A stretch of 64,000 nucleotides of DNA from Rhizodiscina lignyota. Taxonomy: Eukaryota; Ascomycota; Dothideomycetes; Aulographales; Rhizodiscinaceae. Under the pieces are notes generated by a model. It had not been told where the DNA came from, did no database searches, and saw nothing but the letters and a program-made list of their open reading frames with translations. Numbering within the stretch: the stretch's first letter is position 1; the number at the start of each line of letters is the position of its first letter. The translations under genes were made by a program, and so were the position numbers. Positions 1 through 64,000 of this stretch are shown in pieces. The stretch spans positions 620,001 to 684,000 of the forward strand of contig ML978127.1 of assembly GCA_010015805.1 (NCBI GenBank), in the 5' to 3' direction.

Positions 1-1535
1 GATGTTCGCAACATGTACCGGTCGGAGAACAAGCCGAATGCTCGTCCTGCGCTTAAAGAGGTCCTTGATGCCTTCACGTCTGCAATTGAAACTTTGCCTC
101 AGAAGCGAGATTCCCGAAAGGAGCCCATTCTGGAGCCGCATTACAAGCTTGTCTCGATTACCCACAAGCTTGTCAATAAGCGGGTCATCGAGGCTTCCGC
201 CGGCGCTGACGTTCTTCAAGCGTCGGAATTCCTACGAAAGGTTGACAAGCCGACGGAGTTTGCGGCTTGGGAAGGATACATGTTGCAGGTGCTGAAGGTG
301 CTCCGCAACACAGACAAATCTGGCTGGCACCACCGTATGACTGCACGAGCTGCGCATGTCATCTATGATGATGCGCCGCAGGACAGACTGGCCGCGATGG
401 GCGCAAAGCACGAACTCACTCAGCAGATGTTCACCAAGACTATGGCAGTGCAGGTCTGGAAGCCCGAGAACGAGCGACCTGGACGGCATTTCGTGTACAC
501 GACCCGTTACACGAGGTTTTTCATTAAGCTGCTCCTCGAACTTGATGACAGAGCGAGTATGGAGCTGCTTGCGAAGCGCGTGCGAAGGAAACCTCATGAC
601 TTTTTCGACCACTTGAAGCTTTGGAACGAACTTTGTGTGTCGTATCTCAAGGTAAGTGTCGCTGCTCTTTGTTACTTCCTAAGGTGGCATCAATTACTAA
701 TCGTTAAAATTTGTAGCTCTTGCGCCGTTGGGGCTCGATCCCTGAAGGACACGAGGACGCTGTCTTCAAGTCTCTTAATCATGAGGATTTCGTTCAGCGC
801 TCCATCCGCATCGAGGCTTGGTGCCAGAATCCAGACACCAACTCTAGAGTTCTAGATGTCCTGAGAGACGTCATTGAGCTGAAGCGCGTAAACAACGGGC
901 TCATGAAAGCAACGCTCATCGATGATCTTGTGGGCGATACGTATGCTGTCATCTACCAGACGATTGGGCCAGAGTTGGACGACATGCCGCTTCCGGCGCA
1001 CCTTCAGCAACAGATGCAGCAGTTGCAACAGCCACAGCAGCGACCAGTGATGAGCGTAGGTGGAGTGATGAACGTTGATGGCGCAGCAGATGCTCAGCAG
1101 CAGTTTCCTCCCTACGTTGCGCAGGACGGGCCGGGCAGGCCACGCACCAAAGGTGTTGGCAGGAGGGAGTTGCAGCGCAGAGCAGAAGCTGCGGTCTCGC
1201 TGCCGATCCGTGTGCCGAGCAATATGGCGCCAGCGAAGCCTACCGGGGCCCAGACGGTTCAAGTTGTCGGGCCTCCACACGCGGCAGCGTCAAGTGCAGC
1301 AGGCCAGGGTGCCATGGGTACGGTTGCGAGCAGCGCTGCAGCGAGTGTGCATGATAGTGCAGACAACGAGAGTGGCAGTGAGCTGAGCGAGTTGCAGGAC
1401 GACGACGAAGTGGGAGACGAGGTGGTGGTTAAGCCGATGTTTCCGAACCTGGGCAGGAGGGAGTCGGTGGCTGATACGGCTAGCGGACGAGCGACGCCAG
1501 TGGAGGAGAAGAAGGATGACGATAAGGAGGAGTGA
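1..1535 (+). CDS. HIR3: HIR3 histone transcription regulator, C-terminal part (5' partial)
   Basis: The visible 489 residues match the C-terminal part of fungal Hir3 (CABIN1 family), a subunit of the HIR histone chaperone complex that deposits H3-H4 outside S phase and represses histone genes. The frame is open from base 1 and the true start lies outside the window. Two exons: 1-651 and 717-1535. The intron at 652-716 has a GTAAGT donor, a TTACTAA branch and a TTGTAG acceptor, and the phase is kept. The conserved part ends near residue 300 with ELKRVNNGLMKATLIDDLVG. The rest is a Gln-rich stretch followed by an acidic Ser/Glu/Asp tail, as is usual for the family. The next gene follows after a 677 bp gap on the same strand. 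Family identity is recognised from the conserved block; sureness is high. Confidence 0.88.
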
Positions 1536-2212
1536 TGATCGGCTTTAGCCGGTTACTGTTCCGGTTTGTTTCATGGCATTGCGAAGTGTTCTGGGTCCAG
1601 TGCGGAGTGACGATGGCACGAGATTCATGACGACTTGTACTTTGTAAGATACGATAAGGCGTGGACTGTGCAAGGCAAAATGGCGAGCTTCAGTGTGGTG
1701 TGGAGCATTAATGATGTATCGTACTAGCACAGCCAAGCGAATGGATGATAATGAGCATCGCCGGTACGCTTTGCATCATGCCGCCTCCTTGCGCGGCAGG
1801 GCCCCCTAGCGTGACCCGCACCTGCCCGTTTACGTTTAGACCACCCGGCGCGGCAGCGATGATTGGCTGCGTACCTGACGATCCGTTCCATATGATAAGC
1901 GCGGAGAGTGTTTCATGCTGGCCACCATGGATTAGGGGATTCCAGTGGCGCTCGTCCACCACCTCTGCTCTGCCGAACCGCTGTCTTTCCTTACCGCCTA
2001 CTCCTCCTCGTTGCACTCCCACTCCACCTCTGCAACGGCGAGTGACAGTTATCGTGCGTTGGACGCACATTCCGCTCATTAACAAACACAACACGCTCCT
2101 TTGACCATTGTCTGCGCTTTCTTTCTTTCGTTCATTCATTCATTCATTCCTTGCACGCCCTTCGCTAGCCGAGCCTGCGTTGTCTTCCCTTCTACCGCTC
2201 GAGTCGAACACC
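1536..2212. other. Intergenic, HIR3 to GH16 gene
   Basis: No gene recognised. The last 100 bases are CT-rich and contain a short ATTC tandem repeat (about 2132-2149), typical of a fungal promoter and 5' UTR for the following gene. Confidence 0.6.
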
Positions 2213-3541
2213 ATGCCCGCTGCATCGCACTCCAGCATGGCGCTTCTTGATATTCTGCTCGTTCTTCTCTCCTTCACTTCCACCGCCCTTGCGCAGACAT
2301 GGACCGACTGCCAGCCTCTGAACAAGACATGTCCGCCCGACACCGCCCTGGGAACGAACGCGACCTTCAATTTCACCCAGAACACCGCGGCGGCGGCTGT
2401 GTGGAACACCACTGCAGGTCCAATCCAGTACACGGATCAAGGTTGCGTCTTCGAGATCCAGGACGATGATATGTCGCCAACCATCCAATCGAAGTTCTAC
2501 ATCTTCTTCGGCCGCGTAGAGACGATCATGCAAGCGGCGGAGGGTCAGGGCATTGTTAGCAGTGTTGTGCTTCAAAGCGACGACCTCGATGAGATTGATT
2601 GGGAGTTCGTCGGCAGCAACTCATCCAGTGTGCAGAGTAATTTCTACGGCAAGGGAAATACCACCACATAGTTCGTATATCCACACTCTGGGACGTTCGA
2701 CGTCAAAGCTAACAATGCGAAAGTGGACGTGCAGTCTACCACGACCTCGACTCGCCGCAAAACCACTTCTACAACTACACCACCGTCTGGACTGCCGAGA
2801 AACTAGAATGGCATATTAATGGCAAGCTCGCCCGTACCCTGCCGTATGATGACCCTCTGGCCCTTGGCGGACGAAACTATCCCCAGACTCCAATGACAGT
2901 GCGAATGGGTGCGTGGCCGGCTGGCAAGAAGGGAGGCAACAAATACACGATACAATGGGCTGGTGGAAATACAGACTTTAGCAAGGGCCAATCCTACAAA
3001 ATGATTGTGCAGAGCCTGAAGGTTCAGGACTACTCGTCCGGGAAGGAGTATACGTACTCGGACACGTCGGGCGACTGGCAGAGCATCAAGGTTGCCAGGT
3101 ACGTTGCCGTATTCGAGCTCCACATACATGAGCCTTTGCTGATAATATCATAGTGGCAATTCTTCCATAGCAGAGAACATCTGGAAGCCCCACGGCGTGA
3201 AGGGCCACTGGGATGCGCTTCCAAAAGCTGCACAGATTGCCATTGTCTGCGCCGCAATCGGTGTCGGTGTCGTCTTGCTCGCGATACTGACCTTCTGCTG
3301 TATTAAGCAGCGCCGCGCTGGCCGCCGCGAGAGGGCAATTGCTGACGCAGAGTTCGAGAAGGGCGCCGCAGAACTCATGGACTACCGGAGGAAGATGAGC
3401 GAAGGAGGCTTTGCCAGTGGCGGATATGGTGGGAGCACAAACTACATGAGTCCGACGAGCGACAGGGCACCGGAGGTGCCGAAGCTACCACAGGTCAGTA
3501 TCATGGATACCGGAAGGCCCATGAAGAGTGGTTGGTTGTGA
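2213..3541 (+). CDS. Crh-like GH16 cell-wall glycosidase with C-terminal membrane anchor
   Basis: Predicted 406-residue secreted Crh/UTR2-family enzyme (GH16), which links chitin to beta-glucan in the cell wall. Exons 2213-2670, 2724-3098 and 3154-3541. Intron 1 has the unusual donor GTTCGT with a GCTAAC branch; joining there removes an in-frame TAG and restores the conserved run from GNTTTY into the next exon. Seen: a signal peptide (about residues 1-27), the TWTDCQPLNKTCPPD start of the catalytic domain, the catalytic DEIDWEF motif near residue 125, and many N-glycosylation sites. The C-terminus has a hydrophobic helix (AIVCAAIGVGVVLLAILTF) followed by a basic cytoplasmic tail of about 80 residues, so it looks like a type I membrane protein rather than a GPI protein. 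The ATG at 2213 was chosen because it sits directly before the signal peptide. Confidence 0.88.
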
Positions 3542-4742
3542 GCAGGCGCATCGTGGCTTTGAGAGGGTGACTGGGGGAACACGGTTCAGGCAGATGACGG
3601 CGATTTCATGTTTGATACCTTTTTGCGATTTCTCACGACTGCATTTGCATCTTGCTTGCCTGTATGACGAATGGGCGCTTTGAGGATTGAAGTGGAGTTA
3701 GCGCATACCTCACCGGCTGAAAGATAGTGCGCCCATCAATTCAGATCCAATTCCTTGAAGTCCAATGTGCTCTGACCATTTGCTCTGATGCTTGCCTTGT
3801 CGAGGAAACTGAGAGTGGCATAGAGGTGGTTTTACGGACGCTCGAGCTTCTATCAATCTAGAAAGATGACTATCGGGAGGCATCCTGAATATAATTACTG
3901 ATGGACCGTGGTTGCAGTATACTTCTTGCCCTACCTCAGCTACCTAGCGCTGTGTTCCTCCGATGTTTGTTCCGACCTCATCCCTCGACCTTATTCGTCC
4001 AATCTGATATTACGTTCATTCTCCACACCCCTGCCGCGAATCGACGCAACAGTGCAAGGATATGGGCGGCCTGTCCCTGCAGCTGTGTCTCAGTCGAATC
4101 TCCTCGACACGAAACGCACAGCATGCACCCCGCCATCTCAGGGGCACTTCGACTTCCACGATATGGCTGGCCCGCCGCCCCCGGAGGCACGACGCCTTTG
4201 TCACCCAATGCCTGTCCGCCTAGAAGATTCTTTCACGTCGACACGACGTATCAACGCTGCGAGAGATCAGATTCCGCTTCGGGCGCGCTCCAGATCTGTG
4301 GGTGGACAAGGTCACGGTCCGCGGCCGGAGCGTTGCACGGAGGCGACTCTCATAACAAACGAGAAGTCGAGCACGAATTGGCTCTCCGTACGCTCTTCCA
4401 TGACTTGCGTCTCCTCCAGCAGACTGCCAGCAGTCTCCTGATTCGGTGATATTCCATGCTGCCACTGCTGTCAGCTTGTTTCGTGCCGTTGCTGCAGCCG
4501 TCAGACCGGTAAACACTCTCTCCCTTTTGCCTTTCCTTTGCTCTTTAGCCTGGCAGCTTCTTTTTTGCACGTATAATTAATTTGACACGTCCTGGTCCCT
4601 AATCCCGCTTACACGCGAGCTGCTCCACCTCTGTGTTTGCTACTTTCTCACCTTCTAATATATCCATTCATTTACCTTCCGCGCCCCGCGTCATATTTCT
4701 CTCTCAAAGAAGCATTCCAAATTCAACTCTCGACGCGTCAAG
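3542..4742. other. Intergenic, GH16 gene to CFEM gene
   Basis: About 1.2 kb. Open frames of 177-182 codons overlap here on the plus strand in two frames, but none shows a family signature, signal peptide or codon pattern that I trust. The 3' end (about 4560-4740) is pyrimidine-rich, with TATAATTAATT at about 4572, and looks like the promoter and leader of the CFEM gene. Confidence 0.5.
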
Positions 4743-5405
4743 ATGAAGTTCATCCTCCCGTCTCTCACTCTCTTCCTCGCCGCGTTCGCCGCTGCTCAAA
4801 GCACTGGCAATATCCCCCAGTGTGCTGTACGTGTTACGCTGCGCGCTCTCAGTGATGGGGAAGGGCTCGCTGACACTCTCTACAGCTCCTCTGCTTCGCT
4901 CAAGCAACAGCTCAGTCTGGATGTGATACCAGCGACCTGGCGTGCCAATGCGGGAAGGGCAAAGCGACCATCCAATCTAGCGTGACGTCTTGCATAGCGA
5001 AGACGAACCCTTGCAGCAGCTCCGATATAGCGAGTACGTGCAACCTCGTCGCCTTCCCTCAGATCTCGGCGCAGACGAGCTTGAGATCATTTCGATTCAA
5101 CATCGTGGAACCTTCATAGTAGCCAGAGCGTCATGCTGACCGTACTTTTCTAAACAGAGATCCAACCCGCAGCCGACCAACTCTGCGCCAAAGCTGTGAG
5201 CTCTTCTTCTTCCGGCTCCGCAACCGCCGGCTCTTCCTCAGGCTCGGCGACGAAGACGTCCGCGTCGACTTCTGGATCCGCAAGCTCGACGTCAGGAGCG
5301 AGCGCCGCTGCATCGTCCACTGGTGCGGCTTCGCAGAAGGTTATTGTTGGTGGACTAGGTGCGCTGGCTCAGGTTGGCGTCGCTGTTGGCATGTTTGCGC
5401 TGTGA
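4743..5405 (+). CDS. CFEM-domain GPI-anchored protein
   Basis: Three exons (4743-4826, 4886-5033, 5158-5405) give 159 residues. Residues 1-19 form a signal peptide. The CFEM domain carries eight cysteines in order: IPQCA, LLCFAQ, SGCDTSDLACQC (three), TSC, NPC and DQLC. The Asp in CDTSD lies where heme-binding CFEM proteins place the axial ligand. A Ser/Thr/Gly/Ala-rich linker (about residues 85-135) leads to a C-terminal hydrophobic tail with a likely GPI omega site. Proteins of this type sit in the fungal wall or membrane and act in heme-iron capture, adhesion or host interaction; which of these applies cannot be told from sequence. Both introns are GTACGT...AG. A two-intron model is required because the unspliced frame stops early and loses half the cysteines. 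Confidence 0.88.
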
Positions 5406-5971
5406 GGTATAGAGCAGGATGGCTAGTGGGCTGGATGGCAGGATTGAACGAAGCTGGTGAAGGCTACACTGGAGGAATGCGTCTCTACTTTGCATTCACG
5501 GTCAAAAGTTTTCCATGGATTACTCGAGTCTTGAAGGAGGACGAGCTTCTGGCTTGAGGCTTTTCTGTTTAGGACATTGAGGGCGTAATTCGACATGCGA
5601 AGCTTGCCTTCAATTCTCTACAATCGAAACTAGGCTTTCTGATGTCCATCACGCTATGCAATTTGCAGGATTGAGCGCCTCTCATGTCGATCAGTCTGTC
5701 GTGACATATTATCCATCCTTGAAAGCTCTGTTTTAATCCAGATACTCAGCTGAAGATGGACTTGAACCTCATTGACGCCACCATGTCTTTGATATCAAGG
5801 ATAGACATCGTAATAACTCTCCCAAAGGCAAGCACGTAAGAGATTTTGGGAAGGATATCTCCTATTTTCGGTAGCAAAGGGCTATTCAGGTGAGGCCGAC
5901 CCTCTCTATCCAGATCTACTCCGCCGATGCATTACTTCAGAAAGGAAGATATCAATTTACAGGTAGGCACC
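5406..5971. other. Intergenic between convergent genes
   Basis: 3' regions of the CFEM gene (plus) and RPT5 (minus). No coding frame, RNA gene or repeat recognised. Confidence 0.6.
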
Positions 5972-7528
5972 TTAAGCAATGAAGTTGACTGTTGCGTTCT
6001 TCTTCGCCTGCACTTCCGCAATGGCATCGACATAATGCTCGTGGATGATCTTCGCCTGCCCACCCCTCAGCGCAATCATGCCCGCCTCCACGCACACAGC
6101 CTTCAACTGTGCGCCACCGAATTCGTCCGTGCTGCGCGCCAGCTCCATCCAGTTGACGCCCTCGTCGACAGTCATCTTTCTGCTGTGGATGCGCAGAATC
6201 TGGGCGCGGGCCTCCTCGTTTGGCAGAGGGAACTCGATCTTCCGGTCCAGACGACCAGAGCGCAGCAGCGCAGGGTCGAGCACGTCGACACGATTCGTCG
6301 CGGCGAGGACTTTGATCCTCTCGTCTGATGCGAAACCGTCAAGCTGGTTCAGCAGCTCCAACATGGTCCTCTGCACCTCGCGGTCACCACTCTTCTCCGA
6401 GTCAAAGCGCTTTGTTCCAACGGCGTCCAGCTCGTCGATGAAGATGATTGATGGTGCTTTCTCCTTCGCCAGCGCAAAGCAGTCGCGTACGAGCTTCGCG
6501 CCGTCACCAATGAACATTTGTACGAGTTGAGGGCCAGCAAGCTTGAGGAAGGTGGCGTCGGTCTGAGCAGCGCATGCACGAGCGAGGAGAGTCTTTCCAG
6601 TTCCGGGAGGGCCGTACATAAGAGCACCTGGCGATCTATGTTAGCTGAGAGCTTCCGAAAGGAAGTCGTGCGGAACAATACCTTTCGGGGCTTTAATGCC
6701 AATCTTCTGGAACCTCTCTGCCTCTTTCATGGGCATCACCACAGCCTCTACCAACTCTGTGATCTGCTTGTCCAGTCCACCAACATCTGAGTACTTCTCT
6801 GTTGGTTTCTCGTCAACCTCCATAGCCTTGACTCTGCTATCGTACTCTGCAGGTAGTGTGTCGAGGACGAGGTAGGAGTCCTTGTTGACACCGATGAGGT
6901 CACCTGGTTTAAGCTTCTCATGGTCGACCAAGCCGATGAGAGGGAGGAAGATGGTCTGGCGTGTAGAGGTTTTGATGACTGCGGATTTACCGACGCGAGT
7001 GGCGTCGAGGTCAATGTTGGCTCCTTCTTCTGCGGCTTCGGCGGTGACATCGAGGTCTAATATTTCAACGACGTTGCCGACAAGATATGGCAGTTGTCTA
7101 CAGAGAAAATATGAGTTTAGAGTCCATGTTCATAAAACACTATGCCGCGTGGCGGCAAACGCTCTTCGGAGTTCAAACTCGGAGCATGCCTACCTGTTGT
7201 TGTCTATCTTGTCTAGGTTGTCCTTGATCTTATCCCTCATATTTGTCTTCTCATGTGTTAACCGCTGGAACTCGCTCTTCATGATTCGCATGTCGTTCTC
7301 CAGCAGGCGCTTTCGCGCGATGATATCTCGGGTACTTGAGTGTAGGATTTCCGCGTCGAGAACGTCGTCTTCCTCCTTCTCGGCATCCTTCATGTCCGCA
7401 TCCTTGCTGTCTTTTGAAGCGCCGTTGGTGCCCTTCTTGTCATCGCCGTCCTTGTCGCCCTCGTCCTTCTTGTCTTCCTTGTCCTTTCCGAGGCCTTCAA
7501 GGTCGTCAAGATCTTCTAATGTGGACAT
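5972..7528 (-). CDS. RPT5: 26S proteasome regulatory ATPase subunit Rpt5 (6A)
   Basis: 468-residue AAA+ ATPase of the 19S base, which unfolds and threads ubiquitinated substrates into the 20S core. Exons (minus strand): 7528-7194, 7097-6682 and 6627-5972. An acidic Lys/Asp-rich N-terminal leader precedes a coiled coil (about residues 65-112) and an OB fold. The P-loop GPPGTGKT is at 256-263, the pore loop MFIG near 288-291 and Walker [10 protein letters not shown] near 309-317. The sequence [30 protein letters not shown] is the second-region-of-homology block (given here only as position about 345-375). The last residues are VNFIA, whereas Rpt5 normally ends in a HbYX motif (Phe/Tyr-Tyr-Ala) that docks into the 20S alpha ring; the Tyr is Ile here. 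Length and all other motifs are normal. Confidence 0.95.
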
Positions 7529-7873
7529 GGTGGCGATTTAGGTCGTGGAAATGTCTTGGGAGCGGGGAGAGCAGTTGGAATAAGGTAGAAAGTGCTTCTA
7601 CAGAAAAGCAAAGATCAAGTGGTGGTTGAGTGTGGTGAAGTTGGGCTCATTTACAAATGTTCGTAGACGGCAGCGAGCTTATGAAGCTCCAGCGGCAACG
7701 TGGCGCTTGGCGCGTTTAAAATTGCCGCGCAGCCTCACTAGCCAAGGCTTCACACTTCATGTAACGCATCCAATGACACCTATTTATCATTATATATCGC
7801 CCCTTAATGTTCAGCACCATTTACACAGAGTGGTACTGATCATGAGTGCCACCGTTAACCTGAAATCTTCCAT
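7529..7873. other. RPT5 promoter region
   Basis: 345 bp between the RPT5 start and the 3' end of the trimethyllysine dioxygenase gene. It should hold the RPT5 promoter. I see no clear Rpn4-type element. Confidence 0.5.
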
Positions 7874-9997
7874 TCAACCCAACGAGACCGTCTCCAACAT
7901 CCAGCTGTTACCCCAGTTTGTTGATTTAAATCGAGAGATATAGTCGTCGTGGTTGACTGTACACCGGTTATAACTCAAGGCAAAACTACCTTCGAAACTT
8001 TACCTACTGTAGCCGCCACACATCCTTCGCTTTCCAGTAAATGCTGTCCGCGCATGCAGGGCTCTCCAGTTGTCAAAGACTGTTCCAATTTAGCAACTCT
8101 CTTCCTTCAAGAGATATCGACTCACTCAACGGACGCCCGGGGCGTAGTTGTTCCCAGAACTCGTACTTCTTCAAAGTCTCCGTCCAACGTCTGCAAGTTT
8201 TAGTCATCTATCGCACATCAGGCAAAATCTTACCTTGCCGCCCTGTACCAGTTTTGCACTTCATCTACGGGCACATCAACCTGTGCTCTGTCCGCGGGAT
8301 TCCATCGTATTTGGATCAGATGATTGTATCGATGGTCGTGTACTAATACAGGAAAACCAGTGGCAGGCTGGATGCTGGAACCGTCATTGCCACTCGCATG
8401 GCAATGCACATTGACAGAGCTGAGAGTACGGTAATCTTCAGGGAACTCTCGTGAGAGCTCACTTGCAGCCGCAAAGCCATCGACGAGGCCAGACATACCA
8501 CCTTCGCCATCTTCATGCGACAGGAGGTGAAACATCTGAAGGCCAGCGGGATCTGTGAAGTAAGTATTGTCCGTATGTGGACCGATTGCTAAATCTGTGT
8601 ACGCTGTGTCGCCTTTCGACAGGTCGGACGTGAAATCCCAGAAACCACCTAATGCATATTAGAGATTGACCATGGCATTCTCGAAACGATACTTGCCGTA
8701 GTGTGTGTTGCGAATGAACGCGATCTTTTCTAGCAGCTCCTTTGTCGCTTCTGGGGTGCTTGGGCATCCATCAACGTAGCAGAACCCATAGCTTCGCTGT
8801 AGAGGCAACCGCCTCTGCGTCAGAAAGTAATCAAATGTACCCTCAGCATCACTCACTATTTTCATCAACCAATCCGCGACGCCATTGTCTGACTCCATCA
8901 CCTGTTCGTACTTGACCTCGGGAGGAAGTATTTTGCCGTCTTGGTTGCGAGGCCATTCTTGGAGACTGACTATAATTTAGTAACGTGTAGCCCATTGCGA
9001 AGGGAGAATCGAACGTGACCAATGCCTGTTGATCTGTAGCGCGGTGCTGGCGCTTGTCAACAGACTCCGCAATCCATTTCTTAGAGAAAGAGCTCGAGTG
9101 CCCGTCGGTCCCTTGTGCGATCAGCATAATTGATAGTTTTCGATACTATTTTAAGGCGTACAACGAATTTGAAACTCGTCAGGCGTCTCCGTAATCGATT
9201 CAGGCTCTGCGTTCGTCCACGCAGAAGGCTATCAGCGCTCAATATGTGCGAGAACTTCATAGACTAGCTTGCTACATGACGAACCTCAAATATATCGAAC
9301 AAACGCTGCTTAGTCACAGGATGTTTGCATTCGAGACACTGGCAATTATCCCTTTGAACTCTGAATATGAGCTGTTCAAGTTAAGCAAAGAGCTCTCTTA
9401 CCTCAGCCACTTGGAATAGCTACGAGTAACTTAGCTGGAATAAGATACTTGGAGATAATTTGCCTCACATGGTAACATAATGGCCATTTTCTTGGGACAA
9501 GAACGAAATCTTGTTTGTCTGAGGATCAAGCCGTACATGTGGGTGGCTCGACTGAATGTAGACAGGAACATTCTTGACATGCTAAGGCAATGATCAGTGG
9601 CACTTCCAGATACTCGAATACCTCCCCCACGGACCTTCAGCGATGAGATGCCAGTAGCTTGGCCCGCAGGACGGTTCAACTGGAGTGATATGGAGTCGAA
9701 CTTCTTATCTACACTTTCTGCAGGGAGATGTCAGCTCGCATATTATAGCGTTGATCTGATAGTTGCTCACTCTCGAATTCTATACGAGGACCAGTCGATT
9801 TGGAAGTGGAAGAATGTTGGATAAAGCCAGTTCCTTCAATCGACGTAGTTTTACGATTTCGATAAAGCTGTCGAGTGTACCGTATGGGAAATCGTAACCT
9901 TGACAATTTCAGTGATACATGTAGGCAGACATGCTTGTTTTATCAAGCATAGAGCGAATTACCTCCTCCGCAGGAGGCTGGGTGCAGAGAACGGCAT
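7874..9997 (-). CDS. Trimethyllysine dioxygenase (carnitine biosynthesis), 13 exons
   Basis: 503-residue Fe(II)/2-oxoglutarate dioxygenase of the TauD/TMLH family; it hydroxylates N6-trimethyllysine, the first step of carnitine synthesis, in mitochondria. Exons: 9997-9963, 9898-9771, 9717-9635, 9581-9469, 9419-9402, 9351-9285, 9228-9162, 9111-9015, 8965-8697, 8648-8234, 8190-8126, 8079-8008, 7956-7874; all phases agree. The Arg-rich start (MPFSAPSLLRRRLRF) is a mitochondrial presequence. The N-terminal zinc site is RDNCQCLECKH (Cys129, 131, 134, His136). Iron ligands are His317 and Asp319 (GPHTDNTYF) and His461 (NWRALHAR); GKRRMCG carries the 2-oxoglutarate Arg. Exon 5 is only 18 nt, intron 9 is GC-AG, and introns 3, 6 and 8 have weak GTCCG/GTTCG donors, so the 5' half is the less certain part. 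Confidence 0.85.
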
Positions 9998-10106
9998 CTT
10001 CACCTGCACCGTCCCACTGGAAATGTGCAAGGAAAAAAAAGAAAAGCAATCGGAGTGCTGCGGAAGATCAAAAAGCAAGGTCAAGACTGACAAAAATGAA
10101 TTCACA

Positions 10107-10185
10107 CGACACCTATGGGACTCGAACCCACAATCTTTGCCATCCTCCGCCGGAAAGCAACGCCTTACCATTAGGCCAAGGTGCC
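10107..10185 (-). tRNA. tRNA-Arg (anticodon CCG), short intron
   Basis: A full cloverleaf can be drawn on the minus strand. The acceptor is GGCACCT/AGGTGTC, the D arm GCCT/AGGC with loop AATGGTA, the anticodon stem TTGCT/GGCAA, and the T arm GTGGG-TTCGAGT-CCCAT. The anticodon loop is 14 nt instead of 7, with T33, CCG at 10153-10151 and G37, so an intron of about 7 nt after position 37 is implied. Position 73 is G. The tRNA call is strong; the isotype follows only from the loop reading. Confidence 0.82.
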
Positions 10186-11197
10186 GGAATACAATCTAAC
10201 CACTCGAGGGCAGAAAAACTCTACTTCGGAAGTTGCCGTTATGACTATATACTTATGTGAGACATGTCTTATTGGTTCGCCAAGACGATCATTAAAAACT
10301 GATTGTCTATCTATTACATGACAACTCCCGTCCAAAAGCTCGAAATTCCCCTCAACAGTGCTTCAATCAAATAATGAAATGTCATAAACCAGAAAGCATC
10401 ACACGAGCGGAATTATGCCGTGAAATGAGCAGCCATGAAGCTGACAAAATAGTCGAGTCCGATTGGCCGAGCGCCCGTAGTAAGAACGAGTTTTATTCTT
10501 CCACACGGACGAGAACACCACGGAAAGCTCGGCTAGATATATACCAGATAGTATTTATCTAAAATTCGCAGCTTCAACGTGTATAGTCTGTGTTAAGTAA
10601 GGGGCGTGTGTATCATGTCCTCGCGGAGAGTCATGTTGAAGCCACCACTTGGCAGCCAATGGGGCGGCTTGACGGGGCTTGGAACTCTAAGGCGAGGAAT
10701 TTCCCTTTCCCTCCGCCATCTTGAACAACCACAACATTACAACTTTGTTGCTACCGACGAATGTACTTTAGCCTTTCATCATCTTCCACGCTATTCCAGC
10801 CCCTTCAGACAAGTGATCTCGTTCCTGTTTCCCGTTCGCCCTTATCAATCGTATGTCTCGTCTGACGAATACGCATCTCCGGCACGGTGACAACTCCTCT
10901 ATGCTCAATTGCATTGTTCCGCGGAAGACTTAGCTTCGATATACATCATGGCGGGCCATTTCTTGAACTCCGCTTTGAAATGCTCTGAAATCTCCATGTG
11001 GAGGCGATGATTCCCGCTCGAGACTGCCGCCGGTCGAACTTCCAAAGTTGCGGGGCAATAACAATTAGGAAGCTCACATTCAAAATGAAGCCCTGAGTGT
11101 GAGCCCAGCACACGATACTCTACAATTTCCTACAACTCTAGCATTTTCACTGTGACAATATAACCAAAAAGCGTCAATCGCAAGCTAATTTGGAGCA
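10186..11197. other. Intergenic upstream of the dioxygenase gene
   Basis: Contains a degenerate MITE-like copy (about 10439-10650, listed separately). The rest (10651-11197) shows no coding frame I accept. The final 80 bases should hold the dioxygenase promoter; no GGRTAA-TTATCC activator palindrome is visible there. Confidence 0.5.
10439..10650. repeat. MITE-like repeat copy 1 (degenerate)
   Basis: Starts CTGACAAAATAG and shares ordered blocks with copies at 16538 and 19095: GTTTTATTCTT, a GAAAGCTCG-type block, ATATATACC, GCAGCTT, GTATAGTCTGTGTTAA and a right end resembling GCCACCACTTG. It aligns with them over roughly 200 bp with many differences. Confidence 0.6.
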
Positions 11198-12329
11198 ATG
11201 GATCCATCTCAAGTTGATGTCCCTCCTCTCAAGGACCTGACCATCGAAAACATTACAGAGAATGTCCACATGATTAACTCAAGAACTCCTGATCCACGAT
11301 TGAAATATGTCCTCGAGCGACTGGTCACACATCTACACGACTTTGCACGAGAGACGAGGCTATCCACAAAGGAGTGGGCGATCGGCCTGAGGTTTCTTAC
11401 CGAAGTCGGACAGATGTGCACCGATGTACGGCAGGTGTGTTGCCCTATAATGACGATACTCTTTTAGATTGATAGATAACCCTTTGCAGGAATTCATCCT
11501 CCTCTCAGATGTTCTTGGCCTGTCTCTCCTCGTCGATAGCATCGATCATCCGAAGCCTCCGGCGAGCACCGAGGGTACTGTCCTCGGACCTTTTCATACC
11601 CACGAAGCGCATATAGAATCACACGGTAGCACCATTTCACATGACCCAGATGGCGAACCGTGCCTTGTAGTGTGCACAGTGAAGGACACAACCGGGCAGC
11701 CAATACCAGATGTAAAAATAGACGTGTGGGAAACGGACTCTAAAGGCTTCTACGACGTTCAATATAGCGAGAGAGACGGCCCAGACGGCCGAGCGATCCT
11801 TAATACCGATGATAAAGGTATTTGAAACCCTCACTACTGGATCTGTCTGCTCGCACTACCAATTATTTCTGAAAGGCCGAGTACAATTGCTAACATCAGT
11901 CAAGGCACCTTTCACTTCAAGGCAATAGTGCCGGTTCCTTATCCAATACCGCATGATGGTCCAGTCGGCAAGTTGCTTAAGATGCTTAAGCGTCATCCAT
12001 ACAGACCAAGTCATATGCACTTTATGTTCGAAAAGCCTGACTACGACCATTTGATCACGGCTTTATACCTCCGACACGATCCATACGAGACTTCCGATGC
12101 TGTTTTTGGTGTCAAGGAGACGCTTATTGTTGAGCTTGGCACCGTGAGCCCGGAACAGGCGAAGGAGTACGGCGTCAAGGAAGGCGCAAAGCTGCTCACC
12201 TATGATTTTGTTCTCGTCTCAGACAAGGAAGCAGCTGACCTGCGGGAAGAGAACGCTAGGAAGGCCATGGAGGCCCAAGGAAGAAAGATGAAATTTTACG
12301 AAGGCCTCCCTGTTCCGGATGTTGACTAG
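11198..12329 (+). CDS. Intradiol ring-cleavage dioxygenase
   Basis: 329 residues in three exons (11198-11434, 11490-11817, 11905-12329). Has the N-terminal helical dioxygenase domain (about 20-105) followed by the intradiol catalytic beta-sandwich. Non-heme Fe(III) ligands are visible: a Tyr in the GFYDVQY region, Tyr in PVPYPIPHDG, and the two His of RPSHMHF. Such enzymes cleave catechol, hydroxyquinol or protocatechuate between the hydroxyls. The overall form, with an N-terminal helical domain, is that of catechol/hydroxyquinol dioxygenases, but fungal protocatechuate 3,4-dioxygenases of this form are known. It stands next to the quinate cluster, whose end product is protocatechuate, so ring opening of that product is a sensible but unproved role. 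The ATG at 11198 is the only one before the conserved N-terminal domain. Confidence 0.88.
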
Positions 12330-12383
12330 GGAGAATGTATCATGATTGTTGTTTTTGTACATACATCTAGTTCTTGTAACTCC

Positions 12384-12635
12384 TTACTCTTTGTCTAAAA
12401 GGTTTCCCTTCTTTCCAGACTTCTCTCCCAAGCCTCTGAGCGGCAGAGGACAAGGTACCATCTCTTCAGACATTGGGATATGCCCACAAGCTGGACATTT
12501 CGTCGCTGGAGCAAAGTCATGCCATATGTAGCCAGCACCACACGATTCATTGCGCATCAATTGTTGGTCGCATGGTCTCGCCACTCGATATTCATAGCTG
12601 TAACATCGCCAGACGGTATGATCGATGCGGCACAT
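12384..12635 (-). CDS. Small cysteine-rich hypothetical protein
   Basis: 83-residue open frame starting MCRIDHTVWRC, with further cysteines in RPCDQQ, ESCGAG, TKCPACGH and VPCP. The pattern (Cys, His, Cys early, then a late CPxC pair) resembles small fungal hypothetical proteins of unknown function that begin MCxxxxTxWxCG and are probably zinc-binding. No signal peptide. The 3' end lies 54 bp from the 3' end of the dioxygenase gene on the other strand. Uncertain because it is short, and an antisense artefact cannot be ruled out. Confidence 0.45.
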   Translation of the reverse strand: MCRIDHTVWRCYSYEYRVARPCDQQLMRNESCGAGYIWHDFAPATKCPACGHIPMSEEMVPCPLPLRGLGEKSGKKGNLLDKE

Positions 12636-13247
12636 TGGATTTTGTGAAAACACTCTTCAGATCTGGTGTGGCAATTTATATGTGAAACTGGGTGTCTGAA
12701 CAGCCACGCGAGTGACGTGGATTGTTTGTCGGGCAATTTGCTTGCGCTGCGACAGAAAACGACTCCCGGGAATTTGACATGTTGCGACAATCAGTCATTG
12801 CAACAATCGCGGGAGCTCTACAACGTTTGCACGATTGACTTTGAGAATCAATCTCCGCAACAGCTCAGCAAAGTCACTCATCCGGTCCAGGCTCAGTGTG
12901 GCTCATCTCGCCAGAGCTTTAGGGTTCCGTGGGAACCCCCGGCGGACTGCTCATCCACGGAACTGCTGCATAATTAATACATCTCGAAAAGGGTCAGGTA
13001 ATGGGAGACCGACCGTGCCAGCAAGGAGAGTTCTCAAACAAGTCACCACAAGCTCCATGGAAAGACCAACCTACAAGCTGTACATATATACCTCTGCTCA
13101 CGAGGTTTCAATCCAATTCTGAATGTCCTATCACGCAGAGCGTATAGACTGAGGAACGCAACAGGTGTAACTAGTTGTACTACTCGGTTTTCTCTAGTGT
13201 TTCAACACGAGTTATGATTCAGCTCCTGACCATATCTCGAGCCCAGT
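12636..13247. other. Intergenic upstream of the small ORF, 3' of qutR
   Basis: About 610 bp with no gene, RNA or repeat that I recognise; short overlapping frames only. Confidence 0.5.
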
Positions 13248-16125
13248 TCACGGTTCTTGCTCGTCAATGAGAGCCAAACGAGACTGAATGAGGTCTGTAT
13301 CTTGGACACCACTATCACGGTACTGTCGCAGTACTTGTTCCCTCATCAATCGTCGGGGAGCTCGCCTTCCTGTGAACAGCTCAAATTGTGCAAAGCCCTG
13401 TTCTGGAAGTAGATCTAGCCCATCCATGGCAACCCAGCCCCGATCAACTTCCGCGCGGATCTGCTCCAGGAGTGGGGTGTGCAGGGTCTTGTATGCAACC
13501 TATTACAGTGTTAGCCGTTGTCTGTATCCGTTATGTCAAAGGGTCTCGAGGATGACAAAATAGTTGGCCGCCGGCCAAGCTGTAATGCATAAGGACGACG
13601 AGCGTTTGCACTTCAAGGTAAGCGAGACTAGCTGCGGCCCACATTTTTGTCACTCTTGGGGATTCCATTCCATACCTCTAGTACCACGCCTCCTGTTGGG
13701 CTCTTAAGCCACTGCGCCGGCATCGTAAACTTTGGCGGAGCAGGACTATCGCCAACACTGTGCGTTGGGATACAGCTGACGACAATAGTTGGTTGTCGAT
13801 AAGCTGACGGCCAAGGAGCTTCTCGCGATTCCAGAACGTGAAGTCGAACGTCTTTGAAGTCTCTGTCAATACGCCGCTCACTGGGACCAGAAACAAGCTG
13901 CTGGTTGTATTCAGCAAGGCGTTCCGCATTTGCCAGTGTCCGGTTGTGGATGAAAATATTTCTGACTCCTAGCTGCAGTAATGCGTAGACGGCAGCTCGG
14001 GCCATACCACCAGCTCCTACGACCAGTGCAGTGCTTTGCGGTCGTACCGCATTAACCGGGGAGAGTCCACGCCGGATGCAAGCTCGGATACCAATCCAAT
14101 CAGTGTTTTCGCCATAGAGTGCCTTCACCGGCCCAGCACGATTGCGCTCCTTGAGCAGGCTCAGCTCGTCGGGAATGGTCCCATCAGCGGCAAGCTCTCG
14201 GACAGGAATAAGAGTATTCACTGCGCCGATCGCCTTAGCATGGCGGCTGAGAGAATGTGTTAGAGCTATGATCTCAATCTTAAATGGCAACGTTACTGAA
14301 ACACCCCCGAAATGCGGGTCAGTGACAAGATCGTGAAGGTCATTTAGGGTCGGTGTTTGGTTCGTTCGGTAAGTGTGTGGTAAGCCACACAGTTCGTAAC
14401 CTGCATTATGCATTGCTGGAGACAAACTATAGCTGACGCTCGCGCCAAAAATATAGAAGTTCATCGGATCGTAAACGAAGCATTTTGACAAAGCTTCTGT
14501 GCATTCCCGGGCAGTAACACTAGGTTCGCTCATTCGTGGAAGGCTCTCGTGGCGGACGGAAGTGAGAGTTGGATTGAACACTAGAGATGTTTTCCCATGC
14601 CTTCCGGTATTGAAGGCGGTTACAGGTACCGCAGATCCATCTAATCCGTTGACCTTGTCCCGCAATCGTTGTACAGCGAAGTTGTCTTCAAGGCGAACAC
14701 CAGGACGACGCAGTCGCACAACATCGCATCCTAATCTCACTGCTCTTTCGTACGTGTCGACCCACCAGGCATCATCCCACTCAGCAGCTTCCTCAAGACA
14801 CGTCATGTCTCCAATTATCTTTACAGAGCCTTTGGCATCTACGATGCATTGAATTTCTGCGTCGTTCAAGTGCAAATCGACGGTCACAAACTCTGGGGCG
14901 AGACGCAAGCCGTGGTGAACAAGTTCCATGTACTGATAACCAGCAGACTGGTCCTTGGATCGGCTACGGTCGACATGGTAGATTATCGGCACGATCGTAT
15001 TCCTGCGCACTTCCGCAAAGACGCGGCTAATGACACAGATCTCCGGACTAGGAGACAAGTCTACATCGTCCCTTGTTTCGTCAATACAGAGTTCGAAGGC
15101 GTCCGATCCGCTTTCCAGTTGTTCTATGTCCACAGTGCCGCTTAGGAGTTCAAGCTCGCTGAAGCCCACCGATACAGCATAGGTGAACGGCCGAAGTTCA
15201 ACTCGGGTGTTCGAGAGAGGATATGCTGCTTCAAGTGTAGATAGGATATTTCCGGCTGTGACAAGCGCCATAAATTTGAGAAAGTGCCGTTCAGCTTTTT
15301 TCAATGTTAAGAACGGCGTGTGGAAGCGATTATCTGATAGTCGACGGGCGTCCCCCGAGGTCTCGACAACTTCCTGCTTTCCATCTGATAGATTGAAAAA
15401 CTCGTAGTTCGCACAGCTTCGAAAGACCGTTTTACTCACGCGCATCAGTTCCCTCACTTTGCGCCGTTCCAAAGTTTTCAGGTAGTTACAAACGCTCTCC
15501 TCGTCTCGAAGGACGTGTACCACTGGGTGTGATTTGCAGTAGTCCCTCAAAAGCGACTGGCAACTTCGATCTGTTGCTTCCGTACCACATATTATTATGC
15601 ATCCTCGTTCATTCTTGTGCAGAACGTCCGTTAGGACCTCCAACTGCTTTTGTTGATGTTGTAGCGGACCGTGCAGTTTTCTGTATGCCGCACTAGAGTG
15701 ACCAGTGGCTTCTTGGAAAGCGAACTGCGTCTCTATGAGTCGTCGTTGGAATACCGTGGAAGCCATGACTCCGAGTGTAGATTTGCCTGTTCCTCGGACT
15801 CCGACGAGAACGATTGAGGCTGCTTCTACGAATGTTCGACTCGATATAAACGATGGTGGCACGGGGGCGGGAGAGGTACTTGGCGAACGCGATGCTATAA
15901 TCGGTGAGTAAGAGATATTGCAGGCTGCTAGAGTATATTCATACTTAACGCGCTTTCCACAACGGCGGATCTGGAGCTCGACCTCGTTGAATCACCATTG
16001 CTTTGGTGAGCAAATCGCTTGGATAGCTGGAGTTGAGCGGAGGCAGCAGCAGATGCTCGAGCTAATCCAGATCCTCCATGATCAATTGAAGAGAATGGCC
16101 TCTTAGTGCCTGCGGCCGAAGCCAT
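13248..16125 (-). CDS. qutR: Quinate repressor QutR (QA-1S)
   Basis: 883 residues in three exons: 16125-15945, 15894-13676 and 13499-13248. It is built like the last three domains of the pentafunctional AROM enzyme: a shikimate-kinase-like domain with P-loop GVRGTGKST (residues 92-100), a dehydroquinase-like domain (about 300-530) and a shikimate-dehydrogenase-like domain ([25 protein letters not shown], then [16 protein letters not shown]). In Aspergillus and Neurospora this catalytically dead relative binds the activator QutA/QA-1F and blocks it unless quinate is present. The short first exon ([11 protein letters not shown]) fits the family. Intron 2 is 176 nt, three times the local norm, because it contains a MITE-like repeat. 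The gene is divergent from qutA with 905 bp between starts. The C-terminal exon is essential: without splicing the frame ends early. Confidence 0.92.
13550..13655. repeat. MITE-like repeat inside qutR intron 2
   Basis: About 106 bp bounded by imperfect 22-bp inverted repeats: left GGATGACAAAATAG...GGCCGC (13550-13571) and right GCGGCCC...TTTTTGTCACTC (13634-13655), matching at 17 of 22 positions by eye. It lies wholly within the intron at 13500-13675. It shares its left part with the copy at 19431. Confidence 0.7.
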
Positions 16126-16471
16126 AGAGACTCGTACGCGTCGACAAGCCAAACTCCTCCAGATACGAAGGAGCCAGTTTCTCGTGAGCGTGTAAGATCT
16201 GCAACAGAGTCGCTTTTCCGCGACAACGAGAAGTAAATCGTCTAAGGGAGGCCTGGCAAGCTACTCCCTGATAATCTTAATGCAAACTCATCAATATGCG
16301 GAAGCTTCTTGGAAGTGCTGAAAGGCGACTTGAGGGAGTGGCTCTGTAGACTGTTCGCTCGCGGGAAACCAGCTCCTTCAGACGCGGCATAACGAAGTAC
16401 TTCTGCAAGTAGCATCGTTGTGGAAGGACCGAATTCGAAAAGAGACCAGAAATTAGTGCATCGAATACAAC

Positions 16472-16487
16472 GGATAAAAGCTTATCC
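16472..16487. promoter_or_regulatory. QutA/QA-1F-type activator palindrome
   Basis: GGATAAAAGCTTATCC, a perfect 16-bp palindrome that fits the published QA-1F binding consensus (GGRTAA, four bases, TTATCC). It sits 347 bp upstream of the qutR start and 544 bp upstream of the qutA start, so it could serve both genes and give autoregulation. Confidence 0.75.
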
Positions 16488-16537
16488 AAAGCTTGGATCG
16501 GACCACCTTAGTACACCCGCGAGCCGGGATGCGAGGC

Positions 16538-16749
16538 GGTGACAAAATAGTTGAGCCGATCAATTGAAAGGCTGTAGTGAAAAACCTTTGTTCTTCAGTG
16601 AGAGCAAGAGTAGCTCTGAAAGCTCGATCGAGCATCCACCAGGCTGTATGTACTAAAATACGCAGAATTAGTGTGTTTGATCTGTGTTGATTATCGAGGA
16701 TATGCACCTCCTTCACCCTTCGTGCCTCAACCCAGCTTTTTTGTCACCC
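16538..16749. repeat. MITE-like repeat copy 2 (best-preserved ends)
   Basis: 212 bp with terminal inverted repeats GGTGACAAAATAG (16538-16550) and CTTTTTTGTCACCC (16736-16749). The interior shares ordered blocks with copies at 10439 and 19095. It encodes nothing. Confidence 0.7.
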
Positions 16750-17030
16750 ACTAGCTAGCCCTGGCCTAGCTCCAACTCCTCTTTAGCTCGAACCCCATCC
16801 CGTCAATCCATCAATCCCACATTACTCCGTATTCCCTTTGATCAAGCATTATTCTGTTGGGCGCTTCAGCATTTCGGGCTCTCTGATGCGACGCTAGCCG
16901 TATGTCATCCGGTCTTATTCTGTGTCGCTCGCGGCATCACTATTCGAACCCTCGCGAGTCTCCCGCTGTACCACTTCCGGCTCTCGAACTCAGTTCTTAA
17001 GGAAATTTCCAAGCAATTCTTATTGTTCTG

Positions 17031-19028
17031 ATGGTTGAAAAGCGAAAGCATGCCGACGGCTCGGGTGAGCCTCCAGCGCCTGTAGCCAAGAGGCAGAGAG
17101 TGTCAAGAGCTTGCGATCAGTGTCGAGCAGCACGAGAGAAATGCGACGGCATACAGCCAATGTGCTTTACCTGCGCATCTTCAAATAGAGCATGCTCATA
17201 CACCACTCCACCAAAGAAACGAGGGATACAGCCTGGATATATACGAACCCTTGAATTGACCTTGGCCTGGGTCCTTGAAAATACTACCGGCGCCGAAAAT
17301 AAACTCAGGGCTGCCTTGGCTCAAGAGTCTGTTGCTTCAGTTCTGTCTGGGAAGGACACCGATGGATCGCACAAGTTGCACAAGACATGGCGAAGAAACT
17401 CGGCATTCAAAGAGCTGGAAAGGCTCTTGGGCAAATCTGAGCATGCTTCAACCCCTGAACGTGAATCTCCTGATGAGCCCACTTCGAATGTGGACCCCGG
17501 ATCAGCAAACCCTGGTATCTCCCCACCTGCGTCGGACGGGTCTTTCACTGCAAATCTCCCACCTCATCTCTGGCGCCTGTTAGATGTGTACTATGCGTAT
17601 ACACATACTTGGTTTCCAATCCTCCAGAAACACGACATGCTAAAGTTGGCCTACGCATACGGTGATGGCGGGTTGAGGCTCACCCCAGGTGTGGAGCCAG
17701 AGCATGCTGAACTTTGGGCGCTGCTTGCAGTCGCTTCTGTGCAAGACGATGCAGTTGCTTCTGTGCATGATGATGTCGTCGCTTCTGTCTCGATATCAGA
17801 TCGAACCAGCAAAAGAATATACGATACGGCGAGGCGGCTCATTCCAGATGAACGTGGAAAGCTTTCGATAAGTCATGTGAAAGCACTCTTGCTCTTGACG
17901 CTTATCAACATAGGCTCAGAATACTGGACAGGGGCGTGGCTTCTTCTTGGGCAGGCAATCAATGTTGCTGTTGATCTGGGCCTGCAAAATCCAATTCCGT
18001 CACAACTGGACTATGACCGTAGGAAGCATGTGATACTTGCATGCTTCCTGCTGGAGTCTTTGATTTCATCACATCTTGACCGAGCCCCACGACTAGCCTC
18101 GCTTGACGTTGCATCCCTTGGACCAGTCGAGGAAGAAGGACTAGAAGAGTGGCATCCGTGGACCCCGTGCGATGGCTTTGGCGAGCACAGGGCCACCGCC
18201 AGAGACTCCACAGCATCATTATCAAGGACGCCAAGTCACTCATTAAGCATATTCAACCAGCTGCTCGTGCTGTCCAATAGCGTCCGTGGACCTTCTACAA
18301 CTCTAACTGTGAATCTTCCTTCACATCTTCGATTAACGGATTCTCGTGAGAGCACCCCTCAGCTCCTGTACCTCCACGTCGCCCATGCTTGTATTACCGG
18401 TGCATCGGATAGGGCTCAGCAATTATTCGCCGCTTTTGCCCAACAATTCGGAATCGTCGCAATGCCCCCAATATCCCATCTCTATGCCAGCCTCTTGGGG
18501 AAACAGGGGATTCCAAGTGTTTCAAACCTCGGCATTCTCAATAAGCTTCTTTTTAACCTTGCGAAGGTCTGGGGAGCTACGGCTGATGCCACTGATCCTA
18601 TTCAGGAAGAGCCAGAGACAGTTTCACCGAACATTCAAACAAACTTCATCACCGTACCGAATGTCACAGAAAGCTCGCCGCTATACACAAATGCTATCTC
18701 TATGGACCGTCGAGCGCCCACGGTAGTTAATCTTGCACAGCAAAGGTCGAGCTTGCAGGTTCCCAAGGCAGACGAAGGTCAGAGTTTTCAACGATACAAC
18801 TCACACAGTTCTGTTGATTTGGATGCGCTCTTCGATGAGCTCGCCTCATTAGATGGAACAGACAATGCGGACAACCAACCATTATTCATGCAGAATCTTG
18901 GGCTTGCGCCGAATGTCGACCTTAACGACGTCCTGGCTTCTGACTTTGGTTTCGATCCTCTGTTATCCACATACATGAGTGGCGCACCGATCGCGTCCAA
19001 CCGATCACGTAATTACCCCAATGGATGA
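17031..19028 (+). CDS. qutA: Quinate pathway activator QutA (QA-1F), Zn2Cys6 regulator
   Basis: 665 residues without introns. The binuclear zinc cluster has spacing Cys-2-Cys-6-Cys-6-Cys-2-Cys-6-Cys (Cys28, 31, 38, 45, 48, 55), preceded by the basic KRQRVSRACDQCRAAREKC and followed by PKKRGIQPGYIRTLELTLAW, the hallmark of QutA. A fungal-specific regulator domain fills the middle (about 180-400). It binds GGRTAA palindromes and turns on the cluster with quinate. It is shorter than the roughly 820 residues known for Aspergillus and Neurospora orthologues, mainly in the linker and C-terminal part. Residues near 243-262 carry a three-fold ASVxDDxV repeat. The start is chosen at the first ATG, 27 residues before the zinc cluster. 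Confidence 0.93.
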   Translation: MVEKRKHADGSGEPPAPVAKRQRVSRACDQCRAAREKCDGIQPMCFTCASSNRACSYTTPPKKRGIQPGYIRTLELTLAWVLENTTGAENKLRAALAQESVASVLSGKDTDGSHKLHKTWRRNSAFKELERLLGKSEHASTPERESPDEPTSNVDPGSANPGISPPASDGSFTANLPPHLWRLLDVYYAYTHTWFPILQKHDMLKLAYAYGDGGLRLTPGVEPEHAELWALLAVASVQDDAVASVHDDVVASVSISDRTSKRIYDTARRLIPDERGKLSISHVKALLLLTLINIGSEYWTGAWLLLGQAINVAVDLGLQNPIPSQLDYDRRKHVILACFLLESLISSHLDRAPRLASLDVASLGPVEEEGLEEWHPWTPCDGFGEHRATARDSTASLSRTPSHSLSIFNQLLVLSNSVRGPSTTLTVNLPSHLRLTDSRESTPQLLYLHVAHACITGASDRAQQLFAAFAQQFGIVAMPPISHLYASLLGKQGIPSVSNLGILNKLLFNLAKVWGATADATDPIQEEPETVSPNIQTNFITVPNVTESSPLYTNAISMDRRAPTVVNLAQQRSSLQVPKADEGQSFQRYNSHSSVDLDALFDELASLDGTDNADNQPLFMQNLGLAPNVDLNDVLASDFGFDPLLSTYMSGAPIASNRSRNYPNG

Positions 19029-19094
19029 TTCCTTCTCTATTTAGCGTCCAGATTATTTTGTCCCGCTGCTTGTGGAAAGGACGAATGTCCGTCA

Positions 19095-19323
19095 ACGCCT
19101 GGATTTGCCACGCATTGAGCCCGCTTAACGGAATGGCTGCGGTAGGAGCAAGTTTTATTCTTTAGCACGAGCAAGAGCATCTATGGAAGCTCGATTGAAT
19201 ATATACCGGAGCGCATTTATCAAGCAGTCGCAGCTTTAGTATGTATAATCTATATTAACTACCGAGCATATAAATCCTCGCCGTTCGATATATTTCAGCT
19301 ACAATTCAACTGTTTTGCCACCC
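19095..19323. repeat. MITE-like repeat copy 3 (degenerate)
   Basis: Shares TTGAGCC, AGTTTTATTCTTTAG, GAAGCTCGATTGAATATATACC and GCAGCTTTAGTATGTATAATC blocks with copies 1 and 2 and ends CTGTTTTGCCACCC (19310-19323), equivalent to the right end of copy 2. The left terminal repeat is eroded. Confidence 0.6.
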
Positions 19324-19430
19324 ACTTGATGCTCTGTCGCCAGGCGCCTGTAGCTGAGTTTTTGCTATTTTACAATCCACCTGCGTGCGGCCGACTTCAT
19401 TCGCAGGCGGCAGGCCGTCAGCCCATCGAG

Positions 19431-19512
19431 GGTGACAAAATATTTGGCTGCCAGGTAAGCTGTAACGCCTAAAAGCGATCGGATTGTACACTTCAAAGGA
19501 AGTGAGACCATC
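19431..19512. repeat. MITE-like repeat copy 4 (left part)
   Basis: Begins GGTGACAAAATATTTGGC and matches the qutR-intron copy through AAGCTGTAA, ACTTCAA and GAGAC before diverging. Both copies are preceded by TCGAG. The right boundary is uncertain; a TTTGTCATCC at about 19645 could be its far end. Confidence 0.55.
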
Positions 19513-19738
19513 TCTGAAAGTTTAGCTATACGTTCTTCGGAGTGTACCAGATAGCAGCGAACCTTTGAAAAACTTGTAGACTCTGGTATTTACAGAAGCT
19601 AAACGCTATTGCTATTTAATATCTTGTAAGCTGTCGGGAACACTTTGTCATCCTCAGGATGTTGTAGACAGCCATCACGCAACGCTCTGGCCTCTCCATG
19701 GCATCCTTCGTAGCGCCCTTGTAACGCCCTCCACGTAA

Positions 19739-21442
19739 TCATGCTCCGGTATCTTCAATTTTGTTGGCAGTCAATTGTGTCTTTGCTACACCCAATCCGG
19801 CGCCTTCAGCGTCATGTCTGAATTCCTCATCTTGGACTCGCAACTCCTCCGTGACAATTGCATGAGCTTTACGAACCGGCTTGGTCTCGAATAGCCTGTC
19901 CATTGCTTCTAAAGGAATGCCCTTCGTTTCCGGTATCAAGAAGAAGACAAAGACAACGCTCATAATCATGAGAGAAGCAAAAAAGAAGTACACTCCGTAT
20001 TTCATAGTGAGGAACATCTGCGGCGTGAATCGGCTGATGATAAAGTTCCAGAACCAGTTGTTTGCCGCTGCAGAGGCTTGCCCAAGGGAACGAGTGTTCT
20101 GATCAAACATCTCGGAGTTGATGACCCACGGTGTACCGTTCCAGGACGGCGTGTAGAATGCCGTCCAGAGGTAGAAGAAGAAAATTGCGGCAATTCCGGA
20201 AGAAGAGAGTTTCGTATTCGATGTATTCGCGTCTGGATCGCTGATCTTGATATAGGCGCCGAGATACCACATGCAGAGAGAGCCACCAATAGCTCCAATC
20301 ATTAGGAGACGACGACGGCCGAGGCGATCAATAAGGAAGAACAGCCAGACGAAAGTGATCGCGGTCTTGACGACGCCAAAGATGCCCGTTGTCAAGAAGC
20401 CGGTGCTTGTACCGTGGATGCCAATGGATTGGAAAACTGTTGGGCTATAGTAGTTTATCGCATTTATACCCGAGCCGTTCTGCCAGAGGAATAGCATGCC
20501 TCCGAGGAAGAATCGCCATTGTACCTTTCGGTTACGAGCTACGGCTTGGAAAGGCTGATATTGACAAAATATTAGTTCGATGACATGGTACTACTAACGT
20601 CCGATGATCAGGGACAGGTCACCACTTACCTTCCAGAATCCGACGCCGATTGCTGCACGCTGCTCTTCAATAGCTGCGTCTATAAATGCTACTTCTTCAA
20701 CCAGATAGATATCATCTTGAGGAAGCTTTCGGATCCAGCACAAATTCTTCATAGCCAGCTCACGCTTGCCCTTGGTGAGAAGCCATCTTGGAGACTCTTT
20801 GATCCACAAAGCCCCAATAAACAATATCCCAGCCGGAATCAATTGGACTGCGAATGGAATGATCCATTGTTCGTGACTGGGAGCCATCGTCTGCGTGAGT
20901 CCATAGTTGATCCAGAAGCCGACAAGGCCACCAATCTGCCAACCAAGTTCGTAAATGCCGACAAGAGCACCTCTAACAGCCGGTGGAGCAAGTTCCGAGA
21001 TGTAGATTGGCACGACCATGGAGCACCCACCGACACCGATACCGGCGAGCACACGACCGCCATAAATGAGACCCAATCCGCGAGCCCCATTCGCTCCAAG
21101 ATTCATACCAGCCCCGAGGATGAAGACGAGAGAGAAGACATGCAAGCTGTATCGTCGTCCGATGAAGAAGGTCGACGCATATGCGAAGAATGAACCGAAG
21201 AAGGCGCCGGCTTGGTAAACGGAGACAATATTTGCCTTGACAAGAGCCAGATGCGAAGCAGTCATCTCGGGAAATCCGAATTCATCAGAGAATGAATCTA
21301 GCGCCAGAGTAGTGCCGATGAACGCAGAATCGTAACCAATCATACACGAGGCAAAGGATGCTACGGCCGCGCAAGCCCAGATCCGCCAATTGTAGACTGC
21401 ATTTGGAGTTGGTCGGTCTTCGACCAGTTGTAGAAGTCCCAT
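19739..21442 (-). CDS. qutD: Quinate permease QutD (QA-Y), MFS sugar-transporter family
   Basis: 542 residues in two exons (21442-20630, 20554-19739). A major-facilitator transporter with about 12 membrane helices; it imports quinate across the plasma membrane. Family motifs are GRRYSLHV (loop 2-3), the KESPRWLL signature after helix 6, QNGSGINAINYYSPT in helix 7, DRLGRRRLL in loop 8-9 and PETKGIPLEAMDRLFE after helix 12, followed by a hydrophilic tail. The N-terminus (VEDRPTPNAVYNWR) matches fungal quinate permeases rather than hexose carriers. It is convergent with qutA and divergent from qutB (844 bp). Confidence 0.93.
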
Positions 21443-22286
21443 AGTAGATGCTGAGGGACGCCAGAGACGGCGTCGAGGTGATAGAATAGCTAGCGGCCTT
21501 TGTTACTAATAAAGCACAGAGTTTTGAACGATATGTCAAGACAACACCCCAAAACACGTAGGACTAAGCTTTCGGAAATAGTGTGGCCTCTCTTGAAGAA
21601 GTACAAGAGCTGCTCGCTCTTAGGCTGAAGCTGACTAGCAGAATGAGAGAAGATGACTTAGGGAATCGAGAACAAGTCTACAGGCACCCATGAAGACATA
21701 ATATATCTAATATGCTGGGTGCACAGAGCTCCACGTTTTCCCCAGACTTGGCGAACCGTCTGGAGAACTATTTTCAGGGTGAGCACTACTCGAATTTTTT
21801 GCACTTACCGTCTCAACCAGCTCCGGCATTTCCGCGGTCAACGCAATCATCTTGCGTGCCCATCCCCATGCCGATCCGATAATCTAAAAGATTTTCTTAA
21901 GCTCGGAAGCATCATCCTGGACCATAGGCGGAAAAGTGGTAGGAAAGTGCTAGCACGCTGGGACTAAAACAAGACCCGTCGTCGGCGCCCCGGCTTGCCG
22001 GGGACAATCATCCACCGAGAACGTCAACCACCCCTGAACATACGAGTCATGACCCTGGCTAAAGGTTTTGCCTTCGAACTTGTCCGGTCCATAATTTTGA
22101 GATGCTGGATCTGATTTTGTTCGGTCCTCGGGGGAATGAGGGCGTTGGTCGTCAACACGATGAAATTTTGGAGCGATCATCGTCATTACTTAGATGACAG
22201 TCTACGGACAAAACCCCTACGACTTTGAACTTGCTCAGTTTACAATTAATCCTTAGAGATTTGGAGACGAACCACGCAGCGTCACG
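21443..22286. other. Divergent qutD/qutB control region
   Basis: 844 bp that should carry promoters for both genes. I searched for GGRTAA-N4-TTATCC by eye and found no full match. Nothing else recognised. Confidence 0.5.
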
Positions 22287-23276
22287 ATGCCATCCATCCC
22301 TTCCCTGCCGAAGACTGACCATTTAGATGGAGTTGGATATCTGTTTGGAGCGCCAATAGCGCATAGCATGTCCCCACTTCTACACGGAACGGTGTATCGC
22401 TTTTTGGGCCTGAATTGGGAGCAGTTTCTTTTGGAGTCTCTCGACATCCCAATGTTCATAAACCTTATCAATGACTCGAAATGCTTCGGTATTTATATAC
22501 TGTATCAGATTAGAAGAGCCAAGCATTGCGCTAACATTACAGCAGGCGCTTCGGTGACAATGCCGCATAAGCTAGCTATTATACCTTACCTCGACGATCT
22601 GACTCCGGAAGGACGTGATGTTGGGGCTGTGAATACCATCTTCTTCCGCGAGAAAGATGGCAAGAAGCAGCTCATAGGCACAAACACTGACATTGTCGGC
22701 ATTCGCGAATCCTTTTATCGAAATGTATCCAATCCTGATGCCGTTTTTCATAAGCGCCCAGGTATGGTCGTCGGAGGCGGCGGTGCTGCTCGAAGCGCAG
22801 TATACGCTTTGCAGAGATGGATGAAGTGCAGTCCAATATATATGGTGAACCGCGACCGATCCGAAGTTGCCGATGTCATTTCGGAATGCAAGTCGCGAGG
22901 CTTTGGCGACGATCTTATCGACGTCGCTACTCTAAAGCAAGCAGAGACCTTAGAAGGCCCCGGAGCGATCGTTGCCTGTATTCCCGATTTCGAGCCTAAG
23001 ACGGCGGCAGAGAAAGAGGCACGAAGTGTACTTCAATGCATGCTAAACAAGCCGCACAAGGGAGCCATTCTGGAGATGGCGTATCACCCTTCGCCGTGGA
23101 CGACAATCGGGCGATTATCGCAGGAGGCAGGATGGCGCGTTATCCTCGGAACTGAGTCGATGATCTACCAGGGCTTCGAACAGAATAGGTATTGGACTGG
23201 TAAGAGTATCGATGAGATGAATGTTGAGGAGTGTCGAGAGGTGATAGCGGCGAAGTTGCGAGAGGCCAAGCTTTAG
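22287..23276 (+). CDS. qutB: Quinate/shikimate 5-dehydrogenase QutB (QA-3)
   Basis: 311 residues in two exons (22287-22488, 22543-23276). NAD-dependent oxidation of quinate to 3-dehydroquinate (and shikimate to 3-dehydroshikimate), the first catabolic step. Substrate-site motifs are HSMSPLLHG, SVTMPHK (catalytic Lys) and GTNTDIVG; the Rossmann motif is VVGGGGAARSAVY. The intron at 22489-22542 (GTATTT ... GCTAAC ... ACAG) is 54 nt with no stop, so an unspliced frame reads through; splicing is favoured because it restores the CFAGASVTMPHK core and removes 18 residues alien to the family. Close in length to the Aspergillus enzyme (about 330). Confidence 0.93.
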   Translation: MPSIPSLPKTDHLDGVGYLFGAPIAHSMSPLLHGTVYRFLGLNWEQFLLESLDIPMFINLINDSKCFGIYILYQIRRAKHCANITAGASVTMPHKLAIIPYLDDLTPEGRDVGAVNTIFFREKDGKKQLIGTNTDIVGIRESFYRNVSNPDAVFHKRPGMVVGGGGAARSAVYALQRWMKCSPIYMVNRDRSEVADVISECKSRGFGDDLIDVATLKQAETLEGPGAIVACIPDFEPKTAAEKEARSVLQCMLNKPHKGAILEMAYHPSPWTTIGRLSQEAGWRVILGTESMIYQGFEQNRYWTGKSIDEMNVEECREVIAAKLREAKL

Positions 23277-23358
23277 AAAAGTTCAAGTAACTTCTGCTTT
23301 GAGATTTATTCCTGTACATACTACATGGGCTTACGTCTGACGGCCTGACTTTTCATCA

Positions 23359-24739
23359 TTAAGCACCCGGACGAGAGTAATCTAAATTGCGCACTCTGCG
23401 CCAAACTTCCCTTACAGTTCGCTCCTGGCCTTGACGGCCGGATTCGTTCGGAGCATCGCCGGCTGGCCTGAATCGATGTGAACAGCTGCGAATATCTCCC
23501 TCTCAATATGTTTTGCTTACCTGATTGCAAGATACAACCGACTACCAAGCCTCACATCTTCTATCGGAGCATGGGCCGGGTCTGGGGGCGGATTTGCAGT
23601 AGTAACAAGTCCTCCAGCCTCCTGGAGAATGCTGATACCTGCAGCGACATCCCTTCGACTTGTCAGAAGCTTCAACGGAGGACATTGTGATTCACACATA
23701 CCATTCCCAGCAGCCACCTTCCCACCAGATGTCGAAAGCGCCCATTGCGGTGTACGCTAGATCCATCGTTGCACTGTGATTGTCAAAAACATTTGAATTC
23801 CGAGCAAGGATCCTCCGTACCTTCCAAGACTCCTCACACCATGAACCATGCCGCCTTTGCCCTCTCTTCCGCCAATTTCAGCTGCCATATTCATAAAGCT
23901 ATCGACTTTGCGGTGCATGTTGCCGTCCGGCATATCTCTCCGGTCTTTGCCCCATTCACAAGAGAAGATACATTTACTTGGGGCATTTGGAGGCATTGGG
24001 GGAATTGGATTCCGAAGGATTGGTAGCTGTTGGGTTTCGTTCAACCAGGCTCCTCGCCCCGCACAAGCCGAGAATAGTTGCTTCAGGAATGGAGCGTTGA
24101 TGACCCCGATTGTGGCCTTGCCATTGAGGATGAAGCCGATGGACACGCAAAACATGGGAAACAGATGTGTGTAATTAACTGTGCCGTCCAGCGGATCGAC
24201 ACACCATGTTGGGTCATTGCCGATGAGATAGTCGCGAGAAGAACCTTTCGAATATGTCTCTTCTCCCAGAAATCTGACTCGAATCAGTATGTAAGGGTCC
24301 CCGGAAGGTAATGCACAGCTATAAAGCAGACGTACTTGTGACTTGGGTACTTTGCGCTTATCTTCGATTTGATGAAATGTTCAACGTCTAAGCATGCCTG
24401 AATTAGCGACAAAAATCGACAGGAGTAGCGAGAAGATTGATTATTCGCTTCCAGAACAGTCCAACTCTTAGGCTCGCAGACTTGTTCGGATGTCTTGCGT
24501 GTGTGAGGCAGAGGACTCAGGAATAGCGCTGGAAAAACGCTCAAGCAAGCTCAAGGGCATGTACCCTCGTCCGTTTTAGTGACAATGTCTACCGCATTAT
24601 CCTTCTCAATTTGCTGATCCCCTGCACCTCCATCTATCCTGATCTGAGCGCCTTTCAAGAGGGTATCACCTGCCTCCTTCCCAAGCTCAACGGCAAAAGC
24701 GTAGATATCGTCTAAATCTGCTTGGCTTAGCGATGGCAT
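23359..24739 (-). CDS. qutG: QutG (QA-X), inositol-monophosphatase family protein
   Basis: 330 residues in six exons: 24739-24565, 24387-24336, 24273-23821, 23773-23702, 23652-23521, 23467-23359; all junction phases agree and the length equals that of Aspergillus QutG. Metal-site motifs of the family are present: GEETY, WCVDPLDGTVNYTH and WEWDVAAG. The gene is a constant member of quinate clusters, but its substrate is unknown; a phosphatase role on a pathway-related phosphate is only an inference. Intron 1 is long (177 nt). The C-terminal exon is rich in Arg and Gly. It is convergent with qutB and divergent from qutE. Confidence 0.92.
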
Positions 24740-25233
24740 CTTGACGAATGCATGTCATAGGGCTTCTTGACACTTGGTTCCGTTCTTATGTCGAGAAAAG
24801 CTTACGGATATCAACGGCTAACGACGGGAAGCATACATAAGGATACGGAGTATTGAAAGGATGATTCATTTCCCTGGCTGCTGTCAATCTCGGGTGTGGA
24901 TATAGAGTAGGTAGCTGGCCGCCGATCATCGGGCCGTTCGGAACCCCCAGCTACCCCTATCTTACCCGACTTTTCAATTTTGCGAGCCTTGACTAAGGAT
25001 TATGTCTCTTTAAACTGATTGCGAGTTACTAATGAACTCAAAGATGGAGTCTCCTTGCTCTAATTGGGCGCCTAGCGCAAACAATTTGCCTGCGCTTGCG
25101 CGCTCGGCCTCGACATTAATACCACCAGAAGGCCCGTCTTGGAATAATTGCCCGGAAATCCAAGAGCTCTAAGGAAGCTCAATTGCACTTCAGAAAAACA
25201 CTGCTAGAGCGATCATTATCGGGTCTTCAGATC
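24740..25233. other. Divergent qutG/qutE control region
   Basis: 494 bp. Holds an ATACGGAGTATT at 24842-24853 (see findings). No full QutA palindrome seen. Confidence 0.5.
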
Positions 25234-25756
25234 ATGGCAAAAAGCATCTTGCTAATCAATGGACCAAATCTCAACCTCTTGGGGACTCGGGAGCCTCAGA
25301 TCTATGGATCCACAACTCTAGAGGATGTCGAGAAGGATGCCAAAAGACAAGCCTCGAGCCTTTCCATCCAGCTGGAGGCTTACCAGTCCAATTGGGAAGG
25401 CGCCATCATTGATCGTATACACCAGGCTCGCGGACAGTTCGACGCAATCATCATCAATCCAGGCGGCCTGACCCACACTAGCGTTGCGCTGAGGGATGCC
25501 CTGCTTGGAGTTGCCATTCCTTTCATCGAGCTGCATATCAGCAATATCCACAAAAGGGAGCCGTGGCGAAATCATAGTTACTTTAGTGACAAGGCTGAAG
25601 CGGTAATATGCGGAATGGGTAAGATGAGCTGTAACTCATGAACCCATCAATACACTGCTAATTTCTCTATCACCAAATCTAGGGACGTTCGGGTATAAAG
25701 CTGCGATCGAACATGTTGCGAAGAACTTCAAGGCCTTGGGTAGATCGAGTCTGTAA
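25234..25756 (+). CDS. qutE: Catabolic 3-dehydroquinase QutE (QA-2), type II
   Basis: 152 residues in two exons (25234-25618, 25683-25756). Dehydrates 3-dehydroquinate to 3-dehydroshikimate. Type II signature at the start: [20 protein letters not shown] with the catalytic Tyr; then [18 protein letters not shown] and [20 protein letters not shown], carrying the active-site His and Arg. Length is typical for this dodecameric family. A longer open frame begins upstream at 25183 with a non-ATG codon; the ATG at 25234 fits the family N-terminus. Confidence 0.95.
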
Positions 25757-26125
25757 ATGTTAGTGACAGGTCTCAGAGCCGGAGACATCTGAAAGGCCCA
25801 ATTGAGTCATGCAAAAGTTCTCTTCTATCATTGGATTGCATACTGTGTCAATGCGACCAAAGGCTTCACATCCCAGAAAGAGCGACAGACGAGGAGCATT
25901 GTTTCGTTGCAGATCAACCAGCCTTCGAGGACAAGCAACAAGCAAAATACTGCCTTACGAAACGTCAAAGTATCTTTGCAGACACGATACGATGTACGAA
26001 GCGCAGACGATATATCTATCCCTTGATTATATAATACCCAGTCCATTTGGACCACTGTCCATGCGTAACACAAAGACTATTGGTAGCGTCAGTTCTCGCC
26101 TTGTTCCATTTGAGAGACAAAGTCT
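25757..26125. other. Intergenic between convergent genes
   Basis: 369 bp of 3' sequence between qutE and the Gfo/Idh gene; nothing recognised. Confidence 0.5.
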
Positions 26126-27385
26126 CTATAATTTCGAGTCTTCCGTGGCATCTTCGTACATTGTCGCAATGTCCACCGGTAGCTTGGTTGCCATCGACTT
26201 CTTCACAGCTTCGCAGACAATGACTGCCCTTAATCCATCTTCTCCAGAGCATATCGGGCGCTCCTGGCCTCGTAATACTCTAATCAAGTGCTCCACTTGT
26301 AGCTCGAACGCAATTTCTTCCTTGACATTCACTTTCTCCTTGACTATATCATTGCTCCAGTTCTGCTCCGCACCTCCATAAGTCCACGTTTCCATGTCAC
26401 CGAGGCTCAAACTTCCGGCGCTTCCCAAGATCCTTAAAAATCCTTGCCGTGTAGCAGGAAAGAGGGGATTATCGCCTGTTCCCTGCTCATAGCTCCATGG
26501 ACTGCTCACTGCGTCGCTCAATACAAACGTCCCCACGACACCGTTCTCAAACTTGAGCACCAGCGCCACCCCCTCTTCGGCGTCGAAGCCGCGCTGTTTG
26601 ATCGTTTCCTCTGCATGTACGCGCACAATGGGGCCGATGAGGTAATGCAGCATATCTACTTCATGAATTAGATTAATAAGAATTGGCCCGCCATATTTGG
26701 ACGAGCGACGCCAAGTTGTGGGCTCGTCAAAATACGATAATGGTTTGTGAAGACCCCAGAGGCCACTGATTGCAATTATCTGGCCGAGCCTCGACTGATC
26801 GAGCAGTTGCTTTGCGGATCGAATGTATGAGTTGAAGCGGCGATGGTGGCCGACAAGGAGCGACAGCTTTTGCCGGGAGGCATGCGAGACCTGAGAGGTA
26901 TAGTTGTAAGACAAGCTGGATTTTGAATGCTATTGAGAGCGGTGTTGTATGACATTTGATTAAAATAAGATATGCTATTGTATTTTTATAGCTTGACGTT
27001 AAAGAAAAGGATATCCAGATGATGGCGCTCCGAATGCCTTTGCAGTACTTACCAGATCTTGACCGCTTTGAATATCAGGTGAAATGGGCTTCTCAACAAG
27101 TACATTGACACCGCCACTGAGTAGCTCTTTGGATATGCCCACATGCGTACGGTTCGGTGTACAAACATACGCCGCATCTGGCTTGTGCTCAGACTCGAGC
27201 AATTCCTGAACGCTCCGTAATCGAGGGACTCCGAGTCCATCCGCAACGGCCTGAGCAGCTGGGAGAGGGTCGACAATACAAGTCAGCTTTGCCTCTGGAT
27301 TCCCCAATACTGCTTGAGCGTGACGAGGACCAATCATGCCAGTACCAACAATGGCGATCTTGACTGCATTATTAGTTGAGTCCAT
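26126..27385 (-). CDS. Gfo/Idh/MocA-family oxidoreductase in the quinate cluster
   Basis: 365 residues in two exons (27385-27053, 26890-26126). The N-terminal Rossmann fold binds NAD(P) through IAIVGTGMIGPRHAQA (GxGxxG at residues 14-19); the family EKP motif is in NVLVEKPIS; the C-terminal half has the dimerisation sheet and the conserved GGPILINLIHEVDMLHYLIG. These enzymes oxidise or reduce sugars, inositols and related polyols. The substrate cannot be read from sequence; position between qutE and qutC, divergent from qutC, points to a quinate-like polyol or cyclitol. It corresponds to none of the classic seven qa genes. The intron is 162 nt. The ATG at 27385 is preferred over a GTG-led extension. 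Confidence 0.85.
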
Positions 27386-28360
27386 GCTTGTGATCTGATT
27401 GAAGCACACGGAAAAGGGTTGACCAGTGAAACAGACGATATGTATATTAGGAGAAGTAAGATTTATGTCTTAGAATTTTATAAATTGACTGCAAAACGCG
27501 TCCCATCTGCTCTCATTCGCATCGTGAGCTCGGATGTCAGAACAACTGCCCGGCGGGGGGTCAATCGTGGTTCCAACTGAGGGGATACAATGCTTACTAT
27601 GTGTTGGGATGAATGCTACTCCATGACACTCAAGAATGAATAATATATCCATACAGCACGACCCTCTCCCCAAACAGGAGCAGTAGGTCCGGCTCCCCCA
27701 TCACGGCGTTCCCCAGTTCGAAAGCGAAGGAAAAGACGCGGAATATTTTTCCGCGCGAGATTCTTTTAATGCATGCAGTTTGCAAGGGTCGTATCTTAGA
27801 TGCCCATGGGCCCTTGCAATTTCCCGGGTAAGCATTTACCTAGAGTAATCTGCGGGCCGTGTCGTACTTTCACTCAACGTCAACACCACTTACGGAGTAT
27901 TCCCGTCAGTAACCGCCCTGTGAATATTAAAATGGTTACACATGGTTTGCCTGAGAGAAGACTCCAGCGATAACGTTTATCCGCCGCCGTGATCCACGGC
28001 AATGCTCACAACTTTGCCATATCCTATCACTGCGGTACTCGAGCTGGCACTTATCTCAGTCAGTCCACAGATGGCTAGGTGCATGTAAATGCCTACAGAG
28101 TACGTATCTCATCATCTTTCGCATTCGTATACGTCAAACGAAGGCAAACGCCACTGCGACCTCTATTTCCTCATCCTTTCCAACTCACCCTTTCCAAACA
28201 CCTTTGAGTCGCGTTTCTGCAAGGATTATCTCCTGTACAACTTTGCTTTCAAGATACCCTAGACTTTCTCCTACTGGTTTAATAGACTCCGCCGATACGA
28301 TCTCATTCCAAACCGCGTTTCACGATCACATACAAAGTTGCCGAAGAAGCCTCAGTGAAA
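27386..28360. other. Divergent control region, oxidoreductase / qutC
   Basis: 975 bp. Holds an imperfect activator-like palindrome at 27967-27982 and a TACGGAGTAT at 27891-27900. Nothing coding seen. Confidence 0.55.
27967..27982. promoter_or_regulatory. Possible QutA-type site, imperfect
   Basis: GCGATAACGTTTATCC: a CGATAA half and a TTATCC half separated by 3 rather than 4 bases. It lies 379 bp upstream of qutC and 582 bp upstream of the oxidoreductase. Spacing and the first half deviate from consensus. Confidence 0.35.
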
Positions 28361-29461
28361 ATGCCACAACGTGCAGCAATAGCATCTATGTCCTTGGGCC
28401 GCGCATGGGTCCACAAGCTTCCAAACAAACTCGACCAAGCCGCGAAATACGGATTCGAAGGTATCGAGATGTTCTTCGAAGACATTGAGTACTTTGCATT
28501 CGACATGTTTCACGTCAATTCGCCTTCGGACCTCACACAAGACAACTACATCGACGCCGCGTCGGCCATACGAACGCTCTGCAATGATCGCGGCCTGGAA
28601 ATTGTGTGTCTTCAACCGTTCATGAACTACGAAGGTCTCCGGGACAGGGAAGCCCATGCTAGGCGGCTGGAACAGATGAAGCTATGGCTGCGGATTGCCA
28701 AGGTCTTGGGGACAACTATCGTTCAAATTCCGTCTAGCATGCTGCCCGAAGAGGAGCTGAGCGGTGACGTGGACGAGATGGTACAGGATCTTCAAGAAGT
28801 AGCAAACCTCGGCCTTCAAGAATCGCCAGTGATTCGATTTGCATATGAGAGTTTGGCGTGGGGAACCTTCGTGGACACATGGGAACAATGCTGGAAGATC
28901 GTTGAGATGGTGGATCGACCCAACTTTGGAGTTTGTTTAGACACGTACAACATCGCCGGTCGTGTTTATGCAGATCCCACAGCAGCTGAGGGCAAGACTC
29001 CCGATGCTTTGTCAAACATCATGGCGTCGATAGAACGACTTCGCAACACTGTCAACGTGGAAAAGGTGTTCTTTGTGCAGGTTGTCGATGCGGAAAAGCT
29101 TGAGCAGCCACTCATTGAAGGCCATCAGTTCTACAACCCTGTCCAACCGGCACGCATGAGCTGGTCAAGGAACTGCCGGCTATTCTACGGCGAGCAGGAC
29201 CGCGGCGGCTACCTGCCCGTGAAGGAAATCGCTGACGTATTCCTTAATGGCATCGGCTTTGAAGGATGGTGGTCGATGGAACTGTTCAATCGGTGCATGG
29301 CTTTTGAAGATCCAGGCATACCTGAAGAACTAGCTCGCCGGGGTATGGAGTCGTGGATAAAGTTGAAGAGAGACTTGCACATTGTTGATGCTAACAATGA
29401 CGATGGTGATATCGCGCCAAACGACATCCAGTACGACTACCGACTCCAGTTGAAACTTTAG
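28361..29461 (+). CDS. qutC: 3-Dehydroshikimate dehydratase QutC (QA-4)
   Basis: 366 residues, no intron. Converts 3-dehydroshikimate to protocatechuate, committing the carbon to aromatic catabolism. A TIM barrel of the sugar-phosphate isomerase / AP endonuclease type: starts RAAIASMSLGRAWVHKLPNK; KYGFEGIEMFFEDIEYF carries an early metal Glu; VCLQPFMNYEG, NFGVCLDTYNIAGRVYADP and GFEGWWSMELFNR carry the other metal-site regions. Length matches Aspergillus QutC. The ATG at 28361 is used; the longer frame begins with GTG. It closes the cluster; the next gene, XPT1-like, is unrelated and convergent. Confidence 0.93.
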   Translation: MPQRAAIASMSLGRAWVHKLPNKLDQAAKYGFEGIEMFFEDIEYFAFDMFHVNSPSDLTQDNYIDAASAIRTLCNDRGLEIVCLQPFMNYEGLRDREAHARRLEQMKLWLRIAKVLGTTIVQIPSSMLPEEELSGDVDEMVQDLQEVANLGLQESPVIRFAYESLAWGTFVDTWEQCWKIVEMVDRPNFGVCLDTYNIAGRVYADPTAAEGKTPDALSNIMASIERLRNTVNVEKVFFVQVVDAEKLEQPLIEGHQFYNPVQPARMSWSRNCRLFYGEQDRGGYLPVKEIADVFLNGIGFEGWWSMELFNRCMAFEDPGIPEELARRGMESWIKLKRDLHIVDANNDDGDIAPNDIQYDYRLQLKL

Positions 29462-29891
29462 GGAAACCCAAGAAGTGGAGTCATTACAGTTATATCTCTT
29501 TCACTCCTGGTGTATGCAAGCGGATAGAAGAAAGCGAAGTATCTGACTTGGTGAATTCGGCGACTAGTGCTAGCTTGATGCAAGAATAAAAGTCGTAAAA
29601 CGGAGTTTGTCTATGCGCTCTGCGTGAAAGGAGTAGTTGGCCCGCGAGACTTCACATACTTGCCAATATTTTCGTTGGCAATGGCAGGATGTCGAAATAC
29701 TCGCTCACGGACTGATGAATCTATGTATTGTGATGGGCGACACGTTCCACTCTTTCCACATGTCAAACCGATGCAAGCCTACACTAGCAATACACCAACT
29801 TAGCACGAAATTTTGATTGCGGTTCCCGCCAACAGAGATAGCCACCGCTGCACACGTTCGCATGTCTGGGAGCCTCTATGTGGCCCGCCAT
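29462..29891. other. Intergenic, cluster boundary
   Basis: 430 bp of 3' sequence between qutC and the XPT1-like gene. Nothing recognised. Confidence 0.5.
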
Positions 29892-30656
29892 TCACGTGGC
29901 GCCATTCGGCTTCTTTTGCTTCGCTGCCAATTGATCGTGCTCATCGATGTCTCTGCAATACTGTCAGTTTAACATTCCTCGGACCGGTTACCAATAATTG
30001 GATCTCAACTTACGTTGCCTCCCACGGATAACAAATCCACACATCTCCTGTTGTTTCGGCAGCCAGATACCTATGGTTATCCACCATTTCTTTTGGCAGA
30101 TGGCCCTTTTTGACTTTGTCCTTGTTGTGCAGTACGAAGATGCTGAACTTCGTCTCCTCTCCAGCTCTCCCAAGGTGCTTCGCCGCCTCATCAACATCCT
30201 TTTGGAGCTCTCTGACAGCATATTCGAGCGTTGTTCGGGTATCGTCCACCTCATCCACAATGAGGACATTCTTGCCAATCAAGTTTGCCATTTCCAAAGA
30301 AGACAAGTCAAGCCATTGTGTCCTGGTCACTTTTGTGCCTGGCTCTTCCACCGGGTTCTCTGAAGTTGTACCAAGTGTTTCATAGAGGGAAAGGCCGATT
30401 GCTTGAATGGGGATGTTGGGCGCACCAGGCCGTTTGAGGAAGGATCTGTGTCACTGGTAAGCCTCCACGTCCATCTTGGAAAGAAGAAAGAAAGCTCTTG
30501 ATCACAATGAACATACCGGAGAATGCGGGCAGGGACATAACCGCCTCCGCCAATAGCGATCATGAGGTTGGGCATGAAGTCATTGAGGATACGCTCGGCG
30601 TTGGCTTGACATAACTTATGCACCTCATTGTAGGTCACATAAACTTTTTCGACCAT
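29892..30656 (-). CDS. XPT1: Xanthine phosphoribosyltransferase-like protein (XPT1)
   Basis: 210 residues in three exons (30656-30517, 30445-30014, 29952-29892). Purine salvage: transfers ribose-5-phosphate from PRPP to xanthine or a related purine base in the cytosol. The type I PRTase fold shows MIAIGGGGYVPARILR near the N-terminus and the PRPP-binding motif NVLIVDEVDDTRTTLEYA. The residues after it (KGHLPKEMVDNHRYLAAE ... WICYPWEA) match yeast Xpt1 and related fungal proteins. Whether it uses xanthine or hypoxanthine/guanine cannot be settled here. The last exon is a short hydrophilic tail. Confidence 0.85.
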
Positions 30657-31598
30657 GATGGGCAGGCAGAGAACTTGAGGAGGAGAGAGGGTAGTAGGTT
30701 CTTCTCAAGGGGGATCTTTCCCAAAGAGATGTTGCCTTGCGCCAACGCCGCCAGAAAAAGTGCTCGCGATGCCGCCAAGCCGCGCCCTTATTGGTGAGCT
30801 ACATTCACATCCTACTTTACGTTCCTCGATCGGTTAATCTGAAACAGATAACGACTTTGGGGCATAGCGCCTCTGCCCAGACTCTCTCATTATTCCTTAT
30901 TAACTCATTGAACATGGATACATCTATTGTTGTAGTAATTCGCTGAGTATTAGTCAAAAAGACCACCGGAAGAGCGCGACCCTGTGTCATCCGTGTGGAA
31001 CGCTTTGAACGCCTGTTCACGTGCACGTCTGCTAATAGAAAGGGCCCTTCAATCCACCGTGATTGAGTTCGAGGAAGCTGAACCAGCCGCTGCGAATAGC
31101 CATGGTGGCCGGCCTGTGGCTGGACGACAGAGTCTGGAAGTTTCTTCGCTTCAATCTTCGGTTATAAGCCTTCTTTCTAAACATGGTGTAGAGAATTCTC
31201 AAGTCTCTCCACTTTATAAGCTCTCTATAATCGTAACTTCTCATCAACAATTTTATTTCGTATAGTCTCCTTTCCATCCTCTCTCTGAGGGCCGCGTGCC
31301 ACGTCGCACGTGTTTGATACACTTAACTGGCAGGGCTAGGGAGGTAGCCACATCCTTGCGACATGACGGAGTGGCGCATGCCAGGGTCCAATCGATTCTG
31401 GCCCCGCGTTGATGGTGATCTTTGATCGCTAGAGTAAAGCATTCCTTGTGGTTATCTCATAACTGAGACCTGAAAGGACGTCATAATGGTGGGGAGCGCA
31501 CGTCTACTTAAGAGCCATTCCGGAACCTAGATCAGAGCTTACACTTGTCCCTCAAGAAAGTAAAACGATTCCGCCTGAGTTTCAAAATTTCGCACAAA
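30657..31598. other. Intergenic, divergent promoters
   Basis: 942 bp between XPT1-like (minus) and the small Gly-repeat gene (plus). Open frames near 31032-31322 lack any family signature. Nothing else seen. Confidence 0.5.
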
Positions 31599-31988
31599 AT
31601 GACAGACGAAAACAAGCAGAACAAGAGTACTTAATTCCGATCAGCAGCAATGCTTTCTCACGATTACTCTAACACTTCCCAGGCGCCATCGGCGGCCTCA
31701 CTGGTGGGCTCGCCGATACACTGGGCAGCGCTGGTAACACAGTTGGCAAAACCGTAGGGGGTGTCGCGACCACAGGCAAGTGGAAATTTCTCTTCCATGA
31801 TACTCCAGCTGACGGTCATCACAGTTGGCGACACTGTGACGGGACTCGGAAAGGGCGTCGGAGACACTACGAGCAATGTGGCATCCGGCGTCGGAGACAC
31901 TGGCAAAAGCGCTGGAAGGACTGTTACGGACACTGCCTCAGGCGCGAAGAACGATCTGGGCTATGGAGACAAAGGGGACAAGCAGTGA
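31599..31988 (+). CDS. Small Gly/Thr-repeat hydrophilic protein
   Basis: 94 residues in three exons (31599-31626, 31683-31775, 31825-31988). The body is a run of imperfect repeats of the form VGDTVxGLGKGVGDT / TSNVASGVGDTGKSAGRTVTDT, ending LGYGDKGDKQ. No signal peptide or membrane helix. The pattern recalls small fungal stress-linked proteins and LEA-like amphipathic repeats, but I do not recognise a named family. Intron 2 begins GCAAGT, a GC-AG intron; the frame and repeat are restored only with this splice. Confidence 0.68.
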
Positions 31989-33961
31989 TCGTGCTGGAGG
32001 TGGACTGCCCTTGAATAATCGGCGTAATCTGGTCCCCGGAAGGCCTTAATGAGTAATGGTTTAAATTTTAACGCCGAGCTCGCGATTACTATGCAAATAG
32101 TATCTCGATGTACAAATATTATTACGGAGTACCCAGCAATCATTCATCTGATTGGCCAGTATCGACTGCGATGATGAAGCCGCTTCGCCCTGTGCCATGG
32201 ATTGAGTCACAGCCACACTCGACGGCATCCTGGACATCAGAGCTTCGAGTCAACCTTTATATTCAGTAAATCATTCATAGCCCGGCAAGAAAGAAAACAT
32301 GCCTGTTAATTCAGTGGAAGAATACTTGGTTTGGGACCAAGTGCCCGGCGTTCGATTCGCCGACGGGCCCAAATTCCCTTTTCTTTCTTTTTTCTTTTTT
32401 CCACCTTCGATTTCCGGCGACGTCTCCCTCTGCATATCCAAGGTCTTCTCAGCATACCAAAGTTAGCAAAGTTAGGAGTGCCAGTTGTGAACTCTATTGA
32501 TGCTCGGAAAACGCGCAAAGGCGCCAGCAGAACGACTTCGTTTGGTATTGCAGGTGCTTCCACAATAGGCATGAGGCGTGGAGGAACAATTTCATAGGAT
32601 TTAATGAAAGATAGCAGAGCAAATACAACAGCGTTTGGGGACGAATTCGCTAAATTTCATACAAGCTCCAGTAATAGTACGACCTGCCTGAAGAATCAAT
32701 ACTGACTCGTGAAGTGCTAGGCCGAAGGGTCGTGCATCCGTTGCCGAACGCAGCTATTGCGTAAGATGAGCGACGTCCAACATATGGAAATGGACTTGCA
32801 GACGTCGCTTATTGTCGAGTCGTATAGAAGCATATCCAGTGGTACGATGACGCATGAAGAACTATTCTGTCGCTGTAAGAAAAGATACGCGTATCGACTA
32901 ACCACCAACAAGCTCGTTCGAGCACACGATCGCGGCGATTAATCTTCTCGCCCAAAGCTTGAACGATGCAGTATGGATTACAGGTCTAATCCGATTCAGT
33001 CGACTCCCATTGATGCAAAGCTGTAGCTGAATGGATACACGAGAACACCGTGTGTCGAATGAAAGCGACATGAAATTCGATGGAGCCCAATGCATGACGC
33101 TGGCGCTGGCCTGAGGATGAGTGGGCTGCCTTATGGGCGCGGCGGTGGAAATGACCAGGAAATAGTACGTCAGCCTTAGTAGAACAACTTCCAATTGCAG
33201 TCGTAAGGCATAAGAAAGAAGGCCAAAGCTTCAGGCACATGAAAGAAAGAACGGGACAGGCACAGCTTGGAGCACAAATCCGCGCTTTGTTGGGCGTTGC
33301 GCCCAGAAGCGGGCAGTTGAAGGACAATTGGCACGGTTTGCGAGCGGCGTGAAAGGCAAACGGCCAATGATAGGCGGAGTATGCGCCTTGGAGGCTCAGT
33401 GGGAGGCGCTGGCGCTGCGTGTATCTTTTAACTCTACGGCCACTTGCCAAGCCGTCATACCAAGTCAAATTAGAGCAACGCTAAGCTGCACCGCGACCCG
33501 ACGACATCACAAAACACCTTCACACACACCACCACCTCGCTCCCTCAACTCTCCCTCCGGCCTCACTAAAGAGCGACAGCAGGACCTTCGCCTGGCAGCT
33601 GCCTGCTGTCCAGCCGCCTGCACCTCGAGAGCGAGCGCCGAGTACCTCATTGACGCCCTACCGCGCTTGGGCCTCGCGACGACGCCCTTCCACTTCACTC
33701 GAACAGCAAACAACGTCTTGCTGTACCGACGCTGACTGGAGCGCAACGCCCACCTTGAGACTGAAATCCCGGCCGTCGACAGTCCATGAAAGTGTTTCAG
33801 GCGCTGTAGAGGCGGTCAACACTGCCCACCCCCCACCTCCACGCTCCCACACCTTACTCGGCGACATAGTTACTCCATGGGACTTTCGACGCCGACGCTC
33901 TCCTAGCCGAACTCCTCAACTTGTTCTCACTCTGCACATATTCGTGAGGTGAACGCCCAGC
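31989..33961. other. Intergenic, small gene to YAK1
   Basis: About 2 kb. Contains the tRNA-Pro-like gene (32300-32370), a TTACGGAGTACC at 32122-32133, and a CT-rich, CA-rich 5' leader for YAK1 (about 33500-33960). A 58-codon frame at 32766-32942 is not supported by any signature. Confidence 0.5.
32300..32370 (+). tRNA. tRNA-Pro-like gene (anticodon TGG)
   Basis: Cloverleaf: acceptor TGCCTGT/ACGGGCC, T8 A9, D arm ATTC/GAAT with loop AGTGGAA, anticodon arm CTTGG-TTTGGGA-CCAAG (T33, anticodon TGG), a 4-nt variable loop and T arm CGGCG-TTCGATT-CGCCG, followed by a T-rich terminator from about 32378. All invariant positions are right except pair 1-72, which is T:C. Divergent from usual fungal tRNA-Pro, so it may be a pseudogene. 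Confidence 0.68.
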
Positions 33962-36890
33962 ATGGAGCCACAGTGGTCGCAGTACGCCGAGAGCCCATTG
34001 TCTAGCCGCCAGGCGCGGTATGCTCCCCACGCCCAAGGACAACAGCAACATACACCGCGCGATCCCCACCTTGCAGCGGCAGTCAAGGCAGACCCATATC
34101 TCACCTCTGCAGTGCCCTCTCGCGCTGCCTCCATGAGCCTGGGGACCCCCAGCGCCCCCCAAAGCCGAGGACCTTACAATGGAGATGGCGATGGCGATGT
34201 GCAAATGGAGGATGCAGATCCATACAAGACAAAGCAGGCAGGACGACCAGGACATCAGCGGATGCACTCTGCCCAGTTGATTCAACAGGAAGAATCCACT
34301 GCTGCGCGGCGATATTCGCCTATGAACATGTCACCCTCGTCCCCATACTCTGCAACGCCGCAACAGGGCCAAGCTCAATTCGCTGCATTCACCCCACACA
34401 TGAATGCAAATAGCCAATCTCCAACGAGAGGAAGTTTTCCGATGTCATCAAATCATGGCTACTACTCCCCCCCTGGTAGGGACATTTATTCCATATCTAC
34501 GTCACAGCAGCTGATACCAGTCATAGCTTCTCGACCTCATGCGCCACAGCTCCCTCCATTGCAATCTAACTTGAGCCCTGAAGGCTACTATCCACAAGCT
34601 TCTGCCAATGCCATGTCCATGGTCTACGGAAGAGAGCCTAAATCTCCACGTCAGCCGGCGTCATCAACTCAGCCGGCGCAAGTAACGAAGGGCCCAGTGC
34701 CAAAATTCACAAAAGTTTTGCGGGTGTCAGAACTGCCAACAAATGTCAATGAGCAGCCAGCATTTCGACGAGCCAACCCTGACGGTGGCTTTCTCAGCGT
34801 GAGTGCATACCAATCCTCCACAACTGGTTCCTACTAATAGATATGCTCGACAGCCTCTCCAAGCCCTCACGACTCAGTTACCTGCGACTTACAGGATATG
34901 CAACCCCGGGTTCAAATACGAGTCTTCTCGAAATCCACGAAGAGTGCTCACGAAGCCAAGTAAGGGTGTGAAAAATGATGGCTATGACAATGAGGATAGT
35001 GACTACATTCTCTACGTCAACGACATCTTGGGCTCGGAAGAGGCGGGCCATAAGAACCGCTATCTCATCCTGGACGTACTCGGGCAAGGTACATTCGGGC
35101 AAGTCGTCAAATGCCAGAACCTCCGAACGCAGGAAGTCGTGGCAGTCAAAGTTGTGAAGAATCGCACAGCATACTTCAACCAAAGTATGATGGAAGTGTC
35201 TGTATTAGACTTGGTATGTTTGCTTGCCCATTGTATATGTATTACTTGGCAGCTACTAACCCTTCAATAGCTCAACAAGCAGATGGACAAGAATGACGAC
35301 CACCACCTTCTTCGACTGAAGGATACGTTCATCCACCGCCAGCATCTCTGTCTGGTGTTTGAGCTCCTGAGCGTCAACTTGTATGAACTAATCAAGCAGA
35401 ACCAATTCCGAGGCTTGAGCACGACTTTAGTTCGAGTCTTTGCACAGCAGCTTCTGAATGGACTCGCGTTGCTTGGCAAAGCAAAACTCATACACTGCGA
35501 TCTGAAGCCCGAGAATATTCTTCTGAAGAAGTAGGCGAATCCGGAATGAGATTTAAATACCCGCAACTAACATGGTACAGTCTCGAGAGTCCAATCATCA
35601 AAATCATCGACTTCGGCTCGGCTTGCGATGAGCGGCAGACAGTCTATACATACATCCAATCTCGATTCTACCGATCACCAGAGGTCTTACTGGGTCTCCC
35701 ATACTCCGCAGCTATCGACATGTGGTCGTTGGGCTGCATTGTCGTAGAGTTGTTCCTTGGCCTTCCACTCTTCCCTGGATCTTCGGAATACAACCAGGTC
35801 GCCAGAATCACGGAGATGCTCGGCCTTCCCCCAACATGGATGTTGGAGATGGGAAAGCAGTCCGGCGAGTTCTTTGAAAAAGTTCATGATGAGTTTGGAA
35901 GGCGGAGCTATCGGCTCAAGACTATGGAACAGTATGCGCGTGAACATGGAACCAAGGAACAGCCAAGCAAGAAGTACTTTTCTTCGACTACCTTACCTGA
36001 GATTGTCAAGAATTATCCCATGCCGCGGAAGAACATGAAGCCTGCGGAGATTGAGCGAGGTGAGTGTACTGATTCCTACCTGGTCAACCACAGTACTGAC
36101 GAGGCTCGCAGAAATGTCGAACCGGCAAGCTTTTATCGATTTTGCACAAGGCCTACTTAACCTCAATCCCTTAGAGCGATGGACACCAGCGCAAGCTCGG
36201 CTGCACCCCTTTATCACGCAAGCCAAATACACTGGCCCCTTCGTCCCTCCCATGACTCTCAAGCAAGGCTCCAGCAAATCTCCAGCTCCAGGCGTTCAGG
36301 AGCAAATGAAACATGAAGCCGCGAGCAAGCAGCGTGCACAGCATCAAGCGCAAATGCAAGCTCAGTCTGCTGCCTACGCGAACATGCAAATGAACCCTGC
36401 AGGATACCCTCAGAGTCCACAATCGTTGCAGTCGCCTGCTGCAATCTACAACAACATGTACAGTCCGAATCCCCAAGGAGCGCCACCTCCATACCAGCAG
36501 CAGCCCGCCCCGTACGCGAATCCCCCGCTCGCCATGATGCCGCAGGCTGCCCAAACTGCGCCGAGATACCAGTCCCAGGTACAGCCTAATCTCTACACCC
36601 AGGCGACGACTCGAGCCGGCAGGCAAAGAGCAAGCACGATGGACCAGCAGCAGAGCGGTATTCCTCCAGCAATTCAGCGAGTGATAAGCCACCTCGATCC
36701 AAACGCGCCGATCAGGCTTCAACCAAGTCCGGCATATTACCCTCCGCCGCCAGATGGCGCTCCAGATGCTTCAGGCAGCTCACGGAGGAGGAGTAGCAGG
36801 GCAGGAGGAAGGAGCAATAGGGACTTCATCAGGACATTGGAGGATCGGACTCTTGAAGAGGGATTCATGAACTCAAATCAATGGCAGTGA
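33962..36890 (+). CDS. YAK1: DYRK-family protein kinase Yak1
   Basis: 904 residues in five exons (33962-34798, 34854-35213, 35271-35530, 35581-36059, 36112-36890). Stress and nutrient kinase acting opposite to PKA. A disordered Pro/Gln/Ser-rich N-terminus (1-290) is followed by the kinase domain: glycine loop GQGTFG (356-361), VAVK with Lys378, catalytic HCDLKPEN (474-481), DFG at 496-498 and the activation loop [13 protein letters not shown], whose second Tyr (510) is the DYRK autophosphorylation site. The region [17 protein letters not shown] is typical of Yak1. After the kinase comes a Gln/Pro-rich tail and a conserved-looking [16 protein letters not shown] end. Introns are 50-55 nt. Sureness is high. 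Confidence 0.95.
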
Positions 36891-39806
36891 AAAGACGGTT
36901 GGTGGCTACAAGAGTTAAATTGCAAGATATCTTTAACACCTCGGGAATACGGCGCAGGGCGGAAATGCACCCACTGACCTCGATCTCGAAATGCTCTTTG
37001 CAATTTCTTCCCGTGAGGAATAGGAAGGAGCAGTATGGGACGAAGAGCGTCAGACCACATAACGCGGGTATCGCTTTCCTGTTCTTCGGCGGCACGGATG
37101 AGGAGCTACTGCCCAACTGCACATCACGTCCACTGCTTGACACGCCACGTCGGTCTCAGGGAACAACAGCATTTCAACAGATCCTCTGGGCGGCCGGGTG
37201 TGGTGGACTTGGAAAGTGGAACCGCTGCCGCTGGGGATTGCTCGCACCTCTTGCCCGCCAACATTGTACAATCGTATGCATTGCGTTTTTCTTTTCTTTT
37301 CCACCGGGATTTTCACATCATACCTTTTGCTGCAAAGGATATAGGATTGGGCAGGGGAGGGGGCCATCGGGTTGAGACGACCATCATGACGATTCGGCAG
37401 CAAGCGTTTTCTCAGGTTCTCTCTCAGGCATAAATAAGATTGTTTGAGCGCTTGGTGGGTAGGATTCTGTATGACGAAACGAGAGAGCCAAATGGCGGTT
37501 TGGCATGCGATGCGAGATTTGGCGCTCGCTGAAAAGGCTTGGTTGTCGTCGACGGTCGAGTTGAGTAAGCTGGGGCCGAAGAAATTCAGAGATAGCTTTT
37601 AGCTCTATATGGGAGAGGCAATCTCTCTCGCATCTATCGTACTATAGTTTCTACAAGCCTCGCCCTCGTCCCCAAACCTGATCGTGTAGCTGAAATACGA
37701 CAACCGTGATGCCTGCGTAGTTTGACAGCTGCCAAGGAGAATGCAATGCCTCGAACTCCTGCCATAATCAATCAAGTGAATGCATAACTTCCTCATACGC
37801 AGCGTCACTTAAACAGACCCGCTGGGTCTCCTTTGGTGGCCGAACGCGGTCACGACAATTCTTGCCAAAAATCAATACTACAATAATCTGAGCTTCCGCT
37901 GCTGAACTTCAGACTGAACCATGCCATGCGGTCGGCGTCCTTTCACTGCTAGAGACCTCGGACCATAATATTCTTTCCATGTACGGTTATTTTATCATAC
38001 TGATTCTCGTTGGGGCGCGTTCGGCACACAATTATGCGACGACGCACAACGCAACGAAGTCCATGAGAAGACTTCTCCAGAGACCTTTCTTCTTTCATCA
38101 AAGCATAGCTCTGCAAAAACTTTAAGTGACTGAAGAAGATTGAACTCTTTAGCCTCAGGCGTAAATCCCGTCTACGCAAAATGCATGGGAACTCCAATCC
38201 GTCCTTATCACGCGAACGACGCGCGAATCAGGCTCCACAGATCTGCAGAGGAGGCAGACACGCGGAAAAGTCTGCAAAATCTGAACGTTGCGAGCTAAAC
38301 TGCAAGTTGCAGGCGCAGAAAGGTGCCAGTGGCGGTGCAGTGCACTTCCCCGGCGGAGAGACGAGGAGACTCTGAAGCCACTTTTCCGCGTCCAACAGGC
38401 TGAATAGGCCTCGAATAACGGCCTCCGTACATGACATATTTAAACTGCTCGCGATCCGCCGACCCGTGTAGGTTCGTATGCGGGTAAAATACACACGGCC
38501 TGGGAGGTCATCGCGCATCGGCGGCCCAATTTCTCACATCACCGAGCTGAACGCAGCTAGGGGCCTCACATGCAAGACACAGATGTGTGCACAAATTTAG
38601 AAACCAGGCACATGAAACATTTTCTCTCCATCGGGGGGCCGAAAAAGACCATGGGCATGCCCATTTTGATTGGATTTTTGGGCTGTCCTATCTCAACAAG
38701 AGTGTAGTGTGGACTGGATATTGCTAGGCCTCGTATTTTTTGTTCCTCCTCTAAAGGGTAAAAAGAAGCAGCTACGTAAGATTCCACCGTATACGCTTGT
38801 GCCAAAAAGCCACCACCGCCATCGACAGCCTGCTTGCCACGCCCCATCCCTCCAAAATCGGAAAGTCGGAGTTGGATGAAAAAGAGCCGCCAGCGAGAGG
38901 AGTTGCATGTGATGGGGGGCCAAACCGTGGATTTGAAAAGCTTCGTGAAGCTTGACGCAAGAAAAAGAAAAGAAAAGTCCGTCTCGCAAACGACAGGACC
39001 ATTTGGAAACAGCATTATGCGTTCGTTAAAACCTTTCTGCTGATGATGCAAGGCGCAGAAGATGTGCCGGTCTAAAAAGAAAACAAGTAGCTCGAAAAAG
39101 GGTGATCGGGATGTTGATCCTCATCTTCCGCCCTCTGAGTCCGTGTGCAGAAGCAAAGGGGAGAAAAGCAAAGGCTGAAAGACCGAACATTCCTTTTTGA
39201 GCGAGGGTATTTTGTGATCATCCGCCGATGATGAAAGAAATGCAAAACCACAAAGTAACATGCCATGTCCGTTAAATGCCGGAAAACGAGAGCAGTGCGT
39301 GCAGGCCCAAAGATCCAGTATCAAAAAAGACCCGAGCCGACCCATTAACACCTCGTGCAAAACCCGCAGACCCAGAGCAGATCCACCATCTATAGAAACA
39401 AAAAACCAGATTCAAATCAAACGCAGTGGAACAACCAGAAAGCAAAAGCAGAGACAAAATCTCTAGCAAACATGGCTCGCAATGCAGATGCCAAATCATG
39501 AAAAGGTATGTGTGTGGAAGGGTGCAAATGTCGGACGTCCCCGTTGACTTGACGTATTTGTGCTGAAGGTGCGCGCTGCCCAGCAGACGTAGGAGTGTTT
39601 GGTGAATGACGAGCTGCGCGACGGATTATGCTGAAGGGTAGCCCAGAGTTGGCATGGTATTATTGGGGATTCCGGTAACGGTGTCGTAATATAGACGGTT
39701 GAAAGAAAGTCTCAAATGTCGTGACCGCAACTTTTGAAAAACAGAGCCAGAGGAAAGACGTCAACAGAAGAAACTTTTGGGAAAGTCGATTACACGAGTA
39801 TTGCAA
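36891..39806. other. Gene-poor gap between convergent YAK1 and CLG1
   Basis: 2.9 kb, unusually long for two 3' ends in this window. Frames up to 164 codons occur on both strands and overlap each other (36881-37403, 38566-39051), with no recognised domain. A-rich and polypurine stretches near 38900-39450 suggest long 3' UTRs or non-coding transcription. Confidence 0.45.
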
Positions 39807-41306
39807 TTAGCCAGCGACAGGCATAGCCTGTCCATGACCATAGTGATTCAAGAAGTAGCTCGGAGGGCTCCTAGTGCAGTGGAAGCAGCCACAGTGGAGA
39901 GGGTGTCCGGGTACGTGTCCCGGTACCAATTGCGGCATACCAGGGTGGTAGTATGGATACTGCGACTGAGGCTGCAACTGAGCGGCTTGTTGAGCAGTCA
40001 AAGTCAAGGAAGGAGGGAAGCCAAACATTGTTCGACGCGAATAGCCCTCATGGCCGGACCACGAAGCGCCAGGTGCAGTGGAGCCGTAATACTCTGGAGT
40101 GGTTGGGCCAGTGTGAGGCGCAGAAGCAGGCGAGCTCTCGGTGCCAGAGCGTGGGAAAAGCCACGCCGAATCGTATGGCGTGTATGCAGGAGTATCCAAC
40201 TGCATTGGGTCGGATTGAATCTGCGGCATCTGAGCATTGCGCTTGGCATGAGATCCGAATCCAGACATTGGAGACCACGAAGGACGGGTGTTCTTGTGGT
40301 ACTGAATGTTGGTGTCGAGAGGAGTGAGCTTGACGTTGCCGTTTTTGCGAGAATTGGCCTGGTGCTCGTACTCCTTCCAATGCTGCTTCCAGGAGTTGAA
40401 CCCTTGATGCTCTTCCGGATCGCGGTGGAGACGATGGTCCATTGCCTGGAACCATTCGAGCTCCAACCAGTTCAGCACAGACACTTCAATCCCACTGACT
40501 TCTGCCCAAGAGCGGTTGACGAACGTGTGGTCATCGAGGAACTTGCTGGCCAGAAGCAGTGCGATGGTCAGCATCCGCTGTCGCTGGTTCTGGTGGCTGC
40601 GGCGCTGGTCGCTTGAGAGCTGCGTCATGCGCATGGACAAGTAGTGCAAGCCCAGAAGAATACTGGCAAGAGGCAATCTTGTTGCGATGAGCACCTGGCT
40701 GACCCATTTCCGGAAGACAGGGTCAATGTTTTGCTGGGCGCCTAGTTGGATGCTTTTCATGAGGTCAATATCTGCAATGCAGATAGGGGTCGAAAAGAGA
40801 GCGTACATTCCATGAGCCATCTCTATGACAAACTCTGTCATGGTCTCCATGTCGTAGTCCAAGACGGTGGCGACGCCACCGATGGGCTTCTCTGCCTTGG
40901 AATGCGCTTGCGCGTCTTCCCGGGCCCCAGTCTCGTGCCTAAGCTGATACGCCATGTCACCCGCCACGGCCTGTTCGTAGGTTGGAGGTCTCGTAGGCAC
41001 GAGCGGTGGAAGGATGGGACCCATCTTTCCGTAGTACTGCGTCGCCTGAGCCATGTTTGTCGACGGGTTGGAGTAGGCGGTCGATGGCTGGTACATCATC
41101 GAAGGGAGAGACGGCTGATATGACAGACCGGTGCTGCGTCGGTCGGAATAGTCGTAAGGGACATCAGACTTCGGTGCAGCGGATTGCTGAGCATACGACT
41201 GGTTGTACGGCATTCCAGGGTAGGTTCCAGAGTATGTAGGCGGATATTCCGGAGGGGTGAGAGGAAGCTGGTGTCGACCCATCGACCTGGGGAAGAAGGA
41301 AGGCAT
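39807..41306 (-). CDS. CLG1: Cyclin of the Pho80/Clg1 type
   Basis: 499 residues, one exon. The cyclin box lies at about 140-285: MTEFVIEMAHGMYALF, FRKWVSQVLIATRLPLASILLGLHYLSMR and LLLASKFLDDHTFVNRSWAEVSGIEV, typical of Pcl/Clg1 partners of Pho85-like kinases. The N-terminus (1-110) is Pro/Tyr/Ser-rich. The C-terminal part (about 320-499) is low complexity and ends with a Cys/His cluster, HPLHCGCFHCTRSPPSYF. The open frame can be extended by four residues with TTG; the ATG at 41306 is chosen. Upstream lies a very long gene-free region that may be a complex promoter. Confidence 0.85.
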   Translation of the reverse strand: MPSFFPRSMGRHQLPLTPPEYPPTYSGTYPGMPYNQSYAQQSAAPKSDVPYDYSDRRSTGLSYQPSLPSMMYQPSTAYSNPSTNMAQATQYYGKMGPILPPLVPTRPPTYEQAVAGDMAYQLRHETGAREDAQAHSKAEKPIGGVATVLDYDMETMTEFVIEMAHGMYALFSTPICIADIDLMKSIQLGAQQNIDPVFRKWVSQVLIATRLPLASILLGLHYLSMRMTQLSSDQRRSHQNQRQRMLTIALLLASKFLDDHTFVNRSWAEVSGIEVSVLNWLELEWFQAMDHRLHRDPEEHQGFNSWKQHWKEYEHQANSRKNGNVKLTPLDTNIQYHKNTRPSWSPMSGFGSHAKRNAQMPQIQSDPMQLDTPAYTPYDSAWLFPRSGTESSPASAPHTGPTTPEYYGSTAPGASWSGHEGYSRRTMFGFPPSLTLTAQQAAQLQPQSQYPYYHPGMPQLVPGHVPGHPLHCGCFHCTRSPPSYFLNHYGHGQAMPVAG

Positions 41307-44300
41307 GATGAGGAGCAAGAGTTAAGGAGCGCGGTGGAGGAGAAGAAACGGGGATGATGGGCCCTTTAAGATGTTAGAAAGCAGTCGAGACGAGGAACTG
41401 CTTAGATTCTTACCGTCTCCTTCACTTCCAACCAGCGGTAGGACGGAGCTTGCGCTCAAAGGGAAAGTTTGAGCGTCCTTGCTAGATGTCTCTCATGCAG
41501 GTTCGCCGTCCGCAATTAGAGTTGAAAGAAGGGTGAAAGGAAACTCAGGAAATCGTAAGCTCGTGAAAGAGGTGTTGATCGGAAAGACGCTTTTGTCGCT
41601 AGCAGCTCATGAATGTCGCCGGCTGTTTCGATTTTGTTCAAAGTGCTCTGAGACGTTGACGGGAATGGTTGATTTGTTAAAATCGAGACAACTGTTATCG
41701 TCGCTCTCACCGCTGATGATGTGCGGTCGATGAGCAAAGGGTCCGGTGGTCGCGAATCGCAGACGTGGGAGCAATGCTAAGTGAATAGATCGCCCGATGC
41801 GAGAGCAGTGTTTTTTGTCGGCCCCCAGTAGCGGAGGTCGCGGATGAAGAGGCAAATGCGTGAACGCTGCAAAATAAAGGCACTAATCGACGATGCGGTC
41901 GGGTACCGTGTTCGATCGAAACCAAAGGCAAGGCGGATGGTGAGGTGTTGAGAGTGAATCCGGCCGGTGGAGTGAAAAAAGCGTTGACCGTGCTGTTGCT
42001 GGTTCGACGCTCGATCGACGGTATTGTCTTCAGCCAAGCCTTCTAGAAAGGTAGATGCTCAGGACAGCGGGTGTTGGCTTGATATATTGGTCTCGGAAAC
42101 GTCGTCCTGCGGCAGAGTAAAACCCGGGCCACCAAAACACTTGGGGTGAGTGTGATCGTGTCGGAGGAGGCGAGTCGAGGTGTCGCACGAGCCGCCTGTG
42201 GGGAGCTGGTACTGATGGTTTTTGGATGTGGAAGGGTTGAGAGAAGGTTGAGGGAGGAAGTTTGTTGGAGAAGAGGAGGAGTGTCGGGTGTGTGGAGGAG
42301 GAAGAGAGGTGCTGGACGGCGATGGGGAGAAGAAGACAGCCGAGAGTGGCAGCGAAGGGCAGTGAAAGCGAGCGAGGGCGACGAAGCCGGCCCTTTCCAC
42401 GCACAACCTTCACCCACGCTCGAAATGACTAGACACACCCCTACCACTCCACACCCTCCCTAGTACCGCCCGAACACGGCCACCAGAGCCGCGCTGCGAA
42501 AGCCCGCTAGCCCGGCCGCCCGTATTTACGGCCAGTAACTTTGCACCACATGGGGCTTAGCCCAGCCTCCCGTCATGCGCTTATGGAAGCTCTGCTAAGT
42601 GCACCTCCTGCCACTCGGCGTGTGTGGGCTGCTCGTGAAGTGCAAATCGCCATGACAAAGCCCGCAGCTGCGCCTCGGAGGCATCTGGGAGTGGGCAAAA
42701 TGAATTCAACGAGTGCCATGTCCCCGAAAAGCGCCCACGGCCAGCTGTCGCGGCTGCGGTGCTCGGCCGCGAAAGCGCACGTTCGCGGTATTGAAAGGAA
42801 TCTCGCCTCCTTACTACGGTTCCTACGGAGGCTGCGCTGTGAACGTGTGCGAGCCAGCGGCTTATTCTTAGGTGGAGTCCAAATGAGCCCGTCATTCATC
42901 ACTGCCCGCCCACAGGCCACTCCACAGGCCACTGCAGCGCATCGCGCAAGGGTGCAGGCGTCGCTCCCATCGACTCCCTGGCCTGGCACTTGGGACCTTA
43001 GCTTAGGACTCCTTAGACGAACTTGGACCCTGAGCCTGAGCAGAGCAAACTCGCCTTGCTTCAGCCTTCAGCCAGCGAAGGCACGTTCCCTCCCCTTCCC
43101 CGCGCGCTTCGAGGAGTACGAACGCAGATGACACCAATATTTCGCCGGCTCCATATATCTCAGGCACCGCTCGATGTGTGTGTCTTGTTGTTGAACAGCA
43201 CGCGCACGCAGCTGAAATTGCCGCCCAACAATCTCTGTTTTCCCCCGTTGATATCTTCACCTCACCTGGCCCACCATCTTTTCCGCCGGCCTACCAACAT
43301 CTTCGTTTCTCCCGGTAATACGCGATCACGAGCGAGTCGGAGCATCGCGAACAATCGTAAGTTGTCCTCGGCAATGCGCGCGCGAACAGCAGAGCGAAAT
43401 GCTCGACGACATCACTTGCAAGGGAGAAGGCACGCTTCGCTATTCCTCCCGCGCTGCTTTGAAATACTCGTGGTGGAGGTGTGTCCATAGCCTGAAATCC
43501 ACTCACGACAGCAGCTTCAAGGTACGTACCGCCAGTGCAGGGCCGAAGGGTTTTCGTGTGCGTCCGCTTGCCGACGGTAGCCCCATCCAGGCAGCAGGAG
43601 GAGAAAAAGAGGAGCGGAGGAAGGCTTTGCTGGATGGAGGATAGCCGGCGTGTCGGCCAGTCAAAGGCATCGCAATTTTGCAGGTGAATCAAGCGGCCAG
43701 CCTCGAGGCCACTCACACATGCCATCATCATCCCGCTGTGATCAGCACCTGACAGCGCCCGGAGTGAAATGGGCAAATCACATCGCACACGCCTGAGCTG
43801 CTCTCCATCGTCGCGCTGCAAATCTGACTTGTCTTGTGCCTGGCCTCCCCAGCTCCCACACCGTTGCCTTGCACACACTCGTCATCGAGCGCTTCGCCCT
43901 TCGTATTTGCGCCACCTCTCCGCTTCGCCTGCAGTCGCGACCTTCCCGCTTCCACTGAAGACTCCGCGAGCGAGCACATCGTGCAGCAGAGCGGCAGTTC
44001 AGCTTCCACGCCCGCCTTCGCTCGACACTGTGCGATGTGGCGAGGCACGCACAGCCCTGCGATTAGCCATTCTGACAGAAATCTTCCGCCTCTTCCAACT
44101 GGACTGTGTCGTGCGCAATGCGACGATCTATTCATGTCCACCGATGCAATGCTGTCGATGACATCGATTTCGCAATTAAGACCTCGTACGGCCTACGACG
44201 ACGACTACGTACTGATGCTGCTCCAGACTCGTCTACCGCCGTCTAAACGCCCGTCGAAAGCCACTGCGAGCAAGTCTTCGCACCTCGTCCCACCCATTGG

Positions 44301-45547
44301 AAGGGTAAGCGAACCACAACTCATCCCTCTTGCAGCAGTGCAGAGGGCCTAGCCACGTGGAAACTCGGCATACAGGAACGTCTAGAGACTAAGACCGTTA
44401 ATCGTCCGTCTACATCTTTCGTGCCTAGGCGTACAGTGTTGTGTGTACGCCTCTGTGCTGCCGAATATCCCAGCTTCCCAAGCCTCTCCGCATCTCACAA
44501 GTCTCGGGCGTAAAGTGCCCAGAACAGCAAGCGCGTAAGATGAGGGTTTAGGATACGGCTTGCTCTGATGAGAGAAATGTCGCGCGTTGTTCCTGCCAAC
44601 GCGGAATGAGGATCCTTCTGCCTCTAGAGCTTACAAAGACGATCGTCCTTAGGTGGGCAGGCCCGACACACCTACCTCGTACATACATACCTACTGTAAT
44701 ATTAAGAAACAAGCAAAGTTACATCTCTCAGGCATGCGCACAGTCCGTCTCCTGTTCCCTCTGGCCGGCTTATCCCACGATGTGTGCTCAGTACGAGCTC
44801 ACCAGCACGTTCCGCGTGCCGAGCCGGTCCCGAAAGCGAGGACTGGCCCGCTCACATACAACTCTCCAGACTCCATGATTATCCAAGGCTAAATCTCAAA
44901 TTAACGTGTGGCACTTGGAGTCTGATGTCCACCCGGCTCCGAGCAATGCTCTATACTTCAAACGTGCGAAAACAAGGAAAGGCCAAGCTTCAGGCTGCGT
45001 TGAAACCGCAGCAGACGTAGAAACAGACCTTACAAATTCCAAGCGTCCAGGCTTGATTTAGAGAGAAACTTCTCATGCCTCTACATGCCACTGTCTCGTA
45101 GGCCTTCCCATTCAAGTTTGACATCGCCGAGAGCCTCGGACTCGCCCGCGTGAGCACTGACAGCATCTAATGGCTTTGACAGCTTTCTATCTGTGCGTCT
45201 GTGGCTACTGTGGGTCGCATTAGGAAGTCAGCATCAGATACCCACTGAAATAGGTGCTTAGGTGGCGCGTGGGCATGCTGCACGTGAAGCCGAAAATGGG
45301 CATTTCATATCATATCGAATAGAGCAGTGGATTCAGCGCCCGACACGATGCCGCGAGCCGGTGTGTGAGTATCTGAATCTACCTAATCTTCCAGACTAGC
45401 ATGCCGATGACAACAACTTTTTCGCCAGGTAAAGAGCACTCATGTCTGAAGCTTTACGAAACGCCCCATGCAGAAAGACATCGAACCCCAGAAACGGATG
45501 TTCGGCATGCACTGGTTGTAGGCCAGGCCATGTCGAGATGCCACAAC
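41307..45547. other. 4.2 kb gene-poor region upstream of CLG1
   Basis: No gene I can defend. GC-rich sequence gives overlapping frames of 130-196 codons on both strands (42030-42463, 42541-43131, 43291-43878, 43834-44352), as expected by chance at this composition. The frame at 44136-44307 (around AYDDDYVLMLLQTRLPP) followed by a GTAAGC looks the most protein-like but has no partner exon I can identify. 42150-42450 on the minus strand is strongly CT-rich and resembles a leader of CLG1. Confidence 0.45.
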
Positions 45548-46969
45548 TCAGTTCATCTGTCTGATCAGAGCGTTGATGTGCTCCTCGCGGTTACCCAAGT
45601 CACCGCCCTCGATGAAGTGCTTGAACTTCCTCGTCCTGAAGCCGCCATTCGGGTTGCTCAGCTTGAAGGGCCAGAGGAAGTTGCTCGCCTGCTTGAAGTT
45701 GGGGCCGACAGTGTAGATTTCGTGGATGAGGTCTTCCATGCAGATCATGCCGTACTTGCCCAGTTCCTGCTCGATGATGACGTTGTCAGTCAGCGGGATA
45801 CGCTGCTTCTCGATCTTGCCGTAGCCACGTTTGTAGATGAGCTCGCGGACCGACTTCAGGTTAGGGTAGCCATAGGCGACGAACGGCTCGACAATCCTCA
45901 GCATCTCAAGCGTGGCCTTGGTCAGACGAATGAAGACTCCGTTGTTGATCTGGAGAAGGCGGAGGAGCTGGAGAGTCTTGCGCTTCTTGGGGTCGATCTT
46001 GTTGATACCCTTGATACGGACGACGAAGACCAGCTTAGCCTCGTCGGGAACGTAGAATGAACCTTCCTGCTTCGCAAGGCGCTGGAGACGGATCTTCTCG
46101 CGCTCCGCATCGCGATACTCCTTGACGTAGGACTCGGCGCGCTTGAAGATGGTCTTGCGCTTCTCCTTGTTTTGCTACGGGCTCAAGTCAGATACTCGTT
46201 CCACTCAGTGTATGATTATGTGTAACAGATGAATGAGATTTCAGCCCCGAAAGATGGTTAACAAAGCGACAGCATCGACCGGAGGTCTAGTCGGCAAAGT
46301 GGTTGCTATCATCACCAAAATAAATGAGTGGAAAGGAAATATCAAGCTTACCTCACGCTTCTCCTTGAGCTTCACGGCTCTATCCTCTCGCTCCTTCTCT
46401 TGAGACTTTCTCTTCTTGAGGAGAGTCTCGGGAACGAGAATCTGGTCCTCAGTCGGGACACTCCTATTGACAAGGTCAGAATGGTATTGCGGTGGAAAAT
46501 TGTGTTTTCCGAGATGAGAATTGCAGCAGTTGCGGCATTCTCAACCGGAGCGAGTAAACTCGAGAATTCATTTCATCGATGAGTTAGATCTGAGGAACCA
46601 TCACTCATTGAAGAGGAGGTTCGCAGCAGAACGTATGTAGTCTCAATCGACAAGACCCCTAGCTTTCGCCTGGGACAAGTTGCTCTCGCACAGTTACGTG
46701 CGGGCTTATGAAATTGAGAGCGGATGTCCAGCATCCAACTCCAAGACCCCGAGCTGATCACTCTGTCAAGGCCATGCAGAGAGCACAAGCTTGACAGGAT
46801 GACAGCAACAGGAAGAGAGTATCGAGCTGGCGACTGCGTGCACGCAGGCTGCTCCGCCGAGAAGTATGTACCGCGACCATTCTGCTAATTCGATTCGGAG
46901 GGATCAATCGAAGGCGGGAAAGAGGAAAACATACGTCTTAACCGTAGCGGTGCTCTTTTTCGGGGCCAT
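45548..46969 (-). CDS. RPL7: 60S ribosomal protein L7 (uL30)
   Basis: 257 residues in three exons: 46969-46935, 46463-46352, 46174-45548. Component of the large ribosomal subunit. Seen: the basic N-terminus [25 protein letters not shown], the long basic helix through [21 protein letters not shown], then the L30-like core with [58 protein letters not shown] and the end [12 protein letters not shown]. Intron 1 is 471 nt and starts 35 nt after the ATG, usual for ribosomal protein genes; intron 2 is 177 nt and carries a box C/D snoRNA. Divergent from SNF8 with 248 bp between starts. Confidence 0.96.
46237..46320 (-). ncRNA. Box C/D snoRNA in RPL7 intron 2 (snR39/snR59-like)
   Basis: Box C GTGATGA at 46315-46309 and box D CTGA at 46244-46241 on the minus strand, about 75 nt apart. 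The bases just before box D include ACCATCTTTCGGG, complementary to the conserved 25S rRNA stretch CCCGAAAGAUGGU, the region holding Am807 in yeast (guided by snR39/snR59, which also sit in RPL7 introns). One extra G before box D would move the predicted target to the preceding G. The terminal stem is weak. End points are approximate. Confidence 0.72.
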
Positions 46970-47217
46970 GGCGACGGGTGTGATGAGGCCTTGTCGTTGT
47001 CGAGTTGGTGGAGGTTGCTGTTGGAGCAGAGAAGGGGGAGTAAAATTTCGAATCGCAAGTGTGTGGCTTGCCGAGCTCGCTTATGCGCACGGGCCATGTG
47101 TAACCCGTATATCCCTGTCACTCGTGACTTCCGCTAACGTCAACCGTCCATAGTCCCTCGACGATTTATCTTCGTCTTCCAAAGATGATGCACTGATTGC
47201 CCTTGAAGCAATTCAGC

Positions 47218-48060
47218 ATGGCGTCCAATCGCCGAGGCGTTGGCCTCTCTGCTTTTTCCTCCTCTGCCCTCGCATCCGCTCAGTATGCTCAACATGGCTC
47301 GACGCTCCGCCAGTCGCATGTCGACTCTTTGCAAACCCAGCTGTCCGTCTTCCAGCAGCTGCTGCACCAGTTCAGCATCACACATGGCAAAGAGATTCGC
47401 TCCAACCCTACATTCCGTGCCGAGTTTGCACGGATGTGCAATGCGATTGGAGTAGACCCTCTTGCCTCGAGCAATACAAGCAGTAGAAAAGGCAAGGCAG
47501 ATGGAGCTAGTAGCGTATGGGCTCAGATGTTGGGTGGAAGTGTGAATGACTTTTACTTCGAGCTGGCAGTGAGAGTGGTGGAGGTGTGTAGGGATACAAG
47601 GAAGGAGAATGGGGGCATGATTGCTGTCCCGGAGGTCAAGCAAAGAGTGCAAAAGGGAAGAGGAATCGGTGGTGGCATGGAAGTGTCAGAGTGCGTCGTT
47701 TCTCCATCCTGCAGTCATATAAAGATAGTTGCTGAAACCAATTGCAGAGATGATATTCTGCGTGCCGTCAAGTCACTTGAGCCACTGGGATCCGGATTCA
47801 CTATCATGAAGCTTGGTTCAAAGCAAATGATCCGGTCCGTCCCAAAGGAGCTAAACACCGACCAGTCTATCGTCCTTGAAGCCATTCAACTACTCGGCTA
47901 CGTAACAGTTTCAATGCTGCAAATTAACCTGCACTGGGAGCGCGCTCGTGCAGTTGCCGTCATCGACGACCTCGTTGCTGACTCTCTACTCTGGGTGGAC
48001 TTGCAATGCGAAGAGACGGAGTATTGGTCGCCCACCTTTATCCATGAGAGCAGAATCTGA
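47218..48060 (+). CDS. SNF8: ESCRT-II subunit Snf8 (Vps22)
   Basis: 261 residues in two exons (47218-47690, 47748-48060). Part of the ESCRT-II complex that sorts ubiquitinated membrane proteins into endosomal vesicles. It starts RRGVGLSAFSSSALASAQYAQ, then LQTQLSVFQQLLHQFSITHGKEIRSNPTFRAEFARMCNAIGVDPLAS, the N-terminal helical hairpin of Snf8; two winged-helix modules follow (WAQMLGGSVNDFYFELAVRVVEVC; SIVLEAIQLLGYVTVSMLQINLHWERARAVAVIDDLVADSLLW). The intron is 57 nt, lacks a stop and keeps frame, so retention would add 19 residues; splicing at GA|AGAT restores the family sequence SEDDILRAVKSLEPLG. The frame extends upstream only with a TTG. Confidence 0.94.
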   Translation: MASNRRGVGLSAFSSSALASAQYAQHGSTLRQSHVDSLQTQLSVFQQLLHQFSITHGKEIRSNPTFRAEFARMCNAIGVDPLASSNTSSRKGKADGASSVWAQMLGGSVNDFYFELAVRVVEVCRDTRKENGGMIAVPEVKQRVQKGRGIGGGMEVSECVVSPSCSHIKIVAETNCRDDILRAVKSLEPLGSGFTIMKLGSKQMIRSVPKELNTDQSIVLEAIQLLGYVTVSMLQINLHWERARAVAVIDDLVADSLLWVDLQCEETEYWSPTFIHESRI

Positions 48061-48363
48061 GAGGTTCAGCTGATCAGCATATCACGAGACGAGGATATTC
48101 GGTTTGACTATAAATGAAAGTCACTGTAAACGGCGCACAGGAAGAAGCTTGATCATAATGGATAGCGAAACGAGCACATTCAACAGGTCAGTTAACCCAT
48201 GGCGATGAATGAATTTGACCAGTTGAGGTCCCAGCGCGATAGATATAACAGCAAGAGGCAAGGCTAACTGAGATAGGAATTGAGCTCATTGATGTGTCGA
48301 TTCAAATGTAGCTAAAGGCCATTCACTTGGCCCCATGGGTATCTATCAGCACAACTTCCCCCT
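48061..48363. other. Intergenic between convergent genes
   Basis: 303 bp of 3' sequence of SNF8 and the C2H2 gene. Nothing recognised. Confidence 0.5.
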
Positions 48364-49165
48364 TCATTCATCTGGCCAACCACCGCATGGACACTCTGGG
48401 CCGCAATCAAGCGGCTTGCTTGGATCGTAGGCCTCGTAGGAGTAATCACTCCACTCGTCCTCCGTATCCTCATCGCTTGCCACCGCTTCCGCCTTCTCCG
48501 CCGCCTCCTCGACCTTCTCATCGCCGGCATCGATCCTCTTGAAGCCTGCTGCTGGCTTGCCCGTCTCTTCCACACCATCGCTCACTGGAGTGAATGCGCT
48601 CTTGAAACCAGCCTTCGTGAAGCCAGCTCCCGCTTTGCTTGTTCCAGAGGTTGCGATCTTGATCGGCTTGATTGCGAGAAGACCGGCCTTCTCGTCAGCC
48701 TTGCGCTCGGCGCGCCTGGCCTTCTCTGCGGCGTTGGGGTCTCTCTGCATCCGCTTCATAGCTGTCAAGCGCTGTATGAGTTCAGCGAGATCCTAGGAGT
48801 AGTAAAACTGATAGTGACAAGTGTGTTTCAATGTTCGACTTACTTTCTTGTGCTGGTGGTCATACGAGGACTCGTGTTGCTCGAACTCTGTGCTGCGACT
48901 GTAGCCCTTATTGCAAAGATTGCCTGCAAAACATTAGACCTTGAGGGGAGGGAAGACAGTGTAGTTTCCTACGTACAGTAGAAAGACTTGAGCGCCTCCT
49001 TTGCACTCTCCGTCTATGGATCAGTGTCAGTGTTTTTGGTTCCTTTTGACTGAATCTTAAGCGTAGGCCTTACAATAGGAGCCGGGTTTGTCGAGTAACG
49101 CTGCATGCAAGTTAGAAATGGAGGCACAGAAAGTAGTGATTGATTATATGACTTACTGGAGCCAT
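48364..49165 (-). CDS. Small C2H2 (U1-like) zinc-finger protein
   Basis: 193 residues in five exons: 49165-49157 (9 nt), 49100-49074 (27 nt), 49013-48977, 48923-48844, 48792-48364. The finger FYCNLCNKGYSRSTEFEQHESSYDHQHKK resembles the U1-like/GPATCH8-type finger (Cys-2-Cys ... His-5-His), here at about residues 23-50. It is followed by a basic helix (LAELIQRLTAMKRMQRDPNAAEKARRAER) and an acidic, Lys-rich tail ending ECPCGGWPDE. Probably nuclear and RNA-linked, but no function is established here. The tiny first exons were inferred from splice sites and phase and are the least sure part. Confidence 0.75.
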
Positions 49166-49427
49166 TTTGCAAGCTCGTATGTCGTAGGCCAAGGGTTTGA
49201 TGTTTTGGCCAAATTCAGTGGAGCATTGCTTGTTGTGATGCTAAGTGTTCGACGCGAGGCGAAGATTGAAAGTCGTTTATGGAGGCGCTAGGGCGAGGGT
49301 TAGGGTTTCCTCAGCCCACATTTGACATTTGCGGAATTTCAACCACCCCACACTCGAAACATTCAACCCATCCTCAACTTCCTTGCAAGACTACAACAGT
49401 CGAGGACAGTTGGAGGCCACAGCCAAA

Positions 49428-50980
49428 ATGAGCTTACGACAGGCGCAGCCTTTTCAGAATGGTAGCGCCCCTGCGCGCGCCATCGCTGACGACGAGTCCG
49501 ACGCAGAAGAAGACGCCCTCGTGCAGGACTACCGAGAACAAGTGCAATACGACCAAGATGGGCTGGAGGACCTGAATCGGACAATATCCGCACAGGCTGG
49601 CTCGAACGAGGGTATCTTTCAGCAGTTGGGAAATGCTGCTCTGCCGTTGGACTTTCAGGCGACCCTCGACACAAAGATCTCGAGCTATTACAACTACTGC
49701 GACCTCTTCCACTTCCTCCTAAACACCGCTGGCCCGCTCGACGTAGAGCCTCCAAATGTGTGTTGCTCTTACAATCCCTTGTGCGATGTCTTACTAATAT
49801 AGATACAGTACTACTGGGCGTGGGACGTCATCGACGAATTCATCTACCAGTTCAACAGCTTCTGCAGCTATCGTCAACGGCTTGCTCTAAAGCGCGATAA
49901 CACCGAGGAGGTTCAGGTGATGCGGGACAAGCAAGATGTCTGGGCGTGCTACAGTGTCCTCAACGTTCTATACTCGTTGATTCAGAAGTCGCAGATTACG
50001 GAACAGCTAGCGGCACAGAAGCGCGGAGAAGATGCGGCAGCTTATGCCGGCGATTACGGCTCACGTCCGCTATACAAGATGCTTGGATACTTTTCCATCA
50101 TCGGCCTCCTGCGAGTGCATTGCCTCCTGGGTGACTACAGCCTTGCGTTGAAGACCCTCGACGACATCGAGCTGAGCAAGAAAGCTATGTTCGCAAGAGT
50201 CATGGCTGCCCACTTTACCACATATTATTACGTGGGCTTCTCATACATGATGATGAGGAGATATGCAGACGCTATCCGCATGTTTCAGCACATCCTCATC
50301 TACGTGTCGAGGACGAAGAACTTCCAGAAGAACCCCGCACAGTACGATTCCATAACGAAGAAGAACGACCAGATGTACGCATTGATCGCCATCTGCGTCG
50401 CTTTCCAGCCGACTCGGCTCGACGACACCGTTCACACTGCAATCCGAGAAAAGTTCGGAGAGCAGTTCAACCGCATCCAGAGGGGTGGCCCAGAGGCTCT
50501 CCCCATCTTTGAGGAGCTTTTCCGCCTCGCTTGCCCAAAATTCATCACTCCTACTCCGCCAGACTATGATAATCCAGAAGTTAACGTCGACCCCATTGAT
50601 CACCAGCTGGCCATCTTCATGGAAGAGGTCAAGATAAACATGTGGTCACCAACGCTCAAGAGCTATCTTAAGCTCTACACCACCATGGATTTGAAGAAGC
50701 TCGCAAACTTCCTAGAAGTGGAGCCAGACAAGCTGAGGAGTCGGCTGCTAGTCAACAAGCAGCGGAGCCGACAGACAAGATGGAGCGAGGGTGGATTGTT
50801 GGACGGCGAGATCACCAATACTAACGATCTCGACTACGCAATTCAAGGGGTAAGTGCTCTCATCGACAATTTAGGTACTAGAGTTTGACACTTCTACAGG
50901 ACCTCATCCATGTTTCCGAAGCAAAGGTTGGACGCAGACTGGTGGACTGGTATCTGCGCAACTTGGCAAGGACGTATTAG
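49428..50980 (+). CDS. EIF3L: Translation initiation factor eIF3 subunit L
   Basis: 485 residues in three exons (49428-49757, 49803-50849, 50900-50980). An octamer-core subunit of eIF3 with a PCI domain; it helps recruit mRNA to the 40S subunit. Family blocks: YYNYCDLFHFLLN, YYWAWDVIDEFIYQFNSFCSYRQ, VWACYSVLNVLYSLIQKS, YFSIIGLLRVHCLLGDYSLALK, then the C-terminal winged-helix part with LKLYTTMDLKKLANFLEVEPDKLRSRLL. An acidic Gln-rich N-terminus precedes. The first intron is very short (45 nt) with the branch close to the acceptor; a second in-phase acceptor 6 nt downstream (exon from 49809) would drop two residues. Budding yeast lacks this subunit, filamentous fungi keep it. Confidence 0.94.
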
Positions 50981-51445
50981 GTCATGCCTCCCTCAAGCTT
51001 CTCCAATTCATGCATGCATTTAACTGGTGGTGGTTGGAGTTTGGTGGGCTTTCGTCCCCAAGGATGAAAATTACGGGAACATTGTATCGGCATACCTTAG
51101 GAAAATAGCGTGAGCCATTGAGATGCATACTCTGAATTCAAGAAAAGCAAGGCAATTTGCCTGCTCAAGGTTTCATTGATAACTGTGTGTTCAAGCCTAC
51201 TGGCATTCCTCCCCCTCATTACTCCACAAGCGCAGGGGAGATGCCTGCACCACTCCGTAGCTCGAACCACAACCCTGAAAGAAGCTCGCGACAACAATCG
51301 TACAAACAAATTGCAACGTGGACGATGGTGATGTAGCTGCCTAATTCTGTCTCTGCTCCAGCTTCCCTCCTACGAGGAGGATTTTCGCAGCAATCAGTCT
51401 CTCAGGCACGAACCTCCGCTACTCCCAGCGTCCCTCAAATGCAAT
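50981..51445. other. Intergenic, eIF3L to coiled-coil gene
   Basis: 465 bp holding the 3' end of eIF3L and a CT-rich promoter/leader (about 51350-51440). Nothing else seen. Confidence 0.5.
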
Positions 51446-52480
51446 ATGGCACCGGACCTCAACTCTGTGCCTCCTTCGCCTCGAAATCTCCTCAGTAACA
51501 ACAATGCCTCTACACCACGCGGTCCATCACGTCAGAACTCAACAGGCCCCGGTACTACAATGGCAACCTCGCAAGGAGCATCGTCCGGTTCCGCCAACAC
51601 CTCTCGTCGAGCCTCTCAGATATTCCCCATGAGTCCTCCGCCTCTACCGCTCGCCTCTCCAGGTGGTGCTATTCCTCCCGCTCAGCAAACACCGTCACAT
51701 CAGCACCAGCCATTTCCTCCTCTGAGCCCCTTGATCACGAGTGGGAATAGCTTCGGAGGCTCAAGCGGAGAAGGCACAGGTGTGCCGATGAGACATCCAC
51801 GCCCATTGACGGCGGCCGAGCTACACCTGGAACTCGAGAAGGAGCAGGAAGCTGTCGTAAGTTTTCACCTACAGCTGAAGCAATTCTCTAGGTTTCCCTG
51901 CGACATCACTGTGGAGTACTAAGGAGGCTCATGCTAACCGTTTCAACCACAGGTCAACCGTCTAACCCGCGAACTTACCGCTCTCCGTGCACATTCCGCT
52001 TCCGTCGCTTCTACCGCATCGTCAACCTCTACCGCACCCAATCCTTCAGACGCGCAATCGCAGTCTCAGTACCCAACTCCAGCTCGCCGACACCGCAGCA
52101 GCTCTTCCGTCTCACGCGGCAGCTTCAGCCATGCCATACCGCTCAACGCCGCTACTGTGGGCATACCGCACTATCACCGTCCAAGTCTTTCGGGCACAAG
52201 AGAGGGACATGCTGAAGCTCCTGCAGGACCAGGCATCTCGAGGACTGTATCAGCAGCAAGCGGGGTGAGCACGGCGAGATATGAAGAGGCAGCTCAGGCG
52301 AGGATGGAGCTGGAGGAGGCGAAGAAGGAGAACGAGGCGCTGAGGCAGAGGGTCAGGGAGCTGGAGGGCCTGTTGAGGGGAAGACGGGAAGGTACGACAG
52401 AAAGCAATGTTGGAGGTGAAGCGGAGAGGGGAGAGGGCCAGAGTGGTGAAGTGACGGCGTCTGGATTGTCTTCTGGTTAA
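51446..52480 (+). CDS. Coiled-coil, low-complexity hypothetical protein
   Basis: 312 residues in two exons (51446-51856, 51953-52480). Residues 1-125 are Ser/Pro/Gly-rich and disordered; a first coiled coil starts at LTAAELHLELEKEQEAVVNRLTRELTALRA (about 120-150), a Ser-rich middle follows, and a second heptad stretch lies at about 245-285 (ARMELEEAKKENEALRQRVRELEGLL). A Gly/Glu-rich tail ends the protein. I recognise no family; predicted structure suggests a scaffold or polarity/septum-type protein but that is only a guess. The intron has a GTAAGT donor and a GCTAAC branch. Confidence 0.78.
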
Positions 52481-53158
52481 AGAAGTCCCGGGGTCTGGGG
52501 GATGTGGCGTTAAGTTCGGTACTTTCACGATGGCGTTTTGGGAACGGATCGTATGGCGTCTGCGTCTCGATGCAGGTCCGATATGGTAACGCTGCGTGTA
52601 AGCCCGATGATAAGCTTGCACAAATTTGGTTGACTCTTGAAGTCCTCTCTTGTCAATTAGGTTCAACATCACAGATCAGTTTGTGAAGGCCACCTCCCGA
52701 ATCTCAAAGTGAGGCAAGGGATAAGGAACCTTGGATATGTGAGCTCGAGCATCAAGTGATGGTATGCTGCTCATTAAGTGAATCAATAAAACGTTCAAGA
52801 ATGGATTTTTGAGCACCAGGTGTGAATTGATCCCAAAGTGTATCTACACAATTGATCCGTCGATCACATTTCACCACCAACGTCCAAACGCACCCTCATT
52901 GCGCATCCACAACTTGTCCCCTGCAGTACATTCGATAATCGTTTCTCGCTGCTGACCAACCGTCCATGATAACGCCCGCAACTGCCGCCGCCACTGCTGT
53001 CGTCGACAGAAGGATGCAATTAACGCTCAGAGACACAATTAAAGAGACTGATTCGCTCGGGGGGGATCTAGTTACGGAAAGACAGACACATAAAAGGGAA
53101 AGAGACATTCGCCTCAAGGATCGACTGCTCTACAGCTGCGGAATAGTTCCAAAGACCT
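52481..53158. other. Intergenic between convergent genes
   Basis: 678 bp of 3' sequence between the coiled-coil gene and the importin gene. Nothing recognised. Confidence 0.5.
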
Positions 53159-56100
53159 TTAAGCGGTAGAGGTTGCGGTGTGTCCGTTCGGCGCGGCGGC
53201 CGCTTGCTGAGCCTGCTGTTGCAAAGCTTGCTGTTGTTGCGCAGCAATGGCATCCGCTTGGTGAACAGCATTCTGAATGACCTGCTGCTCCTCCGGATTC
53301 AGGTTCTTCGTCAGGTTCTCGTACAGCTGAGGCTGCTCATGTTGGAGCTCTACACATGTTGGTTAGGATAGCTTCAGCACAACATTCCGCTCAAGGTACA
53401 TACTAAGAAGTGCCGTCTTAAACAGCATATAGGGCTCCAGCTTGTCAAGTGGCGTTTCAAGCAGGCTCTCCTCTTCCAAGTCATCGTCGTCCTCGTCTTC
53501 CGATACCGCGGCGAATTTCTGCGCCTTTTGAATCTATTGTCAGTTCGGCACTGCTTCTCTAGTTATCGAAAGGAGTTCTTACCTCCTCCTGCAGGAATTC
53601 GAGGTATGCTGAGCTCTCGTCTTTGACATCTTCAGCCTCATCGTTGTCATTCTCCCATTCGCCTTCGCCTTCCCACTCTTCTTCCTCGTCATCAAATTCG
53701 TTGTTGAGGTCAAAACTGTCCTCTTTCTTCGCCTCCTCACGATTCTTCAGTGCTGCAGGCAGAGTTTGGAACAGCCGCACAATGCCCTGCAGTAGTCTTG
53801 GCCAGCCCTGCTGAACGCTAATCGGTACATCCTCCGCCCTCAACGTCAACAAGCTCGTGATTGCCGCGATGGATAACGTCTTATCATGCACTCTCGTGAA
53901 GCCGTCGATGTTCGAGAACCACAGGCTGAAGAACTTGTTCGTCCAGCCATTAGCCTCTAGTATAGCCAGAGCAACCTGCGGGTTAAGGTACAGAGTGTTG
54001 ACCACCATTTCCATCAAGTGGATCTTGTAGCTCTTGACCTTCGGCTCATCACTTGTAAGGTGTTGCATGGCGAGTTGGATAAACTCTGGTATGTAACTGT
54101 CAGCATACCCACTTAGGCAGAGCATGATAACCTCAGCAAGCTTGCAGCCGCAGATTCGGTCAACTCCTCCGACCTTCTCATCGTTGAATATGGTGCGGAT
54201 CATATCGACGAGCGCCTCCAGGTAAGATGGATTCGCCATGAGGGTATCAGTACCAAACGTCACATAGTTCTCAAGGGCTGGAAGCATGTCCTCCAGGTAG
54301 AGTTCTGCGCCGGCCTTGAAGGTGGTATGGATAAGCTCAAAGGCTTGCCACATTGTCGGTGAAATCGTCTTTGCAGCAAATGTGCAGCTGTCGATGATCT
54401 CAAAGACCTCGTTGTACAGATCGTACAGTTTGTTCTCAAGTGTGATCTTGATGACAGGGGTCAGAACTTGCTCTAGATGCAGCAGAACGTCAGGCGTGCT
54501 CTCGAGAGTCAGTATGAGCGTTCCTATCGTCTGCAAGACGCCAAGAGCAGTGATGCTCTTATCGTCAAGGAAATCAACAAAGCCATCCTCATCATCCCTC
54601 TGCTGGTTGCGCTCGAGTAGCTCTCGCACAATACGGAGATAAGTGTCTCGTAGTTGCTCACTGAGAGCGACGGCGAAAGGCGTCAGCTCAGGAGCAAAGA
54701 CCTCGACAAAGTCTTCCATGACATTTGCAAGCGCATCCACGTCTACCTCGTTCGCGAGCTTAAGAAGTTGCTGCATAATTTGCGGGATATTCTGCTGCAT
54801 CGACACACGTATAACCTCGTGTCGAATCAGTGGCTGCAGTGCAAGCGCTGCTTCGACTCTCACTGGAAGTTCAGGATCGGCCATAGATTCGAGAATGTTG
54901 CGGTAGATGAGGATTAGGTTGTTTGAATCCTTGAAATCGAGTCTCTCAAACTTCTCCAGGGTGTCGCAAGCTCTCGCACGGAGAAACCCATGTGGACTGC
55001 GAAACTCTGGGAAGACGTGCTGGACGAAGAAGAACTCAACCTGGTCCGCAATGGGACTCTTCTTGCTGAGAATGACCGGCGCAAGCGTTCCAATCATCCT
55101 TAGCGCACCTTCTTTCTCGCGGGGATCCTTCTGATCAGCTGGAGCACTATCATATTTGTTGACAATGCCATTGATGAAGTTCAGAATGGTGAAGGTTTGC
55201 TTGCGCCGGCTCTTAGTCAGGGTGACCAGGAAATTGGTTGCAGCGACATCTGGAGCTGAAACTTCCTCATAGAAGTTTAACTTGCGATGCAAGTACTCCT
55301 GGGGATCCGTCTCGAACAGCTCTATGTCATCGTCTGTCTGGCAGAGCACAGGGAAGATCAAGTGCTGAATGAGAATATCCATGTGTGGCTTCAGATGGTG
55401 CCACATGGATTTCGGGCTGATGCACTCGTCCAGAAATGTGAGGGTGTATGACAGGCAACCCTTACTTAGCCACGCAGTCTTGGCAACCCACTTCTCGATT
55501 TCCCGCAGATAGAATTCGAGGATTTTGGGAGCGAAATTCGCGATGAAGTTCTTTGCAACTTCGGTATAGTCTGCGTCGCTGCCCTTCGTGATGGTTGAAG
55601 GGTTGCCGTAGCTAGACAACGCGTTAGATTTGGACATAATTTGTATGAATAGCGCATGATATACCGAACAAAAAGCCTGTTCAGATTCGCATACGCCCAT
55701 TTCTTTGCCTTCCACCAATGGTTCGTCTCGCGCTCATCAATCTCCTCTAACATGGAGGACGGAGGTGCCTCTTTCGCCACGATGTTCAGGAATAGAGTAC
55801 ACCAGCCCACCATTTGAGCCTGCTGTCGCAGATGCGGGGGAAGTTCGAACTGCTTCCAAGTTAGCTACGTCCTGGCCACCGCAGATGTTGCACCTACGTA
55901 TATCGCATGCTTGTACACTTTCATGACCATCCGCAATATTTCTCCAGCTTCCAAGCTCGTCTCTGGCACCAATCGATTGCCAATGTCCAGCAGCTGTGGG
56001 AAACTCACAGCAACGACCCTGTCGAACTCGGTTCGAGTTTCGCCGGCCTTGAATCTGTACACCTTGCATATTGCCAACAAGCATTGGACTCCCGCAAAAA

Positions 56101-56654
56101 CTGAGCCTGCATCCTGCGACCTCAACAGCTGCATTGTGATATCCAGAAAATCTGGCCATCGTTGGGGAAAATCGTAGGAGAGGATCTTGTGGAGGGTTGG
56201 GATGAGCTGGACGCGAATTTGTGGTGGTGAAACGACGAGCGTAGGAATGAGGCGGCTCCTCAAGCCAGGTCTCTCGTCTTCTGGAATCGGCTTCGCTTGC
56301 GTGTGGTCTTCGACCGGTGCCCAACCCTTGGTGATGCGATTCTTGAGATACACGACCGCTGCCCTTAGTTAGGAATCTATTTGCAGGCGTATGCCCATTG
56401 AAGCGAATTAGGCTACCACATACTTGACAGGCGCACGCCAGCATCTTGCTCACGCTCTAAGATGTTCAATAACGCGTCGGTGAATCCGGGCTTGTCCTCC
56501 GCCTGTCAGCAACTCGTTAGCTTGCCCGATTCCAGTGATGTCACGCGTAGGTAGCTCGGCATACGAATTTGAGGTCGAGCTCAGCCTGCCGGCGAATGTC
56601 CGCGTTGTTATCGAGCGTTGCTCGAATGCGATCGCGCAACACCGCGACATCCAT
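53159..56654 (-). CDS. NMD5: Importin-7/8-type karyopherin (Nmd5/Sxm1 family)
   Basis: 1055 residues in seven exons: 56654-56565, 56502-56424, 56358-55898, 55852-55665, 55611-53583, 53533-53404, 53349-53159. A HEAT-repeat nuclear import receptor. The N-terminal importin-N domain shows LDNNADIRRQAELDLKF and VVYLKNRITKGW; then SYDFPQRWPDFLD, WWKAKKWAYANLNRLF and FLDECISPKSMWHHLKPHMDILIQHLIFP, typical of importin-7 and yeast Nmd5. Close to the C-terminus is an acidic stretch (about 900-940, Glu/Asp/Trp-rich) that binds cargo in the family, then a Gln/Ala-rich end. Assignment to Nmd5 rather than its paralogue Sxm1 is uncertain; filamentous fungi often have a single one. Confidence 0.9.
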
Positions 56655-57414
56655 GACGGAGATGTTGACTTCTCGAGTATTGGATGAAACGTGATGGATA
56701 ATAGTGTGTGCGTGGAGACAGTCAAAGCTTGCTATGCAAGAGTTTTGCGATTAGCTGGACGCCCATGAAGCGTGCAAAAGGCCGATAGGAAAGATTGAAG
56801 CTTGGTGAATGTGGGGGATGGAATAATTTTGGAGTTGTTAGTCAAAGCACTCCAGCTTTCCAAGGGCACTGCACGCTAAAATGTGGCGCGCCAAGGCTTT
56901 CGCTCGCATGCCAGAAACGTGGAAAAGGACTGCCTTATAATGTCGGCCTCACTCTTGTCCGACGTGCTGCCCTGGCTGTGTTTTCCTCCTCAAATAACCT
57001 CAGTAAGATATGACGAAGTCTCTGCTCCCGCTCGAACTGCCGTCTAGCTACCATACGCTGTTAGATGTGGCGGAAGCAGCCGCAGTCTCAGTCGTAGTGG
57101 TGACCACCTATTACCGGTCTCAACAGGCACGAAGTGGAAGCCTTCGACATTAAATAAACTCTTGCTAGGTTTCTAGGAAATGATGATGGAGAGACTTTTA
57201 TTGATAGCACACATGGCGAGGGATGCACTTCAGAGGCCATCTGTCTATTACTGTTGACCCTGCTAGTTGTCTATCTTCTAGAAGCTTCATCACATGCTTG
57301 CTTCCCCAGACGGACTGCCACAGATTGCCGACTTCTCATCCATCAGACACTGATACTGGGCCCCCAAAACAAACACCCGCTTGTAGGCATCCGTCCATGG
57401 CCGCTTTAAGGGCT
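56655..57414. other. Intergenic, importin promoter to SKI2 3' end
   Basis: 760 bp with the importin promoter and the SKI2 3' UTR. No gene or repeat recognised. Confidence 0.5.
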
Positions 57415-60400
57415 CTACGTGATTTCCTGATGCATGTACTGTAGATGAACTACATGTACAATGATGCCTGGTGCATTGTCAGCGTGTTTCGAAAGGCATG
57501 CAATGCAATGCAATGCAACTTGACTTACTGTGGCGCATATATCCCTCTTAATCATCTCTTGGCATGTTTGCATCTTCTGATACAGCATGGGGTCGCCAAT
57601 GATCCGTGCGGCGTTCTTCACCTCCCTACAGGTCTCATCAAGGCGTGTGATGACCCTCACGATTGATCCCTCTTGCACATCTGTAATATCAGTGATGCGG
57701 TTGAAGGACATTCCCTTTGCCCATTCGTACACAACTTCGACCATGCCGAATTTGGGACGACTGACAAAGTCATTCGAGTCGTCCGAAGACAGAATGACTT
57801 GGTAGAATGTCTGTATCTGGTTGACATTCTCGGAGATCTCGATGATTTTATCTCGTCCACGCTCCAGACTCGCTGTTAGTGTCGGGTCGACATCCGTCTT
57901 TTCTTGGAACACAAATGCTGAGAGCAGAGCTACAATCTCCTCTGGCTCGTAGTCGGCAAGAACATTCTCAAGCACCAGCTCCGTCAGGACCAGCTCGTCC
58001 GCAGTGTGAACTTCGCAGGCGACTTTGCCCTTCAATTCGACCCGGGAGTTCTCGTCAATGAACCCCAACCTCTTCAAAACCTGGATGCGCTGCTCATAGT
58101 CCGGAAGAAGTTGTAGATTTTGGTCGGACATCAATTGCCGTAGCTGTGTGATGTTCTCCTTAATCAGCCATTCGTCGTGCTGCATTGTATAGTGCTGCGG
58201 GAACTCCGGACATGAAAGGCATTTGCCCTTCTCGGCTTGCTCCGCAGCTTTAGATCGCGCGTCCAAGACGTTGCGGAAGGCCATATCCTTTATCTTCTTC
58301 CAGTCCAGTTCTTCCCAGTCACTATAATTCCATGACTTTAACATGGGGATGAAGTCATTTTCTGCAATCTTCTTCCCCAATTCCTTATTGTGCAGAGTTT
58401 TGAGAGGTGAATCAACCTTAATGACGGTTCTCGTAAGACATTCAATATCTCGCACCGGTACCACGGCAATACTGTACTTCAAGTCTTTTAATGTCTTCGG
58501 CAGCGAAGCAAACCAGCGGGCATAAGATGCAAGGTATGGCATAGCATCACTTGGTTCCCGCTTCTTGTTCCTGCTGATTTCGATCACTGGAACAGACGGA
58601 TCCGCACCGGGACGTGTGCCAGCGACTCCCTCTTGGATAAGCATACCCATGGAACGAATGCCATCTCGCTTGTAGACGATTATTCGATTGGGACAGAACA
58701 TGCGCCTGCCGACAGGGTTGCTGAGAGCAGCGATGTGCAGATCGGCGGTAAGGCGTAGGTAGTCCATGCAAGCTTGGTGAGCTTGGTCCAGGTCAATGTC
58801 GCAGATATCACAAGGCCCTCGCTTGAATCTCTCAAGATCGGCTTCTGACAGCTTCACCTGCTTCTCGTGCTCAGGAAGAAGAGCCTGAGCAGCATTCTCG
58901 CTGAAGCTTCGCTTGATCATCTCCTCGATCTTAAGCGCTTCGACGCGCAGAAGATTCAATATCATGTTATAAGTTAGCCTGAACTGGGAGCGAAGTTTTG
59001 TCGGGTCGCCAAGGACCATCTGTCGCAATCGTGGAATTGGCGGGGCTTCATCCGCTCCAGGCATGACGATGATGACGGAGCCCACAGGATCCAAGCCACG
59101 GCGACCCGCTCTACCAGCCATTTGGGTGTACTCGCCGGGAAGAAGATCTCTGAAGGATCTGCCATCGTGTTTGCGATAGCCAGAGAATACCACGGTGCGA
59201 GTAGGCAGATTCAAACCCATAGCGAAGGTTTCAGTGGCAAAAAGGATCTTGACAAGGCCCTTGGCGAAGAGAATCTCAACCACTTCCTTCACAATCGGAA
59301 GCATACCGCCATGGTGAACTGCTATGCCTCTGCTGAGCAACTCTCGGAGCCTCAGGATCTGAGGAAGAAGGCGGTCTTCTGGCTTTAGGCGAGCTATCGA
59401 TCTCTCGATAATCATATGGATTGCACTCTTCTCTACAGCTGTGCAGTAATCGATGTTAGATAGGGCGTCTGCATTTTCCTCGCAGCGCTTTTTGCTGAAG
59501 ACAAAAATGCATGCTGGCAGGAGCTCCTCTTTGCGCAGATGCTGTACAACCGTGATCCAGATATTCCGATCCTGAGCAGCAGTAGTACGGCCACCACCAC
59601 GGCCGGTCCGAGCGATATTTCCACGGGCTTGCTGATTAGATTGACCCCGTCCACCACCTCGTCCACCACCTTGTCCACCGCCCCTCTGACCTCCGCGCTG
59701 TCCTCCACCGCGTTGCTGATTGCCTCTCTGAGGTCCACCTCGCTGCTCTTGTCCGCGGCCACCTCTTCCCCCCCGTACGGCACCACTCTGTTCTCCGGTT
59801 GCAGGGGCTTTAACTTTATCCTTCCCGGTCATGATATCATTTGCGTCTTTCCAGCCTTTCTCAATGAAATGCTTCTCAGAGTCGACGATCTTATGCATCT
59901 CTTTGCCGGCCCATAAGTAATGTTCTAGTGGCACCGGGCGTTTAGGTGTTGATATGACATAAATGTCCTTCTTCTTCGTCCTGCCCACCCATGAAGCAAA
60001 CTCATGCGTGTTAGGGACAGTAGCAGATAGCAGAATAAGGGTAACATGTTCCGGCAGCATGATGATGACCTCTTCCCAGACGACTCCACGCTCCAGGTCA
60101 TTGACGTAGTGTACCTCGTCAAATATGACGAATTCGACATCACGTATCAAATCCGCACCACGGTACAGCATGCTGCGTAAGATCTCGGTGGTCATGATCA
60201 AGCAGCTTGCTTCAGGGCGGATTTGGACGTCTCCGGTGAGGATTCCAACGTCGTCAAAAGTGTTGCGGAAATCTCGAAATTTCTGGTTGCTGAGCGCTTT
60301 GATCGGAGACGTGTATATGGCCTTCGTCATGTGCTTGGCTGCCAGCGCTATCGCATACTCCGCAACAACAGTCTTACCAGCCGAAGTATGAGCCGCGACA

Positions 60401-61416
60401 AAGACGGAATCGCCGTTTTCAAGGTGATAGACGGCTTCCTTTTGGAACGTGTCGAGCTCGAACGGCCATTCTCGAGCCATGTCAGGAACAAGTTCTCGAA
60501 AGTTTGTGATATCCCGATTGATATCGACCATATGCGCCCATTCCCTGCCACCACGACGTGCTGAAGAGGCTGCCAGCTGACCTCGCGGTGCCAGCGCTGG
60601 GAACTCCACAGGTAGTAGGGCGTCAATATCCTCCTCGCTTGACGGTTCCTCATCTTCTTCAGGGCTCGTGGTCGCTCCATTAGCCACAATGCCGTTAACA
60701 TCCTCTGCATCAGCCGGCTCCGGCTCTTCCTGTAATTCTTTCTCAACACTCTCTGAATCTTCGGGCTCTGCTGCTGCCTTCTTCGTGAGATCGAGGCCTC
60801 TCTCAAAACCTGGTGCTATCTCCAGCAATCCCCCCTCGGTGCTGAAATTGATGACTCGTTCCAGTCCACTGCCAATCTTCATACCCTGGCCCTCGCTGTG
60901 CCTTATTGCCTCATCTTCCGCAGCAGCGATCGCCTCTACACCGTCTAGCCCACCCGGTGCGAATGGAAAGAAACCAGCAGCGCCTCTCACAAAATCCGCT
61001 CGATTCGCAGGCTTGCGTAATAGACTGGTTGAATTCTTCGCCGTCGCGCTATTAGCGGGAATTGTGATCTCCTTATATCCCGTTACCCGGCCTTCAAGAC
61101 CCTCGCGGTTGAAGCGGATGATTGTGCGGGTCTGTGTGGGCGCGAGCGAGAATAACTCTGTATAGTTTGATGGTGTCTCCCATCGTTGTTGAAGCTCATT
61201 GAGCCACGATGGAGAAAAAGTCGTGGACGGTGTGAGGAAGTCTTGCTCGAGCTCGCGGGCGAGATCAACTTTGGAGCGCTTTATGCGTTTGCGGGGACGT
61301 TGGAGGTACAGGAGAGGGTCTATCGAAGTGCTGTCTTTGATATTAAGGTTTTCGATTGCGGCTTGAACGGCTTGCAGTCCATCCCCAGCGGACGTTGGGT
61401 CCGTAGCCGACATCAT
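57415..61416 (-). CDS. SKI2: Ski2 DExH RNA helicase (Ski complex)
   Basis: 1303 residues in two exons (61416-57529, 57438-57415). Helicase of the cytoplasmic Ski complex, which feeds mRNA to the exosome in 3'-5' decay and on stalled ribosomes. Motif I AHTSAGKT at about 342-349, DEVH at about 432, SAT at about 460; RecA2 begins near 637 (FVFSKKRCEENA) and carries TQMAGRAGRRGLD; then the arch/insertion (GPCDICDIDLDQAHQACM) and the C-terminal DSHCT domain. The stretch at 542-608, between the two RecA domains, is a long Arg-Gly-Gly-rich insert. The last intron (57528-57439) is inferred from a GTAAGT donor and restores the YM ending; the unspliced frame is also open. The start at 61416 is the first ATG in frame. 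Confidence 0.93.
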   Translation of the reverse strand: MMSATDPTSAGDGLQAVQAAIENLNIKDSTSIDPLLYLQRPRKRIKRSKVDLARELEQDFLTPSTTFSPSWLNELQQRWETPSNYTELFSLAPTQTRTIIRFNREGLEGRVTGYKEITIPANSATAKNSTSLLRKPANRADFVRGAAGFFPFAPGGLDGVEAIAAAEDEAIRHSEGQGMKIGSGLERVINFSTEGGLLEIAPGFERGLDLTKKAAAEPEDSESVEKELQEEPEPADAEDVNGIVANGATTSPEEDEEPSSEEDIDALLPVEFPALAPRGQLAASSARRGGREWAHMVDINRDITNFRELVPDMAREWPFELDTFQKEAVYHLENGDSVFVAAHTSAGKTVVAEYAIALAAKHMTKAIYTSPIKALSNQKFRDFRNTFDDVGILTGDVQIRPEASCLIMTTEILRSMLYRGADLIRDVEFVIFDEVHYVNDLERGVVWEEVIIMLPEHVTLILLSATVPNTHEFASWVGRTKKKDIYVISTPKRPVPLEHYLWAGKEMHKIVDSEKHFIEKGWKDANDIMTGKDKVKAPATGEQSGAVRGGRGGRGQEQRGGPQRGNQQRGGGQRGGQRGGGQGGGRGGGRGQSNQQARGNIARTGRGGGRTTAAQDRNIWITVVQHLRKEELLPACIFVFSKKRCEENADALSNIDYCTAVEKSAIHMIIERSIARLKPEDRLLPQILRLRELLSRGIAVHHGGMLPIVKEVVEILFAKGLVKILFATETFAMGLNLPTRTVVFSGYRKHDGRSFRDLLPGEYTQMAGRAGRRGLDPVGSVIIVMPGADEAPPIPRLRQMVLGDPTKLRSQFRLTYNMILNLLRVEALKIEEMIKRSFSENAAQALLPEHEKQVKLSEADLERFKRGPCDICDIDLDQAHQACMDYLRLTADLHIAALSNPVGRRMFCPNRIIVYKRDGIRSMGMLIQEGVAGTRPGADPSVPVIEISRNKKREPSDAMPYLASYARWFASLPKTLKDLKYSIAVVPVRDIECLTRTVIKVDSPLKTLHNKELGKKIAENDFIPMLKSWNYSDWEELDWKKIKDMAFRNVLDARSKAAEQAEKGKCLSCPEFPQHYTMQHDEWLIKENITQLRQLMSDQNLQLLPDYEQRIQVLKRLGFIDENSRVELKGKVACEVHTADELVLTELVLENVLADYEPEEIVALLSAFVFQEKTDVDPTLTASLERGRDKIIEISENVNQIQTFYQVILSSDDSNDFVSRPKFGMVEVVYEWAKGMSFNRITDITDVQEGSIVRVITRLDETCREVKNAARIIGDPMLYQKMQTCQEMIKRDICATVSQVALHCIACLSKHADNAPGIIVHVVHLQYMHQEIT

Positions 61417-62304
61417 AAAGTACGTGGTACTCAAGATGTGCCGCTGGGCAATATTGAAGGAAAGGTTGTGGATGTTGCAAATAGTTCGTGGATCATGCAA
61501 ATATAAGCTCGTTCGGCGAGGAGCACAACACGAACACTTGTACGCGAACTACACACAATGACGTATATCAAACAACAGCATCGATTGTCGTCGTACTAAT
61601 TTCTTTAATATTTAAAGAAATTCAACAGCGCGTTTAGCAAGGTTTCACACGTAGAAAGACATACTTTCAAAGTCTTGCAGTATCTCAAATCTGAGTTCTT
61701 TCATCCTTCAAATCGATCTTGACCTGCCCCACATTCTCAAGCCTCGAACGGACAGTACCTTGGAAATTCCATTTGAGTTTCACTCGATGCTTCTTCCTCA
61801 AGTGTTGACAAAGATGATCTCGTCGCCTGAAGCACCGGGACCTTGGTATTTCTCGCAGTAGTCCTATGGAAAACGCTTCTGTGGCTTTGGGAATCTCACG
61901 ATGGCGAGTTACATCCTGCATTCATCCTTATTGCGTCCCAAGTGAATGAGTGACGCACGAGTATTCAATTATTATCACCAGTATGGGCGTCTGATTCTCA
62001 CCTATACACATCTTCAATAACCAAGGATATTTAAGAGTGTCTTGACTGGAACAATCTCACGTAGAAGAGTGCGCTCTTGACTTTCTCCAATGATATCCAA
62101 AGTAATGTTTAGATCTTTCATCGACTAAGGCATTTGCTAAACAATGGTCAACATGAACTAAACAATGCCGCCTTCCGGCCGTGATGCAGGAACGGCACTC
62201 AGACGCAATCCCATTGCATGAGAGGACGGAAGTGCCCCCAAACAAAGACCTTGAACTCCATCGCTATGCTTTAAGCCCGAACCATGTACTCGTACCCCCG
62301 TCCC
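61417..62304. other. Intergenic, SKI2 promoter to CSM3 3' end
   Basis: 888 bp. Holds a perfect 25-bp inverted repeat at 61598-61622 (11-bp arms, 3-bp centre). No gene recognised; open frames here are short and unsupported. Confidence 0.5.
61598..61622. repeat. Perfect AT-rich inverted repeat
   Basis: Arms AATTTCTTTAA and TTAAAGAAATT around TAT. It could form a hairpin in DNA or RNA; it lies about 180 bp upstream of the SKI2 start. Confidence 0.7.
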
Positions 62305-63310
62305 TTACCACATATCATCCATTTCTGCCATGGCATCCATCTCATCAGCAAATTCGTCCTCCTGGACTCTACCTTGTTGTGCATCCGAAGTTGCGGCCCC
62401 ATTGCCAAACAGGCTGCTGTGATGGGTTGTGCCAGCGTCCTTGTTTGCGCTTTCTGCGAGTAGGGCATCTAATTCGTCATCATCTGGCTGCTCTACGGGT
62501 TCTGGACGTTCTGAGCTGGCGCCATTCGCCCCGATACGTCCTTCGCTGCCACTTTCAGCCCCACTGTCGCCTGCGGTTGAGCGAGAGGGGTTTTCTGGTT
62601 GGGCCGTTTGTTTGTTTCCAGTAGGCTCCGATGCCGCTGTCTCAGAAGCAGCTGGGTTCATGTCGTCTCCCTGCTGCTCCTCATCCTCTTGTTCTGTGGC
62701 CTGAACTTTCGGCTTGCCCTCGTCAATCCATTCCTTTCGCATCATCTGCATGCGTTTGGTGTGACCAAGCTTCTCAAGCATTGCAAGACCATCGGCGAAC
62801 TTGGCGCGGGGGTACAGGTCATCGAGCCACAGCTGATACAGGCTAAGGAGTTTCTGCACATCTGAGAACTGTACACGTAGCATAGTTAGCTCCTGCTGAA
62901 TGTGCCGCACAGGAAGAGTTGGATGGCTACCTCGTGGCCCTTGCCGCGGAATTTCAAGTTCTTTTTCGCCGTCTGTCGCAACTTGGATATGCCTTTATCG
63001 GAAAGAAGCCTGATGGGAATTGTGAGCGGCTCTTCTAAAATGTTTTGCACCGTTGCGGATTTGACACTTACCGCGTCTCATCAAGCTTCGCTACAGGTGC
63101 TCTTCGCTTTGTGACTGTGATTTCTTCATCTATACCCAGGCCGCCTGCGCTCTGGTTGAAAGATCCTGTTTGCCCTACAGAGTCTCTCGAAGTGCCGTTA
63201 TTTGTAGTCGTTGTAGTCGTATTGAAAACATCGTCCATGCTGGTGTCGTACGTGAAGAGATCGTCGAGGGCGTCATTCTCGCGACGTGGAGCGCTTTGTA
63301 CTTCGGCCAT
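62305..63310 (-). CDS. CSM3: Replication fork protection protein Csm3 (Swi3/Tipin family)
   Basis: 293 residues in three exons (63310-63072, 63009-62931, 62868-62305). Partner of Tof1/Swi1 that stabilises paused replication forks and aids checkpoint signalling. An acidic Ser/Thr-rich N-terminus precedes the Swi3 domain: [81 protein letters not shown] (quoted only as position about 66-150). The C-terminal half is acidic and disordered (Glu/Gln/Ser/Pro), ending DEFADEMDAMAEMDDMW. Introns are 62 nt each with good AG ends. Next to a divergent partial gene at the window end. Confidence 0.92.
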
Positions 63311-63760
63311 TTTTCCGTTGCCGACAAACGTAGAAGAGAAGGCTGGTAGAGCCTAAGGGGAATGAGATTTTCGGACTGGAGCAACTTTGGCATTTATCTT
63401 GTCGCGTGTCGCGACTGGAGGACGCGTTCGTGATGCGCTAGCCGTATGCGGCTAAACCTTAATTGAACGACTATTATAGATCGCCAAGCCTCTCTGCAAG
63501 CACCCCTGCTTGCCTGTCCTTAACTTTTCTCAATAGGACAATGGAGCCGTAGAACAACACAACCTCTCGCATAAGGCTCTTCGCACTTTGTCCGCATACG
63601 ATCGCTGCCTCATCTCACTCCGGAGATCTAAAGCTGGCATTCGCAGGTCGCGATCTTTGGAGCCATATACTTTTCGGACGCGTCTTTAATCTACACCTTC
63701 GCTCCGCCCGTGTCACGCGCCAGGATTGACAAGCACATTTCGAAACGAGATCGAGCAGAC
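63311..63760. other. Divergent promoter region at window end
   Basis: 450 bp between CSM3 and the partial gene; no feature recognised. The frame of the following gene is open upstream of its first ATG, so its 5' limit is not fixed. Confidence 0.4.
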
Positions 63761-64000
63761 ATGGGCGCCATGGCGATGGCACCGTTCCTTCCGGAGGACA
63801 GCATGGTCGCTCGAATCGATGCTCTTTTAGAGCGGGCTCGCGTTTGGAAAGCGTCATCCTCAGTAGATCTTCCGCTACCTGTTCTGGAGTTCTCCGGCGC
63901 AAAAGGTCTTCCTCTTGAGGATCCCAAGGTTAGCGCACAAGTGCACAATGGGTGCGTTGAAGTTGCCGCACGACAGGTCTTCCAAAGAATTGCGGTATTT
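63761..64000 (+). CDS. Unidentified protein, N-terminal part (3' partial)
   Basis: 80 codons running off the window edge from an ATG at 63761: MGAMAMAPFLPEDSMVARID, then LERARVWKASSSVDLPLPVL and a stretch ending VEVAARQVFQRIAVF. No stop in frame. I do not recognise the family. The frame is open for at least 30 codons upstream, so the start may be further 5' or the exon may begin at a splice site. It is divergent from CSM3. Confidence 0.5.
   Translation, partial: MGAMAMAPFLPEDSMVARIDALLERARVWKASSSVDLPLPVLEFSGAKGLPLEDPKVSAQVHNGCVEVAARQVFQRIAVF

Follow-up and report, generated by a model that had tools for sequence, protein, structure and literature searches.

A nested MITE insertion in an intron of a quinate-repressor-like gene

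The MITE in the second intron of qutR, a gene predicted to encode a quinate repressor, is an ordinary nested insertion. The element lies entirely inside the intron and accounts for its length, as the initial annotation had supposed. We consider it very probable that qutR already had an intron of about 55-60 nt here, and that a MITE, a non-autonomous member of a high-copy family (family A) with an internal deletion, landed close to its donor end and antisense to the gene. The spliceosome most likely still relies on the donor, branch point and acceptor of the older intron, none of which is within the element, so that the whole 176-nt intron would be spliced out with the element in it, and the effect on QutR would probably be nil or small. 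The locus offers a small, clear case in which a fungal intron takes up a transposable element and the gene shows no visible harm, and, within our sample, it speaks against family A MITEs as generators of new introns.

The gene lies at 16125-13248 on the minus strand of the 64-kb window (the whole stretch of DNA analysed), in a fungus with a 33.4-Mb genome. The joined gene model has three exons (16125-15945, 15894-13676 and 13499-13248), a 50-nt intron 1 at 15895-15944 and an open frame of 883 codons. The Pfam families SKI, DHquinase_I, Shikimate_dh_N and Shikimate_DH all match on 13676-15991, exon 2 holding shikimate-kinase-like, type I dehydroquinase-like and shikimate-dehydrogenase-like domains, and exon 3 carries the C-terminal part of the last of these (Pfam SDH_C, E 2.2e-12). 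AROM proteins are the best solved relatives of the product, with 6hqv as the top PDB match. In the AROM alignment, qutR has DMTC for the SHHD of dehydroquinase and R for the K of VIKLVG, positions that we take to be catalytic in the enzyme. A Zn2Cys6 activator gene (qutA-like, 17034-19028) is divergent from qutR, and the other neighbours are transporter, SDH-like, type II dehydroquinase, inositol-phosphatase-like and TIM-barrel genes; with this activator and these quinate pathway neighbours, the locus fits a quinate cluster and the gene fits a quinate-repressor-like qutR. The repressor is named qutR in A. nidulans and qutX in A. niger, according to the text of PMC12610400, and our use of the name rests on the neighbours, since related repressors such as GaaX and TanX serve other substrates (main text of PMC10512348). 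Two features are common to this gene and the QutR, QA-1S and QutX genes, namely the domain order of the AROM C-terminal half and the adjoining divergent Zn2Cys6 activator within a quinate-type gene cluster. The long MITE-bearing intron may set it apart from those genes as described. A third AROM-like protein of the genome (L039:973-3030) has dehydroquinase- and shikimate-dehydrogenase-like sequence and is possibly a similar repressor.

Intron 2 (13500-13675, minus strand) is predicted from sequence, with a GTATGG donor and a branch-point-like CTAAC shortly 5′ of the acceptor TAATAG. It had been described as 176 nt long where other introns have about 50 nt, and against the 50 nt of intron 1 it is indeed long for the gene; it is also the third longest among 21 candidate introns computed in the sequence at hand (qutR intron 2 included and one donor counted twice), which have a median of 68 nt and in 16 cases measure 50-83 nt. 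It does not split a codon, as had been claimed, but lies in phase 0 between codons 800 and 801. The exon 2 frame continues to 13628, and one could read the gene as ending at the stop near that position, with no intron and with exon 3 as a remnant. We find this extremely unlikely, as the SDH_C stretch comes next, in frame after canonical splicing, and gives the product a paralogue-like C-terminus. Against TIGR01809 (AROM-type shikimate dehydrogenase), the spliced C-terminal piece scored 41.1 bits and exon 3 alone 29.7, both below the cut-off of 196; for the read-through piece, no model was matched at E 0.01.

The element itself is a 116-bp family A copy at 13545-13660, on the plus strand and antisense to qutR, as delimited by its relatives and the family profile. 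It consists of the left 88 profile columns and a right terminal repeat, the middle being missing. In a direct arm test, the best 22-base inverted arms of intron 2 occupy 13549-13570 (plus strand) and 13635-13656 (minus strand) and are complementary at 17 of 22 positions, a value never reached by 200 dinucleotide shuffles or by 200 window pieces, with a maximum of 16 in either set. A repeat search at default settings reported no inverted repeat, probably for lack of an exact 9-base seed common to both arms. The inverted terminal repeats are common to the relatives of this copy. The element with 22-bp inverted repeats seen in the initial annotation is therefore real, with limits of about 13545-13660 in place of 13550-13655. 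The pentamers flanking the copy are AGGGT and GATTC, in which no target-site duplication was recognisable.

The initial annotation had left open whether the element inserted into an older intron or made one, and our results favour the first. In qutR, 15 nt on the donor side and 45 nt on the acceptor side lie outside the element, as does the branch-point motif, so that the intron without its insert measures 60 nt, typical for the candidate introns with their median of 68 nt, and still has its donor, branch-point motif and acceptor. At the junction, the spliced protein reads GGVVLE-VAYK and aligns without a gap to AROM, to QutB (the SDH-like neighbour) and to the third paralogue of the genome. 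Eight residues upstream of the junction, qutR lacks 12 AROM residues that are absent from QutB too, and a few residues downstream it is longer by 2-3 residues. Given the gap-free junction and the upstream lack common to QutB, we do not read the extra 60 nt as displaced exon sequence, and these features together with the outside splice signals suggest that intron 2 most likely preceded the element. There is only a very slight chance, in our estimation, that the element created the intron by inserting into an exon in the manner of an introner and picked up splice sites at or close to its ends. The three paralogues all lack an intron at this position, which fits such an origin and counts against an older intron in qutR; introners with terminal repeats, or with both splice sites taken from the insertion site, are also on record (as described in the text of PMC9860276). 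However, 60 nt of former exon outside the element would mean about 20 missing residues where the junction is gap-free against three paralogues, the branch-point motif and acceptor are outside the element, and just 2 of 80 copy clusters proved intronic. Scans for orthologous qutR introns in two non-fungal contig collections, one viral and one of genomes, gave 6 and 22 pattern matches, none of them a relative. Our literature search found no paper joining the qutR quinate repressor with an intron, and neither PMC12610400 nor PMC10512348 uses the word "intron" in its main text.

It had been suggested that the repressor would be inactivated through poor splicing and the quinate pathway derepressed, a view that we consider very improbable, whether splicing is impaired outright or made conditional. 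By translation, a retained intron 2 would bring a stop 15 residues into the intron, and the conserved C-terminal dehydrogenase-like part would be lost; in A. niger, deleting the orthologue, qutX, increases the expression of quinate genes when the carbon source is non-inducing (text of PMC12610400), and the terminal repeats do pair in the predicted fold of the intron RNA. That fold, however, is not more stable than expected (z +0.70, with 152 of 200 shuffles at least as stable), the canonical signals are outside the element, and nothing in the sequence suggests frequent retention of intron 2. As single-stranded DNA, the element folded with somewhat greater stability than its shuffles, 7 of 200 doing as well (z -1.82).

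The state of the reading frame also bears on this point. Family A copies have a median divergence from the consensus of 22% (85 aligned stretches), and look old and long inactive. Inflation of this age by repeat-induced mutation was considered and rejected, since C-to-T rates have no strong CA bias (0.167 at CA, against 0.212 at CG, 0.124 at CT and 0.130 at CC). The qutR copy differs from the consensus in 10 of 88 columns (11.4%), which makes it the fifth closest to the consensus over those columns, where 63 copies have a median of 18.4%. When the qutR coding sequence was randomly mutated at 11.4%, it acquired 9.4 stops on average and was stop-free in 0 of 1000 trials, compared with 12 of 1000 at 5% change and 178 of 1000 at 2%, whereas the real 883-codon frame has no internal stop. 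If divergence is a fair clock, one that depends on 88 columns and takes the consensus as ancestor, selection would have maintained qutR for most of the period that followed the insertion. This tells against a permanent loss of function through mis-splicing, though not against mild or conditional retention. It is conceivable that the antisense MITE repeats loop out the insert and make removal of intron 2 conditional, that retention tunes the repressor, and that a second MITE in the promoter between qutR and qutA adds further control, a scheme to which we give hardly any credence.

Family A has a unit of about 235 bp with ends CTCGAGGGTGACAAAATAG. With intron 2 as query, 25 matches were found in the genome, itself included; an internal 21-mer of the family gave 101 genome matches at up to 3 mismatches and none for the reversed control, and the end motif gave 285 against 3 in the control. 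The end motif also picks up a second family, B, whose own end motif gave 171 matches against 0 in the control. Family A resembles the MITE class in its shortness, terminal inverted repeats and high copy number, and most sampled copies are not between coding stretches of one gene. Its ends were not matched to any named MITE family, and no autonomous partner was found among the loci examined; facing ends 4.4 kb apart in L081 were considered as such a partner and had the appearance of two distinct copies separated by a gene-bearing stretch. On statistical grounds only, a 5-bp target duplication is suggested: over 29 full-length copies, a direct repeat of that length beside the ends reached z 4.7, the top value among 153 combinations. 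The end strings retrieved no fungal paper and one unrelated human paper in a literature search that reached few subscription papers, and family A may be undescribed so far.

Six family A or B copies are present in the window (10438-10649, 13545-13660, 16533-16753, 19115-19328, 19426-19657 and 21484-21625; profiles, E up to 0.01), all within 11.2 kb around the qutR, activator and transporter genes. The copy at 16533-16753 (plus strand, by profile) is a family B MITE with related terminal repeats, and sits in the upstream region common to the divergent qutR and qutA-like activator genes.

We also asked how family A behaves elsewhere in the genome. The sample comprised the window and 67 loci (68 sequences); 20 loci were the nearest matches to the qutR intron, and a further 40 regions were drawn out of 80 (78 motif places and 2 window flanks). 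The 97 profile matches gave 80 copy clusters, 7 of them family B, after three matches less than 300 bases from a locus end were dropped and neighbours were merged. Only two clusters, in qutR and L026, were intronic in the sense of having in-frame coding sequence on both sides together with splice signals. The caller, whose thresholds were set with these two cases already known, also made positive calls on 14 of 220 pieces taken at random from these loci, so its calls are weak when taken alone, and the MITE copies are not enriched in introns. A separate context test found three clusters between same-strand coding stretches, in qutR, L011 and L028; the latter two were read as lying between convergent genes and were not called by the intron caller. 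A coding-like stretch overlaps four clusters (L009, L026, L061 and L063), all of which score low except L026. Ascomycete introner-like elements, as described in the texts of PMC4457414 and PMC9860276, likewise place a repeated sequence inside an intron, but of our 80 clusters only 2 are intronic, and in both the splice signals lie beyond the element. Family A is not an introner family in this sample.

The second nested family A element, at L026:1780-2158, is in a predicted 379-nt intron of a GIY-YIG-domain gene. This intron measures 91 nt without the element, with 18 nt on the donor side and 73 nt on the acceptor side outside it; the GIY-YIG match is 22.9 bits for the second exon alone and 27.4 for the joined piece, with a cut-off of 22.6. 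Both intronic copies are antisense to their host genes. The family A consensus carries AAGGTAAGC, which resembles a splice donor on the plus strand of the element (13609-13629 and family copies), and both intronic copies are oriented opposite to this donor-like strand. Head-to-tail arrays of partial units were also observed, at L055:1459-1953, L044:1459-1944 and L018:2005-2436.
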